Shown here: piece after piece, positions 1-62,477 of the stretch
Numbering within the stretch: position 1 is the stretch's first letter
Layout: every line of letters starts with the position of its first letter
NCBI GenBank assembly: GCA_003224235.1
Contig: QHYU01000182.1
Location: 1-62,477, forward strand
Direction of reading: 5' to 3'
DNA length: 62,477 nt
Source: Acidobacteriota bacterium
GTDB taxonomy: Bacteria; Acidobacteriota; Terriglobia; Acidiferrales; UBA7541
Made by a program: the position numbers and the translations under genes
Notes under the pieces: model-generated
What the model was told of the DNA's origin: nothing
Seen by the model: only the letters and a program-made list of their open reading frames with translations
Database searches by the model: none

Positions 1-763
1 CCTTTTGAAGCGACTGGCCGTCAGGGGCGTAGTAGGCCGGGCGGCCTGAGGGATCGCGGAAGAGCACGGCCTGGTAGATGTGGCCGTCGTTGCTATATTC
101 GGCGGCCAGGATCCGCCCGTAGGCAGCAGTCTGCCCGTCGAGATACTTCTTCTTTTCCACTACCACGCGGAAGATGTCGCCCGAGCGCGGATCGGTGTAG
201 AAGTCCAAGTCCCAACCGAAGATCTCGGCCAGTCGCATGGCAAGCTCTGGAGTTTCGCCGGCGTCGGTTACGGCGTTGAACAGCGAATCGCGAATCTCCC
301 CACTTACACCGGCGACTTCGGTTGTGGAGAGAATTGTCTTGATCTCTGCGTGAAAGACGCGGTGGGTCAGGCCCAGAGGGATCACCCAAAGCATGCGGTC
401 AGCGTCAATCTGGTAGCGCACTGCGCGCAACTCGCCCAGGACCGAACGGCCCACCGCCAGCCGGTTCCCGGCGCGAACGTGGCGCAGGTCGTAAACCGAC
501 TGCGCAGAGCTGGCGATGACGGCGGCGGTCGGCGGATCCACACCCAGCTTTTCAACCGCGTTGCTGAAGTTGACTCCGGCGGCCAACTTGTGCTCGGAAA
601 ATAAGATCACCTGCGTGCTGATGCGCTCGGCATCCTGCCGCGCAAGCGTAGCCTGCTGCGCAAATTCCCGGACAGCCGCAAACCTTTTGTAAGAAACTGC
701 ACCCAGAACGCCCACGCCCAGCAGCGCTAGGAGCAGGTAAGGAGTTAGAACGCGACGATTCAC
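1..763 (-). CDS. M23-type peptidase, N-terminal part (cut by window edge)
   Basis: The frame runs from a GTG at 761-763 off the left edge, giving about 254 residues with no stop. It begins VNRRVLTPYLLLALLGVGVL, a signal anchor, and continues with a region resembling the domains that precede the catalytic part of OapA/Csd3-like M23 endopeptidases (EIRDSLFNAVTDAG around residues 159-172, then AEIFGWDLDFYTDPRSGD). Members of this family cut peptidoglycan cross-links in the periplasm. The zinc-binding catalytic domain would lie beyond the edge, so peptidase activity is inferred from the N-terminal part only. A G-rich stretch (GGGGGGAC) just upstream of the GTG is a plausible ribosome site. It lies downstream of a transpeptidase gene on the same strand, which fits a cell-wall role. 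Confidence 0.7.
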   Translation of the reverse strand, partial: MNRRVLTPYLLLALLGVGVLGAVSYKRFAAVREFAQQATLARQDAERISTQVILFSEHKLAAGVNFSNAVEKLGVDPPTAAVIASSAQSVYDLRHVRAGNRLAVGRSVLGELRAVRYQIDADRMLWVIPLGLTHRVFHAEIKTILSTTEVAGVSGEIRDSLFNAVTDAGETPELAMRLAEIFGWDLDFYTDPRSGDIFRVVVEKKKYLDGQTAAYGRILAAEYSNDGHIYQAVLFRDPSGRPAYYAPDGQSLQK

Positions 764-784
764 AGTCCCCCCAGAAAAATTTGT

Positions 785-810
785 CGGCGCCAACGCGCGC
801 GCTGGCGCCG
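785..810. repeat. GC-rich inverted repeat in the M23 gene leader
   Basis: A 26-base near-perfect palindrome: 13-base arms starting CGGCGCCAACGCG with one mismatch and no loop. It lies 22 bases upstream of the GTG start of the M23-type gene, inside the presumed 5' leader. It could be an operator or a hairpin that affects translation. Its role is unknown. Confidence 0.5.
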
Positions 811-1039
811 CTCCTCCGAAAAATCCCCGCCGGGCTAAGCCTCTCGCAGGCGGGTTATATAATGCAACATCCCTTTTTCCCAAAGTGGGAAGCAGCTGTC
901 AAAACAAGATTCAGTCCTGCGTCCCTGAAGAGCAACCCGCAGTTGTGGAGCCGGACTTCTTAAGAGCAGGGTGGCTAGAAGTGCGCCGCAGAGGAAAGGG
1001 AGTGCAAAGCAAGTCCAATCCGGCAATCGCGAAACCAAT

Positions 1040-2239
1040 CTATTGCGGCCTGGAACTGGAATTGTCGAAGGAGGGAGTCCCGGCCGCAGCATCCAGCCGA
1101 GTCGCAGTGATGTAGTTAAGTTCGTGCAGGCGATGGTAAATGCGGCCAGCGACTAACGCGGCTGTGGGGCCCATTACCCGGTGGGTATTGCCGCGCAGCA
1201 GGACCACCAGAGCGATGCGCGGGTGGACCTGGTCGGCGGCGTAGGAAACAAACCAACCCAGGCGTGAGCCTTGTTCAGAACAGGTGCCGGTCTTGCCCAG
1301 GTGCTGCTCGACTTCATTGCGGTCGTAACTGGAGCGCGCGGTCCCGTACAGCACTGCTGCGAGCATGCCTTCGCGCAGCTCCGGCAGCAGGGGCTCGATA
1401 TCGAGTTTGCGCTTGATGCGCGGGGCGAAGTTCTGCCGCTCCTCCGGGGTCCGCGGGTACTGGGCATAATACAGCGTCCCGCCATTGGCGACCGTGGAGG
1501 CCAACGAGGCTAGCTGTAGCGGCGTAATATGGATGCCTTCGCCAAAGCTTGACATGCGCGCCACGCCACCATTCTTTGGTGGCTCAGATGGCAACCCACC
1601 CGGGTGCTCTTCAGGGATGCCGTAGCCCGCCAGTTCGCCCAGGCCCAGGAGATGCGCATAGCGGGAGACGGTCTCAAAGCCCATCCGCCGGCCCACCTCT
1701 TCGAAAAACTTGTTATTGGAATGCGCCATCGCCTCGGTCAAGTTCATGTAGCGGCGGCGCGCCACCGGCACCATAGTGTCGCGCGTGATCACGCTTTCTT
1801 CCAGCGCGGCCAGCGCGATCGCGGGCTTGATTGTCGAGCACGGGATGAAACCGTCCGAAAAGGCCAGCTTCTGGTTCACTACGGAAAGGACGCGGCCGGA
1901 GTTGGGATCAATGGCCACTACGGAGCCGTTATAGTGCCCCAGCGCCTCGACGGCAGCCTGGCGAACGATTGGGTCGTCAAACTCAGCGGTATCTCCGTTG
2001 GTGGAATCGGCGAAGGTGGGTACCCCGTAACGAGAGTGCGTAGTGCTGTGCCTGTGCCGGATGGAGCGCTTGCTTGGTGCCCCGCTCGCGAAGCGCGCGC
2101 TGGAGCGTGTAGCGATGTTCCTAACTGTAACAGCGGAGGCTTTCCGAGTAGCAGGGGCAGCGGCAGAGGCAGAAAGGTCCCACACTACCAACAAGCATAG
2201 AAGAGCTGAAAAGAATCGATAATTAGATAACCTGAGCAT
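1040..2239 (-). CDS. penicillin-binding transpeptidase domain protein
   Basis: 399 residues with all three motifs of penicillin-binding transpeptidases in order: S135-T-I-K, S174-N-N and K316-T-G. Such enzymes cross-link peptidoglycan on the outer face of the cytoplasmic membrane through an acyl-enzyme on the first serine. An N-terminal hydrophobic stretch (residues 8-20) followed by an Ala-rich part looks like a signal peptide or anchor. The protein lacks the long N-terminal pedestal or glycosyltransferase domain of PBP2, PBP3 or class A enzymes, so it is a minimal transpeptidase and could not be assigned to a named PBP. The ATG at 2239 has no clear ribosome site. A candidate promoter with an overlapping dyad lies at 2292-2339. 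The downstream gene on the same strand is the M23-type peptidase. Confidence 0.85.
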   Translation of the reverse strand: MLRLSNYRFFSALLCLLVVWDLSASAAAPATRKASAVTVRNIATRSSARFASGAPSKRSIRHRHSTTHSRYGVPTFADSTNGDTAEFDDPIVRQAAVEALGHYNGSVVAIDPNSGRVLSVVNQKLAFSDGFIPCSTIKPAIALAALEESVITRDTMVPVARRRYMNLTEAMAHSNNKFFEEVGRRMGFETVSRYAHLLGLGELAGYGIPEEHPGGLPSEPPKNGGVARMSSFGEGIHITPLQLASLASTVANGGTLYYAQYPRTPEERQNFAPRIKRKLDIEPLLPELREGMLAAVLYGTARSSYDRNEVEQHLGKTGTCSEQGSRLGWFVSYAADQVHPRIALVVLLRGNTHRVMGPTAALVAGRIYHRLHELNYITATRLDAAAGTPSFDNSSSRPQ

Positions 2240-2291
2240 GCGATGACGCTATTGCGTTCCCCTTCCCTTGGTCCTCTCACGAACGGGCGTG

Positions 2292-2339
2292 ATTCTAGGG
2301 AATTCCTATCGCCTACGCAATAGGAAATCAGTCCTATTG
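2292..2339 (-). promoter_or_regulatory. candidate promoter and operator-like dyad for the transpeptidase gene
   Basis: Read on the minus strand: TTGCGT (2320-2315), a 17-base spacer, then TAGAAT (2297-2292). The -10 matches consensus at five of six positions; the -35 is weak. A perfect dyad CAATAGGA-N6-TCCTATTG (2318-2339) overlaps the -35, and a third half-site TCCTAT is at 2304-2309 inside the spacer. Repeated half-sites placed over a promoter suggest a repressor or activator site. No regulator gene was identified nearby. Confidence 0.4.
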
Positions 2340-2395
2340 CTCGCACGTTGGTTTCCCTTTGGCGAATCGGCCTACCAGCTAGAAAACACAGGGGA

Positions 2396-2452
2396 CAAAC
2401 AAAAACGGCACGCCAGGGAATGTACACGATTGTGCAGCTTGTGTGCCGTTTT
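2396..2452 (-). terminator. probable recA terminator with long loop
   Basis: Just after the recA stop, the minus strand reads AAAACGGCAC, a 31-base loop, GTGCCGTTTT and then a T-rich run. The arms (2443-2452 and 2402-2411) pair over 10 bases. The loop is longer than usual for an intrinsic terminator, hence moderate confidence. Confidence 0.5.
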
Positions 2453-2474
2453 GTGACACATTCAGGGCAGAATT

Positions 2475-3557
2475 TTAACGACTCGTCTTGCCCTTTCCCG
2501 CAGCCGCAGCCATCGCGGCAGGCTTCTCCACGGAGGTTTGACCACTCTGGCTGCCGTTGCCGGTTGGCGCCAGGCCCAGGTGCTTCCGTAGGGCGGCCTC
2601 GATCTTCTCGCGGATGTCGGTGTTTTCCCTGAGAAACACGCGGGCGTTCTCGCGGCCCTGGCCCAGACGCTCGCCGCCGAAGCTCATCCATGTGCCCGTC
2701 TTCTCAATCAGCCCGTTCTCAACGCCCAGATCGAGCAGGTCGCCTTCGCGCGAGATGCCTTCACCATAGAGGATGTCGAACTCCGCCTCGCGAAAAGGCG
2801 CCGCCACCTTGTTCTTTACCACCTTGGCGCGGGTACGCGAGCCTACAACGCGGTCACCATCCTTGATGGCCTGAATGCGGCGAATGTCCAGCCGAATTGA
2901 AGCGTAAAATTTCAATGCGCGCCCACCGGTGGTGGTCTCTGGATTACCGAACAGAACCCCGATTTTCTCGCGGATCTGGTTGATGAAGATCAGGCAAGTC
3001 CGCGACTTGGAGACAATAGCAGTCAGCTTGCGCAGCGCCTGCGACATCAGCCGCGCCTGGAGCCCCATTTGCGGCTCGCCCATTTCCCCCTCGAGCTCGG
3101 CCTTGGGCACCAGAGCGGCCACCGAATCCACCACCACCACGTCCACGCCGCCCGAACGAATCAGCGTCTCGGCGATTTCCAGCGCCTGCTCGCCGTTATC
3201 GGGCTGCGACACCAGCAAGTTGTCCACATCCACTCCCAGCTTCCGCGCATAGCTCGGCTCCAGGGCATGCTCGGCGTCGATAAACGCCGCCTGCCCGCCC
3301 GTCTTCTGCGCCTCTGCAATCACGTGCAGGGCCAGCGTGGTCTTGCCACCGGATTCCGGGCCGTATACCTCCACCACCCGCCCGCGGGGAAAGCCGCCCA
3401 CACCGAGCGCGGTATCGAGCGAAAGCGCACCGGTCGGGATCACGCTCACCGGCACCAGCACATCCCTGCTGCCCAGGCGCACGATCGAGCCCTTGCCATA
3501 CTGCTTTTCAATCTGCGCGATAGCGGATTCTAAAATCTTGGTTTTCTCATCCGTCAT
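2475..3557 (-). CDS. recA: recombinase RecA
   Basis: 360 residues and full length. RecA coats single-stranded DNA in the cytoplasm, catalyses homologous strand exchange and stimulates LexA self-cleavage. Walker A is GPESGGKT at residues 66-73, Walker B is around [12 protein letters not shown], and the L1/L2 DNA-binding region with [16 protein letters not shown] and [20 protein letters not shown] is intact. The C-terminus is lysine- and alanine-rich rather than strongly acidic, which varies within the family. GAGGTG upstream of the ATG serves as ribosome site. The neighbouring beta-oxidation genes are unrelated in function. I did not see an obvious LexA box in the 196 bases upstream. Confidence 0.97.
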
Positions 3558-3753
3558 GGATACACCTCAGAGGAAGGACTTTGCCTGCCGGTGACGCTGA
3601 CCCGCAGACTGCAGTCTACCAGAGTGCTTCCACCTGGCGCGAGTCTTTCAAGAGTGCATCGTAGCACGAGGCGAAGAAAAAGCAAATCTGTCTTTTCCGC
3701 CCCAACGCTCCTCTCGTCTCTCCCAGTCTCCTGGCCGGCGTGTCCGTGGCGCA

Positions 3754-4617
3754 CTAACTGGGGTATGTGTAGAAGCCCCGCCCAGACTTGCGGCCCAACC
3801 AGCCCGCCGAAACCATCTTGCGCAGCAGCGGGCACGGCCGGTACTTCGAGTCGGCAAATCCCGTGTGCAGCACTTCCATGACGTCGAGACACACATCGAT
3901 CCCGATCAGATCGGCCAATTCCAGCGGGCCGATCGGATGGTTCATCCCCATCTTCATCACCGCGTCCACGGCTTGCGCATCGGCCACGCCCTCCATCACG
4001 CAGTAGGCAGCCTCGTTGATCAACGGCATCAGCACGCGGTTCGAGACAAAGCCGGGGGAATCGTTTACGGCTACCGGCTTTTTTTCGATCTTCTCGCAAA
4101 GGGCCAGGGTGGTCGTAAACGTCGCGTCGCTGGTCTGCAACGCGCGGATCACCTCGACCAGCACCATCACCGGCACAGGGTTCATGAAATGCATTCCGAG
4201 GAAGTGATCCGGACGACTGGTGGCTGCGGCAAGCGCGGTGACGGAGATCGAAGAGGTGTTACTCGCCAGGATGATCTCCGGCCGGAGGACCTTATCGGCT
4301 TCCTCCAGCACCGCCAGCTTCAGTTCCAGGCGTTCGGGCACGGCCTCAACCGCGAAATCGGCGCGGCCGAGCGGGGTCATGTCCGTGGTGGGATGGATGC
4401 GGCCGAGGATTTTGGGTTTCTCCGCTTCGGCCACTTTCCCCTTCTTGATTTCGCGGTCCAGGTTCTTGGCGATGGTTTCGAGCGCGCGGTCCAGAAACCG
4501 CTTCTCCACGTCGCGCAGGATCACGGAGAACCCAGCCTTGGCGAAGACGTGCGCGATGCCGTTACCCATCGTGCCCGCGCCCAGCACGGCCACGGTTTTG
4601 ATGGTGTCGAGGATCAT
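3754..4617 (-). CDS. 3-hydroxybutyryl-CoA dehydrogenase family protein
   Basis: 287 residues from the chosen ATG at 4617, which has GGAGG four bases upstream; a longer frame to 4674 lacks a site and adds an unlikely N-terminus. The enzyme family oxidises (S)-3-hydroxyacyl-CoA to 3-ketoacyl-CoA, or the reverse, with NAD(P). The Rossmann motif VAVLGAGTMG is at residues 9-18, and FLGMHFMNPVPVMVLVE and the VNDSPGFVSNRVLMPLINEA signature of the C-terminal domain are present. It lies downstream of a DUF2007-like gene and an acetyl-CoA acyltransferase on the same strand, so the three probably form an operon for short-chain acyl-CoA turnover. Substrate and direction (beta-oxidation or butyrate/PHB synthesis) cannot be decided from sequence. 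Confidence 0.92.
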   Translation of the reverse strand: MILDTIKTVAVLGAGTMGNGIAHVFAKAGFSVILRDVEKRFLDRALETIAKNLDREIKKGKVAEAEKPKILGRIHPTTDMTPLGRADFAVEAVPERLELKLAVLEEADKVLRPEIILASNTSSISVTALAAATSRPDHFLGMHFMNPVPVMVLVEVIRALQTSDATFTTTLALCEKIEKKPVAVNDSPGFVSNRVLMPLINEAAYCVMEGVADAQAVDAVMKMGMNHPIGPLELADLIGIDVCLDVMEVLHTGFADSKYRPCPLLRKMVSAGWLGRKSGRGFYTYPS

Positions 4618-4694
4618 GAGGCCTCCGGCAAGAAAACTGGACGGGAAGGGAGTATAGCAAGCACACGGGGCCACAGAGAATCAAGCTCGGCTAC

Positions 4695-5255
4695 TCAGGC
4701 GGGGTACCCCTGGACAACTTCGCGGATGATTTCGCGTGCGGTTGGTGTTTCCTCGGGACGCACGAACAAGCGCAACGGACCGGGGCTCTTACCTTCGACG
4801 CGGATCCCAATCGTGTTCTCAGCGAGGCAATCCTGCAGAACTTTCGCAAGCACCGAATCGTCGCCGGACCACACTTCAACTGTAGCGCGCCGCGGTTCCC
4901 ATTTCCCGGGTGATGGTATGGGCCGGCCGCCACCGGCAACGGGTGGAATCTCCGATTGGTTTTGAAGCAACTGCAAGCTTTTCTCTGTCTCGAAGGGCAA
5001 GGTCTCCCCAATGGGCGTAACGAGGTCCCTCGCCATCGCCGAATCAGACTGGAGTACCCGCACTTCATAGCGCGGACGGGGAATGCCCAATCCGAAGACC
5101 AGGTGATCATGGGTTGACTTCGAATGGTGCGGGATACCCGCTGCTTGCAGGGCAGAGATTACACGGCTGAAGGCAACGGGATCACTTCCGCGCCAGACGA
5201 GTTCCAGCGCGCCATCCGCGGACTTCTCTTTTTCCAGTGAGTTCACGAGTTCCAT
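4695..5255 (-). CDS. two-copy DUF2007-like protein
   Basis: 186 residues. Residues about 18-80 (LELVWRGSDPVAFSRVISAL and following) look like the small DUF2007 fold annotated as a putative signal-transducing domain, and residues about 122-183 (ATVEVWSGDDSVLAKVLQDC and following) look like a second, divergent copy, joined by a proline-rich linker. No signal peptide or membrane segment is present, so it should be cytoplasmic. It starts 6 bases after the thiolase stop and ends 77 bases before the dehydrogenase start, so it is very likely co-transcribed with them. Function is unknown; the placement hints at control of or binding to the flanking acyl-CoA enzymes, which is only inference. Confidence 0.75.
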   Translation of the reverse strand: MELVNSLEKEKSADGALELVWRGSDPVAFSRVISALQAAGIPHHSKSTHDHLVFGLGIPRPRYEVRVLQSDSAMARDLVTPIGETLPFETEKSLQLLQNQSEIPPVAGGGRPIPSPGKWEPRRATVEVWSGDDSVLAKVLQDCLAENTIGIRVEGKSPGPLRLFVRPEETPTAREIIREVVQGYPA

Positions 5256-5261
5256 GCGGCA

Positions 5262-6443
5262 CTAACGCTCGACGGCGAGCGCGACAGCGTTGCCGCCGCC
5301 CAGGCATAGCGCGGCGATGCCGCGCTTCAGGTTGCGCCGCTGCAACTCATAGAGCAGCGTCACCAGGATGCGTGCGCCCGACGCGCCGATAGGATGACCC
5401 AGCGCCACGGCGCCACCGTTGACGTTGACCTTCTCCGGATTGAGGTGCAGCTCGCGCATCACCGCCAGGGCCTGCACCGCAAAGGCTTCGTTCAGCTCGA
5501 ACAGGTCCACGTCGCGGTCGCGGTCCCAGCCGACTTTCCTCAGCAGCTTCTCGACCGCTTCGACCGGGGCCATCATCACCCACTTCGGTTCGATGCCCGA
5601 GACAGCTTGGGCCAGGATCCGCGCCATCGGGGTCTTGCCCAGCCGCGCCGCGTTGCGTTCGCTGGTCACCACCACGGCCGCGGCGCCGTCGTTGGTGCCC
5701 GGCGCGTTGCCCGCGGTGACCGTGCCGTCCTTCTTGAAAGCGGGCCTTAATTTTGCCAGCGCTTCGAGTGAACTGTCTTCCCGCGGCGACTCGTCGTACT
5801 TGATCACCAGCGGCGCGCCTTTCTTCTGCGGCACCTCGATGGGAAGGATCTGCGACTCAAAGAAGCACGACTTGGTGGCGCGCACAGCCTTCTGATGACT
5901 CTCGAGCGCGAACTGATCCTGCTGCTGCCGCGAGATTTTGTACTTCTCCGCGACCAACTCGGCTGTCAGGCCCATATGAAAATCTTCGTAAACGTCCCAC
6001 AGGCCGTCCGCGATCATCGCGTCCAGAATTTGCCCGTGGCCCAGGCGGTAGCCGGTGCGCGCCTGCGGCAGCAGGTAGGGACAGTTAGACATCGACTCCA
6101 TCCCACCGGCCACTGCAACCTCGATTTCGCCGAGTTGAATTCCCTGCGCGGCAAGACCGACGGCCTTGAGGCCCGACCCGCAGACCTTGTTGATGGTCAT
6201 GGCCGCAACACGGTGGTGCAAGCCGCCGCGCAGGCCCGCCTGTCGCGCCGGGTTCTGCCCCAAGCCCGCGGACACCACGTTGCCCATGATGATCTCATCT
6301 ACCTGCTGCGGCTCAATCCCCGCACGGCGGACGGCCTCAGCCACAGCTTTAGCGCCGAGATCGGTGGCCGCAAAGGATGACAGACCTCCTTGAAATTTCC
6401 CGATGGGTGTGCGTACCGCTCCCAAAATCACTGGCTGTTCCAT
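5262..6443 (-). CDS. acetyl-CoA C-acyltransferase (thiolase)
   Basis: 393 residues, the usual length. Thiolases either cleave 3-ketoacyl-CoA with CoA or condense two acetyl-CoA. The nucleophile C88 sits in [10 protein letters not shown], the catalytic histidine in [10 protein letters not shown], and the second cysteine in CLGGGNAVA near the C-terminus. It is the first gene of a likely three-gene operon with the DUF2007-like protein and 3-hydroxyacyl-CoA dehydrogenase. The sequence fits AtoB/PhaA/FadA-type biosynthetic or degradative thiolases; which one cannot be settled here. Confidence 0.95.
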
Positions 6444-6668
6444 GACGGTCTCTCCTCGCGTCCGTTCGCTGAAGAGCGACAGCTCCTCGCGCCGCAGGAC
6501 TTACGTGCTCAGTATAGGCGCGCGGCGCGGCACGGTCAATTTTGGGCTGGGGTGAACAACATACAGCTAAATACACCTGACTAATCTGGGCCGCACATGG
6601 CGTTTCAGGCGTACGCGGCGCCATACCCGGGTACACAGGCAGGAGCAAATCGGCTACGATGATGAGAC

Positions 6669-9662
6669 GTGAAAGAGATCGCAAAATTGCCGGGCCTGGA
6701 AGACCCTGCCGATCTGCTGAATCCGCAGCAGCGCGCCGCGGTACGGCACGGCGAAGGGCCGCTGCTGGTGGTGGCTGGGGCAGGCACGGGCAAGACCCGC
6801 GTGATTACCGAGCGTGTCCGTTGGCTGCTCGAGTCCAACCCGGAGCTTTCCGGCGAACAGATCCTCGGGCTGACATTTACGGACAAGGCCGCGGCAGAGA
6901 TGAAGTACCGCGTGGTGCGGGAGGTAGGTGAGCGCGGCAAACAGGTCTGGCTCTCCACGTTTCATGCGTTTTGCTTGAACGCGGTGCTGCTGCCGCGCAG
7001 CCCCAGCCTGCAAGTCCTCGACAACGTTGACCACTGGATCCTGCTCCGCCGGAATCTGCCACTGCTCAAGCTCGACCGCTATCGCCGCCTGGCCGAGCCC
7101 GGCCAGTTCCTGGGCGACTTCGTGCAGTTCTTTTCGCGCTGTCAAGATGAGTTGGTCACTCCGGAGGATTACCAGCGCTACGCCGACCAACTCGCAGAGC
7201 GATACGAGCGCGAGAAAGCGCGGCTCCAGCCCGACGAGCAACGCCTGCGCGAAGAAGAACTCGCGCGGCAGCAGGAAATTGCCCGCGTCTATCGAACCAG
7301 CGACGCCCTGCTGCGCGAGCGCACCCTGCTGACCTTCGGCGCGCAACTGCTCGATACGGTTCAGCTCCTGCGAACGCACCGCGAGCTGCTCGAGCAGCTC
7401 CGCAATCGCTGCCGCTACATCCTGGTGGATGAATTCCAGGACACCAACATCGCGCAACTCGAATTGCTGTGGTTGCTGGGAGGCGAGCACCGCAATATCG
7501 TCGCGGTGGGCGATGACGACCAGGCCATCTACCGTTTCCGCGGGGCGTCATTCGGCAGCTTCACGATTTTTCTTCAGAAGTTCGCCGGCGCCAGCGTGGC
7601 CGCCGGGAATCATGCGCGGCACATCCAACCCCTGACCGGAAATTACCGCTCGACCGGGCGGATCCTGAGCGTGGCCGGGCAGGTGATCGCGCAGAACGAA
7701 AAATCCCCCATCCTCCCGAAGAAGGAGCTCACTCCGCACAAGCCCGAGGGCGAGAAGGTGCGCATCGCCGACCTGGGCAGCCCCGAGGAGGAAGCGCAAT
7801 GGGTAGCCGACGAGCTCGAGCGGCTACATCGCGCGGGGCAACGCTGGCGCGCCTTTGCTGTGCTCTATCGCATGCACACGCACCGCGACCGGCTGGTCGA
7901 AGCGCTCGAGGCGCGGAGGATTCCCTTTGTCATCAAAAATCTCTCCATCCTGGCAAACACGCTGGTGCGCGATGTCATCGCTTACCTGCGCTTGATCGCC
8001 GCGCCGTCGGACAACGTGGCTTGCGCGCGCGTGCTGGCCGCTCCGGGATGGGGGCTCGAGCCCGGCGACCTGATGCGGCTGTGCGAGCGAGCGTCAAAGG
8101 GCCGCGGCCTGGCGCTCTGGGATGCCCTGCAGGCGGCGCAGGGCGAACTGCCCTTCACGCAAGGCGGGAAGCGAACCGCCGACCTTGTGGAGCTGGTCAA
8201 TGGTCTGCGCAAGCGCTCGCCACACTTGCCGGCCTCCGCACTGCTCGACGCCCTGGCTGCTGAACTCGAGATCGGCCTGCTGGCTGCGGAAAGCGACCGG
8301 AAGTATCTGGAGCGCCTAGCGCAGTTCGTGCGCGAATGGGAAGCCAAGAGCGCGACCCACCAATTGGCCGAGTTCGTCGAGTATCTCGACTACTTCGAGC
8401 AGGCCGGTGGGCAGATCAACCTCGAGGAAGAAGCCCCGGCCGACGCCGTCCAATTGATGACCGTGCACGCAGCCAAGGGCTTGGAGTTTGACCACGTCTT
8501 CGTGATCCGCATGTCGCGCGGCGCGTTTCCGGCAAACCCGCGGCCACGCCTGCTCGAGTTCCCCGAAGAGCTGATGAAGGAGGAGAAGCCCCAGGGCGAC
8601 TTCCATATCCAGGAGGAGCGGCGGCTGTTCTATGTGGCGCTGACCCGCGCGCGGGAGCGGCTCACGCTGACCACGGTCGTAAACAAGTACGCGAAGCCGT
8701 CCGTCTTTCTGCAGGACATCCTGATGGAGCCGCTCCTGGCGCGGGCACACGTGCAGCGACTCGCGCCAAAGGCGAGGCCGGACCGGACAGCCAAGACGAC
8801 AGCAGGTTCCATCATAGAAGAAGCCACGCTGTTTGACGCCGCCCGCCGCCGCGCCGGCATCTACTCGCGAATTGCGCGCTGGGCCGCCACCCATCACCCG
8901 CCCGCCTTTGAGCCGCTCCAGTTGAGCGCCTCAGCCATCGGCACCTACGAGTTGTGCCCGCAAAAGTATCTGTTCGGGCGCGTCTGGAGAATCCGCGGCG
9001 GGGCGCAAGCGGCCACCAGCTTCGGCAGCGTCATGCACAACACCATCAAGCAGTTCATCGGCGCGCTGAGCAAGAACCGGCGCATCCCGTTTGAGGAAGT
9101 GGAGGCGATCTTCCAGCGCGAGTGGACCTCGGCGGGATTCGAGGACACTTACCAAGAGCAGGAATACAAGAAAGATGGCCTCGAGCAGTTGCGCAGCTTT
9201 TATGCAACCACAGTCGCGTCTCTGCCCAGGGTGATCGTCCAGGAGAAATACTTCGAGCTGCCGATGGACGGCAACGTGGTGATCACCGGCCGCATGGACC
9301 AGGTAAACCGCGTGGGGCCGCGCGAAGAGGAAATCGTGGATTACAAGACCGGCAAACCGAAGCTGGAGTCCCAGGCGAAGAAGGACTTGCAATTGAGTCT
9401 TTATGCGCTGGCAGCGCGCGAGGTGCTGGATTACAACCCGGTACGCCTAGTCTTTTACAATCTGCAAACTAACGAAGCCGTAGTCACCACGCGCGACGAA
9501 CAACAGTTGAACGTGGCAATCGAAACCGTGCAGGACGTGGCCGCCGACATCCGCGCCGGGCGATTCCCTGCGCGCCCGGGCTTCGCCTGCAAGAGTTGCG
9601 AATTCCAGCCGCTGTGTCCGGCGCATGAACAACTGGTCACCATTCGCCCCGCCGAAGGATGA
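6669..9662 (+). CDS. UvrD-family helicase fused to PD-(D/E)XK nuclease with iron-sulfur cysteines
   Basis: 997 residues from a GTG. The N-terminal two thirds is a superfamily 1A helicase: GAGTGKT (about residue 37-43), YILVDEFQDTN, QAIYRFRGAS and MTVHAAKGLEFDHVF. The C-terminal third is a RecB/AddB-type nuclease: EIVDYKTGKP is the metal-binding core. Four cysteines, C763 (YELCPQKY) and C974, C977 and C983 (CKSCEFQPLC), match the C...C-x2-C-x5-C pattern that holds a 4Fe-4S cluster in AddB and AdnAB nucleases. The role would be DNA unwinding coupled to end resection or repair. No partner subunit (addB, adnA) is adjacent. It is divergent from the thiolase operon. Confidence 0.93.
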   Translation: MKEIAKLPGLEDPADLLNPQQRAAVRHGEGPLLVVAGAGTGKTRVITERVRWLLESNPELSGEQILGLTFTDKAAAEMKYRVVREVGERGKQVWLSTFHAFCLNAVLLPRSPSLQVLDNVDHWILLRRNLPLLKLDRYRRLAEPGQFLGDFVQFFSRCQDELVTPEDYQRYADQLAERYEREKARLQPDEQRLREEELARQQEIARVYRTSDALLRERTLLTFGAQLLDTVQLLRTHRELLEQLRNRCRYILVDEFQDTNIAQLELLWLLGGEHRNIVAVGDDDQAIYRFRGASFGSFTIFLQKFAGASVAAGNHARHIQPLTGNYRSTGRILSVAGQVIAQNEKSPILPKKELTPHKPEGEKVRIADLGSPEEEAQWVADELERLHRAGQRWRAFAVLYRMHTHRDRLVEALEARRIPFVIKNLSILANTLVRDVIAYLRLIAAPSDNVACARVLAAPGWGLEPGDLMRLCERASKGRGLALWDALQAAQGELPFTQGGKRTADLVELVNGLRKRSPHLPASALLDALAAELEIGLLAAESDRKYLERLAQFVREWEAKSATHQLAEFVEYLDYFEQAGGQINLEEEAPADAVQLMTVHAAKGLEFDHVFVIRMSRGAFPANPRPRLLEFPEELMKEEKPQGDFHIQEERRLFYVALTRARERLTLTTVVNKYAKPSVFLQDILMEPLLARAHVQRLAPKARPDRTAKTTAGSIIEEATLFDAARRRAGIYSRIARWAATHHPPAFEPLQLSASAIGTYELCPQKYLFGRVWRIRGGAQAATSFGSVMHNTIKQFIGALSKNRRIPFEEVEAIFQREWTSAGFEDTYQEQEYKKDGLEQLRSFYATTVASLPRVIVQEKYFELPMDGNVVITGRMDQVNRVGPREEEIVDYKTGKPKLESQAKKDLQLSLYALAAREVLDYNPVRLVFYNLQTNEAVVTTRDEQQLNVAIETVQDVAADIRAGRFPARPGFACKSCEFQPLCPAHEQLVTIRPAEG

Positions 9663-9770
9663 GAAGCACAGAGTCAAAAGCCTGAGGCTGATGGCTATCC
9701 GCGATCAGATCAAGGTGAGAGCGAAGGCGCAGCGTCGCGGAACTGTTCGAAGCAGGGAGTCAGCTGGCGT

Positions 9771-9812
9771 AAAACAAAAGCGGGGCGCCCCGGTGATCCC
9801 AGAGCGCCCCGC
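9771..9812 (-). terminator. intrinsic terminator of the 13-codon unit
   Basis: On the minus strand a perfect 9-base stem GCGGGGCGC / GCGCCCCGC (9804-9812 and 9780-9788) is followed at once by CTTTTGTTTT. On the plus strand no T run follows, so it serves the minus-strand unit and not the helicase gene. Confidence 0.85.
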
Positions 9813-9836
9813 CAGGAACGTTCCCTGAAGGGAAGG

Positions 9837-9878
9837 CTACTTGCCCTTCTTCTTCTCTTTCTTGGGTACCTTCTTCAT
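9837..9878 (-). CDS. 13-residue lysine-rich peptide (candidate)
   Basis: The frame encodes MKKVPKKEKKKGK, 13 residues with 8 lysines. AGGAGA (9888-9893) lies nine bases upstream of the ATG, an ideal site. A strong candidate promoter lies at 9967-9995 and a textbook terminator follows 25 bases after the stop, so the whole unit of about 190 bases is free-standing. A 21-codon frame without a ribosome site (MFRAPVLLAPRGDP...) ends with TGA overlapping this ATG. The peptide could bind RNA or the ribosome, or the transcript could be a small RNA whose reading frame is incidental; no family is recognised. Confidence 0.5.
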   Translation of the reverse strand: MKKVPKKEKKKGK

Positions 9879-9966
9879 CGCGCATTCTCTCCTGAACTAG
9901 GATCTCCCCTCGGAGCCAGCAGCACCGGCGCCCGGAACATCGAACGCTGTGCTCAGTAGATTCCTT

Positions 9967-9995
9967 TCTATACGAGCAGGAGACTGGACTGTCAA
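9967..9995 (-). promoter_or_regulatory. sigma-70-like promoter of the 13-codon unit
   Basis: Minus strand TTGACA (9995-9990), exactly 17 bases, then TATAGA (9972-9967). The -35 is a perfect consensus and the -10 matches four of six. The start of transcription would be near 9960, giving a leader of roughly 80 bases before the short frame. Confidence 0.65.
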
Positions 9996-10024
9996 GAAGA
10001 ATTTGCGCGCGGAAACGAGGCGGG

Positions 10025-11038
10025 TCAGCGCTTCGTGGGGGCATAATAGCCATCGCGCGCCAGCAGTGTCAGGCTGGGCCGCCGCGCGCGCACCTCGATG
10101 GTGTGATAGTCCTGCGAACGGTCGGTCTCCTGCGGCACATAGGCGAGCGTGTATTGGTTGCGAGCCTCTTCGGTAACGGCCGAGTAGAGGTTTTCCAGCT
10201 CCGCGCGCCGCGCGGCGTAGAAGACATCGCCGCCGGTGGCGCGCGCATACTTTTGAAGCACGCTCGCGCCGAGATTCAGATCGGCACCGCCCACGCCGAT
10301 CGCGTACACGGAGATGTCGGCGGAGAGCAACAGCTTGATCGTGTTGGAAAAACTGTTGACGTTGCTGCGCGAGTTGCGGCCGTCGGAGACCAGGAAAATG
10401 ATCTTGCGGCGCCCGCGCTCACGATTCTGAAGGAGTTGGCCCGCGATATAGACAGCATCATCGATGTTCTTGTCGTCGCGGCGGTTTGTCAGCGTGATCG
10501 TCGTGCGGCTCGGCACGCTTGGCGTCCCGGCGCCCGCGTTGATGCGCGGGCCGGCGGTCATCGGCCCGGAACCCTGCCCGGGAAAACTTTTGTCCAGGTC
10601 CATCCGCTTGAGCTGCGTGAGCAGCCTGTCGTTGTCGGAGGTGAAGTCGCCCCGCTGGCGCACTTGCGTGTCAAACCGGCAGATCAGGGCTTCGTCAAAT
10701 TCGCTAAACCCGCCGGCGATCGCGGGCAAGCTGCTTTCAACCTGCTCGGAGGTTTTCAGTTTCAAGTTGTTGTCGAGCAGTATTACAGCCGAAAGCGGAA
10801 ACGGGTCAACCGAGAAGAGGGTAATCTGCTGCTCGATGCCGTCCTCGAGCACGCGGAACTCGTTCTGGTGCAGGTCGAGCACCAGCTTGCCACTGGAATC
10901 CTTCACCGTCACCGGCACTACAACCAACTCGACGATGGTGCGGATGCGCGCGTGGGGGTCGTCCTGCTGCAGCGCCCCGGCGGGCGCGGTGAGCCAGGTC
11001 GCCATCCCCAGCGCCAGGATTTTCCGTGGAGAAACCAT
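10025..11038 (-). CDS. secreted VWA-domain protein, acidobacterial type, MIDAS degenerate
   Basis: 337 residues from the ATG at 11038, chosen because it begins a signal peptide (MVSPRKILALGMATWLTAPA). The body matches the VWFA-related domain family that is expanded in Acidobacteria: an N-terminal beta region with VPVTVKDSSGKLVLDLHQNEF, then a von Willebrand A fold ending near TLAYVPQETDRSQDYHTIEV and GYYAP. The metal-ion site DxSxS expected after ILL is replaced by LLDNNLKLKTS, so metal-dependent ligand binding is doubtful. It is probably periplasmic or exported. The gene is divergent from a paralogue 146 bases away. Confidence 0.88.
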   Translation of the reverse strand: MVSPRKILALGMATWLTAPAGALQQDDPHARIRTIVELVVVPVTVKDSSGKLVLDLHQNEFRVLEDGIEQQITLFSVDPFPLSAVILLDNNLKLKTSEQVESSLPAIAGGFSEFDEALICRFDTQVRQRGDFTSDNDRLLTQLKRMDLDKSFPGQGSGPMTAGPRINAGAGTPSVPSRTTITLTNRRDDKNIDDAVYIAGQLLQNRERGRRKIIFLVSDGRNSRSNVNSFSNTIKLLLSADISVYAIGVGGADLNLGASVLQKYARATGGDVFYAARRAELENLYSAVTEEARNQYTLAYVPQETDRSQDYHTIEVRARRPSLTLLARDGYYAPTKR

Positions 11039-11184
11039 GCGTGGCCCGTCAGTACCTTTCCCGCGACTGGCGCGGGGTTTTTCCGCTCGTCGTTCTACGT
11101 TCGGTGCGAACATCCCTCTGCGGAAGTCTTGCATCCCATCGATGCGTGCCCGTGTACAATAGAGAGGATCGAGGCCATTATACA

Positions 11185-12186
11185 ATGCGCCTTCGCGCGC
11201 TCAGCTCGCTTCTGTTCGTAACAGTACTGGCGGCGAGTCTGCTTCGCCCGCCGTTTTCCTCAGGCGAAGCCTGGCCGCAGGGGCCACAGGCCAAACCGCC
11301 CGCCGGCACGCAGGAGCCCCAGCAGCCCATCCGCGTCGGCGTTTCGCTGGTCAACTTGTACGCCACCGTGCGCGACAAACACAAGCGGATCATCTCCGAC
11401 CTCACCCAAGACGACTTCCGCATCTACGAAGATAGCCAGGCGCAGAAGGTTGCCTTCTTCTCCCATGAGACTTCCTTGCCCATTACCCTGGGTCTGCTGA
11501 TCGACACCAGCGGCAGCGAACAGCGCATGCTGCCCGCGGAACAGGAGGCCGCCTCGCGCTTCCTGGCGAGAGTGCTGCGCAAAGGCGACCTTGCCATGGT
11601 CGTCAGTTTTGACCTGGACGTGGACTTGCTCTCCGATTTCACCTCTGACCTCACGCAGCTGGAGAGCGCCATACATCGCGCCCGCATCAACGCCCCGCGG
11701 ACGCCGATAACGGTGCAAGGGCCACTGCCCCAGTACGGCTCGAAGGGGACCAACTTCTACGATGCCGTCTATCTTGCCTGCCACGAAAAGTTGGCCAGCG
11801 AAGCTGGACGCAAGGCGCTGGTGGTCCTGACCGACGCCGTGGACAACGGCAGCAAGCTGCGCCTGGAAGAAGCGATTGAGGCCGCGCAGCGCAGCGATAC
11901 GGTGGTCCATATTCTGCTGGTTTATGACCCCGCCGAAGGGTACAACGAAGGCGTCGCCCGCAAGCTGGCGGAAGAAACCGGCGGACGGGCGATCGTCGTG
12001 CGCAACGAAAAAAAGCTCGAGGAAGCTTTCGACCAGATCTCCGAAGAGCTGCGCACCCAATACGCCCTGGGCTACTACCCCACGAACACGGCCCGCGACG
12101 GCCGCTTCCGCAAGATCAAGATCGAAAGCACGCGAGATGGCCTCCACGTGCTTGCGCGCAGGGGTTATTACGCTCCGAAGAATTAG
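11185..12186 (+). CDS. secreted VWA-domain protein, acidobacterial type
   Basis: 333 residues from the ATG at 11185, with signal peptide MRLRALSSLLFVTVLAASLL. The VWA domain has an intact metal site, LLIDTSGSEQRM, and the typical C-terminus QYALGYYPTN and GYYAPKN. Family members are secreted or periplasmic and are thought to mediate protein binding; no partner is known. It is divergently arranged with the degenerate paralogue at 10025-11038. A longer frame reaches 11026 but would overlap the other gene and lacks a signal peptide at its start. Confidence 0.9.
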   Translation: MRLRALSSLLFVTVLAASLLRPPFSSGEAWPQGPQAKPPAGTQEPQQPIRVGVSLVNLYATVRDKHKRIISDLTQDDFRIYEDSQAQKVAFFSHETSLPITLGLLIDTSGSEQRMLPAEQEAASRFLARVLRKGDLAMVVSFDLDVDLLSDFTSDLTQLESAIHRARINAPRTPITVQGPLPQYGSKGTNFYDAVYLACHEKLASEAGRKALVVLTDAVDNGSKLRLEEAIEAAQRSDTVVHILLVYDPAEGYNEGVARKLAEETGGRAIVVRNEKKLEEAFDQISEELRTQYALGYYPTNTARDGRFRKIKIESTRDGLHVLARRGYYAPKN

Positions 12187-12513
12187 CCTCACCGAGCGGC
12201 TTTTGGCCATCGGCTGCTGCCCGAAGTTGCCGATCTCAGTCATCAATTTGATCCGGCTTTAGCCACAGGCAATCGGCGATCTGCCGCCCGAGCTGGGCGG
12301 GGGTGGTCGAAGAACTCCATCGTTATCCCGAGCCTGCCGGCGGGTGAGGGTTCTTGTCATTTTCGCACTCGCCTTAAGCGTATGCCTTGCTCATACGACT
12401 TTGCCCCCCTACGATGATCAGCAGTCGTTCAGGCATTCGAACAGGCTCTGTATCGGCCTATCGACGAATTTTGAACAAGGGTCCAGCCGAATTTAAGGAG
12501 GAAGTTAATCCAA
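12187..12513. other. intergenic region upstream of the repeat protein
   Basis: 327 bases without a convincing reading frame. The only clear element is the strong ribosome site AAGGAGG at 12496-12502 before the ATG at 12514. No hairpin with a T run follows the VWA gene. Confidence 0.5.
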
Positions 12514-13650
12514 ATGAAAGTGCTCAAGCCTCTGCATCATTTCCTGTTGCTTCTCTTGGTGGTCGGTCTGGTGTTTGGGTTAGCCGCGCTCTCATCGGCC
12601 GCGCAAGCGCAGCCCCAGTCCCAGACACAGGCACAGTCAGGGTCGCAATCCCAAACACAAGCCCAAGCCGCGAAAACTGATAACGACATCACGCGGCGCG
12701 AGCTGCGCAACTTTGACCAGTACCTCGACAGCCACCCAGAGGTTGCCGAAGCGTTGAGAAAAGACCCCAACCTCATCAACAATCCGAACTGGGTGAGCAA
12801 GCATCCCGGGGTAAGGGATTGGTTGGAGGACCATCCCAATGCGAGACAAGAGCTGAAGGAAAACCCGACAGCATTCATGCACCGGGAGAAAGGCTTCGAG
12901 AAACAGGAGGGCAAAGAGGGCGACATCACCCGGGGCGAGGCGCGGAACTTTGACCAGTTCCTCGACAGCCACCCGGAGGTCGCCGAAGGGCTGAGAAAAG
13001 ACCCCAACCTCATCAACAATCCGAACTGGGTGAGCAAGCATCAGGAGCTAAAGGATTGGTTGGAGGACCACCCCAATGCGAGAGAAGAGCTGAAGGAAAA
13101 CCCGACAGCATTCATACACCGGGAGAAAGGCTTCGAGAAACAGGAGGGCAAAGAGGGCGACATCACCCGGGGCGAGGCGCGGAACTTTGACCAGTTCCTC
13201 GACAGCCACCCAGAGGTCGCCGAAGGGCTGAGAAAAGACCCCAACCTCATCAACAATCCGAACTGGGTGAGCAAGCATCAGGAGCTAAAGGATTGGTTGG
13301 AGGACCACCCCAATGCGAGAGAAGAGCTGAAGGAAAACCCGACAGCATTCATGCGCCGGGAGAAAGGCTTCGAGAAACAGGAGGGCAAAGAGGGCGACAT
13401 CACCGCTCGGGAGCTGCGCATCTTCGACCAGTACCTGGACAACCACCCAGACGTCGCCCAAGCTTTGAGCAGAAACCCCAAGCTCATCAACAATCCGGAC
13501 TGGTTGAGTAAGCATCCCGAGCTAAAGGAGTGGTTGGAAAACCATCCTTATGCCAGCAAAAAGATCAAGGAAAACCCAAGAGCATTCATGCGGCGGGAGG
13601 GGAACTTCGAGAAACACGACGCGACTGAGCGCCATCGCGTAAAACCTTAG
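12514..13650 (+). CDS. secreted protein of four 79-residue tandem repeats
   Basis: 378 residues. Residues 1-32 are a signal peptide, and 33-53 are a Gln/Ser-rich linker (SQTQAQSGSQSQTQAQ). Four repeats follow, at 58-136, 137-215, 216-294 and 295 to about 372. Each has the pattern DIT-R-E-R-FDQ-LD-HPEVA-LRKDPNLINNPNWVSKH, then DWLEDHPNA and ELKENPTAFM-REKGFEKQEGKEG. The repeats are charged, helical in character and lack cysteines. I know similar units from acidobacterial hypothetical proteins but no function. It lies between VWA proteins, which could be binding partners (inference). AAGGAGG upstream and a strong terminator downstream show a monocistronic, well-expressed unit. Confidence 0.85.
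   Translation: MKVLKPLHHFLLLLLVVGLVFGLAALSSAAQAQPQSQTQAQSGSQSQTQAQAAKTDNDITRRELRNFDQYLDSHPEVAEALRKDPNLINNPNWVSKHPGVRDWLEDHPNARQELKENPTAFMHREKGFEKQEGKEGDITRGEARNFDQFLDSHPEVAEGLRKDPNLINNPNWVSKHQELKDWLEDHPNAREELKENPTAFIHREKGFEKQEGKEGDITRGEARNFDQFLDSHPEVAEGLRKDPNLINNPNWVSKHQELKDWLEDHPNAREELKENPTAFMRREKGFEKQEGKEGDITARELRIFDQYLDNHPDVAQALSRNPKLINNPDWLSKHPELKEWLENHPYASKKIKENPRAFMRREGNFEKHDATERHRVKP
12685..13632 (+). repeat. four tandem 237-base repeats within the coding region
   Basis: Units start at 12685, 12922, 13159 and 13396. The second and third units differ at only three of 237 bases by my comparison, while the first and fourth are more diverged. This pattern points to recent internal duplication or gene conversion of the middle units. 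Confidence 0.9.
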
Positions 13651-13673
13651 AGCGAAATTCCTGGTGCTTCGAC

Positions 13674-13702
13674 AAAGAGGCCGGGCAACCGGCCTCTTTT
13701 TT
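13674..13702 (+). terminator. intrinsic terminator of the repeat protein
   Basis: A perfect 11-base stem AAAGAGGCCGG / CCGGCCTCTTT with a 4-base loop (GCAA) is followed by further T residues and lies 24 bases after the stop codon. Confidence 0.93.
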
Positions 13703-13920
13703 CGTTCAGGGACTTTGTGGAACTGACCAGTCTTCTGACCCCTAAAGAATCCGTGAGATGCTTACTTCCGCGGTGCCTAGGTGTAGCAGGCTGCTTCTCC
13801 ACACGGATCGCTAGCCTCGGAGTTTCGTCCGTGGAAGCTGGAGATCTATAGACTGAAGATGGGAAGCAGATTGCTCACGGGCGAAAGCTAACGGCGGTAG
13901 CCAGCGGTTCGCGGGGCGTG

Positions 13921-14997
13921 CTAGTCGCCGGGATGCTTGGCGGCAGGACCCGTGGAGGGTCTGGTGGCGTCGGCGGAGGCGCGCGGGGCGTAGTAGCCTC
14001 TACGCGCGCGCACCTGCAGTCCTTTGCGGTCCACTTCGATACGGATTTTGCGGAACCTCCCGTCGGCCTTCTTGTTGCTGGGCACGTAGGCGAGCGAATA
14101 CTGGCTGCGCAGCTCGTCTCCAATATCCAGGAAGGACTGCGCCAGGTCATCTACGCGGTAGGGGAAGAAAGCGCGCCCGCCGGTTTCTTCGGTGATCTGC
14201 TCGAGGACCTTGTCTCCCGGCTCCTTGTGGTATTTCCGGCTGGTTTGCTTGGCGGCGTCGCGTTCCTCGTTGGCAGTGACCCACTGCGTGCTGGTGCTGA
14301 TCGCGTAGAGCACCACGCCGGCGCGCTGCGCCATCTCGATGGCTTCGCCGCGCGAGTGCGAACTCTGATTGTCGTCGCCGTCGCTGATCACTACCAGCAC
14401 GCGCCGCACTTGCGGGTTGTCCCCCGAGGGGCCCGGCGGGTTGCTCAATTGCTGGCTGGCAAGGTAGATGGCATCGTACAGAGCGGTGCCGCCGCCGGCC
14501 CGCTGGCGCAGAATGACGTCGCGCAGCGTACCGAGATCCTCCGTGTAATCCTGGATGACGGAGGGTTCGCTGTCGAAAGTCATCAAAAACGCCAGATCCT
14601 TGTGACGGCGGAGCACGTTATATAGGAAATCGATCGCGGCCTCCTGCTCGAACTTTAAGCGGTCGCGGATGCTGTTCGAGGTGTCCAGCAGCATACCCAC
14701 GCGCAGCGGCAGATCCGTCTCGCGGCTGAAAAAACGAATTTCCTGGGACTGGTTATCTTCAAAGACCGAAAAATTCTCCTTCTGCAGATCGGTGATGAAC
14801 TTCTGCCGGCGGTTAAACACACTGAACACAATATCCACCAGCTCCACCTTCTTGATAAAGGTGGGCGGCTGCTGGGGCTTTGTGGCCTGCGGAGGTTGTG
14901 GGGGAGCTGGAGCAGGGGCCTGCTGAGCGCGGAGCGGAGCTCGGTGCAGCAGCAGAAGGGCCCCAAACAACAACGCAACAACGCGCAGGCGTCGCAT
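13921..14997 (-). CDS. secreted VWA-domain protein, acidobacterial type
   Basis: 358 residues from the ATG at 14997, with AAAGGG upstream; a GTG at 15018 is an alternative start. Signal peptide MRRLRVVALLFGALLLL is followed by a Pro/Gln-rich linker. The VWA domain carries an intact metal site LLDTSNSIRD and a threonine in GGGTALYDAIY, and ends with SLAYVPSNKKADGRF and GYYAP. It is the third paralogue in 5 kb. Unlike the others it has a C-terminal tail rich in Ala, Thr and Pro. The gene is convergent with the repeat protein and read from the same strand as rluD-lgt-lspA. Confidence 0.9.
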   Translation of the reverse strand: MRRLRVVALLFGALLLLHRAPLRAQQAPAPAPPQPPQATKPQQPPTFIKKVELVDIVFSVFNRRQKFITDLQKENFSVFEDNQSQEIRFFSRETDLPLRVGMLLDTSNSIRDRLKFEQEAAIDFLYNVLRRHKDLAFLMTFDSEPSVIQDYTEDLGTLRDVILRQRAGGGTALYDAIYLASQQLSNPPGPSGDNPQVRRVLVVISDGDDNQSSHSRGEAIEMAQRAGVVLYAISTSTQWVTANEERDAAKQTSRKYHKEPGDKVLEQITEETGGRAFFPYRVDDLAQSFLDIGDELRSQYSLAYVPSNKKADGRFRKIRIEVDRKGLQVRARRGYYAPRASADATRPSTGPAAKHPGD

Positions 14998-15170
14998 TAG
15001 CGCACCCTTTTGAATCACCTGAGGCAGCCGCTCCGTCGTGACCTCATACTGAGTTCTTTACAGTCAGGGTAAACTCCGTCGAAGCATAACAAAGCCCGAA
15101 CTCCGCCCTGTGACCTATGGCGCAGGGCCTCGTTCAGAATGACGACCGCGGCGAAAAAGCTACGACAGAA

Positions 15171-16172
15171 TTATAAGTAGCCAGCGAGAGCGGCGTCAAT
15201 TGCGCCCGCGCCGCTCCCGAGCGCCGCCTCCAGGTGGCGGAGGTAATCGCGTAAGTCCTGCGGCAATGGCGCGCAAACCTCGATTCTCTCCGCACGGCGC
15301 GGATGCTGGAATCCGATCCGCGCGGCGTGCAGGAAGTTGCGCCCGAGCGGCGGCAGCGTCTCGCGGCCTGCGCACACTTGCCGCGGGGCGCCGTAAAGAG
15401 TGTCGCCCACCACCGGGTGGCGCAGCGCGGAGAAATGCACCCGGATCTGGTGCGTCCGGCCGGTGCGCAGCTTCACTTCCACCAACGTGAAGCCGTCCAG
15501 CGGTGCCAGCACGCGCCAGTCGGTGCGCGCCTCACGGCCCTCGGGACGCCGGGCGGTCATGCGAGTGCGCCGGCGGAGGTCGCGCGCAATGGGCAGCCCG
15601 ATCGTGCCTGCGTCGTGCTTGAGGTTCCCGTGCACCAGGGCGATGTAGGTCTTCTCCACGCGCCGCGCGCGGAACTGCTCGGCGAGTTCCCGGTGCGCCG
15701 CATCATGCCGCGCCACCACCAACGCTCCTGATGTGCCCCGGTCGAGCCGGTGAACAATACCCGGGCGCAGGAGGCCGCCGGCGGAGGAGAGCTTCTTCAG
15801 CCGATGCAATAGAGCGTTGACCAGCGTGCCGCTCGAGGTGCCTGCGCCCGCATGCACCGCCATTCCAGCGGGCTTGTTCACCACAACGAGGTCTTCGTCT
15901 TGGTAAAGGATTTCGATCGGAATGTCTTCGGGCGCGGCTTCGAGCGGCGGCCGCGGCGGGGTTTCGATCTCGACGCCTTCTCCACTGGCTACGCGATGCG
16001 AGCGCTTGGCCGCGGCGTCATTCACCCTCACCAGGCCCTGATCGATCAGCTCCTGGATGCGTGTCCGGCTTAGCTCCGGCAGGCGCGCGGCAAGGTAGAG
16101 ATCCAGGCGAAGGCCGGCGTCTTCGGCCGCGACGACGAAGCGATGATGCATCAGCGTTCGCGATGGGGACAT
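15171..16172 (-). CDS. RluA/RluD-family pseudouridine synthase
   Basis: 333 residues from an ATG at 16172; the open frame continues to 16310 but would overlap lgt. Residues near the N-terminus form an S4 RNA-binding domain (DLYLAARLPELSRTRIQELI), followed by the catalytic domain with VVNKPAGMAVHAG, the catalytic aspartate in HRLDRGTSGALVVA, and LRTGRTHQIRVHF. Enzymes of this group convert uridines in 23S rRNA or tRNA to pseudouridine. RluD is the closest by architecture, but target sites cannot be read from sequence. It follows lgt closely, as lspA-rluD pairs often do in bacteria. Neither possible ATG has a clear ribosome site, so the start is uncertain. Confidence 0.9.
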   Translation of the reverse strand: MSPSRTLMHHRFVVAAEDAGLRLDLYLAARLPELSRTRIQELIDQGLVRVNDAAAKRSHRVASGEGVEIETPPRPPLEAAPEDIPIEILYQDEDLVVVNKPAGMAVHAGAGTSSGTLVNALLHRLKKLSSAGGLLRPGIVHRLDRGTSGALVVARHDAAHRELAEQFRARRVEKTYIALVHGNLKHDAGTIGLPIARDLRRRTRMTARRPEGREARTDWRVLAPLDGFTLVEVKLRTGRTHQIRVHFSALRHPVVGDTLYGAPRQVCAGRETLPPLGRNFLHAARIGFQHPRRAERIEVCAPLPQDLRDYLRHLEAALGSGAGAIDAALAGYL

Positions 16173-16264
16173 ATTACGGTTACGGCGCTGCTGCGACGCC
16201 CGGGGTGCGTTTGCGCAAGACCGCCTGACCAGGTTGAAGCCGCTCCGCCGGCTGGGCGCGGCGG

Positions 16265-17056
16265 TTAGCCCACCGGCTGCGCTTCGGTTTTGCCGCGGAA
16301 CAGCAACCACGCGCCAACGACAATCAACGCAACGCTCACTACCTGCATCAGGGAAAACGTGCCACCCGCAAACAGCGTGCGGTCCGGGTCGCCGCGAAAG
16401 AACTCAATGGTGCCGCGCGTTAGACCGTAGAGTACGGCATAAGCGACGAAGACTTGCCCGGCGAAGCGTTGCCGCCGACCGAGAAAAACCAGAAGCGCAA
16501 AGATCAACAACTCCGCGGCGGATTCGTAGAGCTGGGTGGGATGCAGGGGAATGCGCAGCGGCGTGCCCACCAGCATGCGAGCGTAAGGATCGGTGAAGGT
16601 AACGGCCCAGGGCAGCGTAGTCGTTTTGCCGTAGCAGCAGCCCGCAGCAAAGCAGCCCAGCCGGCCGATGGCGTGGCCCAGCGCCAGCGGGGCGGCATAA
16701 ACGTCGCCGAGCGAAAGAAACTTGAGGCCGAAGCGCCGCGCGTAGAGCAAAGCCACCACCAGCGCCGCGAGAAAGCCGCCGTAGTAGGTGCCTCCTGAAA
16801 GTAGTGTGCTGAGCCCAAAAATCTCGCGTGGGTGCTCCCAATAGTAGCTCCAGTCCGCCAGTACCAGCCACAGCTTGGCTCCCACCAGGGCCGCCAGCAC
16901 CATGTAGATGCCCAGGTTCCAGACGCGGTCGGGATCGAGACCCGCGCGCGCCGCCTGCCGCCGTGCCAGCCACAGGCCGAGCAACACTCCGATGGCCACC
17001 AGCAGGCCGTAGGTGTGCAGGGTTAAAGGTCCGACGCGAAACAAAACCGGATGCAT
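16265..17056 (-). CDS. lgt: prolipoprotein diacylglyceryl transferase Lgt
   Basis: 263 residues with seven predicted membrane segments. Lgt transfers diacylglycerol from phosphatidylglycerol to the lipobox cysteine of prolipoproteins, the first step of lipoprotein maturation in the inner membrane. The family signature HAIGRLGCFAAGCCYG is present, as is PTQLYESAAELLIF. It lies 9 bases after lspA, so diacylation and signal-peptide cleavage of lipoproteins are encoded together. Confidence 0.96.
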   Translation of the reverse strand: MHPVLFRVGPLTLHTYGLLVAIGVLLGLWLARRQAARAGLDPDRVWNLGIYMVLAALVGAKLWLVLADWSYYWEHPREIFGLSTLLSGGTYYGGFLAALVVALLYARRFGLKFLSLGDVYAAPLALGHAIGRLGCFAAGCCYGKTTTLPWAVTFTDPYARMLVGTPLRIPLHPTQLYESAAELLIFALLVFLGRRQRFAGQVFVAYAVLYGLTRGTIEFFRGDPDRTLFAGGTFSLMQVVSVALIVVGAWLLFRGKTEAQPVG

Positions 17057-17065
17057 CTTTTAAGT

Positions 17066-17572
17066 CTAAGGATTCCTCGACTCGCCGGTAGGATGCCGGC
17101 GTCCGAGGAGCAGGTCCAACACTACCAGCGTTGCGCCGATGCTAATGGCCGAATCGGCGACGTTGAATGCCGGCCAGTGATAGCTGCCGAGCCAGACTTC
17201 AAAAAAATCCGTCACGCTGCCGCGGAGCAGTCGGTCAATCAAATTGCCCGCGGCACCGCCTAAAATCAACGCCAGGCCAACCCGGCTGCGCAGCCCGCCA
17301 GCCCGGCCAGTGGCCAACAACCAGGAGAGAATGCCAATTACCACGATCGAGGTCGCAATCAGTAGTGCCCGCAGCCATTTCGATTCGGCCTCGGCAAATA
17401 TCCCGAAAGCGATGCCCGGATTATGGCTGTGGACTAGATAGATCAGTCGGGGAATGATTGTACGGTGAAAGCCTTCAGGCGTGTGCCGCTCGATGGCGAG
17501 TTTCGTGGCGCGGTCGGCGACCACGATCCCCAGCGAAAGCCAAAACCAGCGTATCCGTGTGGCCGCAGCCAT
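17066..17572 (-). CDS. lspA: lipoprotein signal peptidase LspA
   Basis: 168 residues from the ATG at 17572, which overlaps the ileS stop in the arrangement TGATG, a sign of translational coupling. LspA cleaves the signal peptide of diacylated prolipoproteins in the inner membrane by a two-aspartate mechanism. Both aspartates are present: GNLIDRLLRGSVTDF and FNVADSAI. Four hydrophobic segments are visible. Longer frames upstream run into ileS and were rejected. ileS-lspA is a widely conserved gene order. Confidence 0.96.
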   Translation of the reverse strand: MAAATRIRWFWLSLGIVVADRATKLAIERHTPEGFHRTIIPRLIYLVHSHNPGIAFGIFAEAESKWLRALLIATSIVVIGILSWLLATGRAGGLRSRVGLALILGGAAGNLIDRLLRGSVTDFFEVWLGSYHWPAFNVADSAISIGATLVVLDLLLGRRHPTGESRNP

Positions 17573-20463
17573 CAGGATGTGGTGGCCGGGCCGCCACCCA
17601 GGATTTCCTTCACCACCGGCAGGCACCGCTCGCACACCGTGGGATATTCCGCGCTCTCGCCAACTCGGGTCGAATAGTTCCAGCAGCGCTCGCACTTGCG
17701 GCCGTCTGCGCGGAGGATCCTTACGACCGGCATCGAAGCGTCTTCTGCTGTCGTGACGGAAACAGGCTTTTTTTCAGCTATCTCAACCTGGGAGACGATG
17801 AAGAGCGCCGGTAGCGCTCGGGCATACTTGTGAAGTAGTGTGACAAGATCGCCGCCGGCCTCCAGTACGACTTTGGCTTCAAGGGAACCGCTGATTAGCT
17901 TGTCGTTCCGGGCCTCTTCAAGGCTTCTCAGCACCCGGCCTCTCAAGACCTGCAGCAGATTCCAATTGGCACTCGTGCCGGGATCCAGGTGGGTGTCAAT
18001 TTCCTCGGCCGCAGGGAACAGGGCCATGTGCACACTATCGGGTTCGCCCGGCCGGCGCGGCATATGCTTCCAGATCTCCTCGGCGGTGAAGGCTAGAATG
18101 GGAGCCACCAGGCGCACCAGGGCGTTCGCAATGCGGTAGATGGCAGTCTGCGCCGAGCGCCGGGCCCGGCCGCGAGGAGCAAACGTGTAGAGGCGATCTT
18201 TCAGGATGTCGAAGTAAAACGCGCTCAGGTCCACCACGCAGAAATCGTGCAGCGCATGGAACACGCGGTGGAACTCAAAGGCGTCGTACCAGCCGCGGCA
18301 CTGCTTGACCAATTCGGCCGTGCGCTGGAGCATCCAGCGATCAAACTCGTCAAGCTGTTCATGCGGCAACGCGTCGCCCGCGAGATCAAAGTCGGCCAAG
18401 TTGCTGAGCGCGAAGCGGAACGTGTTGCGAATCTTGCGGTAAGCCTCGGAGAGCTGCGTCATGACGCGATCGGACATCCGCACATCGGCCGTGTAGTCCT
18501 GCGCAGCCACCCAAAGCCGCAGCAGGTCTGCTCCCCATTTCTGGCAAATCTCGCGCGGCTCTACTACATTGCCGAGCGACTTCGACATCGGCCGGCCGTG
18601 CTCGTCGAGCGTCCAGCCGTGCGTGAGTACGTGTCTATAGGGCGCTGCGTTTGCCGCTCCAACGCCGATCAGCAATGAGCTGTGGAACCAACCTCGGTAC
18701 TGATCCGGGCCTTCGAGATACAAATCAGCCGGCCAAGGAAGGCCATTCCGGTTCGGGGTTCCTGGCGCGTCAAGCACGGCCAGATGCGAGGAGCCCGAGT
18801 CGAACCAGACATCCAGAATGTCGGTCTCCTTCCGCCAGCGCGAGCCGCCGCACTTGCAGCGCACGCCGGGCGGAAGCAACTCCTCGGCCGAATGCTGGTA
18901 CCAGGCGTCAGCTCCTTCGCGCTCAAACCAGCGCACAACATTGCGCAGGGCCTGAAAATTGGCCAGCCGCTCGTGGCATGTCTCGCAGTAGAAGATCACC
19001 AGCGGCACACCCCACACGCGCTGGCGCGAGATGCACCAGTCCGGACGCTCCGCGATCATTGCGTAGATGCGCTCTTCGCCCCACTCGGGTGTCCACTTCA
19101 CTTTGCGGATCTCTTCGAGCGCGCGCTGGCGCAGCCGCTGATGCTCGAGGTTGATGAACCACTGCTCGGTAGCGCGGAAGATCACCGGGTTGTGACATCG
19201 CCAGCAGTGCGGATAGCTGTGCGTCAGCTTGCCTTCGGCGAGCAGCGCGCCGCGTTCGCGGAGCAGAGCCACGATGCGCGGGTTGGCCTCGAACACAGTC
19301 TTGCCCTTGTACTGCGGCAGGCCTTCGAGGAAGCGGCCCTGATCGTCAAGCGGCGCGTAGATCTCAAGGCCATACTTCTGCCCGGTGTAGAAGTCTTCGG
19401 CGCCGTGGCCCGGCGCGGTGTGCACAATGCCGGTGCCCTGGTCGAGGGTGACATAGTCCGCCATAACCGCCGGCACGCGCAAATCCAAAAACGGATGCTG
19501 GAAAAGCAGCCCCTCCAGTTCGCGGCCTTTCCCAACACGACGAAAACGACCCTCCTCCAACCCGAGATTCTTTCTAACCTCGGGGTCGCCCATTCTTTCT
19601 TCTGCGATCAACAAGGGGCCTGCTTTACTTTCCACTACCACGTAATCGTATTCGGGATGGAACGCCAGGGCGCGATTATGCGGCAGTGTCCACGGAGTGG
19701 TAGTCCAGATGACAGCGCTAACTTTTTCCCCGAGTTTGGCTGCTGCCACGCTGTCCGCTACGGCAAACTTCACCCAAACCTGAGGGCTGGTATGGTTCTC
19801 GTATTCGACTTCGGCTTCGGCCAGGGCGGTGCTGTCAAAGATGCACCAGTAAACCGGCTTCAGGCCCCGATAGACGTAGCCCCTCTCCAGAAAGGTGAGG
19901 AACGTGTCGGCGATCCGCGCCTCGTACTGGTTGCTCATCGTGAGGTAAGGGTTTTCCCACTGCCCCAGGATGCCCAGGCGCTTGAAGTCGCGGCGATGCT
20001 GCTCAACGTAGCGCAGCGCGAACTCGCGGCACCTCCGGCGGAACTCCGCCCCGCTGACGCTTCCTTTGCCGCCCTCAAGCTCCTTCTCCACCTGGGTCTC
20101 AATTGGCAGGCCGTGGCAATCCCACCCCGGCACGTAGGGGGCGCGGAAACCAGCCATGGTCTTCGACTTGACCACCATGTCCTTGAGAATCTTGTTCAGG
20201 CCCGTGCCGAGATGAATTGTGCCGGTGGGATATGGGGGGCCATCGTGCAGGACGTAAGGCTCCGCGCCCGCTCGCGCCTGCTGGATCCGCTGGTAAAGGC
20301 CCTTCTCTTCCCACTCGGCCAATTGCCGAGGCTCGCTCTGGGGAAGATTCGCTTTCATAGAAAAGGCCGTGCGCGGTAAGTTCAGCGTGCTCTTGAGGTC
20401 AGGCGATTTAGTTACGGAATTCACAGTAGTACGCGACTCTTGGTTGATCTTTTTGACGCTCAT
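17572..20463 (-). CDS. ileS: isoleucine-tRNA ligase IleS
   Basis: 963 residues, full length. It charges tRNA-Ile in the cytoplasm and has an editing domain for mischarged valine. The HIGH motif is HLGT at 84-87 within PPYPTGTIHLGTG. The KMSKS loop is GRPMSKSLGN. The C-terminal zinc knuckle has paired CERC motifs (CERCWNY and CERCLPV) as in E. coli type IleS. The first 20 or so residues before LNLPRTAFSMKANLP are not conserved, so the true start could be slightly downstream. It heads the run ileS-lspA-lgt-rluD-like. Confidence 0.97.
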   Translation of the reverse strand: MSVKKINQESRTTVNSVTKSPDLKSTLNLPRTAFSMKANLPQSEPRQLAEWEEKGLYQRIQQARAGAEPYVLHDGPPYPTGTIHLGTGLNKILKDMVVKSKTMAGFRAPYVPGWDCHGLPIETQVEKELEGGKGSVSGAEFRRRCREFALRYVEQHRRDFKRLGILGQWENPYLTMSNQYEARIADTFLTFLERGYVYRGLKPVYWCIFDSTALAEAEVEYENHTSPQVWVKFAVADSVAAAKLGEKVSAVIWTTTPWTLPHNRALAFHPEYDYVVVESKAGPLLIAEERMGDPEVRKNLGLEEGRFRRVGKGRELEGLLFQHPFLDLRVPAVMADYVTLDQGTGIVHTAPGHGAEDFYTGQKYGLEIYAPLDDQGRFLEGLPQYKGKTVFEANPRIVALLRERGALLAEGKLTHSYPHCWRCHNPVIFRATEQWFINLEHQRLRQRALEEIRKVKWTPEWGEERIYAMIAERPDWCISRQRVWGVPLVIFYCETCHERLANFQALRNVVRWFEREGADAWYQHSAEELLPPGVRCKCGGSRWRKETDILDVWFDSGSSHLAVLDAPGTPNRNGLPWPADLYLEGPDQYRGWFHSSLLIGVGAANAAPYRHVLTHGWTLDEHGRPMSKSLGNVVEPREICQKWGADLLRLWVAAQDYTADVRMSDRVMTQLSEAYRKIRNTFRFALSNLADFDLAGDALPHEQLDEFDRWMLQRTAELVKQCRGWYDAFEFHRVFHALHDFCVVDLSAFYFDILKDRLYTFAPRGRARRSAQTAIYRIANALVRLVAPILAFTAEEIWKHMPRRPGEPDSVHMALFPAAEEIDTHLDPGTSANWNLLQVLRGRVLRSLEEARNDKLISGSLEAKVVLEAGGDLVTLLHKYARALPALFIVSQVEIAEKKPVSVTTAEDASMPVVRILRADGRKCERCWNYSTRVGESAEYPTVCERCLPVVKEILGGGPATTS

Positions 20464-20606
20464 GGCCTGAAACTTTACCTCGTGATGAAACGTCGTATGT
20501 TACAATGGAATTCCTAGCCTGTCAGCCTCGGGAGGCATACATCCTTTTGGCCCCAGCTGAATCTAACTCCTGGGGACTATACTAGGCGGCGGGTGAAGTA
20601 AGCATC

Positions 20607-21788
20607 GTGGCAGCTCCGGTTCCCAACTCGAAGAAAGGCGGCCCTCGGTTGCCGCGGTTCACGGTCGAGCAGAAGTCTATCTCCGCCAGCTTTTTCTCCA
20701 ATCTCAAGGATTTTCTAACCGAACGACCGGTGAAGTTGCGCCGCGACCCAAGACCATTCACCGAAGAGCAGTACGGGGGAGGCTTCTTCGACAACCTGAA
20801 GGAGTTCTTCCGACCGTTGCCCCCGTCGGCGAAGCATGCCAAGCGCTCCCGCATGGAGGTTGAGTGGAGGCCCTGGTATCGGGTGTTCTGGGAGAACCTG
20901 CGCGACGCCATTGCGCCGCCAAAACTGGCTCCTCTCAAGGTCACCAGCCAACCCGTCAGGGTGCGGGACATCTGGAGCCGGAATGAGGAGTTCAAACGCG
21001 CCCAGGGGCTTTCCCTGGCGGTCCATGGGCTCATCGCGGCGCTACTAATCGTGCCGCTTTACCATCAAGTGGTAACCACCACCCAGGCCAACACCAAACC
21101 TGAATTGATCAGCATCGATATCTCTCCCTATCTGGCTAAACTGCCGCCCGGAAAAGACAAGGCCGGAGGCGGTGGTGGCGGAGGGGAGCGCATGCAGACT
21201 CCGCCCACCAAGGGGCGCTTGCCGAAATGGCGTATGGAGCAACTCACGCCACCTATGGCCACGCTACGCAATCTCAATCCGAAGATGCCGGCCGAGCCCA
21301 CCCTTCTCGGGCCACCCGAACTGAAAGTACCCAGTCCTCCCTTACCAAACTATGGCGACCCCCTGGCAAAGCTCCTGACTAGTTCCGGCGGACCCGGTGG
21401 AGGTGGCGGGATTGGCACCGGAGAAGGTGGAGGCATTGGGAGTGGTGCCGGGGGAGGCTTAGGCCCCGGTTCGGGGGGCGGCACGGGCGGCGGGGTTTTT
21501 CGTCCGGGAACGGGTGGCGTGGGCTATCCCGAGTGCGCCTATTGCCCATCGCCCATCTACTCCGATGAAGCGCGCAAGGCCAAGTACCAGGGCGTAGTCG
21601 TTCTTCAGGCGGTCATCACCCCAGACGGGCGAGCCATCAACATCAACGTGGTCAAGGGTCCCGGGCTAGGTCTGGAGGAAAGAGCCATCGACAAAGTCCG
21701 GGAGTGGCGCTTCAAGCCCGCGTTGGGACCCGGCGGCAAGCCCGTGCCGGTGTCTGTGATCATCGAAGTTACCTTCCGCCTGCTGTAA
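20607..21788 (+). CDS. TonB-family protein with long cytoplasmic N-terminus
   Basis: 393 residues from a GTG without a clear ribosome site. Residues 1-135 are basic and cytoplasmic, 136-156 form one membrane segment (LAVHGLIAALLIVPLY), 170-305 are Pro/Gly-rich and periplasmic, with long glycine runs at about 267-305, and 306-393 form a TonB C-terminal domain (YPECAYCPSPIYSDEARKAK ... GVVVLQAVITPDGRAINI ... WRFKPALGPGGKPV). TonB proteins pass proton-motive energy to outer-membrane receptors. The domain has an unusual CAYC pair at its start. No exbB or exbD is adjacent. It is divergent from ileS. Confidence 0.85.
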   Translation: MAAPVPNSKKGGPRLPRFTVEQKSISASFFSNLKDFLTERPVKLRRDPRPFTEEQYGGGFFDNLKEFFRPLPPSAKHAKRSRMEVEWRPWYRVFWENLRDAIAPPKLAPLKVTSQPVRVRDIWSRNEEFKRAQGLSLAVHGLIAALLIVPLYHQVVTTTQANTKPELISIDISPYLAKLPPGKDKAGGGGGGGERMQTPPTKGRLPKWRMEQLTPPMATLRNLNPKMPAEPTLLGPPELKVPSPPLPNYGDPLAKLLTSSGGPGGGGGIGTGEGGGIGSGAGGGLGPGSGGGTGGGVFRPGTGGVGYPECAYCPSPIYSDEARKAKYQGVVVLQAVITPDGRAININVVKGPGLGLEERAIDKVREWRFKPALGPGGKPVPVSVIIEVTFRLL

Positions 21789-22418
21789 GTCCCCTGTACC
21801 GCTGTACTGCCATCCTCCCCGCGACTGTGGGACGGACAGACTCAAATTGACAGAGCAAAGAACGCAGCCCATAGAGGCAGCAGGCTCCAGCCTGCCCCCA
21901 CCGGCACAAAAACAGAACGGGTGTCCGCTGCGCCCGACGCAACCCTGCGGGGCTTATCTTTCGAATCCCCTCCTTTCCGCCAGACGATTTCTTCTTTTGA
22001 TTCACTGAGTTATGACCATACCCTTCCGTGGGCTTTTCAGGAAATCAGCTCGTAAGTTGTTTATTTTCTGCCGGTCAGGGACAGTTCGAAAGTCCAGTTA
22101 GGTCGCACAAAGAGCCCCTTCTGTCGGTTGGTATCACGAGCAATAATCGACCTTCTCGCAACCAACTGCCGTCCCGAAAATGACTTCCGGTTTGCCGACA
22201 ACTCGCCCACAAACTGTTAGAATAAGGTTCGTTCGGACACTGTTTCGAGAGGCAGCAGATAGAGGACAAGCGCGCCCCTGTGGCCCATGGATCACTTACG
22301 TGCGCCGGGTCATTTCCCTAGTAGGCAATCTGCTGAATTCATTTTTTGTACCCAACCGCTTTGCTTCCGGCATCAAAGTGGTTTCAGGTATCGCCACAAC
22401 AGGCAAGGAAGGATAACC
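21789..22418. other. 630-base intergenic region at the edge of the accessory zone
   Basis: No convincing gene. It carries the first copy of the TTCCGG-type repeat (22183-22209) and the ribosome site AAGGAAGGA before the SDR start at 22419. Confidence 0.5.
22183..22209. repeat. TTCCGG-type repeat, copy 1
   Basis: ACTTCCGGTTTGCCGACAAC and flanking bases match the repeats at 23377-23405, 23868-23893 and 25062-25090. The right arm is degenerate here. Confidence 0.5.
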
Positions 22419-23315
22419 ATGAATTCCAAGCAAGTGGTTCTCATCACGGGCTCCAGCACTGGCTTCGGCAGACTGTTCGCGGAAACCCTGGCACGTAAAG
22501 GGCACACTGTTTTCGCTACGATGCGTGACCCCGTAGGTCGCAATGCCAAGAATGCCTCCGAAATCCGCACGCTCGCGGAACAGGAGTCACTGCCAATCCA
22601 AGTACTTGAACTGGATGTGACCGACGACGCCTCGGTGGGGCGGGCTGTGGATGCCGCCGTCGCCAAAGCGGGCCGCATCGATGTCGCCATCAACAACGCC
22701 GGCTACTACCTCTCGGGGCTCGCGGAAGCGGTCACCACCGAACAAGCGCAGCGTTTGATGGACACAAATTTCCTTGGCCCGGTGCGCGTAAATCGCGCGG
22801 TGCTCCCGCACATGCGGCGCCAACGCAGCGGTGTGCTCATGCACATCAGCAGCGGCGCGGGCCGCGTGATTCTTCCTTCCGCGGGTTTCTATTGCGCCAG
22901 CAAATTTGCACTCGAGGCGCTGGCCGAGGCGTACAGCTACGAACTTGCCGCGCAAGGAATTGAGTCCGTGATTGTCGAACCCGGCCAATATGAGACTCCT
23001 GTTTTCGGCAATACAGTGACGGCTGCCGACCAGGCTCGCACCAATACGTATGGCGCTGCCAAGGAGTTCCCGGCGAAGGTCAACGCGGCACTTTCCTCCA
23101 CGGCCGGCAATGCTCAGGAAGTCGCGGACACGGTTCTGCGGATTATCGAGATCCCTGCCGGAGAGAGGCAATTGAGGTATTTCGTCAGTCCCCAGAAATT
23201 CGGTGTTGACGAGATCAACGCCCTCTCAAGGCGAGTGCAAGCCAACGTGCTAGAAGCCTTCGGCCTCGCTGCCGATACTAAATTCCTCAAAGGTAAAGCA
23301 GTCGGCTCCGTCTAG
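22419..23315 (+). CDS. short-chain dehydrogenase/reductase
   Basis: 298 residues from the ATG at 22419 with AAGGAAGGA upstream. It is a classical SDR: the TGSSTGFG cofactor motif at residues 9-16, NNAG for the fold, and catalytic YCASK with the upstream serine in MHISSGAG. Long-chain SDRs of this type oxidise or reduce alcohols, ketones or steroids with NAD(P)H. The substrate cannot be inferred, and no pathway neighbours exist; it is the first single gene of the repeat-rich accessory zone. Confidence 0.9.
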   Translation: MNSKQVVLITGSSTGFGRLFAETLARKGHTVFATMRDPVGRNAKNASEIRTLAEQESLPIQVLELDVTDDASVGRAVDAAVAKAGRIDVAINNAGYYLSGLAEAVTTEQAQRLMDTNFLGPVRVNRAVLPHMRRQRSGVLMHISSGAGRVILPSAGFYCASKFALEALAEAYSYELAAQGIESVIVEPGQYETPVFGNTVTAADQARTNTYGAAKEFPAKVNAALSSTAGNAQEVADTVLRIIEIPAGERQLRYFVSPQKFGVDEINALSRRVQANVLEAFGLAADTKFLKGKAVGSV

Positions 23316-23376
23316 CTCTCTCTTGCAGGAGTGACCGGCTCTACGGAAGTTATCCCAATAACCCGACCGCACCATT

Positions 23377-23405
23377 ACTTCCGGCTAGCCGACAACCCAC
23401 GAAGT
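23377..23405. repeat. TTCCGG-type repeat, copy 2
   Basis: ACTTCCGGCTAGCCGACAAC followed by a degenerate right arm, CCACGAAGT. It lies between the SDR stop and the DUF4386 remnant stop. Confidence 0.5.
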
Positions 23406-23410
23406 GTAGC

Positions 23411-23842
23411 CTAGACAGCCGCCGACGATAAGGCTGTGGCGTGCAGCGCTGGCGGCCTAGCGCCCTTGATGACGAGCCACAGCATGAGCGCTATCTCCCC
23501 GAAGAGGGCGGGCTGAGAGTAGGTATCCACCTTGTCCTGATATTGCGGCAACAGTAGGCCCGTAAGACTCAGGATCACCCAGGCGAAGCCGGCGATGGCG
23601 AGCCAGACGCCCAGGAACCGCGGCAGGAATCGCGACCTGTACACCAGCAGCGCGAGCGGAAAGAGCCACAGACCCCAAAATATTTCGGCGACAACAAATC
23701 CGTGATGATGCAGATTGAGGAACAGCATAGCCAGAGCATCCCGCTGAGGCTTGTCAAATATAGATAGGAAATCAGCCCCGCGCACGAGGACGAGGGCAGC
23801 AATGGAGTTCAGCTCATTCAGAAACGCTATCGGGATGTACCC
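23411..23842 (-). pseudogene. DUF4386 membrane protein, 5'-truncated
   Basis: The frame encodes about 143 residues matching only the C-terminal half of DUF4386 proteins: FLNELNSIAALVLVRGADFL, then HHHGFVVAEIFWGLWLFPLA and PRFLGVWLAIAGFAWVILSL. Full members are about 220-240 residues with six or more membrane segments, so roughly the first 90-100 residues are missing. Similarity stops at about 23842, exactly where a CCGGAAGTT repeat begins, so the truncation probably occurred at a repeat. A GTG at 23785 could start a shorter product. Function of intact members is unknown. Confidence 0.75.
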
Positions 23843-23867
23843 GGAAGTTAACGAGGGAGCCTTCCAC

Positions 23868-23893
23868 CTTCCGGGTTGCCGACCACCCGGAAG
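23868..23893. repeat. TTCCGG-type palindromic repeat, copy 3
   Basis: The best copy: CTTCCGGGT, 8-base spacer TGCCGACC, ACCCGGAAG, a perfect 9-base inverted repeat. A further CCGGAAGTT lies at 23841-23849 at the truncation point of DUF4386. Confidence 0.75.
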
Positions 23894-23914
23894 TTGGCTG
23901 GGCCACTCAATACA

Positions 23915-23930
23915 AGCGCGTTTATCGGGA
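23915..23930. repeat. AGCGCGTTTATCGGGA repeat, copy 1
   Basis: A 16-base sequence that recurs identically at 28247-28262. Related strings with GCGTTT also follow the CGTCAGGAAATCAA-type repeats. Confidence 0.6.
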
Positions 23931-24120
23931 CTTGACCGTCAGGGGCCGAGATTGGATTGTGAACGAGATCATCTGCGATCCTCAAGAACAGTTGGCCTCA
24001 CCGCCGTGTTGCGTTTTGGCGAACCACGCGAGTAACATGCACCGTGCTGATTGCGGATGACGACTCTGGGATTCTTGGAATTATTCGCGTATTCGGCAAT
24101 ATCAACTAAGCGGATTACGA

Positions 24121-24814
24121 TGGCTAAGAACATCGTTCTAGTCCACGGTGGCTTTGTGGACGGCGCTGGCTGGGAGGGCGTCTACAAGATTCTGAAGAGG
24201 GACGGCTACAATGTCAGCATCTCCAGAACCCTACGATATCGTTGGACGACGACGTTGCGGTTACCAAGCGAATTCTTGCAGCGCAGGACGGACCTGCAAT
24301 TCTCGTCGGCCACTCCTATGGAGGGGCGGTGATCACTGAAGCCGGAAACGATCCAAAGGTTGCAGGGCTCGTGTACATCACCGCGTTCGCTCCGGACAAG
24401 GGCGAGTCAGTGGCCACGCTTATTAAGGATCCGCCGCCCGGCGCGCCCGTACCGCCGATACTGCCGCCGCAAGACGGCTATTTGTTCCTGGACAAGGCGA
24501 AGTTCCCCGCCTCTTTCGGGGCCGACGTGGACACAGAGAAAGCCGCGTTCATGGCCGACTCCCAAGTCCCGTGGGGCGTGGCGGCTCTTAGCGCCAAGAT
24601 CAGCGAACCGGCATGGAGGGCCAAGCCGAGCTGGTACCTGATCGCTACCGACGACAAGATGATCCCACCTGACGCCCAGCGTTCCATGTCCAAGCGGGCG
24701 GGTTCTACGGTCGTTGGGGTCAAGGGCAGCCACGCCATCTATGTATCGCAGCCTGGGGCCGTCGCAAAGCTTATCGAAGAGGCCGCCAGAGGCGCGAAGG
24801 CGACAGCGAAGTAA
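24121..24814 (+). pseudogene. alpha/beta hydrolase split by one frameshift
   Basis: Residues from MAKNIVLVHGGFVDGAGWEG read in one frame as far as NVSI; from about 24222 the rest continues in another frame (LDDDVAVTKRILAAQDGPAI, nucleophile GHSYGG, acid ATDDKMI, histidine GSHAIY). Restoring one base between 24221 and 24222 joins them into about 231 residues, the normal length of small alpha/beta hydrolases of this type. The family includes esterases and lactonases. The break is either a recent inactivating deletion or a sequencing error; the downstream half has no internal start with a good ribosome site. Confidence 0.85.
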
Positions 24815-24986
24815 ATCCCCGGGGGCTGGCCCACCCTTCCTCAGTTTTTCTTGGTGGGTTGCTCAGATCTCTGATCACGTACAAACCTGCAGTCAGAAGT
24901 GTCTTAATTATGCTCGCTCCTTGTGCGCGAGGTGGTTGTTTTGGCCCGCGTCCTTCGCAGTCGCATAATCGGCTAACTCCCGATTA

Positions 24987-25031
24987 GTCGGCATCTCGTC
25001 AGGAAATCAAGTACTGACGAGATGCGCGTTT
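24987..25031. repeat. CGTCAGGAAATCAA-type repeat, copy 1
   Basis: 45 bases that match 28058-28102 at 41 positions. It includes a perfect 7-base inverted repeat TCGTCAG / CTGACGA around an 11-base loop, and ends in GCGCGTTT. Confidence 0.8.
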
Positions 25032-25061
25032 CTCGGTACCAATCCGACGGACGAACCGATA

Positions 25062-25090
25062 ACTTCCGGCTTGCCCGTCACCCGGAAAGT
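25062..25090. repeat. TTCCGG-type palindromic repeat, copy 4
   Basis: ACTTCCGG (25062-25069) and CCGGAAAGT (25082-25090) pair with one bulge. It lies 31 bases after the CGTCAGG-type repeat. Confidence 0.7.
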
Positions 25091-25598
25091 TTAATTGTTA
25101 CCAGCCTAATTCCGTGTCGGCTGCGGCCCCCGGGCGATCGGGACCTCTCGCCCGTTCAACACTCTTCGACGGATTTTAATTTCAAGCCAGTGTCGCATTA
25201 GGCTGCGGGCTTCGCGGGGTGCGCCGAGATAAGCTGGTCGGCCTACTGTTAGTTCGGCAGACGGAGAAGTACAAGCTGACACCTTGGAGGCAGGGGCCCG
25301 CACTTCAGATGTTGTGTGACCGGGCACGCTCGGTGCGTGTGACTGCGGGAAGGCGCCGGGGCGAGCGATGCGGATTGGCTGGGGCGAGCGTGATTCGCGG
25401 TCGCAGGGGTCTGATCTGTCCACGACATGCAAGAAAGGGCGCAAGTCTATCCAGCCCATTCGAGACCCATTCGCGTGAGAGGAATCACCACAAGATGGGT
25501 GCGCAAGGTTGATAGGCTATGCTGGTTGCACCCGAGAGCAGACCCTTTCTCCGTCGCAGCCGCTTTATTAGGGTTAATGTGCATGGAAGGTGAGATGC

Positions 25599-26171
25599 AT
25601 GGCTAATCTAATATACTCAATGTTTACGTCACTTGACGGTTACACGGAAGACGGGCACGGCGGCTTTGGCTGGGGCGCTCCCGAAGACGAAGAGTTGCAC
25701 TCCTACATCAACGAGCTTGCGTCGTCATTCGGCACCTATCTCTACGGACGGAGGATGTACGAGACAATGGTGTATTGGGAGACCGCGCACACGGTTCGCG
25801 ATCAACCACAGTTCGTGCTCGACTTTGCGAGGCAGTGGCAGGCGGCGGACAAGATCGTCTACTCCAGGACCCTCGCCGAGCCGCGCAGCGCGCGGACGAG
25901 GATCGAGCGTGAATTCGATCCCGGCGCAGTCCGGCGGCTCAAGGCCGACGCCGAGCACGACATCACTGTTGACGGCCCTGAACTCGCCGCGCAAGCGATA
26001 AGGGCGAGTCTTGTCGACGAGTTCCAAATGATTGTCTGCCCCGTGGTCGTCGGCAGCGGAAAACGGTTCTTCCCGGATGGTGTGCGGCTGAACCTCGAGC
26101 TAGTCGAGGAGCGACGCTTCCGTAAGGGTGTGATCGTTCTCCGGTACGCCGTCCGCGGCTCATCGTCGTGA
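25599..26171 (+). CDS. dihydrofolate reductase-like (RibD C-terminal) protein
   Basis: 190 residues from the ATG at 25599 with AAGGTGAG six bases upstream; a GTG at 25590 is less likely. Sequence MANLIYSMFTSLDGYTEDGH, YGRRMYETMVYWE and CPVVVGSGKRFFPDG match the RibD-C/YyaP family, which shares the dihydrofolate reductase fold and binds NADPH. Reactions of most stand-alone members are unknown. Genes of this sort are often mobile between bacteria. No riboflavin or folate genes are near. Confidence 0.9.
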   Translation: MANLIYSMFTSLDGYTEDGHGGFGWGAPEDEELHSYINELASSFGTYLYGRRMYETMVYWETAHTVRDQPQFVLDFARQWQAADKIVYSRTLAEPRSARTRIEREFDPGAVRRLKADAEHDITVDGPELAAQAIRASLVDEFQMIVCPVVVGSGKRFFPDGVRLNLELVEERRFRKGVIVLRYAVRGSSS

Positions 26172-26613
26172 AGGGGTGGAACGTCACCCGCCAACCGTGG
26201 CGCCCGCGCATGCGGCGATCGATCCAGGGCAAGAGCGCTGCGAACTCGCCGTTGAAGCTGACGTGGCCCTCGCTGCGCCTCGGGACCACGCAGCAACACC
26301 AGCGTTGACTCGCGATAAATGGCGTAGTGTTGACCGACTTGATCCCAGATGGTCGGCTAACCGGAAGCTGTCCCGCTTCGACGGCGGGATTAGTCCTGTG
26401 AAGTCGGCTTCTCGCCAGCGATTGTCGGTCACTGCTGGAGCGTTTATCAGGAGTTAGCCCTCGGCCTCTCTTATCCAATCAGAACAGCTTGACCCGCGCC
26501 GGGTACGATGGTACTCATGCAGCCTGAGCGTCCAGTGGAGACCCGGTTCACTCGATAACGCCCTTTCGGTCTTTGCGCCTTGAGTGCCTCCGGCGACGAA
26601 TGAAAGGTCAACT
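26172..26613. other. 442-base intergenic region with repeat
   Basis: No gene supported. It contains the CTAACCGGAAG-type repeat at 26352-26410. GAAAGG upstream of 26614 is the next ribosome site. Confidence 0.5.
26352..26410. repeat. CTAACCGGAAG-type repeat, copy 1
   Basis: 59 bases starting GTCGGCTAACCGGAAG and ending AAGTCGGCTT, with ATTAGTCCTG inside. It resembles 29590-29649 at roughly three quarters of positions, with nearly identical ends. An internal CCCGCTTCGACGGCGGG can form a hairpin. Confidence 0.7.
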
Positions 26614-27003
26614 ATGACGAACAAAAAAATAATGTTGGTTCTTCTTTGTCTCATGGCCGGCACGCTGATGGCTCAGCAGCCTACGGTCACGCCGCTCATG
26701 TCCAAAGATCTGACGGACATTCCCGGCAAAGAAGTTTTGATGATCACAGTGGAGTATGCGCCCGGCGGGTCGGACCCTATCCACCGACACAATGCGCATG
26801 GGTTTATTTACGTGCTGGAGGGCTCCGTTGTAATGCAGGTGAAGGGAGGAAAAGAAGTGACGCTGACACCAGGACAGACCTTTTATGAAGGTCCCGACGA
26901 TGTTCATGTCGTTGGTCGAAACGCCAGCAGCACCAAGCCGGCAAGATTCCTGGTCTTTCTGTTGAAGGAAAAGGGCGCTCCGGTTCTAGTGCCAGTGAGC
27001 TGA
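26614..27003 (+). CDS. secreted cupin-domain protein
   Basis: 129 residues from the ATG at 26614 with GAAAGG upstream. A signal peptide (KKIMLVLLCLMAGTLMAQ) precedes a single cupin domain: HRHNAHGFIYVLEGSVVMQV is the first metal-binding motif, and GPDDVHVVGRNAS the second. Small secreted cupins of this sort are common hypothetical genes; a metal-binding, possibly oxidoreductive or stress role is likely but unproven. Its 5' leader resembles that of the next gene. Confidence 0.88.
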   Translation: MTNKKIMLVLLCLMAGTLMAQQPTVTPLMSKDLTDIPGKEVLMITVEYAPGGSDPIHRHNAHGFIYVLEGSVVMQVKGGKEVTLTPGQTFYEGPDDVHVVGRNASSTKPARFLVFLLKEKGAPVLVPVS

Positions 27004-27216
27004 GCGCCTCCAAAGGCCCTCAAGCAAAGTCAGAACGAGACGCGCTGTTCCGAGGTCTAGCTGAGAAACCGTCTGTGCCGGACACCTATTTTCACCGGAG
27101 CCCAGACATTGGTCGACCACAACCTCAAAATTTTGTCACAAAACGAAGGGATGTTCGGTCTTAGCAAGTACGACCCGCAGTTGTGAAATGCCTCGGTCGA
27201 AAATGAAAGGACAATT

Positions 27217-27978
27217 ATGAAAATCGTAGTGATCGGCGGCACTGGACTAATTGGATCAAAGCTCGTCACTAAGCTTCGAGAGCACGGACACGAAGCGCTG
27301 GCGGCGTCACCTAATTCGGGTGTCAACTCTCTTACCGGCGAGGGGCTGGCCGAAGCGCTGAAGCGTGCGTCGGTGGTCGTTGATGTAACGAACTCTCCTT
27401 CCTGGGAGGACGCGGCGGTGATGAAGTTCTTCGAGACATCAACCCGGAACCTCCTCACCTACGAAGCGGCTGCAGGCGTAGGACACCATGTTGCGTTGTC
27501 AGTCGTAGGAACGGAACGCCTGCTCGCCAGCGGTTACTTCCGCGCAAAAATGGCTCAGGAGAATTTGATTAAGAGTTCCTCAATTCCTTACTCAATTGTT
27601 CGCGCGACGCAGTTCTTCGAATTCGTCAAGGGCATCGCCGATTTGTCCACCGACGGCAACAAAGTGCGCCTGCCACTCGCGTTCATCCAGTCTATGGCGG
27701 CTGACGATGTTGCCAGTGCGGTGGGCCGGATCGCGACGGGCTCACCGGTGAATGGCACCGTTGAAGTGGGAGGGCCGGAAAAGTTTCGTCTCGATGAACT
27801 CGTGAGGAAAGGTCTAGCCGCCCGCAAGGATCCGCGCGAGGTTGTCGCAGACCCGCGTGCGCTCTACTACGGCGTGAAGCTTAACGAGAACACACTCCTT
27901 CCCGGCGATGGCGCGCGACTCGGCGAGACACGATTCGAAGATTGGCTCACGCGCTCTAAGCGGGCTACTGCTGGCTGA
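27217..27978 (+). CDS. NmrA-like atypical SDR, NAD(P)-binding
   Basis: 253 residues; AAAGGA precedes the ATG. The N-terminus MKIVVIGGTGLIGSKLVTKL carries the glycine-rich dinucleotide site (GGTGLIG). The rest resembles NAD(P)H-binding atypical SDRs that act as quinone reductases, redox sensors or sugar-nucleotide-like epimerases; a catalytic YxxxK is not obvious. The central VALSVVGTERLLASGYFRAK and IVRATQFFEFV motifs are typical of the group. It is a single gene in the accessory zone, and its leader is shared in part with the cupin gene. Confidence 0.9.
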   Translation: MKIVVIGGTGLIGSKLVTKLREHGHEALAASPNSGVNSLTGEGLAEALKRASVVVDVTNSPSWEDAAVMKFFETSTRNLLTYEAAAGVGHHVALSVVGTERLLASGYFRAKMAQENLIKSSSIPYSIVRATQFFEFVKGIADLSTDGNKVRLPLAFIQSMAADDVASAVGRIATGSPVNGTVEVGGPEKFRLDELVRKGLAARKDPREVVADPRALYYGVKLNENTLLPGDGARLGETRFEDWLTRSKRATAG

Positions 27979-28057
27979 TGTGACCGGATAAGTGCTCGAG
28001 CGAAACTATGCTGGCAGAACTAGAGCCTATGCCACGCCTCCAGCTAAGTCCCGTGTG

Positions 28058-28102
28058 GTCGGCATCTCGTCAGGAAATCAAACACTGACGAAATGGGCGT
28101 TT
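28058..28102. repeat. CGTCAGGAAATCAA-type repeat, copy 2
   Basis: Matches 24987-25031 at 41 of 45 bases, with the same TCGTCAG / CTGACGA inverted repeat kept intact. Confidence 0.8.
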
Positions 28103-28246
28103 ATGAGCTCGCAGATTTCGATTGTTCAAGATCCGGCAGCTTCAGGATGGTCTTCTGAGTTCGTTTGTGTTTGCTTTTCGCCATGGAATGCGGCCTCCAA
28201 TTGCCGTGGCGAGAGCATTTACTCTGTGCTCGATTTCCTGACCAGC

Positions 28247-28262
28247 AGCGCGTTTATCGGGA
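28247..28262. repeat. AGCGCGTTTATCGGGA repeat, copy 2
   Basis: Identical over 16 bases to 23915-23930. Confidence 0.6.
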
Positions 28263-28376
28263 GCAATCAGCCAACCCGGAGGCATTACTCCCGGTTTCCC
28301 CGTGATTCGCCCCGCAGCAGTAGACACATGCCATCCGATGATGGTCAGATACTCCCTGACGTACGGGAGTCTCCCG

Positions 28377-28772
28377 ATGACCGCGGCAGATTTTCGCAGG
28401 ATTGCACTGAGCCTGGAGAGGGTGGAGGAGTACTCCCACGCAGGATTGTCGGCTTTTCGTGTAGGAGGCAGGAAATTTGCTTCGCTGGCCTCGCAAGCAG
28501 GGGGGTACGGAAATCTGATGCTTACGCTGGAGCAGCAGGCGGCGTTTGTGGAGGAGGCGCCCGAGATTTTCCTGCCGATTCCTGGCGGCTGGGGAAAGAT
28601 GGGACACACGCATATTCGCCTGGCGGCGGCGAGCGAGGATGTACTGACGGGTGCACTCCGAACGGCGTGGAAACTGCGAATTGATAAGAACGCAAAGACA
28701 AGCCGAAAACAAACCCATGTGGCGGAGCGCAGCGGAGTAACAGATAAGAAACGCGGAAAGCGACGACTATGA
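28377..28772 (+). CDS. MmcQ/YjbR family protein
   Basis: 131 residues from the ATG at 28377. MTAADFRRIALSLERVEEYS, then HAGLSAFRVGGRKFASLA and GWGKMGHTHIRLAAASED follow the small MmcQ/YjbR family, whose fold resembles a DNA-binding double-wing but whose role is not established. The C-terminus is extended by about 30 lysine/arginine-rich residues beyond the usual end. The stop overlaps the next ATG in an ATGA arrangement, so the two genes are translationally coupled. Confidence 0.88.
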   Translation: MTAADFRRIALSLERVEEYSHAGLSAFRVGGRKFASLASQAGGYGNLMLTLEQQAAFVEEAPEIFLPIPGGWGKMGHTHIRLAAASEDVLTGALRTAWKLRIDKNAKTSRKQTHVAERSGVTDKKRGKRRL

Positions 28773-29359
28773 GAGCAACGAGGGCACGAAACATTAATAA
28801 CAATAAAAAGGACTCGTCACCAGAGCAACGTGAACAACTACTCAAAGCATTGAAAGCCCGTTTTGAGAAAAACATGAACCGCCATAAAGGTCTTGAATGG
28901 GCTAAGGTACAAGCAAAGCTGGAAGCTAATACTGAAAAACTGTGGTCACTCAATGAAATGGAAAGAACTGGCGGTGAACCGGACGTTGTTGGTCATGATA
29001 AAAAGACGGGCGAATACATTTTTTATGATTGTTCAGCGGAAAGTCCTAAAGGCCGCAGAAGTTTTTGCTACGACCGCGAAGCGCTGGCGTCAAGGAAAGA
29101 ACATAAACCAGAAAATAACGCTATTGATATGGCGGCGGCCATGGGCATTGAGCTTTTAACGGAAGAACAATATCGAGAGTTGCAGAAACTTGGAAATTTC
29201 GATACGAAAACGTCGAGCTGGGTGAAAACACCTTCTGATATCAGAAAACTTGGCGGCGCCCTCTTTTGTGATCGCCGCTACGACACTGTTTTCGTGTATC
29301 ACAACGGTGCGGAATCTTACTATGCCGCTAGGGCGTTCCGCGGCTCGCTAAGGGTCTAA
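28769..29359 (+). CDS. DUF4256 domain protein
   Basis: 196 residues; the ATG overlaps the stop of the MmcQ/YjbR gene by four bases. The body (LEWAKVQAKLEANTEKLWSL, MERTGGEPDVVGHD, YIFYDCSAESPKGRRS and ALFCDRRYDTVFVYHNGAES) matches DUF4256 proteins, cytoplasmic and of unknown function. The gene is visibly AT-richer than its neighbours and rich in Lys/Asn codons, which suggests acquisition from a lower-GC source such as Bacteroidetes or Firmicutes (inference). Confidence 0.92.
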   Translation: MRATRARNINNNKKDSSPEQREQLLKALKARFEKNMNRHKGLEWAKVQAKLEANTEKLWSLNEMERTGGEPDVVGHDKKTGEYIFYDCSAESPKGRRSFCYDREALASRKEHKPENNAIDMAAAMGIELLTEEQYRELQKLGNFDTKTSSWVKTPSDIRKLGGALFCDRRYDTVFVYHNGAESYYAARAFRGSLRV

Positions 29360-29589
29360 ATTTTGCATGCCGGCACATCAAACAGTCGATGCCAATCAAG
29401 GATGGCTCCCGCTCGCCGTCCGGAAAGCTCCCGGTTGCAAACGCAAGAGTAAACAACCTGCAGAACGTATCGGAAGGTTTTTGACATCACTCTGCGACGC
29501 GTGCCTAAGGTCTTGGTGGTGGGATCCTGCTCAGCAATAGGTGTCGACCCGAGACAAGGATCAGTATCGACATACGCCTTTTCCGGATA

Positions 29590-29649
29590 GTCTGCTAACC
29601 GGAAGGTATCCGGGTTCCACGGTGCGTATTAGTCCTGAGAAGTCGGCTT
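29590..29649. repeat. CTAACCGGAAG-type repeat, copy 2
   Basis: 60 bases, GTCTGCTAACCGGAAG to AGTCGGCTT, related to 26352-26410 in the same orientation. Confidence 0.7.
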
Positions 29650-29995
29650 GTAGGAATTGATCTCCGCGCTAGGCATCGATCCTGGACGGATGACTGGCTA
29701 CACGGAAACTATCTTTCAGGCTTTTCCGTGAGTCCGTAGCTTCGGGAATTTTGACACTGTGGCCTCCTTCAAAACCGCCGCGTCCCGGGTTCAATGAGGC
29801 GAAAGTTCTAAGATCGTCCCTTAATCCCCAAGCTGAAGAAAATGCGCAGAACGCGCAATCGCTGATGCGATGTCGAGCTAACATGAGTCGCATACAAAAG
29901 GAACGGTGCAACCATGTCGGCGTTTGCGAACCCGGTGTTTCCACGGATCGACCCTACCTCCAATCCGGCCGGTTCTGCGCTCAACCGCGTAAGTC

Positions 29996-30118
29996 GCTTA
30001 GATTACGCACTTACGAAAAACGCGCCCACAACCCCTTTGGAATCCGCTCTTACAAAATTATTGGACTTAAAGTCCTTTAGATTCCGCTCTTACAAAAAAC
30101 ACCCGGGGGGTCCCTTTG
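29996..30118 (+). repeat. three imperfect ~40-base direct repeats
   Basis: Units begin GATTACGCACTTACGAAAAA (about 30000), GAATCCGCTCTTACAAAATT (about 30041) and GATTCCGCTCTTACAAAAAA (about 30080). The core CCGCTCTTACAAAA is shared by the last two. Translations such as FRFRSYKK are a familiar source of spurious ORFs in acidobacterial genomes, so this is likely a dispersed intergenic repeat. Confidence 0.7.
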
Positions 30119-30316
30119 CTTCCTATAACGGATCAAGGAGCGCCGCCGAGGTTGAGACCAAGAAGCGGGGAGGCAAGGAAGCATGGAGGCGTAGTGCTCC
30201 GCTTGGTGGTGATGGCGGATGGAAGGCGTTGGCGTGGGACTCGACGAAAGAGCCGTCGAGGTGGTGCAAATATGGTGGTTCCGACCAGCTAAGGAGATGA
30301 GTTAGAATCGACTTCC

Positions 30317-30538
30317 ATGCCACACGAATTCACGGAATGGGAGCACGAGCCTGAGCCGCAGCCCTCGGCAGCCCGAACGGGCGGACGGCCGCCCGCCAAG
30401 CCTGTGGGGACGGACATGCTCGAGCCACCCGCCCCGAGCGAAGCTCGCACAAGGTCGAACCTGCTCCGCATCTTCGCCATTCTTATTCTGTTGGGATTGG
30501 CAGCGGCCTTCATCCTGTGGCGGCTCGGCGCGTTCTGA
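30317..30538 (+). CDS. small single-pass membrane protein
   Basis: 73 residues: an acidic, proline-rich cytoplasmic N-terminus (HEFTEWEHEPEPQPS) and one C-terminal membrane segment (IFAILILLGLAAAFILW), so probably tail-anchored. Family unknown. No good ribosome site is near, but TAGAAT at 30303-30308 sits at -10 distance from the ATG, so the message may be nearly leaderless. The next gene starts one base after its stop, which suggests one operon. Confidence 0.65.
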   Translation: MPHEFTEWEHEPEPQPSAARTGGRPPAKPVGTDMLEPPAPSEARTRSNLLRIFAILILLGLAAAFILWRLGAF

Positions 30539-30539
30539 A

Positions 30540-31487
30540 ATGCGAAGAGTCGCTCTGAACTTGCTACTGCGCTGCTACCCCTGGCGTGCGGTCAACCACC
30601 GCACAACAAAATGCTGTGAATCTATTCGCTTAGGCGGCGGGAAACGAATAGATGCGGCTGCGCTAGTGCTGCTGGTTGCCGCCACCTTACTCGCCGCGCA
30701 GCAGGCTGGCTCGTTCCGCCAAGACCCGCAACAGCCCGGCGCGATCGAGTTCACCGCGCGGGTGAAACCCACGGGGGGGCGCGCCGAGCCGATCCGGGAA
30801 TTGACGTTTTATCTGCTGCGCAAGAGCCTCGCCGACATTGAGAAGGAAGTGGAGGAGACCGAGCTGAAGCCGGACCTCGACCGGTTCATTAATGGCCTAG
30901 AGGTCTCAGACCAGCTCAAGGCTTGGATGAAAAAAAAGCGCTCGGTCGAGCTAGCAGGCACGGACTTCATCCGCCGGTTGAAAGTGGACGATCTGTTGGA
31001 TGTGCCGGAATTCTACGAGGCGTATATGAAGCACAACGCCGGCGACGTTGCCGTGGGCTTTCCCGTGCCCAAGTATCGCGAAAGCGACCGGCTGCAAAAC
31101 CCGCAGAAATACGAAAAGCTGCACCAGGACTATCGTGAAGCGATTCGCAAGTGGATGGTGAACAACCCACAAAGCGTGGATGGGATCGACGTGCACTTGG
31201 ACGCGATCAACCCCGGGCAGCGATGGGCACTGCAGCAGTCGGAGCTGCGCCGCCGAATCCGCAAGCGCGCGCTCGACTTGGCCCAGACCCGGTACCTTGC
31301 CGCCAAGACGGATAGCGACCTCGACGGCCGCGGCGCGTTTACCGGCCTCCCGCCCGGCACTTATTGGCTCGGCACGCTGGACACCGAAGCGGTGGCGGGC
31401 GACGCCCGGTTGCGATGGGACGCCTCGGTGATAGTGCGGGCGGGCCAGACGACGCGGCTCGAGCTCTCCAACCTCAACGCCCTTTAG
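30540..31487 (+). CDS. hypothetical secreted protein, helical
   Basis: 315 residues; the ATG follows the previous stop by one base. A hydrophobic segment at about residues 38-54 (AAALVLLVAATLLAAQQA) may be a signal anchor. The rest is charged and helix-rich, with AGDVAVGFPVPKYRESDR and a C-terminal beta part (GAFTGLPPGTYWLGTLDTEA) that resembles the last strands of carboxypeptidase-regulatory-like domains common in acidobacterial exported proteins. No function can be named. Confidence 0.7.
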   Translation: MRRVALNLLLRCYPWRAVNHRTTKCCESIRLGGGKRIDAAALVLLVAATLLAAQQAGSFRQDPQQPGAIEFTARVKPTGGRAEPIRELTFYLLRKSLADIEKEVEETELKPDLDRFINGLEVSDQLKAWMKKKRSVELAGTDFIRRLKVDDLLDVPEFYEAYMKHNAGDVAVGFPVPKYRESDRLQNPQKYEKLHQDYREAIRKWMVNNPQSVDGIDVHLDAINPGQRWALQQSELRRRIRKRALDLAQTRYLAAKTDSDLDGRGAFTGLPPGTYWLGTLDTEAVAGDARLRWDASVIVRAGQTTRLELSNLNAL

Positions 31488-31745
31488 CTGCAGCGGCCGG
31501 CAAAGTAGGACAGGCGTTCCTGCCTGTCTGCTTGCTTGTCGATGTAGCGACGCGCCCGGGCGAGGTCGGAATCCGAAAAGTCCACGCTACAGCGCGCCAC
31601 TGTGCTCCCTGTTGCGCGCTGTAGCGGGCGCGGGCACGCCCCTGCGGCAGCAGGGACTGCGGCCGGCTGGCGCCCACCGCTACGTCTTTTCCTTTTTGGC
31701 TGCGACGAATAAACTGACGACATGATTCGACGGAGCGCACTCTAG
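31488..31745. other. intergenic region with two strong hairpins upstream of terC-like gene
   Basis: Inverted repeat GACAGGC-N6-GCCTGTC at 31509-31528 and a perfect 11-base stem GCTACAGCGCG / CGCGCTGTAGC at 31586-31596 and 31615-31625. Neither is followed by a T run. I looked for the yybP-ykoY manganese riboswitch that often precedes terC-type genes and did not see its conserved core. The hairpins look like dispersed acidobacterial intergenic repeats. Confidence 0.6.
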
Positions 31746-33362
31746 ATGGGCACGCCCGGGCTGTGGATCGGATTCAACGCCTTCATCCTTCTGATGCTGG
31801 CGCTGGACTTGGGCGTGTTTCACCGCCGGTCGCACGCTATCTCCCTGGGCGAGGCGACGGCCTGGAGCGTGGTGTGGGTGGTGGTGTCCCTCGCATTCAA
31901 CTTAGGGCTGCTGCACTGGTACGGGCGGACCGCGGCGCTGGAATTCCTCACGGGCTATCTGATTGAAAAATCGCTCAGCGTGGACAACATCTTCATCTTC
32001 GTCCTGCTGTTCAAATACTTCGCTGTCGAGCCTCGTTACCAGCACCGTGTGCTGTTCTGGGGCATCCTTGGCGCGCTGGTGATGCGCGGCGCGATGATCG
32101 GCCTGGGCGTGGCTTTGATCCACCGCTTTGAATGGGTGCTTTACCTGTTCGGAGCGTTTCTGGTGTATGCGGGCGCGCAAATGATGCTCCAAAAGGGCGA
32201 AGAGATTCAGCCGGAGCGGAATCCAGTCCTCCGCTGGGCGCGCAAATTTCTACCTCTCACCAAGGACTATGCGGGGCAAAAATTCTTTGTGCGGGAGACG
32301 GGGACCTGGCGCGCCACGCCGCTCTTCCTGGTGCTATTGGTGGTGGAAACCACGGACCTGGCCTTCGCCCTCGACTCCATTCCCGCAGTTTTCGGCATCA
32401 CCCGCGACCCGTTCATTGTTTACACCTCGAATGTCTTCGCCATCCTTGGCTTGCGCGCCTTTTATTTCCTGCTGGCAGGCGTGCTCCCATACTTCCGCTA
32501 TCTGAGCACGGGGTTGTCGCTGGTGCTGATATTTGTCGGCGTGAAGATGCTGAGCGAGAGGTGGGTACACATCTCCACCGGTGCATCGCTGGGCATCGTG
32601 GGCGCAGTGCTGGCAGTGGCTGTGGTCGCCTCCGTGGTTGCAGCGCAAGCCGAAGCTCGGGGATTGCGCAAGGCAAGGAAGCCCGGCGAGCGACGCACTA
32701 GAACATCCGAATTTGACGACACGAGTGTGACAGCGCGCATCCGAATGCTCGCGGACGAAGATCTCTCGACGCGCGCGGAAGCGGCCGAAAAGCTTCATAT
32801 GGTCGGCCTCGAACTGAGCCACCCGGTGTTCAACCAATGGCTCACCGACCCTGAACTTGCTACGTTGCTCATTCCATTTAAGCCCGCGGCGCTCACCTCC
32901 AAAGTGCGACCATCCGCGCGGGAGATAGTCCGGCCCGAACTAGGGCTTCCTACCGTCGGTGTGGCAGTCAGGCCGGAGAATTTTCAGAAGATTCGCAGGG
33001 CAAACGGCTCGCCGCGACTCGCCGAGGTTCCGCCCGACCAGGACGCGATGGAGTTTGAGTTGCTTTTCGGCCACCGCGTCAGTCTGGACATTCTGACCAC
33101 GAAGGCGCCCAACGGCAACGGGGCCATCGCGCGGTTTCTGGAAAAGTTCGGTGAAGGCATCCAGCAGGTGGAGTATCAGACTGCCGACGTGGACCGCGCG
33201 ACCCAGCTGATGCGCGAGCGCTTCGGCCAGCAGCCTGTTTACCCGCAGGCCCGCCTCGGGGCCGACGGCACCCGCGTCAATTTTTTCTTGGCCGCTACTC
33301 CAGCAGGTAAGAAGGTGTTGATCGAGCTAGTGGAGGCGCGAGCGTCGCGCTCAGCGTCGTAG
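31746..33362 (+). CDS. TerC-family membrane protein fused to a VOC-like domain
   Basis: 538 residues. Residues 1-305 are a complete TerC/Alx protein with seven or more membrane segments and the family motifs SVDNIFIFVLLFKYF and VETTDLAFALDSIPAVFGIT, whose acidic residues probably bind metal. TerC proteins export manganese or metallate secreted proteins. Residues 306-420 form a charged linker. Residues about 425-535 (HRVSLDILTTKAPNG, EGIQQVEYQTADVDRATQLM, GTRVNFFLAATPAGKKVLIE) resemble a glyoxalase/VOC metal-binding domain. The frame is continuous with no sign of a frameshift join. The fusion is unusual; the soluble part might sense or deliver metal (inference). Confidence 0.88.
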   Translation: MGTPGLWIGFNAFILLMLALDLGVFHRRSHAISLGEATAWSVVWVVVSLAFNLGLLHWYGRTAALEFLTGYLIEKSLSVDNIFIFVLLFKYFAVEPRYQHRVLFWGILGALVMRGAMIGLGVALIHRFEWVLYLFGAFLVYAGAQMMLQKGEEIQPERNPVLRWARKFLPLTKDYAGQKFFVRETGTWRATPLFLVLLVVETTDLAFALDSIPAVFGITRDPFIVYTSNVFAILGLRAFYFLLAGVLPYFRYLSTGLSLVLIFVGVKMLSERWVHISTGASLGIVGAVLAVAVVASVVAAQAEARGLRKARKPGERRTRTSEFDDTSVTARIRMLADEDLSTRAEAAEKLHMVGLELSHPVFNQWLTDPELATLLIPFKPAALTSKVRPSAREIVRPELGLPTVGVAVRPENFQKIRRANGSPRLAEVPPDQDAMEFELLFGHRVSLDILTTKAPNGNGAIARFLEKFGEGIQQVEYQTADVDRATQLMRERFGQQPVYPQARLGADGTRVNFFLAATPAGKKVLIELVEARASRSAS

Positions 33363-33620
33363 CCCCGGCGTCTTGCTCACGGCTTGCCGTCGCAGACCCT
33401 TGCAGGCCGGGCAAGACCGACGCGAGGATGCCAGTCCAACAGACTGCCGCGGTGTGAGAGCGAGCCCCTTTGGCGCGACCAGAGGCCCGGAGAATGCTTC
33501 TGAGGGATCATCCCTCGCTTCGTTCGCAGTAATATCGATGGTGCGCGGCGGATGGGGATTCAAGGCGGTAATGTCGGGCGGCCCCAATTCGGTTCGGGGG
33601 CCCGCCGCAACATCTCCAAA

Positions 33621-35735
33621 TCAACGCGACGCCGCGGCCACTCCGCGGTGCTGGTTGCAGGCCTGCCACGCCCGCAGCACTTCCGCGACTGTCCACGCCT
33701 GCGCGATACAACCGCGCGGCGTGAACGGCGCGTCGCCATCGAAGATCTCGCTCAAGCTGCCCAGCCCGTGAGTTTGCAACTGGTGCGCCAGCGGCTCGAG
33801 GAAGGACCGCGCGCACGCCGGATCGTCATAGACGCGCAGGTGCGCGAGCACGAAAGGTCCCATCAGCCAACCCCAGACGGTGCCTTGATGGTAGGCGGCG
33901 TCACGCTCGCGCTGCGGCCCGAGGCAGCCGCCACAATAATCAGGGGTGCCCGGCGCAAGGCTGCGCAGGCCGTGCGAGGTGAGCAGGTGACGCGCGCAGC
34001 TATCCACCACCGCGCGCTGCTGCTTCGGCTCCAGCGGACTCACCGGCAACGACACTGCGAAGATCTGGTTGGGCCGCAGCGAGGCGTCGTTGCCCTGCGG
34101 GCCGTCGATCACGTCGAAGCAACAATTCGCCGATGCGTTCCAAAACCGCTGAAAGCTTCCTTGCGCGCGCCGGGCCATCTCTTCATACGGGGCGGGGCTT
34201 CTGCCCAGCGCGTGGGCAAACAGCCCGGTGGTGACGAGCGCGTTGTACCACAGGGCGTTAACCTCGACCGGCTTGCCGATGCGCGGCGTGACCACCCAGT
34301 CGCCCACTTTGGCGTCCATCCAGGTGAGTTGCACTCCTGGCTCGCCCGCGGCGAGCAGCCCGTCGGTGGGGTCCACGTGAATGTTGTAGCGGGTGCCGCG
34401 CACATGCCAGTCCACGATGTCAGCCAGCACGGGGAAGAGTTCCTCCAGAAGATCAAAGTCGCGCGTGGCGGTGAAGTACTGGCGCACGGCCTCGAAGAAC
34501 CACAGGGTGGCATCAACGGTGTTGTACATGGGCGTATCGCCGGCCTCAGGAAAATTGTTGGGCAACATGCCGCGGTTTACGAAACGCGCGAAAGTGCGCA
34601 GGATTCGGCGCGCGATCTCCGGCCGGCCGGTGGTCAGCGTCAGCCCAGGCAGCGCGATCATGGTGTCGCGTCCCCAGTCGCCGAACCAATGGTAGCCGGC
34701 AATCACCGAGCGCGCTTCCGGGTCATCGTGGAGCGGGCGCGCGACGATGAATTGATCGGCGGCGAGCAGCAGCTGCCGCACCCAGGCGGGGGAGTCAGCA
34801 GCCTGGGCCCCGTCTCCCTGCGCCTGCGCGACGCTCGAGGAGGGCACGGCAGCCCAGGCATCAAGCAGGTTCTGTTCGTGCGCGTGGCGCGCGGCCCAAG
34901 CCAAGTGACTGTCCAAATTGGGGTCCGCTTCCGTGCTGAACACCAGCGTCAGGGACTCACCGGGTGCCAGCCGGGCGCGGAAGGTGGCTGCGTGCAGGTG
35001 GTCTTCGCGGTCGTCCAAGCCGCGGTAGCGCTCACCCGCCAGATCGTAATCGCGATACCAGTCGTGGGCCGGTTCGAGGACGACGGGTGCATGTCCGAAC
35101 GCCACCGGAGCGCTCAAGAGATAGTAGGGGACCGCGCCATCGAACGCCGAGACGCGCAGACCACGCTCGATGGGCGAAATACTCATGCGCCAGTCGCCGG
35201 CGTGGGTGTTGAAGTGAAAGTCGCGATAATTGATCAGGGTCTTGCACACCAACTCCACCGGTCCTGAGCTGCGCAGCAGCTCATACCGAACGTAGGTCGT
35301 ATTCGCGCCCGTCTGCATCCAGACGCGTTTCTCAACCAGGGCATCAGCACACACAAACGTCCAGATCGGGGTGGTGCCTTCGAGGCGAAACCTTTCAATC
35401 TGGCGGTAGCCCTCGGGAGCGACCCCACCGCCGTGCCAGCGGTTGGTAGACAACGGATAGGCCTGGCCGTCGTAATGGGCGATTTCGTCGAGTTTGGAGA
35501 CGAGCAGTGTGCGCCCCAGGGGCGGTTTGAGCGCGGCCACGAGAAGGCCGTGATAGCGGCGCGTGGGGTGGCCCGCGATGGTGCCGGAGGCAAAACCGCC
35601 AATGCCGTTTGTGACCAGCCATTCGCGCTGTTCATCCGCTTCGAGCGAGCCGCAAATCTCCCGGCCGAAATCGATGGCCAGCGCGATGCTTGCGGCGGCC
35701 GGCTTGACGGGGGCAAGCTGAGTTTTCACGGGCAT
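33621..35735 (-). CDS. glycogen debranching enzyme (amylo-alpha-1,6-glucosidase)
   Basis: 704 residues from the ATG at 35735, which has AGGAGGAG upstream; the longer frame to 35768 was rejected. The N-terminal domain has EWLVTNGIGGFASGTIAGHP and RRYHGLLVAAL, and the C-terminal (alpha/alpha)6 domain has GYHWFGDWGRDTMIALPGL, NTVDATLWFFEAV and VQLTWMDAKVGDWVVTPR, which is the prokaryotic and archaeal single-enzyme debranching family. It hydrolyses alpha-1,6 branches to free glucose. It is the last gene of a likely operon with SDR, glucose dehydrogenase and a GH63-type glucosidase; the product glucose is the substrate of the dehydrogenase two genes upstream. Confidence 0.94.
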   Translation of the reverse strand: MPVKTQLAPVKPAAASIALAIDFGREICGSLEADEQREWLVTNGIGGFASGTIAGHPTRRYHGLLVAALKPPLGRTLLVSKLDEIAHYDGQAYPLSTNRWHGGGVAPEGYRQIERFRLEGTTPIWTFVCADALVEKRVWMQTGANTTYVRYELLRSSGPVELVCKTLINYRDFHFNTHAGDWRMSISPIERGLRVSAFDGAVPYYLLSAPVAFGHAPVVLEPAHDWYRDYDLAGERYRGLDDREDHLHAATFRARLAPGESLTLVFSTEADPNLDSHLAWAARHAHEQNLLDAWAAVPSSSVAQAQGDGAQAADSPAWVRQLLLAADQFIVARPLHDDPEARSVIAGYHWFGDWGRDTMIALPGLTLTTGRPEIARRILRTFARFVNRGMLPNNFPEAGDTPMYNTVDATLWFFEAVRQYFTATRDFDLLEELFPVLADIVDWHVRGTRYNIHVDPTDGLLAAGEPGVQLTWMDAKVGDWVVTPRIGKPVEVNALWYNALVTTGLFAHALGRSPAPYEEMARRAQGSFQRFWNASANCCFDVIDGPQGNDASLRPNQIFAVSLPVSPLEPKQQRAVVDSCARHLLTSHGLRSLAPGTPDYCGGCLGPQRERDAAYHQGTVWGWLMGPFVLAHLRVYDDPACARSFLEPLAHQLQTHGLGSLSEIFDGDAPFTPRGCIAQAWTVAEVLRAWQACNQHRGVAAASR

Positions 35736-35772
35736 GTGTGCTCCTCCTATGTGGCCTGCGGGGTTCACCGGG

Positions 35773-36489
35773 CTACGTCCTGCCGTACACGGGGATGGCG
35801 GCGCCGTGCACCACCCGTGCTTCGTCAGAGCACAAGAAGAGTATCACCCGGGCGATCTCTTCCGGCTTCGGCCATTTCGAGAAATCCGCGTTGGGCATGG
35901 CCTGGCGATTGGCAGGGGCATCGAAGATGCTCGGCACAACCGAGTTGACGTTGATGTGGTACGGCTTCACTTCTTCGGCCAGCGAATCGAACAGAGCGAG
36001 CGCGCCGGCCTTGGAGGCGGCGTATAGCGCCGCGCTGGGCGAGTGGCCATAACCCGCCTTCGAGGCTACGTTCACAATCCAGCCGCGATCTTGGGCAATC
36101 ATCGGGGGAACCACGGCGGTGGCGAGCACGAATCCTGCCTTCAGGTTGAGTCCCAGCATCTGCTCGTACGTTTTGACGCCGACCTCCCAGAGATTTTTTC
36201 CACCGGCATAGCCGCCCACGGTGTTCACTAGGCAATCGAGACGTCCGTGCCGTTCCAACACGCCGCCCACAAACTCTTTCACTGCGGCCTCGTCGGTCAC
36301 GTCCAACGCCGCCCCGCTCAGCCGAGCACTGGCATCGCCGGCTACGGCGGCTGCCAACTCATCATACTCCGCCCGCTTGCGGTAGGTGACGATAACCCGG
36401 GCGCCGGCTTCGAGAAACGCCCGGCTCACCGCGCGGCCCAGCGCTCCGGTGCCGCCGGCGACGAGAACCACCCTGTTCTGTCCGTTCAC
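35773..36489 (-). CDS. short-chain dehydrogenase/reductase
   Basis: 238 residues. Cofactor motif AGGTGALGRA at 11-20, catalytic YAASK, and NVASKAGYGHSP. The fold motif has NTVGG in place of NNAG. It is a classical SDR of unknown substrate. It lies 37 bases before the debranching gene and 64 bases after the glucose dehydrogenase gene, so it probably acts on a sugar or sugar acid in the same pathway (inference). Confidence 0.92.
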   Translation of the reverse strand: MNGQNRVVLVAGGTGALGRAVSRAFLEAGARVIVTYRKRAEYDELAAAVAGDASARLSGAALDVTDEAAVKEFVGGVLERHGRLDCLVNTVGGYAGGKNLWEVGVKTYEQMLGLNLKAGFVLATAVVPPMIAQDRGWIVNVASKAGYGHSPSAALYAASKAGALALFDSLAEEVKPYHINVNSVVPSIFDAPANRQAMPNADFSKWPKPEEIARVILFLCSDEARVVHGAAIPVYGRT

Positions 36490-36553
36490 GGGCTAACCTC
36501 CGCAGTGCTCCCGAGTCGCGCTTCATCGCGAAAAACGCCGCCGGTGCGGCGCG

Positions 36554-37657
36554 CTACAAGGCCGCGATTTCACAGTACACCTTGATGGCGTCCTTGGCCT
36601 CGGTGAGCGTGTCGATCAGCTCCCGGTAATTCTCCAGGCCCTTGATCGGGTGCGTGAGCAGTTTGCACAGCCAGCCAGGATAGGTGAGCTCCGCCTCCGC
36701 CAGGTCCTGCACGCCCATCTCAAAATACTCCCGGTTGGCATTCACGCTTCCGACGGCCACTTTGTTGCCCAGCACGAATCCCAGGTTGATCTTGTCGGCC
36801 GGGATTTGCACCTTGCGGTCGCCGCCAGTGACGCTGACCATGATGAGCACACCGTTTTTCCCAAGCGTCTCCATGGCCTGGAATACCAGCGGTGAAAAAC
36901 CGGTGCCTTCCAGAATCATGTCGAAGGGGCCGTACTTTTCCGAGGCCTGCTGCAGGGACAGATCCTGAGTGCTGGCGTAGCGCGCGCCGAGCTGCTCGAC
37001 CAGCTCAGAATTTCGGTAAGGAGGCCGGGTAAGCCCTAAGGTGACCACTGCGAGCCCGCGCAGCCGCAGGATCAGCGTGGCCAGCAAACCTAAGGTGCCG
37101 GCTCCCAATACGGCGGCGCGGCGCGGGCGCCACACGCGCAGCCGGCGCTGGATCTGGTACGCCTGCGCGATGCCCTTCTCGGCGATACTGGTCGGCTCCA
37201 TTAACACACCGACGTGCTTCAGGCCCTGCGGCACGCGAATGATGTATTCGGGATCGTCCACGTAGTACTCGGTCAGGAAGCCGTGGCGGAGATTGATGCC
37301 GCGCTCGTAATAGCGGTCGTCAGTGGTCATGTCGTAGGTGCCGATTAGGTCGTAAATACTCGAGCCGGGTCGGCGGACGGTCGCCGTGACGTAGTCGCCG
37401 GGCCGGAACTCTTGCGCGTCGGGCCCCATCTCTTCGACCTGTCCCAAACTCTCATGGCCGAGAATGAGGTAATCGTCGCCCGGCGGCGCCGCTCCGTATT
37501 CCGCGGCGTTGATCTCCTTGTCGGTGCCGTCCACGCCCACGCGCAGGATTTTGACCAACACACCGCGCCCGTGGGGCACATCCTCAAGCCGAGGTTTGGG
37601 GACTTCCCGCAAGTGGATGCTGTTCGGTTTGCCCGGAATGACGCAGATGGCTTTCAT
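36554..37657 (-). CDS. zinc-dependent glucose 1-dehydrogenase, archaeal type
   Basis: 367 residues. It belongs to the medium-chain alcohol dehydrogenase group that includes glucose dehydrogenases of Sulfolobus, Thermoplasma and Haloferax. Catalytic-zinc candidates are D43 (VGVDGTDKE), H68 and E69 (LGHES) and E154 ([11 protein letters not shown]). Asp instead of Cys at the first position is the arrangement known from the haloarchaeal enzyme. The NAD(P) motif is GAGTLG at 185-190. It oxidises glucose to gluconolactone. The RBS and ATG are normal, and GH63 and debranching genes flank it, fitting glucose release followed by oxidation. Confidence 0.9.
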
Positions 37658-37938
37658 GAATGGTCTCCTTCAACGGCTCGCTTGTTTCTGCGGCAGTGTG
37701 GAGGCCTCCACTGCATCGAAGGGTTCGATTGTAGCGCCGCGGTCTCGCGGTAAAGTTGGCGGCGCAGCCCTGTTCGCCGGAAACGGCCGACGAGATGCCG
37801 GCGTGGCACTGGCAGCGCGCCCCGACCGAGTCGTGACGCAAAGACCGCGCTTCAGCGGGCCAATCTGGCGGGCACAGGTCCCGCCACGCAAAGAAATTCA
37901 CAGGCTCTCATCCAGGAGCCAGGGAGGGCGCCGCCAGC

Positions 37939-40662
37939 CTACTCCCCGCTCTGTTCGATGAGCTTGGCGACGAGTGCGGTCCAACCGGTTTGATGGCTGG
38001 CTCCAACGCCGACGCCCGTGTCACCTTGAAAGTACTCGTGGAACAGAAGCAAATTGCGCCAGTACGGATCCGTCTGGAAAATCTCCAGATTGCCAAAAGC
38101 GGGGCGGCGGCCGTCACTCGCGCGCAGGAAAAGGTGGGTCAGGCGGTGCGAAAGGTCCCGCGCCACCTCCCACAGTGGTACGGTGGATCGCGAGCCGGTG
38201 GGTAGCTCGACTTTCAAACAGTCCCCGAAGTAGTGGTGAAACTTCTGCAGCGATTCGATCAGCAGGAAATTCATCGGGAACCACACCGGCCCGCGCCAGT
38301 TAGAGTTCCCGCCGAAGAGACCGGTGGTGGACTCAGCCGGCTCGTAGTCCACACGATTTTCGTGGCCATTGACATGCAGCACATAGGGGTGTTCGCGGTG
38401 ATGCTTGGAAAGCGCTCGAATGCCGTGCGGGGAGAGAAACTCGTTCTCGTCCAGCATGTAGCGGAGCACGCTCACGAGCTGCCGGCGGTTTACCAGCGAG
38501 AGCAAGCGGCGCACGCCGCGTGACGACCGCTGGGTCATTTCAATGTGGTCGGGCACGTCAGGATGGTTGTCGATGAACCACTGCATGCGCCGCTTGAACC
38601 CCTGCAGCCGATCCACGATTTCCGGCTCGAGCATCTCCACCGCAAACAACGGCACCAGGCCCACCATGGAGCGTATCTTGAGGAAATGGTGGCTGCCATC
38701 GGGCAAATGGAGCACGTCGTAGTAAAAACCGTCCTCCTCATCCCAGAGCTCAATGCCCTCACCGCCGCGATTGTTCATGGCGTGGGCGATGTAAACAAAG
38801 TGCTCGAAGAATTTGCTGGCCACATCCTCATAGGACATCTCTTCGCGTGCCAGCTCGAGGGCGATGGCCAGCATATTCAGGCAGTACATCCCCATCCAAC
38901 TGGTTCCGTCGGACTGCTCCAAGTGCCCGCCAGTGGGCAACGGCGCCGAACGGTCAAACACACCGATGTTGTCCAGGCCGAGAAACCCGCCTTGGAAAAC
39001 GTTCATCCCGTCGGGGTCCTTGCGGTTCACCCACCAGGTGAAGTTCAGCAGCAGCTTGTGGAAGACGCGCTCGAGAAAAGCGCGGTCGGCTTTGCCTCGG
39101 ATACGCTTCTCGATCTTGTAAACACGCCAGGCGGCCCAGGCGTGCACCGCTGGGTTGACGTCGCCGAAGGCCCACTCGTAGGCCGGCAACTGCCCGTTGG
39201 GGTGCATGTACCACTCGCGCAGCAGCAGGATGAGCTGGTCCTTGGCATAGTCCGGATCGATCAAGGCCAGTGGCACGCAGTGGAAGGCCAGGTCCCAGGC
39301 CGCGTACCAGGGATGCTCCCACTTATCAGGCATCGAGATCACGTCCTCGTTGTACAGGTGGGTCCAGTCGCGGTTGCGCCCGCGCTTGCGCTCCTGCGGA
39401 GGCGGCGGACCTGCCGGATCGCCCTCCAGCCAGGTACGCAGGTCGTAGTGATAGTACTGCTTGGTCCAGAGCAGCCCGGCAAACGCCTGCCTCTGCACGT
39501 TGCGCGCATCTTCGGAAATGCCCTTGGGCGCGCGTTGGGCGTAGAACTCGTCAGCTTCGGCGAGCCGCATGGCGAACACCTGCTCAAATTCGTCGCCAAA
39601 CGGATGCTCCGGAATCTGGACGGGCAAAGGCACAACGGCGGAGCGCCTTACCGGGCCGTTGGGGATGTCCCACTCGCGTTTGGTATCCACGTGGGGGGGT
39701 TGATTGGTAAAGCGTAGACGCAGCATCTCACTGCTGCCGGGTCCGAGCCGCAGCCGGTAGAGCGCGGCAGCCTTGGTGCCGACTTGCGCGGGATTCACCA
39801 CATGACGGTAGCCATGCACAACGTAGTCGTTGATGCTGTCTTTCACGAAGGGTGTGCGATTCTGTCCGCCCCACAGGCGCTTGAAGTTGGTTTCATTCTC
39901 AGTGAAGAGCGGCTCGGGCGCGCCCTCGCAGAGCAGCCAGCGCGTGCCGATGGTTTTCTCGTCAGCCTGGATAGCCATGGTGCCGGGCGGGGCGGGCACC
40001 AGCGCAAGACTCGGGCGCGCCGGATCGCGACCCCACGACCAGGTGTCGCGGAACCACAGCGTGGGCAACAGGTGCAGCTCCGCTGCTTCGGGGCCGCGGT
40101 TGTGCGCGGTGATCCGGATGAGGATGTCTTCGGCAGTGGCCTTGGCATACTCGATGAAGACGTCGAAGTAGCGGTTCTCCGCAAACACCCCCGTATCCAG
40201 CAACTCGTATTCCGGAGCCTTGCGCCCGCGGCGCCGATTCTCTTCCACCAATTCCGTATAGGGGAAGGCCGCCTGCGGGTACTTATAAAGAAACCTCATG
40301 CAGGAGTGCGTCGGTGTGGAGTCCAAATAGAAGTAGTACTCCTTCACATCCTCGCCGTGGTTGCCTTCGTTGCCGGTCAGCCCGAACAGGCGCTCCTTGA
40401 GAATTGCGTCGCGGCCATTCCACAGCGCCAGCGCAAAGCAGATGCGCTGGTGGCGGTCGGAGATACCGCCGATGCCGTCTTCGCCCCAGCGATACGCGCG
40501 CGAGCGAGCGTGGTCGTGCGGAAAGTACTCCCAGGCCGTGCCGTATGCACTGTAGTCCTCGCGCACCGTGCCCCACTGCCGCTCCGAAAGATACGGCCCC
40601 CAGCGCTTCCAGTGCACTTGGCGCAGACGCGATTCTTCCAGCCTTCTTTCTTCCACTGTCAT
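37939..40662 (-). CDS. GH63-type glucosidase (MGH1-like glycoside hydrolase)
   Basis: 907 residues, cytoplasmic by absence of a signal peptide. Motifs of the bacterial GH63 group: [20 protein letters not shown] near the N-terminus, [38 protein letters not shown] and [22 protein letters not shown]63 enzymes remove terminal alpha-linked glucose or related sugars; bacterial members act on kojibiose-like, glucosylglycerate or mannosylglycerate substrates, and the exact one here is unknown. It is the first gene of the minus-strand sugar cluster, 281 bases before the glucose dehydrogenase. Confidence 0.92.
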
Positions 40663-41032
40663 TTCGACACTTCCTCGTGCCCTTTCACCGCCTTGCTTCT
40701 ATGGGGATCCGCCGCCGGTGAGATGGCCCCCAGGGTCCGCGACTCTGCCCCGCGTGACAGTGCACTTAGGCCCTTAAATCTGGTGCGGGCCGATGGGCTT
40801 TGCTTCACAAGCCGTGCACGGAGTGGTGCGGATTCCTCCCCTAGTCATCCGATTGATGTCTGGGCCCCCACAACTGGTAGTTTACCAGCAGGCGAGAGGG
40901 AAATGTAAGGTTGGCTGGGGGTCTGTGACCTGGCCCCCGAAAACTGGTGAAAAGGGGAGGCCCCGGGCTCTACAGAGGGCTGAAAACCCGGGGCCTTGGG
41001 GCGGGCCGGAAAGAACTCTTGTGCGCAAGCCG
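40663..41032. other. intergenic region between the glucosidase and a small HTH gene
   Basis: 370 bases with no supported gene. It contains a terminator-like hairpin at 40951-40995 and presumably the promoter of the glucosidase operon, which I could not place. Confidence 0.45.
40951..40995 (-). terminator. terminator-like hairpin
   Basis: On the minus strand a perfect 9-base stem GGCCCCGGG / CCCGGGGCC with a 19-base loop is followed by TCCCCTTTT. It lies 37 bases past the stop of the small HTH gene. Confidence 0.5.
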
Positions 41033-41320
41033 CTAGTCAGGCGCTTGAGCCGCCAGCAGGCCGAGCCTGCGCAGCTCTTCGTACGTGTACACCATTTGCT
41101 CGCTGCTGCCACTCTTCTCCACGTGGCCTAGGCCGGAAACGCGCGAAAGCTGCCGGAGTTCTATGGTCGTGACGCCAAGCAAGATGGCTGCGCGGCGCTC
41201 CCCAACTTGATCTAGGTTATTGCCGTCCACTCGAGTGCGCCTTCCTTCAACGGACAGATCATGTCCGAGAGAGGGGACTATGAAGCTAGCTTGATGCGGG
41301 GCGTAACGAGAAGATCGCAT
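41033..41320 (-). CDS. small protein with MerR/excisionase-like helix-turn-helix
   Basis: 95 residues. The C-terminal half, RAAILLGVTTIELRQLSRVS then QMVYTYEELRRLGLLAA, looks like a MerR- or excisionase-type winged helix that binds DNA. The N-terminal 45 residues are not conserved-looking, so the true start may be internal. No partner gene is adjacent. A terminator-like hairpin follows. It could regulate neighbouring genes or be a mobile-element remnant. Confidence 0.45.
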   Translation of the reverse strand: MRSSRYAPHQASFIVPSLGHDLSVEGRRTRVDGNNLDQVGERRAAILLGVTTIELRQLSRVSGLGHVEKSGSSEQMVYTYEELRRLGLLAAQAPD

Positions 41321-41639
41321 AAAGGGCGCTGGAGCGCAATCCCTTGAATCTGGGATTTTGCTGGGAAAAAACCCCGGCCTCTTGCGTATTACTACGGGGA
41401 ACCCCCGCGGCCGTTGTCGCCTCCAACTTCAAGGTTGGCAACCCTTCCGGCGAGGTCCGTGAGACGACACTGGATCGATTGACTGAATTCCTGCGGGCAG
41501 TGGCCCGGTGCCTCCGCGCGATGCAGAGACGTGCGCGGACTCCGAGGTCGAGTTGCCGGCTACTTGCCTCGGAACCGCCGGAACATCGTCGCGACCTAAC
41601 TCACCTCCAAGCCGTTTTTTCGCGACGCCCGTTCCGTTC
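41321..41639. other. intergenic region before the duplicated leader
   Basis: 319 bases without a supported gene. It includes TTGCGTATTACTACGGGGAA at 41382-41401, which resembles TATGCGTACTACTACGTAGA before the second copy of the leader near 52840. Confidence 0.4.
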
Positions 41640-42000
41640 TCAGTAGTACTACGGCCCGCCTCGCAGATTTTTCCTTGCAGAATGCCAGATCCACCGGATT
41701 GTGGTGCCGCGCGCCTCATGAGATTTTCTTGTCATGATGCCCCGCAGTAGAACGAAGCGGTCCTCAAGCAGATCACTCCTCCAGCGGTGGGAATCTGTAT
41801 TGGTTCCCGTAACCCGAGGAAAAAGGCAACGCCCTTTCTGCGGCGCAGTTCCAACCGCTGTAGCAGTGATCCAGGGCCCGTGGCTCGCTGTCGCGTGGCC
41901 CGGACTTCAGCCGGAGCTTCACCGCCCGCGCTGACGAGCCGAGTCGTACGAATGACTGGCGCTTGGTGACAACAGACTTGCAATACCAGAGGAGGACACA
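41640..42000 (+). promoter_or_regulatory. paralogous structured leader, copy 1
   Basis: The 360 bases before the immunity-like ATG align with 52843-53222. The best part is 41764-41875: outer arms GATCACT (41771-41777) and AGTGATC (41865-41871), then CAGCGGT (41782-41788) and ACCGCTG (41854-41860), enclose an inner hairpin around AAAGG-N-CCTTT. GGAATCTGTATT is shared by both copies. It could be a cis-acting RNA or a processed small RNA. Confidence 0.55.
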
Positions 42001-42366
42001 ATGTACACTGCACATTACCAAGGGACGGCGCAAGTGGTGGTGATCGCCGGGCTGGTCCTGCTGTACTTCTTGCCCGCCTTAGTCGCCTGGATCAATCGCA
42101 GGAAGAACGCCGCGGCCATTACCCTGCTCAATCTCTTCCTGGGCTGGACGTTTGTGGGCTGGGTCCTGCCCCTGGTCTTGGCCTACATCCCCGACGGCCA
42201 CCTTCTCCAAGCCTCCTTGCCACCGCCACAATCACTGACGTTCCCTCCCGTGCCGGTCGATGAGGGCAGGCACACCGTCTGGACCGCCCCAGCAGTGGCC
42301 AAGACGGAAGACGTGTTTATCGTCCGCGGCCGTTTGGTTCTGGAGGAAGGCCCCGAGGCAACCTAA
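42001..42366 (+). CDS. superinfection immunity-like membrane protein
   Basis: 121 residues with GAGGAGG before the ATG. Two membrane segments (VVVIAGLVLLYFLPALVAWI and LLNLFLGWTFVGWVLPLVLA), separated by the INRRKNAA loop, match the Imm_superinfect family named after phage T4 Imm, which blocks DNA entry of a second phage. Most bacterial members are of unproven function. A soluble tail of about 55 residues, rich in Pro and charged residues, extends beyond the family core. The first 33 codons and the leader recur in the metalloprotease gene at 53223. It precedes a TPR gene by 21 bases. Confidence 0.85.
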   Translation: MYTAHYQGTAQVVVIAGLVLLYFLPALVAWINRRKNAAAITLLNLFLGWTFVGWVLPLVLAYIPDGHLLQASLPPPQSLTFPPVPVDEGRHTVWTAPAVAKTEDVFIVRGRLVLEEGPEAT

Positions 42367-42387
42367 CGTGAGCGATTGGAGCACAAC

Positions 42388-43410
42388 ATGATCCGAGGAC
42401 GAACGTTGACGTGGCTGGCTACACTGCTGGTTTGGGTGTTGGTGATCCGCACGCGAATGACCGCCGCCGACGGTGTGCGTGGATCGATCTCCGGAAGGGT
42501 GCTGTTCGCAACGGACAACCGCCCGGCCGAAGGGGTCAAGGTGGACCTGAGGCGCTCCTCCTTTGAACCCGTGACCACGGTGTTCACGCGCTCGAACGGA
42601 GAGTTTGAGGTCTCCGGACTGGCGTCAGCTAGCTACCTCCTTCTCGTCGAGGAGCAGGGTTACGAGCCAGTGCAGCAGGCCGTGGAGCTCAACCTGAGTG
42701 ACGGACGGGGCTTGCTGCTGTACCTGAAGAAGGCCGACGCGGAGCGCCCGAGCCAACTCGGCAATACCGTTTCCGTGCGGGAGTTGGGCCTCTCGCCCAA
42801 GGCCCACAACGCCTTCCGAATGGGAGTGGAGCGCCTGGTGAAGAAGGATCCTGCCGGGAGCCTGGTCCACTTTCAGCGTGCCGTGGCTGAACTCCCCTCC
42901 TACTACGAGGCCTACCACCAGATGGGCTTAGCCTACATGCGCCTGGGACAAGCGGCCCAGGCTGAGCAAGCCTTCCAGAAAGCCATCGACCTCAGCCAGG
43001 GTCGTTATCCGGAGGCCCTCTTCGGCCTGGCCTCGCTTCTCTCTAACCACCAGCGGTTCTCCGAAGCCGAACTCCTGGCGCGCCGAGGGCTGGAGCTGGA
43101 TGGCAGCTCCTGGAACGGCCAGTTCGAGCTGGCGCGGGCCCTGATGGGGCTGAACCGGGTGGAGACTGCCCAGAAAATTGCAGAAGAAGCGCGCAAGCGC
43201 AATCCCGATTACCCGCTACTCCATTTGTTGCTGGCCAACATCCACATTCGGAAGCGCGACTACCCCGCGCTGTTGGGGGATCTGGACACGTTCCTGAAGC
43301 TCGAGCCGAACGGCCCCACGAGCGATCAGGTTCGCCAGACACGCGAGAAAGTCCAACGGGCCCTGGCCAATGCCCAGAAGGCACTCGCCACCGAAGCGCT
43401 CAGTCGCTGA
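42388..43410 (+). CDS. exported protein with carboxypeptidase-regulatory-like domain and TPR repeats
   Basis: 340 residues from the ATG at 42388 with GGAG upstream; a signal peptide covers residues 1-27. Residues about 32-120 form a carboxypeptidase-regulatory-like beta domain (GSISGRVLFATDNRPAEGVK, FEVSGLASASYLLLVEEQGY). Residues 130-330 form TPR repeats (YEAYHQMGLAYMRLGQAAQA, LLANIHIRKRDYPALL). Such proteins bind other proteins in the periplasm. Close spacing suggests co-transcription with the immunity-like gene. Confidence 0.87.
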   Translation: MIRGRTLTWLATLLVWVLVIRTRMTAADGVRGSISGRVLFATDNRPAEGVKVDLRRSSFEPVTTVFTRSNGEFEVSGLASASYLLLVEEQGYEPVQQAVELNLSDGRGLLLYLKKADAERPSQLGNTVSVRELGLSPKAHNAFRMGVERLVKKDPAGSLVHFQRAVAELPSYYEAYHQMGLAYMRLGQAAQAEQAFQKAIDLSQGRYPEALFGLASLLSNHQRFSEAELLARRGLELDGSSWNGQFELARALMGLNRVETAQKIAEEARKRNPDYPLLHLLLANIHIRKRDYPALLGDLDTFLKLEPNGPTSDQVRQTREKVQRALANAQKALATEALSR

Positions 43411-43736
43411 TCCCAATGGATCCGTATGCACCGCACGTATTTCGCCTCGGCTGGCGAGCGCCGAGGTTCGCTCGTTACGAAGGGCCGGAATTGGAGCCGT
43501 CTTCTATCGACGCTGCAGCCTGCGCCCGATAGAGGCTAGCAACTCGTCGTGTTACTCTTGCCTGTGCCGAAAAACTCTCTAAGGCATTTGTAGACACGGA
43601 CTCCGGGTGTGCGGGTGGAATCGGGAAGTACTTCCGTACCGAAAAACGAAAACCCCAGCACCATAGACCCTGCGGTAACGACCATTCACAATTACCTTCC
43701 GATGAAAATAACCCGATAGCGTTTGGGAGACAGGAA
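43411..43736. other. intergenic region upstream of the small zinc-ribbon gene
   Basis: 326 bases; no other gene is supported. GGGAGACAGGA at 43725-43735 serves as ribosome site for 43737. A palindromic GAAGTACTTC lies at 43627-43636. Confidence 0.45.
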
Positions 43737-43898
43737 ATGACGGTACTGTGGTGGTGCATCGACTGCGACAAGACAGTCCAGTTAGACAGACACGGCCGCT
43801 GCGGGACCTGCTGTTCAGATGCGGTGGTTTCGACGGAGGAGCCTGCCAGCGCGACCAGCTCAACCGCTCTCGTCACACTTCTGAGCGAAGATTCCTAG
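43737..43898 (+). CDS. 53-residue zinc-ribbon-like protein
   Basis: MTVLWWCIDCDKTVQLDRHG then RCGTCCSDAVVST: paired CxxC motifs (CIDC and CGTC) 13 residues apart, a compact zinc ribbon, followed by a Thr/Ser-rich tail. A purine-rich ribosome site precedes the ATG. Similar tiny proteins starting with WWC and ending in GSxAV are, to my knowledge, frequent in acidobacterial genomes but often unannotated because of their length. A nucleic-acid or protein binding role is possible. Confidence 0.7.
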   Translation: MTVLWWCIDCDKTVQLDRHGRCGTCCSDAVVSTEEPASATSSTALVTLLSEDS

Positions 43899-44400
43899 AC
43901 ACGCGGGCCTCGTCTGAAGCTACCAAGCCCCCAAAGCGGTTTTAACCTGACCCAAAAAGACTCAGCAGCTTACTTCCAGCTCGGCCTCCAGCCCCCTCAA
44001 AACACGGGGAGGACGATGGTCCACTCCAGAAAATCGCCAACCGATTCACCTGAACACGAATAATCCCCTTGCCCGCGTCAACCTCGGCGACGCCCGACGT
44101 CTACTCGAGTACCCCACCCAGTCCTGTCATCATGCTTGGCCTTTTGTGATAGTGGGAGGGTGGCTGCCGCCCATTGCAACAAGACGGACTGATACAGCGC
44201 GGGCGGGCGGTATAGAGCTATCGACCCCGCAGTATCGCCAGCGGTGCAAGCGGAACTGAGCGGCTACCCCCGGTCGCCCGGCCATTTTGAGCAGTAAGGC
44301 TCACTGTCTGGCCTCTTTCTGTTCCTTTGACCAGTTTTTCTCCGCTCACATTGCAGTTAGCTTGTGAACGCCAGCCGCAGTCACCAACAGGGGGTGAGTA
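43899..44400. other. 502-base intergenic region
   Basis: No gene, hairpin with T run, or repeat was recognised. It should contain the promoter of the phosphoesterase gene; no convincing -35/-10 pair was found. Confidence 0.45.
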
Positions 44401-46167
44401 GTGAGCAAGCGGGCAGGAAAGTACTCTGTTCTGACGAGTTTCCTATTTCTGAGTTTCGTGGCGGTCTCCTTCGCCCAGGTCCCACAAGTCAACCACGTAT
44501 TCATAGTCCTCGAGGAAAATACGAACTACGCCGACGCCATTGGCAATCCGGCGATGCCTTACCTGAACAGCCTGGCCAATCGCTACGGCGTGGCCACGAA
44601 CTACTTCGGCAACACTCACCCTTCCATCGGCAACTATTTCATGCTTACGGCCGGGCAAATCGTCACCAATAACGACTCATACAGTAACACGGTAAACGTG
44701 GACAACATTGTCCGTCAGTTATTGGCGCACGGAAAGACCTGGAAGGCGTACGAGGAAGACCTGCCCTCAGCGGGGTATATCGCGCCGAATACTGCCGGGT
44801 ACGCTCGCAAACACTGTCCCCTTTCCTTTTTCTCTGATGTGGTGAATAGCCCCACCGAAATAAAGAACCTGGTCCCATTCACTCAATTTGCGCAAGACCT
44901 GGCGAACAACCAGTTACCCAACTATTCTTTCATTTCACCCAATCTTTGCAATGATGCCCATGATTGTCCGCTCTCCACCGCCGATACCTGGCTTCGCAAC
45001 AACATCGATCCGCTGGTCACCAGCCCTCTCTTCCAAAACGACGGGATCCTGGTGATCGTGTTTGACGAAGCCGGGTCGGATAACACCAATGGGGGCGGTA
45101 AGATAGCCTGGGTCGTCGTCAGCCCTAAAGCGAAAACCGGCTTTAAATCCACCACCGTCTATCAGCACCAAAGCACTTTGCGGATGATGGCAGAGGCGCT
45201 CGGCTTGACAAGTTTTCCAGGGGCCGCGGCCAATGCGCCGGACATGGCGGAGTTCTTCGGGAATCAAGGGCCGGCGCCTCGGCCCCCCAGCGCCGTGCTG
45301 ACCGTGACCCCACAATCGGGAAATGCGCCGCTTACAGTAGTGGCGGATTCCACCGGAAGCTCATCTCCAAATGGGAGTATCGTCTCCCAGACGATTGACT
45401 TCGGCGATGGGACGGTTTCCACGTCAACCAACTCTTCTCACACGTACACCGCTACCGGAACATTTGCCGTTAAATTGACCGTAACCGACAACATCGGGCT
45501 CACCGCCTCCGCTGCTCCTAAAACGGTCGTGGTTAATGCCCCCCCGAATGCGCCGCCAAGCTGCTCGCTTTCGGTTTCGCCCAGCAGTGGGCCGGCGCCC
45601 CTCTCGGTAACCGCCACCGCCACTTGCACTGCGAAGAACACCATCGCCAGCACGGTCATTGACTGGGGTGACCAATCGAGTCCAACGAACGGGAGCAGCG
45701 GCACACATACTTATGCCAATGCGGGCTCTTACACGGCTCGTGTCACGGCAACCGACAGTAGCAACCAGACCGGCACTGCGACTCAGACGGTCACAACGAC
45801 AGCCGCGGGCGCCACTCCTGTTGATTTTTCTCTCTCCGCCACACCTCCCAATCAGACGGGGAAGCCTGGCACCACGGTCAAGTATATGGTGACGGTGACC
45901 GGCGCGGCTGGTTACACCGGGACGATAAAACTGCGCGTCCACGGATTGCCCCATGGGGCAAAGGCTAGCTTCGATCCAACGTCGATGCAGAACGCAGGGT
46001 CTTCGACGCTGACCGTTAGCCTTGGGAAGAGTATTCGGGGGGGGAAGTACGGTTTAACGATCAGCGGCTATTCCCAAAATCTGACGCGGAGAACCTCGAT
46101 TGTGCTGACAACAGTCGGCCAAAAGCCTGGCTCTCAGACGCCAGACGCAGAAGTCGATGACGACTAA
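44401..46167 (+). CDS. secreted phosphoesterase with two PKD domains
   Basis: 588 residues from a GTG with AGGGGG upstream. A signal peptide (to SFAQ) precedes a phosphoesterase of the alkaline-phosphatase superfamily, similar to phospholipase C/acid phosphatase: HVFIVLEENTNYADAIGN, FGNTHPSIGNYFMLTAGQ, SFISPNLCNDAHDCPL and IVFDEAGSD with metal ligands. Residues about 292-380 and 385-470 are two PKD domains (TIDFGDGTVSTSTNSSHTYT, VIDWGDQSSPTNGSSGTHTY), and the last 110 residues are a beta domain. It probably releases phosphate or head groups from organic phosphates outside the cell. Confidence 0.9.
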   Translation: MSKRAGKYSVLTSFLFLSFVAVSFAQVPQVNHVFIVLEENTNYADAIGNPAMPYLNSLANRYGVATNYFGNTHPSIGNYFMLTAGQIVTNNDSYSNTVNVDNIVRQLLAHGKTWKAYEEDLPSAGYIAPNTAGYARKHCPLSFFSDVVNSPTEIKNLVPFTQFAQDLANNQLPNYSFISPNLCNDAHDCPLSTADTWLRNNIDPLVTSPLFQNDGILVIVFDEAGSDNTNGGGKIAWVVVSPKAKTGFKSTTVYQHQSTLRMMAEALGLTSFPGAAANAPDMAEFFGNQGPAPRPPSAVLTVTPQSGNAPLTVVADSTGSSSPNGSIVSQTIDFGDGTVSTSTNSSHTYTATGTFAVKLTVTDNIGLTASAAPKTVVVNAPPNAPPSCSLSVSPSSGPAPLSVTATATCTAKNTIASTVIDWGDQSSPTNGSSGTHTYANAGSYTARVTATDSSNQTGTATQTVTTTAAGATPVDFSLSATPPNQTGKPGTTVKYMVTVTGAAGYTGTIKLRVHGLPHGAKASFDPTSMQNAGSSTLTVSLGKSIRGGKYGLTISGYSQNLTRRTSIVLTTVGQKPGSQTPDAEVDDD

Positions 46168-46207
46168 GCCGGATGGTTCATAGAAATTTAGGTTTGAGAT
46201 AAACGAA

Positions 46208-46267
46208 GAGCCTCCTGGGTGCTAGAGAAGCGGTTGATGAGATCGTGACTTTGCACCCGGGAGGCTC
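46208..46267. repeat. inverted repeat upstream of the transposase remnant
   Basis: GAGCCTCCTGGGTGC (46208-46222) and GCACCCGGGAGGCTC (46253-46267) pair over 15 bases with one mismatch and a 30-base loop. It could be a terminator-like structure of the phosphoesterase gene or belong to the end of the former insertion sequence. Confidence 0.6.
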
Positions 46268-46268
46268 G

Positions 46269-46454
46269 ATGAATCGCTACTGCAACGACGCCGGCTGGCT
46301 GCGCGCCGATCCGGCACTGAAGCTGGCAATGAGAGCGCGCGGCCCAAGTTCGGACCCCGCTCTGGCGTCGCAACCAAGGCTGCCGCGGTGGGAGAACTTG
46401 CTCGTGCGGGATCTGTGGCGGCTGGAGGATGCGGTGGTCGATCAAGGTCCTTCG
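46269..46454 (+). pseudogene. IS1380-type transposase remnant
   Basis: The frame encodes CNDAGWLRADPALKLAMRAR, then SDPALASQPRLPRWENLL and RDLWRLEDAVVD, which matches the N-terminal third of IS1380-family transposases (NDxxxLRxDPAxKLAxGR...LxSQPTLSRWEN). The upstream first 60-80 residues, and the catalytic rest, are absent; the frame runs into the S9 peptidase gene end. It is a decayed fragment. Confidence 0.7.
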
Positions 46455-48608
46455 TTACTTAATGTCGGGGCTCCGTGTTGAATCCACTTGTTCACCGGTG
46501 GCGATCTTTTCTCCGCGCTTAAGCGTGCGCTCGAAGAAGTCCGCTGTGGCACTGTAGGCCTTGATCCAGCTCCGCCAAAGCAGGAACGAGTGGATCTCAT
46601 CCGGAAAGATGAGTTGCTCGAACGGCACGTGCTGCTCGCGCAGCCGCTGCACCAGGTCCACCGTCTGGTTGAACGCGACGTTGCGGTCATCATCCCCATG
46701 AATCAGGAGCACCGGAGATCTCCAGGTCACGATGGAAGCGTCAGGAGAAGACTCAAACGCTAGCTTGGCGGCTTCCGCAGCGTCGGGCGCGGCCTGGAGC
46801 TCGGGCCGCCGCAGGAACGCTGGCCAGTCGTGCACGCCGTGCAGGTCCACACCCGCGGCGAAAAGGTCCGAGTTGCGCGCCAGGGCCAGCGCCGTCAGAA
46901 ACCCGCCATAGGAGCCGCCCCACAGTCCGATCTTGTGGGGATCCACAATCGGAAGCGATTGTAGATACTTCGCTGCGGCAACAACGTCCTTGTATTCCGA
47001 CGCGCCCCGCCAGCCCGCATTGGCTGCCTCACGGAAGGCCCGCCCGTACATAATCCCCCTCCGGTAATTTACGGAGAGCACCACGAATCCCAGGCTCGCC
47101 AGGTACTGATTTTCTGCATAAGCATAGTGGTAGTAACCCCGCGGGTGGAAACCCAGCATCATCTGCCGGATCGGTCCACCATGCAGGAAGATGACCGCTG
47201 GCGCAGCCGCTGGGCGCCCGCGAGGCACAAACAGCTGGCCGTGAATACTGATTCCGTCAGCGCTATCGAAGATGACTTGCTTCGGCGGTACAAGCTCCGC
47301 CGAAGGAAAATCGCTGGGCAGCGTCTCACGGGCGATGATCTCCAGTCCCTTGTTCGTGATGCGGTACGGCATGGCCGGTATCGTTGCGCCGGAGGCGAGA
47401 CAAAACACGTACGTTCCGTCTCCACTCTCGAGCGGTTCCCACTCGATGCCTTCGCCCATTGTCAGTGGCTGCGGTTTGCCGCCGGTCACCGGGACGCGCC
47501 AGATGTGCCGGCGGTCCGTGTCGTCCTGGTTCGAAGAATAGACGATGGAAGTTTTGTCAGCGCTCAGGGTCACATCTTTGACGTCGAAGTTCCCTGGGGT
47601 GAGCGCCACGGCCGCGCCCCCTGTCACCGCAATCGAATATAGGTGGTTCCAGCCGTTCTGCTCGGAGGCAAACACAATCCGGTTCCCGACGACAAAACGC
47701 AGAGACGCGTCCGCAGTCAATCGCGGCAATGACCCGTTTTCATCCGTCGTGCTCTGCCAGATTTTGCGCGCATTGCCCGCAGTCACATCCGCCACCCATA
47801 ATGCCCACGGGACCGGCGTTATCGGGATGAGCGGCTGCTTCAGCTTCAACCCCGGCGCGCGGATGAAAACGATCTGCCTCCCGTCCAGTGACCAGCGCGG
47901 GAAAGAATCGCGGTCAACGCTCGGTGCAAGAAAGCGCACCGTGTCCCGCCCAAAGCTATAGATACCAATAAAGCTGTGGTCGCCGCGGTCGCTGACGAAG
48001 GCGATTTGTTTTCCGTCCGGCGACCACTTCGGTTGCGCATTGTCGCCGCGCGCATACGTTAGCCGGTGGGCAGGTGTGGCGCCGGAGATTGGCGCGATCC
48101 AGAGCTGTTGACGCGCCGACCATACCGCAAACAGCCCTTCCGGCGAAATCTGGATGTCTTCGCAGCCTTCGTGGCCACACCCCATCTCGCCCAGCAGCCG
48201 GCTGCGGCTGGTCTCCACGTCCACCGCCCAAACCTCCTGGCGCGGCTGCTGCACGCTGCTAGTCGGGTCGGCCACGTCGCCCGCGCTGTTCGTCTCGCTG
48301 CCCCGGGCGAAGATCACTGTTTGGCCGTCAGGGGTGATTCGCAGGCTGGACATCTCTACGCCGTCGTCATCCGTGTATTGTGTCACCTGCCGCGCTCTGA
48401 ACTCGGGCGCGTCCGCCACCCAGACATTGCGCACGCCTCTCTTGTTGAAGACCCACGCCAGTCGCCCGCCATTTTTGGCAGCCACAAGTTGCGAAGGAAA
48501 AGGCGAGCTCATGACCTGTTCCAGCGTGTACCGCCCCCGCGCCGGAGAGGCGATTAGGAGGAGCAGGAGACAAGCAAGAGCAGATGGTGAGACACGGTTT
48601 CTCAGCAT
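46455..48608 (-). CDS. S9-family prolyl oligopeptidase-like peptidase
   Basis: 717 residues from the ATG at 48608. A signal peptide (SALACLLLLLIASPARG) precedes a beta-propeller of PD40-type repeats (QPKWSPDGKQIAFVSDRGDH, FPRWSLDGRQIVFIRAPG) and a C-terminal alpha/beta hydrolase with the nucleophile GGSYGGFLTALA, acid HGDDDRNV and histidine DEIHSF. Such enzymes cleave short peptides, often after proline or from acylated N-termini, in the periplasm or outside. The start lacks a clear ribosome site; a longer frame reaches 48683. Confidence 0.93.
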   Translation of the reverse strand: MLRNRVSPSALACLLLLLIASPARGRYTLEQVMSSPFPSQLVAAKNGGRLAWVFNKRGVRNVWVADAPEFRARQVTQYTDDDGVEMSSLRITPDGQTVIFARGSETNSAGDVADPTSSVQQPRQEVWAVDVETSRSRLLGEMGCGHEGCEDIQISPEGLFAVWSARQQLWIAPISGATPAHRLTYARGDNAQPKWSPDGKQIAFVSDRGDHSFIGIYSFGRDTVRFLAPSVDRDSFPRWSLDGRQIVFIRAPGLKLKQPLIPITPVPWALWVADVTAGNARKIWQSTTDENGSLPRLTADASLRFVVGNRIVFASEQNGWNHLYSIAVTGGAAVALTPGNFDVKDVTLSADKTSIVYSSNQDDTDRRHIWRVPVTGGKPQPLTMGEGIEWEPLESGDGTYVFCLASGATIPAMPYRITNKGLEIIARETLPSDFPSAELVPPKQVIFDSADGISIHGQLFVPRGRPAAAPAVIFLHGGPIRQMMLGFHPRGYYHYAYAENQYLASLGFVVLSVNYRRGIMYGRAFREAANAGWRGASEYKDVVAAAKYLQSLPIVDPHKIGLWGGSYGGFLTALALARNSDLFAAGVDLHGVHDWPAFLRRPELQAAPDAAEAAKLAFESSPDASIVTWRSPVLLIHGDDDRNVAFNQTVDLVQRLREQHVPFEQLIFPDEIHSFLLWRSWIKAYSATADFFERTLKRGEKIATGEQVDSTRSPDIK

Positions 48609-48924
48609 GGTAGACACAAAGCAAATGATAGGTGAAGTTTGGCCGGGCACACAATGCGCATGGAACGCCTTCATGGCGGCCAAAGTTTACGATATCGGGG
48701 TGCGGCTTGCCACCGCTCTGTTGATAATGGCGAAGTTCACGCTGCAACCCTCGATGCCGCCCAAAAGGGCTGCAAGCTGCGGCTTCTCGACGATGCGGAG
48801 ATCCAGGTCGAGCAGCACGGCGTCTCCGTGCGAATTGGGCGTGTTCTCTGCTTAAGAGCACCTGGACATGGTCGGCGGCTATAATCTAGCTGCACCAGTT
48901 GCGTTTGCTGGAATGGAGGCGTAG
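48609..48924. other. 316-base divergent intergenic region
   Basis: No supported gene. It separates the minus-strand S9 peptidase from a doubtful plus-strand small frame. Confidence 0.4.
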
Positions 48925-49146
48925 ATGGCAAGACACAATAACCGCCGCAACTCTCTGCACCGGATGGGATTACTTGCGGCGGGACTCGTTTTCCCTCGGC
49001 TGAACGCCTTGGCATTCCAGGAGAAGAGGTCTGGGCACGCGCGGCACCGGCAGGCGCCTCCTCGCGATCATCCCGTTCGTCTTCATTCTGAAGAGACACG
49101 CGGCCCCGCGGAGGCAGCCTGTCGGCGCACTGAGAGTTGCCACTAA
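48925..49146 (+). CDS. doubtful small protein, possibly frameshifted
   Basis: 73 residues, MARHNNRRNSLHRMGLLAAG and onward, with GGAGG six bases upstream of the ATG. The N-terminus has a basic-hydrophobic start like an export signal. After about residue 38 the next frame reads TGRRLLAIIPFVFILKRH, a hydrophobic stretch, so one frameshift may have split a small membrane protein. No family was recognised. Confidence 0.3.
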   Translation: MARHNNRRNSLHRMGLLAAGLVFPRLNALAFQEKRSGHARHRQAPPRDHPVRLHSEETRGPAEAACRRTESCH

Positions 49147-49352
49147 GCAAGCCGCACTAGTGGAGCAGGCAGCCGGCGCTGGCTGCGCTCCTGGCGCTTG
49201 TCGAGCAATCGAGTTGAGCCCAAACTATCCGACGACTCGCCTGAGGATGTCCCGGAACGGGCAGGGCAGTTACAGCACCTGGCGCAGAACGAGGCAGCCC
49301 GCCGCTCGCCTAACAGTTTTCGAGACACTCTCCCGCACGTCGGAGTTACGGC

Positions 49353-51014
49353 TCAGGGCTTATTGTTGCGCCGTTTGGCTGAGGCGAACTTCTCGGCAGG
49401 CGTGGTGCTCGCGCCGGTCTGCCGCGTCAGATAGAGCATAAAGGGCGTCAGCTCAAACGGCATTTTCTGCTCCCGCTCGGATAGCGACCCAGCCGCTTTG
49501 GTCTTGAGCATCTGGATGCGGTCACTCCAGGGATCGAGTTTGACGCGCGAGCCCAGCGGGAGGGGAGAAATCTGGCCGGCACGCTTGGAGGGCGGCGGGG
49601 CAGAGGCATTCTGCCGCTCGTAGCTTACCGGCACGCGGTTGCCCAGGTGCGGGCTGACCAGGTTGGGGATTTGTTTGGCGCGGGCATCGAGCGTCAATCC
49701 AAATAGGGCCGCGTTGCGCAACGAGTTGTTGTACGGTGAATGCTTCAGCAGCTCCATGGCCTTCTGGCTGGCGGCTGCCTCTTCGGCGGGCGTGCGAGTG
49801 AGGGTAAAGTGCTGGAACGCCTCCTTGTCGTCGAAGCGCATGCGGTCAAAGAAGGCGTACTGCGTATCGATCTGGTGCCCGAGCACGATGTGGCCAAGTT
49901 CGTGCGCCAGCATGGTGGCCAGCGTAGCCTCGTCCGGCATCACGTCGATCAGACCGCGGCTGAGTACGATGGTGTGGCCTGCAGTGAACGATTCCAGCGT
50001 TGTGGTGAGCAGGACCCGACAATGGACTTCCGGCTGGATGTCGAGGTCGTTGGTAACTTCCAGATTGTTCACCACGGTTTCGAGTACCTTGTCCACATCG
50101 CCGGGGGGCGCGAGTAGGCCGGTGCCGTCCAGGCGGTGGATGACGTTTTCTTCGGCCTGCTGATTCCAGGCGCGTTGGGCCTGGATGGGCGAGGAACCGT
50201 TCGCCGTTTCGGTCTGGTCGTGAACGGGCACTGCCGACTCCACTTGAATGCTGCTCAGTTCTTGTTCTTGTTGCTGGGTCTGCCCAAGGTTGTATCCCCA
50301 GAGCCGGGTTTGCGATTTGAAGCGGAGTCGCTTCCCGAGCCCATACGACAGGTTATTCTCCTCGCTGTAAATCGCGGCGGGGACCCATAGACCGGGGCCC
50401 GCGTTCACGCGCCAGCTATCGAATGACAAGTAGATGCCGGTCGAGTTGCTCCCGCGGTAAGCGCCGTTGAATCGGACGATGGTGTAGTTCTGGTCCTCGA
50501 CCCAGATGCGGCCGAGGAAACGCCCTTTGCCCGACTTGGGAAGCGGGATAACGTCAAAGACCAGGCAGCGGACTTCCCCCAAAAACTCCCGCCGCACATA
50601 GTTGAACTTGTAATGCTGTCGATCGAAATGCTCGGTGTCGAGGAAGATCATCTGCAGGAAACCATCCGGCTCGTACTGCAGCATGATCCAATCTTTGAAA
50701 CCTTCGAACAGGTTGTGCTTGGTGTCTGACTTCGACCTCAGTAACTGAAGCCGGACGCCCTTGCGGAGATCCGCCTTGCCCAGGAAGTACCGATCGCTCG
50801 AGGGCACGTTTCCCGTCTCCTCGTGGAGACTCAGGTTTTGGATGTAGGTTTCCACCAGCGGGGTATATTGCTGCAGGGACTTGTCCACTTCGCGCTCGCG
50901 GCTGATGACGCGGTCCACCACCTGGTCCAGGCCCTTTGCCTGGTCCGCCGCGCACAGCGGCAGAGCGACGAGTGCGAAAATGAAAGCAAGCAGAGATTTC
51001 CTCGAAATGCGCAT
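49353..51014 (-). CDS. M48-family metalloprotease with N-terminal extension
   Basis: 553 residues with a signal peptide (to LCAAD). Residues 25-260 form a beta-rich region of unknown role (RREFLGEVRCLVFDVIPL, GRIWVEDQNYTIVRFNGAYR). Residues 300-440 are an M48 zinc protease: H371-E-L-G-H375 in MLAHELGHIVLGHQ, with a third ligand probably in RTPAEEAAA. The C-terminal 110 residues are proline- and basic-rich. Secreted M48 enzymes take part in protein quality control at the envelope. It starts 15 bases after the TonB-like gene, so the two are one operon. Confidence 0.9.
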   Translation of the reverse strand: MRISRKSLLAFIFALVALPLCAADQAKGLDQVVDRVISREREVDKSLQQYTPLVETYIQNLSLHEETGNVPSSDRYFLGKADLRKGVRLQLLRSKSDTKHNLFEGFKDWIMLQYEPDGFLQMIFLDTEHFDRQHYKFNYVRREFLGEVRCLVFDVIPLPKSGKGRFLGRIWVEDQNYTIVRFNGAYRGSNSTGIYLSFDSWRVNAGPGLWVPAAIYSEENNLSYGLGKRLRFKSQTRLWGYNLGQTQQQEQELSSIQVESAVPVHDQTETANGSSPIQAQRAWNQQAEENVIHRLDGTGLLAPPGDVDKVLETVVNNLEVTNDLDIQPEVHCRVLLTTTLESFTAGHTIVLSRGLIDVMPDEATLATMLAHELGHIVLGHQIDTQYAFFDRMRFDDKEAFQHFTLTRTPAEEAAASQKAMELLKHSPYNNSLRNAALFGLTLDARAKQIPNLVSPHLGNRVPVSYERQNASAPPPSKRAGQISPLPLGSRVKLDPWSDRIQMLKTKAAGSLSEREQKMPFELTPFMLYLTRQTGASTTPAEKFASAKRRNNKP

Positions 51015-51029
51015 AGCTCCTCCGAATCT

Positions 51030-52322
51030 TTAGTACGCCATTTGGAAAACAATGTGGATAACGGCTGGAAAATCGACGGGCTTGCCGTGGTGTCGCGCTG
51101 GTTTGAAACGAATCTGCTGCGCGGCGCGGACTGCAGACTCATCCAAACCATGTCCCAGTCCCCGCACGACGCGGATCACCCGTATCTCGCCGGACGCGCG
51201 GAAGATCACCTGAACGAGCACCTCGCCCTCCAGACGCAGGCGCCGCGCTTCTTGGGTGTAAACCGGCTGCGGCTTCGACAGAATCTCCACCGGTTCCACG
51301 GCTTGCGCCGCTCCCCCGCCGCCCGCAACTGTGCCTGGAACTCCCTTCGCCCCGCCCAAGCCGTTCCCGAATCCTGCTCCCTCGGGCAGGCCGAACGATC
51401 CTCTTTGGGCAATGTTGGCGCGCTTCTTCGGGTCGCCGGGACCGGGCAAGCCGTAGGGATCACCGAAGCCCCCGGTCTGAACGTGCTGGGCATTCTTGTG
51501 TACGGTGGGCGGTGCGAAGCTGACCGCCGAGAGCCCGCCGGTGTGCACTGTTGGCCGCGGGCGCGCCGGCTTGGCGGCGTCAAACTTTGGGGCCTCGAAG
51601 ACCGGCTTTGGCGGAGCCATCAATTTGGCAACCTTCGGCCGCTCGAGCCGCTCCATCTCCGGATGTGCTTTGGCTTGGATTTTCGGCGGCGTGAGGGGCA
51701 GTGTGGTGGGCGGCGCAACCAGCGCAACAACTTCGTAATGCCGGAAGGGAGCGAGCTTCTCCGGCAACAGTAGCGGCAGCGCCATCAGGAACACGACGCC
51801 GATGCATTGAATCACCAAACTTGTGGCGAACGCGCGGTGACGCGGCGCAGGGTCCGCCAAGATGGTAAAGTTTGCGGCAGCCGACCCGCTGCCCAAGGGG
51901 TTTTTCCGCCGATCCTTCTCGCGGGTACGCTCTCCGCCCTGGGAACGAATGCCGAGGACCCCTTGCCTGAGCTCGGGAACCGTAGATTTCTCCGACCGGC
52001 TGGACAAGAAGTGCGAGAGTTGCGAAGCGAGGGACCTAAGCAAATGCTGAAGACTCAAGAAGAGCTTCCGCCATGAGCGTTCACTCGGAAGGACTGGGTC
52101 CACTCCGGAATGGCGCCGCCTACTGTCCCGAATGGGGCCAAGTTTTGAAGACCGTTGATCCTCGTCCCGGCCATGCGCCGCCGCACGGGCGGTACGCTCG
52201 CCGGGTTGTAAACCAATGCCCAGAACCCCCTGCCGGAGCTGGGGAACCGTGGTTTCCGATCCCTTGGACAAGAAGCCCGAAAGAAGCGAACTGAGGGCCC
52301 TAAGCAAACTCTTAAAATTCAA
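51030..52322 (-). CDS. TonB-family protein with duplicated N-terminal segment
   Basis: 430 residues from a TTG with GGAGG six bases upstream. Residues 1-88 and 89-145 repeat each other: FLSKGSETTVPQLRQGVLGI and FLSSRSEKSTVPELRQGVLG. One membrane segment lies near 167-187 (LVIQCIGVVFLMALPLLLP), a Pro/Lys-rich periplasmic stretch at 200-330, and the TonB C-terminal domain at 340-430 (EILSKPQPVYTQEARRLRLE, GEVLVQVIFRASGEIRVIRV). A second TTG at 52058, in the downstream copy, could be the ancestral start. It forms an operon with the M48 protease and lacks nearby exbB and exbD. Confidence 0.82.
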   Translation of the reverse strand: MNFKSLLRALSSLLSGFLSKGSETTVPQLRQGVLGIGLQPGERTARAAAHGRDEDQRSSKLGPIRDSRRRHSGVDPVLPSERSWRKLFLSLQHLLRSLASQLSHFLSSRSEKSTVPELRQGVLGIRSQGGERTREKDRRKNPLGSGSAAANFTILADPAPRHRAFATSLVIQCIGVVFLMALPLLLPEKLAPFRHYEVVALVAPPTTLPLTPPKIQAKAHPEMERLERPKVAKLMAPPKPVFEAPKFDAAKPARPRPTVHTGGLSAVSFAPPTVHKNAQHVQTGGFGDPYGLPGPGDPKKRANIAQRGSFGLPEGAGFGNGLGGAKGVPGTVAGGGGAAQAVEPVEILSKPQPVYTQEARRLRLEGEVLVQVIFRASGEIRVIRVVRGLGHGLDESAVRAAQQIRFKPARHHGKPVDFPAVIHIVFQMAY

Positions 52323-52340
52323 GAAGAACCTCCGTGATAG
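51900..52340 (-). repeat. 264-base tandem duplication at the TonB gene start
   Basis: Start codons TTG at 52322 and 52058 are exactly 264 bases (88 codons) apart, and the sequence around both is alike: the ribosome-site region, CTTCTTGA, the run GCTTAGG-CCCTC, ACAAG and the GTTCCC-AGCTC part. The ribosome site is intact only in the upstream copy. Confidence 0.75.
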
Positions 52341-52842
52341 CTGTTCACCCAGAAGGGCTGGGCTAACCCCGAAATAGAACCATCTGCTGGTGCCAAGCCG
52401 TAAACATTGTGGTGACAGGTTAGCCCGCTTTTAGCCGTTCGGCCGGGCGGTTGTCCGGCGCGAATAGTGCGACCCCGGGAAATCGACCCCTGGGGACCGT
52501 CTGCGCCAGTGTTTTTAGCCCGCGCCGACAGCGGCCAAATCGGGAGTGCTACCAGCAGCAACCTGACCTAGGGGCGCACGTTCATTACCTCACTCCCACC
52601 GCCGAACGCGCTCACCTGTTCCATCGATAATTGTGCCGGAACTTAGGGGCTGCGCAGCTTCCAATTGCGTTTTCTTGTGCGGGTTTCTGCACCTGTTCTA
52701 TCGGCCAGGTCTTGCGCGTATGGCGGACTAGCAAGCAACTTGAGGTAAGAGGCGCGGCGGCTCGTGGCCGCCCAATCACCCCAATACCTTCCCGACCGAC
52801 TTCGCTTGCCACACTGCCATTCGCCCGGTCTCATTCGTATGC
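52323..52842. other. intergenic region upstream of the TonB gene
   Basis: 520 bases with no supported gene. The left end holds the ribosome site and leader of the TonB gene; the right end carries TATGCGTACTACTACGTAGA, similar to a string at 41382. Confidence 0.4.
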
Positions 52843-53222
52843 GTACTACTACGTAGAACCCACCTCGTAGTCTTACTTACACTGAATCCCATATTCACAG
52901 GATTGCTCTCCAGCAGGCGTTGTGAGATTGTCGCCACACGTCCCGCATTTCCTTTGAGAGGTACCCCAAGCAGATCGCACCGCTCCCAGCCGTAGGAATC
53001 TGTATTCGTCCCCGAGCAAGCTGAGAAGAAGCAGCCCCCTCCTTTTCTTCAGCGCAGTTCCCACCGCTGTGGCGTTGATCACAGGCCTGCAATCAGACGT
53101 CGCACAAGCGCTCGACCCTCAGCCGGTGCTTCCCCCAACCGCGCTGGCAAACCGAGCCATTACGCCGGACTGGCCCTTGGCAACAACAGACATTCAGTTC
53201 GATCCCCAGAGGGAGAAGGGTG
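52843..53222 (+). promoter_or_regulatory. paralogous structured leader, copy 2
   Basis: The region aligns with 41640-42000, including CCAAGCAGATC, GGAATCTGTATT, GCGCAGTTCC and ACCGCTGT-GC-TGATC. The outer stem is kept (CAGCCGTAGGAA with TTCCCACCGCTG, one mismatch and one wobble). The inner hairpin is CTGAGAAGAA / TTTTCTTCAG, different in sequence but in the same place as in copy 1. The ATG follows 143 bases after the structure, against 130 in copy 1. Confidence 0.55.
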
Positions 53223-54059
53223 ATGTACGCAGCACAGCACGCAGGACCAGCTCACGTAGCTGCAGTCGCCGCGCTCGTCCTGCTGTACATCTTGCCCGCG
53301 TTAGCAGCTTGGATCTGCAGAAAGTACACAGAGCAGCCCAAAGTCGGCGACACCGCGCCACACGCGGTGATGAGCGCCGCGAGCAGGCTTTCGCGGGTCT
53401 CTCAAGTGGTGTTGTTCCTGGCCTTCGGTTCGACGTGCGCTGCCCAGATGTCCTCGGGCGACGTGGAATTGAGCCTCTTAAAAATCACGATTTCCGTCTA
53501 CAACCATGCTGAAGTTTCTCCCGAGGCGCTGGCGACGGCAGAACACAGAGCGGAACAAATCTTTCGTAGAGCGGGGATAGCAGCCGTCTGGGCACATTGC
53601 CGGGTGTCTGAGGCGGAGGCTCCGCGCGACCAAATGTGCGGCGAGCCGCTTAGCCCAGCTCATCTGGCTCTGAGGATCCTTCCGCAAAGCATGAGCGCAC
53701 ATTTTAACTTCAGTGACACAACGTTCGGGGCAGCCATGCTTTCTCCGGAAGGAACTGGCTATTACAGTTACGTCTTTCAGGATCGCGTCGAGCAACTGGC
53801 CAGGGACTCGCATGCGAACCGATCTGAGATTCTGGGTCATGTGGCGGCCCATGAAATCGGCCACCTGTTGCTGGGGTCTAACGCCCACTCCCAGATGGGG
53901 ATTATGTGCGCGAACTGGTATGGCCGGCAGTTGCGCAGCGCCGCCATGGGAACGCTGCTTTTTACTCCACAGGAGTCCCAGCTTATTCGGGCCAAGCTGC
54001 TTTCCTGGACCCGCCAGGAAGAGGCGCTCCGCTCTTCCGCAAATTCCTCTCTGAAATAA
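53223..54059 (+). CDS. metalloprotease fused to an immunity-like membrane N-terminus
   Basis: 278 residues from the ATG at 53223; a GTG at 53220 and an internal ATG at 53370 are alternatives. Residues 1-34 (MYAAQHAGPAHVAAVAALVL, then LYILPALAAW) match the start of the immunity-like protein at 42001. A second hydrophobic segment (VSQVVLFLAFGSTCAAQ) resembles the signal peptide of the protease proper. The protease part has TISVYNHAEVSPEALATAE, FRRAGIAAVWAHC and the zinc site H210-E-I-G-H214 followed by GSNAH, then MGIMCANWYG, as in an acidobacterial family of secreted zinc proteases. The fusion seems real because the frame is continuous. Confidence 0.85.
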   Translation: MYAAQHAGPAHVAAVAALVLLYILPALAAWICRKYTEQPKVGDTAPHAVMSAASRLSRVSQVVLFLAFGSTCAAQMSSGDVELSLLKITISVYNHAEVSPEALATAEHRAEQIFRRAGIAAVWAHCRVSEAEAPRDQMCGEPLSPAHLALRILPQSMSAHFNFSDTTFGAAMLSPEGTGYYSYVFQDRVEQLARDSHANRSEILGHVAAHEIGHLLLGSNAHSQMGIMCANWYGRQLRSAAMGTLLFTPQESQLIRAKLLSWTRQEEALRSSANSSLK

Positions 54060-54363
54060 TCGTCCTTGCGAGCGCTGCCCTGCAATTCCGCCGTGTAGCG
54101 CTGGACTTCCGTGTCGCCCACGCTGCCGAAGGCATTTGAATACGGTGGTCGTTAATTCCAATCAGGTGTGCTTGTTTCCGGAGTTGCGCGAGTCGAACGA
54201 CTGTTGGCCGGGCTTGTTGGTCATGGGGTTGCAGCATGCAGAATAGGAACCGCTCCAGCTATTTTCAATTGCTGGAGCTGATTCCGAGACCCTAGGATTG
54301 ATCGAGGATTGGCACTGGCTTCTCTCAAGACGGTCGGGGAAGTCTGAGTGAAGAGGAAAATCT
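54060..54363. other. intergenic region upstream of the hybrid kinase
   Basis: 304 bases. A perfect 8-base inverted repeat GCTCCAGC-N11-GCTGGAGC at 54252-54278, without a T run, may be an operator. AGAGGAAAA precedes the kinase ATG. Confidence 0.5.
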
Positions 54364-57300
54364 ATGCCCACCGAGAATCAAAGCCCCAAGCGCGCTTCTC
54401 CCGATTTGGAACGACCGGAACGCAAGCAGAGTGAGCTGGGGCGGCACTGGTTTCTGGTGCTGCTCGTTCTGGCCGCGGCAGTAGCAGCGTTGTCTCGGGG
54501 AACACTTCGGGCGATCCTGCAACACCTCGAGGCCGTGCAGCTCGGCGTGGCCGTCCTTATCGTTCTCTTTGCCGTCTACCTCTGGAAAAAGACCGCTGCG
54601 CCACGGGGCTTGGTCCGCGACTTTCCAGAACGGGCAGAAGCACCACCGCCCGCTGAGCAGCTCGACAAACTGTCCGAAGTTATTGCCGCGTCAAGGCAGG
54701 GCTATCGCGACCTGATCGATAGCCTCGACCACCTCGTTTTCACCGTCTTGTTGGACGGAGAAATCCGCGCGGTGAACCGCCGGTTCGCGGAGGTGTTTGA
54801 ACACTCCTATTCGGAACTGGTCGGCCATCGACTCGATGAATTTCTCAAGGAGCCCAGCCGCGCGGCCATGGAAAAGGCCGCGTCGCGATTTGTCGAGAAA
54901 CGCTACTGGACGGGTATCGTTCGAGCGCGCTTGAAAAAATCGGGCGCGGTGCGCTACTTCGACTGCGTGCTGCACGCGACGCTCAAGGACGGCCAAGTTG
55001 TGGGGGCCAGCGGTCTAGCCACGGATATCACCCACCAGCGCGAAAGCGAATCGCGTTTCACCGAACTATTCGAGACACTTCAGGAAGGCGTTTATTTCAG
55101 CACGCCCGAAGGAAACCTCCTGGATGTCAACCCCGCGCTGGTCCGCATGCTGGGGTACGACGACAAAGAAGAACTAGTCGGGGTGAACGTGAGCAGTCTC
55201 TATCTCGATGCCAGCCAGCGTCCTTCCCTGCTCGCTGCGCTTGAAGAGCGAACTACAGTGCTCGCTCAAGAAATCACTCTGCGGCGGAAGGACGGCACGC
55301 CGATCATTTGCCTCGATAATTCGACTGCCATCCGCGACCTTTCCGGGCGTGTGATCCGCCACCAAGGTACCCTGGTGGACATTACCGAGCGCAAGCATTC
55401 GGAAGAAGAATTGCAAAAGGCTAAAGAAGCGGCTGAGGCCGCCAGTCGAGCCAAGAGCGAGTTCCTCGCCAACATGAGCCACGAAATTCGCACTCCCTTG
55501 AATGCCGTGATCGGCATGACGGATCTCGCCCTCGATACCGAACTCACCGCCGAACAGCGGGAATACCTGAGCACGGTGAAGGTTTCGGCCAATTCTTTAC
55601 TAACAGTGATCAACGACATCCTGGACTTTTCCAAGATCGAGGCAGGAAAGCTGGACCTTGATCGCATCGAGTTCGACCTGCGCTACGCCCTCGACGACAC
55701 CATCAGAGTGCTCGCTCTCCGCGCCCGCCAGAAGGGATTGGACCTGGCTTGCCATATCCCGTCCGAAGTGCCCGAGGCGCTCATCGGCGATCCAGGTCGC
55801 CTGCGGCAGATCCTCTTCAATCTCATCGACAACGCCATTAAGTTCACCGAGCAGGGTGAGGTAGCCGTCGGCATTGAAACGGAATCGCAGACCGAGGAGG
55901 AGATTTGTTTGCACTTCGTCGTAACCGACACAGGGATTGGCATCCCTCCGGAAAAGCAGCGGCTGATCTTCGAGGCCTTTGCGCAGGCGGATAGTTCGAC
56001 GACCAGGAAGTATGGAGGCACGGGTCTGGGCCTGTCCATTTCGTCCCGGCTGGCGGGACTGATGGGCGGAAGGATTTGGGTTGAAAGCGAAACCGGCAAG
56101 GGCAGCGCGTTCCACTTCACCGCACGGTTCGGCTTGCAAACACAGCCCGCAACGAGGCATCTCTCACGGGACTGGGCAGACTTGAACAACCTGCCGGTGT
56201 TGGTAGCGGACAACAACCCTGCCGGCCGCCGCTTCGTGGAACAAATGCTCACCGAACGGCAAATGAAGCCAGTCCTGGTAGAGAGTGGGCGCGCAGCCTT
56301 GGATGCTCTGATGCGGGCCAGGGACGCCGGAAAGCCTTTCCGTTTGGTTCTGGCCGACGCCAACATGCCGGATATGGGCGGCTTTGCCCTGGCCGAGCAG
56401 ATCAAGCAGAGGCCGGAACTCGCGGGGGTTACGATCATGCTGCTGACCTCTGCCGGCCATCCGGGTGAAGCCGTCCGCTGCCGGGAGTTGGGGGTTGCCG
56501 CCTACTTGACGAAGCCCCTCAATCAGTCGACGCTGTTGGACGCTATCCTGACGGCCCTAGGTGCGTCGCCCCGGGACGAAGCTCGACCTTCTCTGGTCAC
56601 CCGTCATTCGTTGCGCGAAGGCCGACAACGACTCCACATCCTGCTAGCAGAGGACAACGCCGTGAACCAAGTGCTGGCAGTCCGCCTGCTCACGAAGCGG
56701 GGCCACACAGTCGTGGTGGCCAGCAACGGCCGAGAGGCTCTGGCCACCCTGGAAAAAGAGTCATTTGACTTGGTCCTGATGGATGTGCAGATGCCTGAGT
56801 TGAGCGGGTTTGAGGTCACCGCTGCTATCCGCGAGAAGGAGAAGGTAACCGGCAAACACATCCCGATCATCGCGACAACCGCGCATGCCATGAAGGATGA
56901 CAGGAAGCGTTGCCTGGAAGCGGGCATGGACGCCTACGTGCCTAAGCCAATCCAGCCAAGGGCGCTCTTTGAGGCCATCGAGGATCTAACTCCCATTCCG
57001 GCCGAGTCCGAGATAGGCGCCCCGGGCGAACAAAACTCGGACCAGGTCTTCGACGAGAACGCCCTGATGAACTATGTGGGCAAAGATGTAGAGCTCCTAG
57101 GGGAGGTAGTGGAGATATTTCTGGCGGAGTGCCCCGGGTACCTTTCCCGGCTCCGAAAGGCCGTCACAGATCGAGACCCCAAGGCAATCGAGTTCGCAGC
57201 GCACGCCCTCGTGGGTTCGACAGCTAATCTGTTCGCGCGGCAAGCTGTCGAGGCAGCCTCGAAGTTGGAAGAAATGGGGCGCGAAGGCAATCTGACGGGG

Positions 57301-57396
57301 GTCGAAGAAGCCTACGCCGCGTTGGAAAAGGAGATCACGCGCCTTCGGCAGGCCTTGGCCACCTTTGGGAAAGAGCATGCGCGGGCGAGAACCTAG
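54364..57396 (+). CDS. hybrid histidine kinase: TM-PAS-PAS-HisKA-HATPase-REC-REC-HPt
   Basis: 1010 residues. Two membrane segments (about 29-46 and 58-75) are followed by PAS domains at about 108-232 and 236-350, a HisKA with phospho-acceptor H373 ([11 protein letters not shown]), a HATPase with [10 protein letters not shown] and [10 protein letters not shown], a first receiver with D665 ([11 protein letters not shown]), a second with D807 ([11 protein letters not shown]), and an HPt with H947 ([13 protein letters not shown], with Val replacing the usual Lys). This gives a full internal His-Asp-His phosphorelay that would hand phosphate to a separate regulator. Two single receivers are encoded convergently next door. 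The signal is unknown. Confidence 0.95.
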
Positions 57397-57448
57397 TGAT
57401 CGAATAAGACGACCGGCGCATCACATTTCTTGCTTCGCAGGCTTCTGA

Positions 57449-57850
57449 CTATGCGGGGTTCGGTGCTACCATTTGAATCACCTGCACCAGCCTGTCCGGT
57501 TGGAACGGCTTCACCATATAAATCACCCCGCCCACGTCCTGGCCAGTCTTGAAGTCTTGCGGGGCGCCACGCGCAGTGAGGAAGATCACGGGAATCTTTT
57601 TCAGGCGTTCCTCACTCTTGACCAGATAGCAGAGGTCGTAGCCGGAAATCTCAGGCATCATCACATCCAAAATCAACACGGCGGGTACTATCTGGCTCAG
57701 TATCTTGAGCGCCTCTGCGCCGCTGGACGCTGTCTTCACCAAATAACCGTTCCGTGTGAGCAGTGCCTCGATAACGCGAAGGACAGCCGGATCGTCGTCC
57801 ACAGCCAGGACGACTGGACTTGATTCAGAGGCGTGTTTTGTCTTCTCCAT
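57449..57850 (-). CDS. single-domain response regulator
   Basis: 133 residues from the ATG at 57850; a TTG at 57886 would add 12 residues. It is a CheY-like receiver only: acidic pair in VDDD (18-20), phospho-acceptor D62 in LILDVMMPEISGYDL, and lysine in MVKPFQP. No output domain. It follows the other receiver by 42 bases and faces the hybrid kinase, so it is a candidate target of that kinase's HPt. Confidence 0.92.
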   Translation of the reverse strand: MEKTKHASESSPVVLAVDDDPAVLRVIEALLTRNGYLVKTASSGAEALKILSQIVPAVLILDVMMPEISGYDLCYLVKSEERLKKIPVIFLTARGAPQDFKTGQDVGGVIYMVKPFQPDRLVQVIQMVAPNPA

Positions 57851-57892
57851 CACGAAATTGTGCCCGTTCCGCCCATCTTTGACCAATTACCG

Positions 57893-58297
57893 CTAGGGGC
57901 TTCCCACTTTCTCCTGGGCACTTTCGTCGGATTCTCCTAAGGCTTTCCGAATTGCGGCTAAGAGTTCGTTGTTATCAGGAGGCTTCCGAAGGAAAGCCAC
58001 CGCGCCCGCTTCAAGCGCCCGCTCCTTGTTAGTCTGCGGATCTCGGGAGCTTAAGACGACAACAGGAACACACGCCAGAGAAGCTAAATTCCTAAATCTT
58101 TCCATTAGCAGGAAGCCGTCCCCACCGGGTAAACCGATGTCCAGGATAATGAGGTCCGGGTTTTCCTTTCTGGCGACCGTGACGCCTGAGGTCCCATCAA
58201 CGGCAAATACGGTCTCATAGTTCTTGGACCTCAACAGTGCGTTGAGCACGCGCCGTATGATGGGGTCATCATCTACGATCAAGATCTTCTTGGCCAC
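57893..58297 (-). CDS. single-domain response regulator
   Basis: 134 residues. Receiver domain with acidic pair VDDD (8-11), phospho-acceptor D53 (LIILDIGLPGGDGFLL) and lysine in FLRKPPDN. No output domain; acts by protein contact. It is the first gene of a two-gene unit with the other receiver, convergent to the hybrid kinase. Confidence 0.93.
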   Translation of the reverse strand: MAKKILIVDDDPIIRRVLNALLRSKNYETVFAVDGTSGVTVARKENPDLIILDIGLPGGDGFLLMERFRNLASLACVPVVVLSSRDPQTNKERALEAGAVAFLRKPPDNNELLAAIRKALGESDESAQEKVGSP

Positions 58298-58547
58298 GTC
58301 AGCGGTTGCGTCACCAAAGCTCGTAGTATTGTCTGTGCTTATATACCTCGGGTCAAGCCAAACCCTTCACCGACATCGTTCCCGAAATGGGCACTCAGTG
58401 AAATCGACGGGGATAGAGCCGCTCGGCAAGATGGCGGAAAGAATGCCGGTTTCGCTCTGCGCAAACGGAGGGTTTGCCGGAACGATCAAAACAAAAATGT
58501 CAGGAAGACCGAGCCTATTTCGTTCTTCCGGATTGCGCCGTTTGGAT

Positions 58548-59363
58548 ATGAACTCTTCTTGTTTTCAATTGACCGGTTTCAGGATATTCTTACAGCCCCG
58601 ATTCGGGAGACACATCATCGAATCATCCCTGCAATTGCGCGCGGGCACGTCTGGCTACGCCTATAAAGAGTGGAAAGGAAGCTTCTACCCGGAGAAGCTT
58701 CCCGACCGCGAAATGCTTCGCTTCTACAGCCAGCACTTCTCGACCGTCGAGATCAACCATTCGTTTTACCGCATGCCTACCGAGCGCTTGCTGGTGCAGT
58801 GGGCAGAGTGTGTGCCTGGCGGCTTCCAGTTTGCCCTGAAAGCGAACCAGCAGATTACCCACATTCAAAAGCTGCGAAATTGCGAAAGCACGCTGAAGCG
58901 TTTTCTCGAAGCGGCCTCGATTCTGGGTGATGGAGACCACCTGGGACCAATCCTTGTTCAGTTGCCGCCCACGTTTCGCGCCGACTTAAACGGGCTGGAG
59001 GAGTTCCTAAAGCTGCGGCCTCGCGCCTTTCGCTTTGCGCTCGAGGTGCGACATTCCTCCTGGCACAGCGACGAAACCTATGCGTTGCTCCGCCAGTATC
59101 AGACCGCCTTGTGTCTGGCTGAAACCGAAAAAGAAAGCCCTCCCGAGGTGCTCACCGCCGACTTCGCTTACGTTCGCCTTCGCCGGGAGACGTACACACC
59201 GAAACAGTTGTCGGCTTGGAGGGCGCGATTCGACAGTTGGCTGCGCCAGGGAATTGATGTCTACGTCTACTGCAAGCACGAGGACGCCGGCAAAGCCCCT
59301 GCCTATGCTCGCTCTTTGCTCGCCCAAAGTCCGGGGCCTCAAACCGCAAGATCTCCGGCCTGA
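58548..59363 (+). CDS. DUF72 (YecE-like) protein
   Basis: The conserved part starts at RAGTSGYAYKEWKGSFYPEK and includes FSTVEINHSFYRMPTERLLV, FALKANQQITHIQKL, PILVQLPPTFRADL, FALEVRHSSW and VYVYCKHEDAGKAPAYA, which is DUF72, a TIM-barrel family of unknown function sometimes linked to nucleases or to iron-sulfur genes. The start is uncertain: the ATG at 58548 gives about 271 residues but adds 25-30 that look unrelated; a TTG or ATT nearer 58615-58636 is possible. No co-oriented partner is adjacent. Confidence 0.85.
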   Translation: MNSSCFQLTGFRIFLQPRFGRHIIESSLQLRAGTSGYAYKEWKGSFYPEKLPDREMLRFYSQHFSTVEINHSFYRMPTERLLVQWAECVPGGFQFALKANQQITHIQKLRNCESTLKRFLEAASILGDGDHLGPILVQLPPTFRADLNGLEEFLKLRPRAFRFALEVRHSSWHSDETYALLRQYQTALCLAETEKESPPEVLTADFAYVRLRRETYTPKQLSAWRARFDSWLRQGIDVYVYCKHEDAGKAPAYARSLLAQSPGPQTARSPA

Positions 59364-59574
59364 GGCCGACAAACACCCTTAATCCCTGCGCCTGCTGCCG
59401 GGTCGTTTGGTGTTTCACCTCTCGTTACAAGCAAAAAGGCCCGCGTTTTGGGGGTTTGTGATCCGGCAGTTGAAAACCTCCAGAGAATGGCTATACTCTG
59501 CTGACTCCAGGGTTCCTATGTTCATCTTCCCACTGTGTTTGAAGACCGGACTCGATCCGAGGAGGAGCATCTCC

Positions 59575-60239
59575 ATGAAATCACTTTGCAGGATATCCGC
59601 CACTTTGATCACTTTCACGCTGTGCGTGTCCCTTGTTGTGGCACAGGAAAAGCCCGCAGGAAAGAAGGCCGCCGGGCAGTCGAAACAAGACCAAGAGGCA
59701 GAAAAGAAGCCGGGCGGGCAGGGCATGCCCATGATGGCCAAGGCGTCTCCCGAGATTCAAAAGCTGATCAAGATGTTTGCCGGCACATGGTCCGCAAGCC
59801 AAAAGATCGAGCCTAGCGAGTTCATGCCAGGCGGCTCGGGCACCGGCACCGACACGGTGAAGGCGGGGCCAGGCGGAAATTCACTCCTAAGCGACTACCG
59901 CTCGAAAAGCGCAATGGGTAGCTTCAGCGGACACGGCATCATTTACTGGGAGCCTAAACGCCAAGTTTATAGTTCGGTATGGTGCGACAGTATGTCGCCG
60001 GAGGGTTGCGAAGTCGGCGCGACAGGCAAGTGGGAAGGCAGCGACCTGGTCTTCAACTCCCAAGGCGAAATGATGGGCAAGAAGTTCCAGTCGAAACAGG
60101 TGTACACCGACATCAAGCCCGATTCGTACACCTTTATATCGACTCCTCCATGGATGGCGGGCCGATGAAGCGCTTCTTGACCATCACCTACACGAGGAAG
60201 CCTTCCGCCAAAGCCGCTGCCGCTTTGACTAAGCAATAG
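59575..60239 (+). pseudogene. secreted DUF1579-like protein with 3' frameshift
   Basis: From the ATG at 59575 (GAGGAGGAG upstream) the frame encodes a signal peptide and a DUF1579 domain: LIKMFAGTWSASQKIEP, GHGIIYWEPKRQVYSSVWCD and GMMGKK-like GEMMGKKFQSKQVYT. It stops at 60168 after STPPWMAGR. From about 60137 the next frame continues as IDSSMDGGPMKRFLTITYTR to KQ at 60239, the expected C-terminus. One missing base at about 60137 separates them. Either a real late frameshift, giving a product with an altered tail, or a sequencing error. Confidence 0.8.
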
Positions 60240-60263
60240 CGCCTTTGCGGGGGCGTCCCGCGC

Positions 60264-61019
60264 ATGCAATCCCAGCGACCTTATACCTTGGTGGCGCGCT
60301 TTTACGACGAGTTGCATGGGGACGCCCAGCGGATGAATCGCTTTGCCCGTAACAAGGTGCTGGGCAAAATCCTGCCGTCGGTTCACTCGGTGTGCGACCT
60401 AGGATGTGGAACAGGCACCACGGCGTTGGAACTTGCCCATCGCGGGCTGAAGATGTACGCGGTCGATCTCTCCCCGACGATGTGCCGCCTGGCGCGGCAA
60501 AAAGCCCGCCGCGCTGGTCTTCCGGTACGCGTGATCTGCTCAGACATGCGCGCGTTCCGCCTGCCCGAGCCGGTGGATCTGGTGATTTGCGAATTCAACC
60601 CTCTGAACCACTTGCCGCGCCGGGCGGACCTGATTCGCGTAGCGCGCTCGGTGTGGAGAGCTCTCCAACCGGGAGGCTACTTCTATTTCGACCTGAACAC
60701 CCGGCGGTCGCTCCAGGAGCTCTACCCTTCCACGCATTGGTTCGAGAAGAGGAGCTTCTGCATGGTGCTCCACGGTGGCTATGATCGCCGGCGCAGGAAA
60801 GGCTGGTTGAATTTGGAATGGTTTTTGCCTACAGGAAGAGTCTGGAGGCGTCACCACGAACACATGGAGGATGTCTGGTGGACTGACCAGGAAATTCGCC
60901 GCACCCTGCGTCGCGCTGGTTTTTCACATCTCCGGGCGTGGGATGGGGCGAAGGTCCGACCACCATCCCCCCACAGCCATCCTGGCTATGACACTTACTA
61001 CTTGGCACAAAAATTCTAG
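60264..61019 (+). CDS. class I SAM-dependent methyltransferase
   Basis: 251 residues. The SAM site is VCDLGCGTGTTALELAHRG at about 43-61, followed by YAVDLSPTMCRLARQKARRA and PGGYFYFDLNTRRSLQE. The C-terminal third is an antiparallel beta region as in methyltransferases for small molecules (WWTDQEIRRTLRRAGFSHLR). Substrate unknown. The ATG lies 24 bases after the DUF1579 gene's restored stop, suggesting co-transcription. Confidence 0.92.
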   Translation: MQSQRPYTLVARFYDELHGDAQRMNRFARNKVLGKILPSVHSVCDLGCGTGTTALELAHRGLKMYAVDLSPTMCRLARQKARRAGLPVRVICSDMRAFRLPEPVDLVICEFNPLNHLPRRADLIRVARSVWRALQPGGYFYFDLNTRRSLQELYPSTHWFEKRSFCMVLHGGYDRRRRKGWLNLEWFLPTGRVWRRHHEHMEDVWWTDQEIRRTLRRAGFSHLRAWDGAKVRPPSPHSHPGYDTYYLAQKF

Positions 61020-61168
61020 GCAAGCCTGAGAGTTCCGTCCAAAGATCGGTCAGGGCTCAAGCGTTCCATCACCTTGCCGGGGCACGCAGCCACGAGGCGG
61101 CAACTCAGCACAAGGAGCGCACCGCGCGGCTTTGGCTGGCCAAGCTGCGCCACGTCTATCTGCGACCT

Positions 61169-62338
61169 CTACTTTCCGCGGCCGTATTTTTTCAGAATGC
61201 GCTGGAGTTCATCGAGGGGCAGAGCATGCGCTACATGGGCGTCGCGACCGCGGACGGTGGTGGCGCGGAGCACCGAATTGTAAATCGCTTCCTCCGTGGC
61301 TTCGGCGACCGCTTGAAAGAGCGGCCCAAGTCTGTCATGGCGGAGCAAGGTGACTTCAGTTGTCCTTGCGGAGCTGTGGTGGGGAATGCGTACAGACTCG
61401 GCCACCGAGAAGGCAATGAGGTAGTCTCCGCTTCCGGGCTGGAAAGTCGCGCCGGTGCGGGCCATCCCTGCAAACGCTCGCCAGGCGAGGCGCTCGAGTT
61501 GACGGACATCGAGCGGGGCGTCAGTTGCCACGACGACCATGCAGGAGCCGCCGCGGAGCTTGCTCACGTTCGCGTCCAGATCCTGGTAATCGTAACTACC
61601 GAGCTCCTTGCCGACCGGAACGCCGTCGATAGTCAGGATGCCGGCGAAGTTCGACTGCACCAGCACGCCCACGGTGTAGCCGCCAACCGCCTCGGGCAGG
61701 AGGCGAGAGGAGGTTCCAATGCCCCCCTTGATTTGCCGCTCAAAGCCGAAGGCCGTAGTGCCGGTGCCGGCCCCGACCGATCCTTCTTCGACCGGGCCGG
61801 TGGCGGCTGACCGCAACGCTTCGAGGAAGTGTTCGCGACGCAGAGGCCGGCGGCGAATGTCATTAAGCCAACCGTCATTGGTTTCCCCGACGACCGGATT
61901 CACCGAGAGCACTTCCTCGTTCCCGGGCTGCGCAAGGGTATAGTCCACAAGTGCCGCGGCTGCCTCCCAAACGTTCAAGGTGTTCGTGAGCAGGATGGGC
62001 GTTTCGAGCTGGCCAAGCTCCTTGACCTGGGTTGAGCCGATCAATTTGCCGAAGCCATTGCCGACCACAATAGCCGCCGGGACTTTTTGCTGAAACAGGT
62101 TGCCCGGATGGGGCACGATGGCGGTGACGTCGGTGCGGATGTCATCGCCCTGGATCAGGGTGAGATGCCCCACACGTACCCCAGGCACGTCCGTGATGGC
62201 GTTGAGTGGGCCGGGAGCGAAGACGCCGGGCGCGATCCCGAGCTGGCGTGCCCGCGGGCGCGTCTGGGCCTGCGGTGTTTTGGTTCCCAAGGCTGAGAGA
62301 CTCACGAGGAGTAGGCCAACCAGGCACGGGCGACGCAT
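61169..62338 (-). CDS. P1-family (DmpA/BapA-type) aminopeptidase
   Basis: 389 residues with GGAGGAG before the ATG and a signal peptide (to TPQAQ). P1 (S58) peptidases are made as a precursor that cuts itself in two before a serine or threonine that then acts as N-terminal nucleophile. The cut site here is G264/S265 in LRGGSCMVVVATDAPL. ITDVPGVRVGHLTL, TNDGWLNDIR and GVGAGTGTTAFGF-like GSVGAGTGTTAFGFERQIKG are further motifs. Members cleave D-amino-acid or beta-peptides and some act as ring-opening amidases. It is the last gene of the window. Confidence 0.94.
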   Translation of the reverse strand: MRRPCLVGLLLVSLSALGTKTPQAQTRPRARQLGIAPGVFAPGPLNAITDVPGVRVGHLTLIQGDDIRTDVTAIVPHPGNLFQQKVPAAIVVGNGFGKLIGSTQVKELGQLETPILLTNTLNVWEAAAALVDYTLAQPGNEEVLSVNPVVGETNDGWLNDIRRRPLRREHFLEALRSAATGPVEEGSVGAGTGTTAFGFERQIKGGIGTSSRLLPEAVGGYTVGVLVQSNFAGILTIDGVPVGKELGSYDYQDLDANVSKLRGGSCMVVVATDAPLDVRQLERLAWRAFAGMARTGATFQPGSGDYLIAFSVAESVRIPHHSSARTTEVTLLRHDRLGPLFQAVAEATEEAIYNSVLRATTVRGRDAHVAHALPLDELQRILKKYGRGK

Positions 62339-62477
62339 TGTCTCCTCCGTCAGGGAAAGTGGTGGCCGATTGTAATGCGTGGCTGTGAGAGCAACAATCC
62401 CGCCACTGTTCGCCCAGCGATTTCGGAATCCGATCAGTCTGGAGTGGAGGTGCGAGCATACCTGGCGCTTTTTTTGA

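Follow-up and report, generated by a model that had tools for sequence, protein, structure and literature searches.

The closest described counterparts of the locus reported here belong to three kinds of system. The first are the phage superinfection-immunity families PF14373 (Imm_superinfect) and phrog_1039 ('immunity to superinfection'), the second are the metzincins (archaemetzincin, matrixins and adamalysins), and the third are Solibacter-1, Acido-1 and Acido-Lenti-1, structured RNA candidates from Acidobacteria, of which Solibacter-1 comes from a single species and has no Rfam number in the published table (PMC2864571). We compared with these a block of DNA that occurs twice in the window (the whole stretch analysed, 62,477 nt of contig QHYU01000182.1 from an Acidobacteriota bacterium), once at 41640-42105 at an Imm_superinfect gene, in the following called imm (copy A), and once at 52843-53325 at a zinc protease gene (copy B). 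Like the immunity families, the copy A product and its two paralogues in the same genome match the PF14373 domain, and the copy A protein has two hydrophobic segments; it differs in being chromosomal, with no phage neighbours seen and no PADLOC match, whereas copy B retains the first part of such a gene only, with no PF14373 match in its 278-aa open reading frame. The copy B protease shares with the metzincins the predicted fold, the HExxH motif and then a further His and a Met, but the spacing of its zinc motif is HExxHxxxGxxxH instead of HExxHxxGxxH, with one additional residue before and one after the Gly, and it carries an extra N-terminus derived from imm. The leader between promoter and gene resembles the lineage-restricted RNA motifs as a structured RNA candidate from Acidobacteria; the negative Rfam search given below covers Acido-1 and Acido-Lenti-1. 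Most likely the switch region of the block is an ordinary promoter and leader RNA shared between genes rather than a phage-response cassette, because it recurs at other genes of the genome.

The first-pass annotation had described the block as a duplication within the window, and this was clearly borne out. Using blastn, positions 41762-42093 aligned with 52964-53315 (68% identity over 352 bp, E 6.6e-27), and the two leaders reached a Smith-Waterman score of 128, far above that of 500 shuffled pairs (19 +/- 2.5, maximum 31). Diverged homology extends upstream to approximately 41640/52842 in a MAFFT alignment, and profile R1, whose training sequences included copies A and B, detects this upstream part in both copies and also elsewhere in the genome. 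The alignment of both regions comprises the leader and 31-33 codons, the codons being free of indels. Within the first 31 codons (family D2), which align gapless at 74% nucleotide identity, 19 of 31 amino acids are identical, including the terminal pattern LVLLY-LPAL-AW. Differences between A and B are distributed 6/5/13 over the three codon positions and dN/dS is about 0.3 for these 31 codons, which indicates that they evolved as coding sequence during at least part of their history. Downstream the coding parts diverge, as had been noted, into Imm_superinfect in copy A and a metalloprotease with its own signal-like segment in copy B. The statement that the module is present twice holds for the block with all its parts, but not for the parts, some of which have additional copies at other places in the genome. 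Three parts make up the block, each with its own genomic distribution: a promoter-like element of ~90 bp with 7 strong and ~3 weaker copies (part 1), a hairpin of ~105 nt in the presumed 5' UTR at four sites (part 2), and the proximal UTR with the first ~31-33 codons of the Imm_superinfect gene, found in two paralogues as well (part 3). Their positions are listed in Table 1.

Table 1. Features of copies A and B and of their surroundings (window coordinates)
Feature	Position	Strand	Evidence and remarks
Promoter-like element, further copy	41308..41398	-	R1 76.9 bits, E 3.6e-21; divergent from copy A
Box of minus-strand element	41383-41396	-	
Promoter-like element, copy A	41640..41730	+	R1 76.1 bits, E 6.5e-21; putative promoter
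Box TCAGTAGTACTACGG, copy A	41640-41654	+	Mismatch search
CCAGATCCACCGGATTG, copy A	41685-41701	+	Mismatch search
Putative -35 TTGTGG, copy A	41699-41704	+	17-bp spacing table
Putative -10 GATTTT, copy A	41722-41727	+	17-bp spacing table
Hairpin leader, copy A	41771..41871	+	R2 109 bits; fold z -4.19; presumed 5' UTR
Proximal 5' UTR and ribosome-binding site	41949..42000	+	Alignment; also in copy B and the imm paralogues
Imm_superinfect (PF14373) protein, 121 aa	42001..42366	+	Pfam, phrog_1039, hydropathy
Probable frameshifted relic, start of CarboxypepD/TPR gene	52399..52555	-	tblastn, blastn
Promoter-like element, copy B	52839..52934	+	R1 66.7 bits
Box CGTACTACTACGTA, copy B	52842-52855	+	
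Putative -35 TTGCTC, copy B	52903-52908	+	17-bp spacing
Putative -10 GATTGT, copy B	52926-52931	+	17-bp spacing
Hairpin leader, copy B	52973..53080	+	R2 122.3 bits; fold z -3.26
imm-derived N-terminus (~33 codons) and ~16 junction codons	53223..53369	+	In frame with protease
Zinc protease, predicted metzincin fold, from likely original start	53370..54059	+	Homologue N-termini; AlphaFold2

The copy A protein matches PF14373 with 53.3 bits (cut-off 27.9, E 2.5e-14) and phrog_1039 with E 2.6e-16, and hydropathy places its two hydrophobic segments at residues 13-31 and 45-63. Two full paralogues of imm, L002 and L003, were found on contigs C210 and C1; they have the gene start, ~50 bp of 5' UTR and the membrane segment in common with A and B, and the blastn match to C210 starts at query position 310, corresponding to 41949 in the window. 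Parts 1 and 2 are absent from both paralogues, with neither an R1 element nor an R2 hairpin at these loci, and neither the leader nor imm was found in the sister genome G088 (80% complete). The phrog_1039 match is a homology of small membrane domains and no evidence of function here. A link to phage response, which the annotation had considered possible, gained no support: no PADLOC model matches the copy A or the copy B protein, the neighbouring genes with Pfam matches are not phage genes, and PF14373 is present in 80 of 399 relatives. The sole link to phage is the homology to the superinfection-immunity families.

The promoter-like element consists of a palindromic CGTANTANTACG-type box, a T-rich tract, CCAGATTCACCGGATTG and the pattern TTGnnn-17-NAnnnT, in which NAnnnT is a weak -10 pattern. 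Strong R1 copies are A, B, the one at 41398-41308 on the opposite strand, and single copies on contigs C151, C170, C115 and C36; weaker copies were observed on C221, C117 and C137. Downstream of the opposite-strand copy lies a small open reading frame (41036-41221, minus strand) with a possible ribosome-binding site and no Pfam match. The genes that follow the copies are unrelated to each other, and those on C151, C170, C115, C36, C221 and C137 have no membrane segment. All copies that we checked are in sense orientation, ~50-340 nt 5' of the start codon. TTGnnn-17-NAnnnT was present in 9 of 11 tabulated copies, C117 and C137 being mis-registered in that table. We regard the element as a putative promoter. 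Five further CACCGGATTG copies show TTGnnn-17-TAGGCT or close variants, and these additional core sites suggest a wider promoter class. At the five loci (L175, L184, L185, L189 and L190) the CACCGGATTG core is preceded by different upstream sequence, and GTCAGGTATT-like sequence is seen in four of them.

The best evidence for the box as a possible regulatory site comes from G061, a genome of another genus, in which a box CTCGTAATACTACGCAA is located upstream of a gene resembling the ACT-domain gene of C115; a box before a similar gene fits a conserved regulatory site. Most R1 matches in other genomes of the family were short and partial, many of them in apparently coding DNA, and G061 was the only one kept. 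By itself the box is unusable as a genome-wide signature, because its pattern CGTANTANTACGNA shows no enrichment (15 sites in the genome, compared with 38 when the reversed pattern served as control). Genes of NarL-type response regulators, recognised from sequence, immediately precede the C151 and C117 copies, and we treat them as a lead only towards candidate regulators of the element. These two genes (L138, 2571-3227, and L135, 223-882) are similar to each other, and each adjoins a copy of the promoter-like element.

The hairpin leader, described by profile R2, was found at four sites of the genome only, namely at A, at B and on contigs C219 and C151, and at the latter two the downstream genes have no membrane segment. 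From the hairpin end to the start codon we counted 130 nt (A), 143 nt (B), 121 nt (C219) and 134 nt (C151), so that the fixed upstream position looked for was found, nearly constant, at all four loci. As in A and B, the hairpin of C219 folds better than its shuffles (z -3.4); that of C151 folds no better than shuffles (z +0.43). When the four copies were aligned, 92% of the cells were paired versus 26-51% with slid partners, although shuffles reach similar values, and there is almost no covariation, only two base pairs having changed on both sides. A small second stem is predicted downstream of the hairpin. Such a compact promoter-hairpin unit with a second small stem could also be a separate gene for a small RNA, expressed from a promoter of its own, for which the downstream genes would be incidental; we consider this quite unlikely, as the spacing to the start codon is nearly constant wherever the hairpin occurs. 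Another reading is that of a dispersed MITE-like or palindromic repeat family which has no regulatory role and landed upstream of genes by chance. In line with such a family, several diverged copies are restricted to a single genome, the inverted repeat is long and imperfect, and the 3' endpoints vary. However, the copies checked lie sense-oriented upstream of genes, their promoter-like spacing is constant, the distance from hairpin to ATG stays within 121-143 nt, and the upstream box precedes a similar gene in another genus, and we therefore regard a repeat family as unlikely. The hairpin region is better read as a putative functional part of the 5' UTR.

To place this leader among known RNAs we compared the region with 4227 Rfam covariance models, none of which overlaps either leader even at E values up to 5; weak matches were located elsewhere in the region. 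A search of 88 other family genomes yielded no copy of the hairpin, and a scan for its exact pattern across 84,980 species, with a single genome per species, returned two matches, apparently by chance. These two and the 25 matches of a pattern scan of viral contigs were taken as chance because only one of the loci scores with R2 at all (E 1.4), and an R2 match in G071 (E 0.002) was rejected as it lies inside what by eye appears to be the uvrC reading frame. There was no convincing hairpin at the homologues of the C219 gene in G059-G061, nor at the paralogue of the DoxX-like gene on C25 (L207, 74% amino-acid identity), which has no detectable leader. Since the hairpin is absent from the other genomes searched, the case for its function is built on four paralogous copies. 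The products of the four genes are the Imm-type protein, the protease with its signal-like segment, a protein that has no Pfam match but an apparent signal peptide, and a DoxX-like protein (the only one with an NCBIfam match, below cut-off), and all four look envelope-associated. The hairpin leader is the part of the block that could still prove new. One may speculate that it is a new lineage-specific leader RNA which, together with the operator-containing promoter, co-regulates envelope genes (an Imm-type membrane protein, an anchored metalloprotease, a predicted secreted protein and a DoxX-like membrane protein), with copy B as an example of its capture along with a membrane helix; we hold this to be possible but doubtful.

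The annotation had further proposed a mobile or recurrent promoter-leader-anchor unit which supplies different effectors with regulation and a membrane anchor. In favour of this, promoter, leader and membrane segment are common to the two copies, and the copy B segment is joined in frame to a protease. Promoter and leader do indeed recur before different genes, but the membrane segment lies outside the recurring unit: the promoter precedes six genes without the segment, the hairpin two (C219 and C151), and L002 and L003 have the segment alone. The unit thus fails because promoter and leader recur without the membrane segment, the leader having been found elsewhere in the genome without it. Mobility gained no support: searches of 50,697 phage and 72,556 plasmid records gave no match, and all checked copies are in sense orientation upstream of genes. 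With just two complete copies of the block found, we consider such a cassette very unlikely.

For copy B we analyzed where the protease originally began. Homologues of the protease were found in 22 other genomes of the family; their alignments to the long open reading frame start no earlier than residues 29-97, and most begin at residue 44 or later. Each of the 12 homologues inspected has a signal-like segment in alignment with that of copy B after 53370 (MSAASRLSRVSQVVLFLAFGSTCAAQ), and none has the imm-like part. Because these homologues begin near 53370 without the imm-like part, this position is the likely original start. The protease has the motif HEIGHLLLGSNAH...GIM. Its AlphaFold2 model (pLDDT 79.8) contains N-terminal helices at residues 9-36 and 47-77 followed by a domain for which a metzincin fold is predicted: residues 81-266 retrieved metzincins both in Foldseek (zinc peptidase 3lmc, E 6.9e-5; archaemetzincin 2x7m, E 2.1e-4) and in VIA-align (best Z 12.9, rmsd 3.6 over 153 residues). 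The canonical metzincin zinc motif HExxHxxGxxH is absent from the protease, its homologues share HExGHLLLGxxxH, and the Pfam M10 match is below cut-off. The codons upstream of 53370 are open and in frame, but a junction of this kind, free of stop codons, would arise by accident with a probability of ~19%. The upstream start codon at 53223 may be used. If translation begins there, the protease would gain a second membrane helix; the two helices would form a hairpin resembling the one in the Imm-type protein, and the protease domain would lie outside the cytoplasm.

The neighbourhood of copy B probably contains a further trace of the imm locus. In copy A, imm is followed by a CarboxypepD/TPR gene (42388-43407), and a probable relic of the start of this gene adjoins copy B, based on short matches (tblastn E 4e-5 and 2e-4 in two frames, blastn 29/33). 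Taken together, the starts of the homologues, the codon differences and this neighbour relic suggest a duplicated and rearranged imm locus and not a cassette. Our favoured explanation, which we consider fairly probable, is a shared promoter and leader combined with a segmental duplication and promoter capture in copy B. A sigma-70-like promoter with an upstream palindromic operator would drive a transcript with a 5' UTR of ~265-285 nt, in which a long, imperfect hairpin forms ahead of the ribosome-binding site. A group of genes in this species would share the promoter architecture, and four of them the hairpin leader. The imm locus, including its promoter and leader and possibly some of the gene that follows, would have been duplicated ~11 kb away and rearranged, which would also explain why copies A and B are more alike than the other copies; we infer this direction of the duplication. 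In copy B the 3' part of imm would have been lost, leaving promoter, leader and the first 33 codons in frame ahead of a secreted protease, which would thereby have come under imm-type control. The locus would then be a traceable case of promoter and leader capture, in which a duplicated gene start probably controls, and possibly extends, an unrelated protease, and from it a candidate class of promoters and a candidate leader RNA can be defined for this lineage. Also near copy B, at 51924-52389, an imperfect direct repeat surrounds the start of a minus-strand TonB_C gene, with stretches of 135 nt (71%) and 65 nt (78%) and an offset of ~265.
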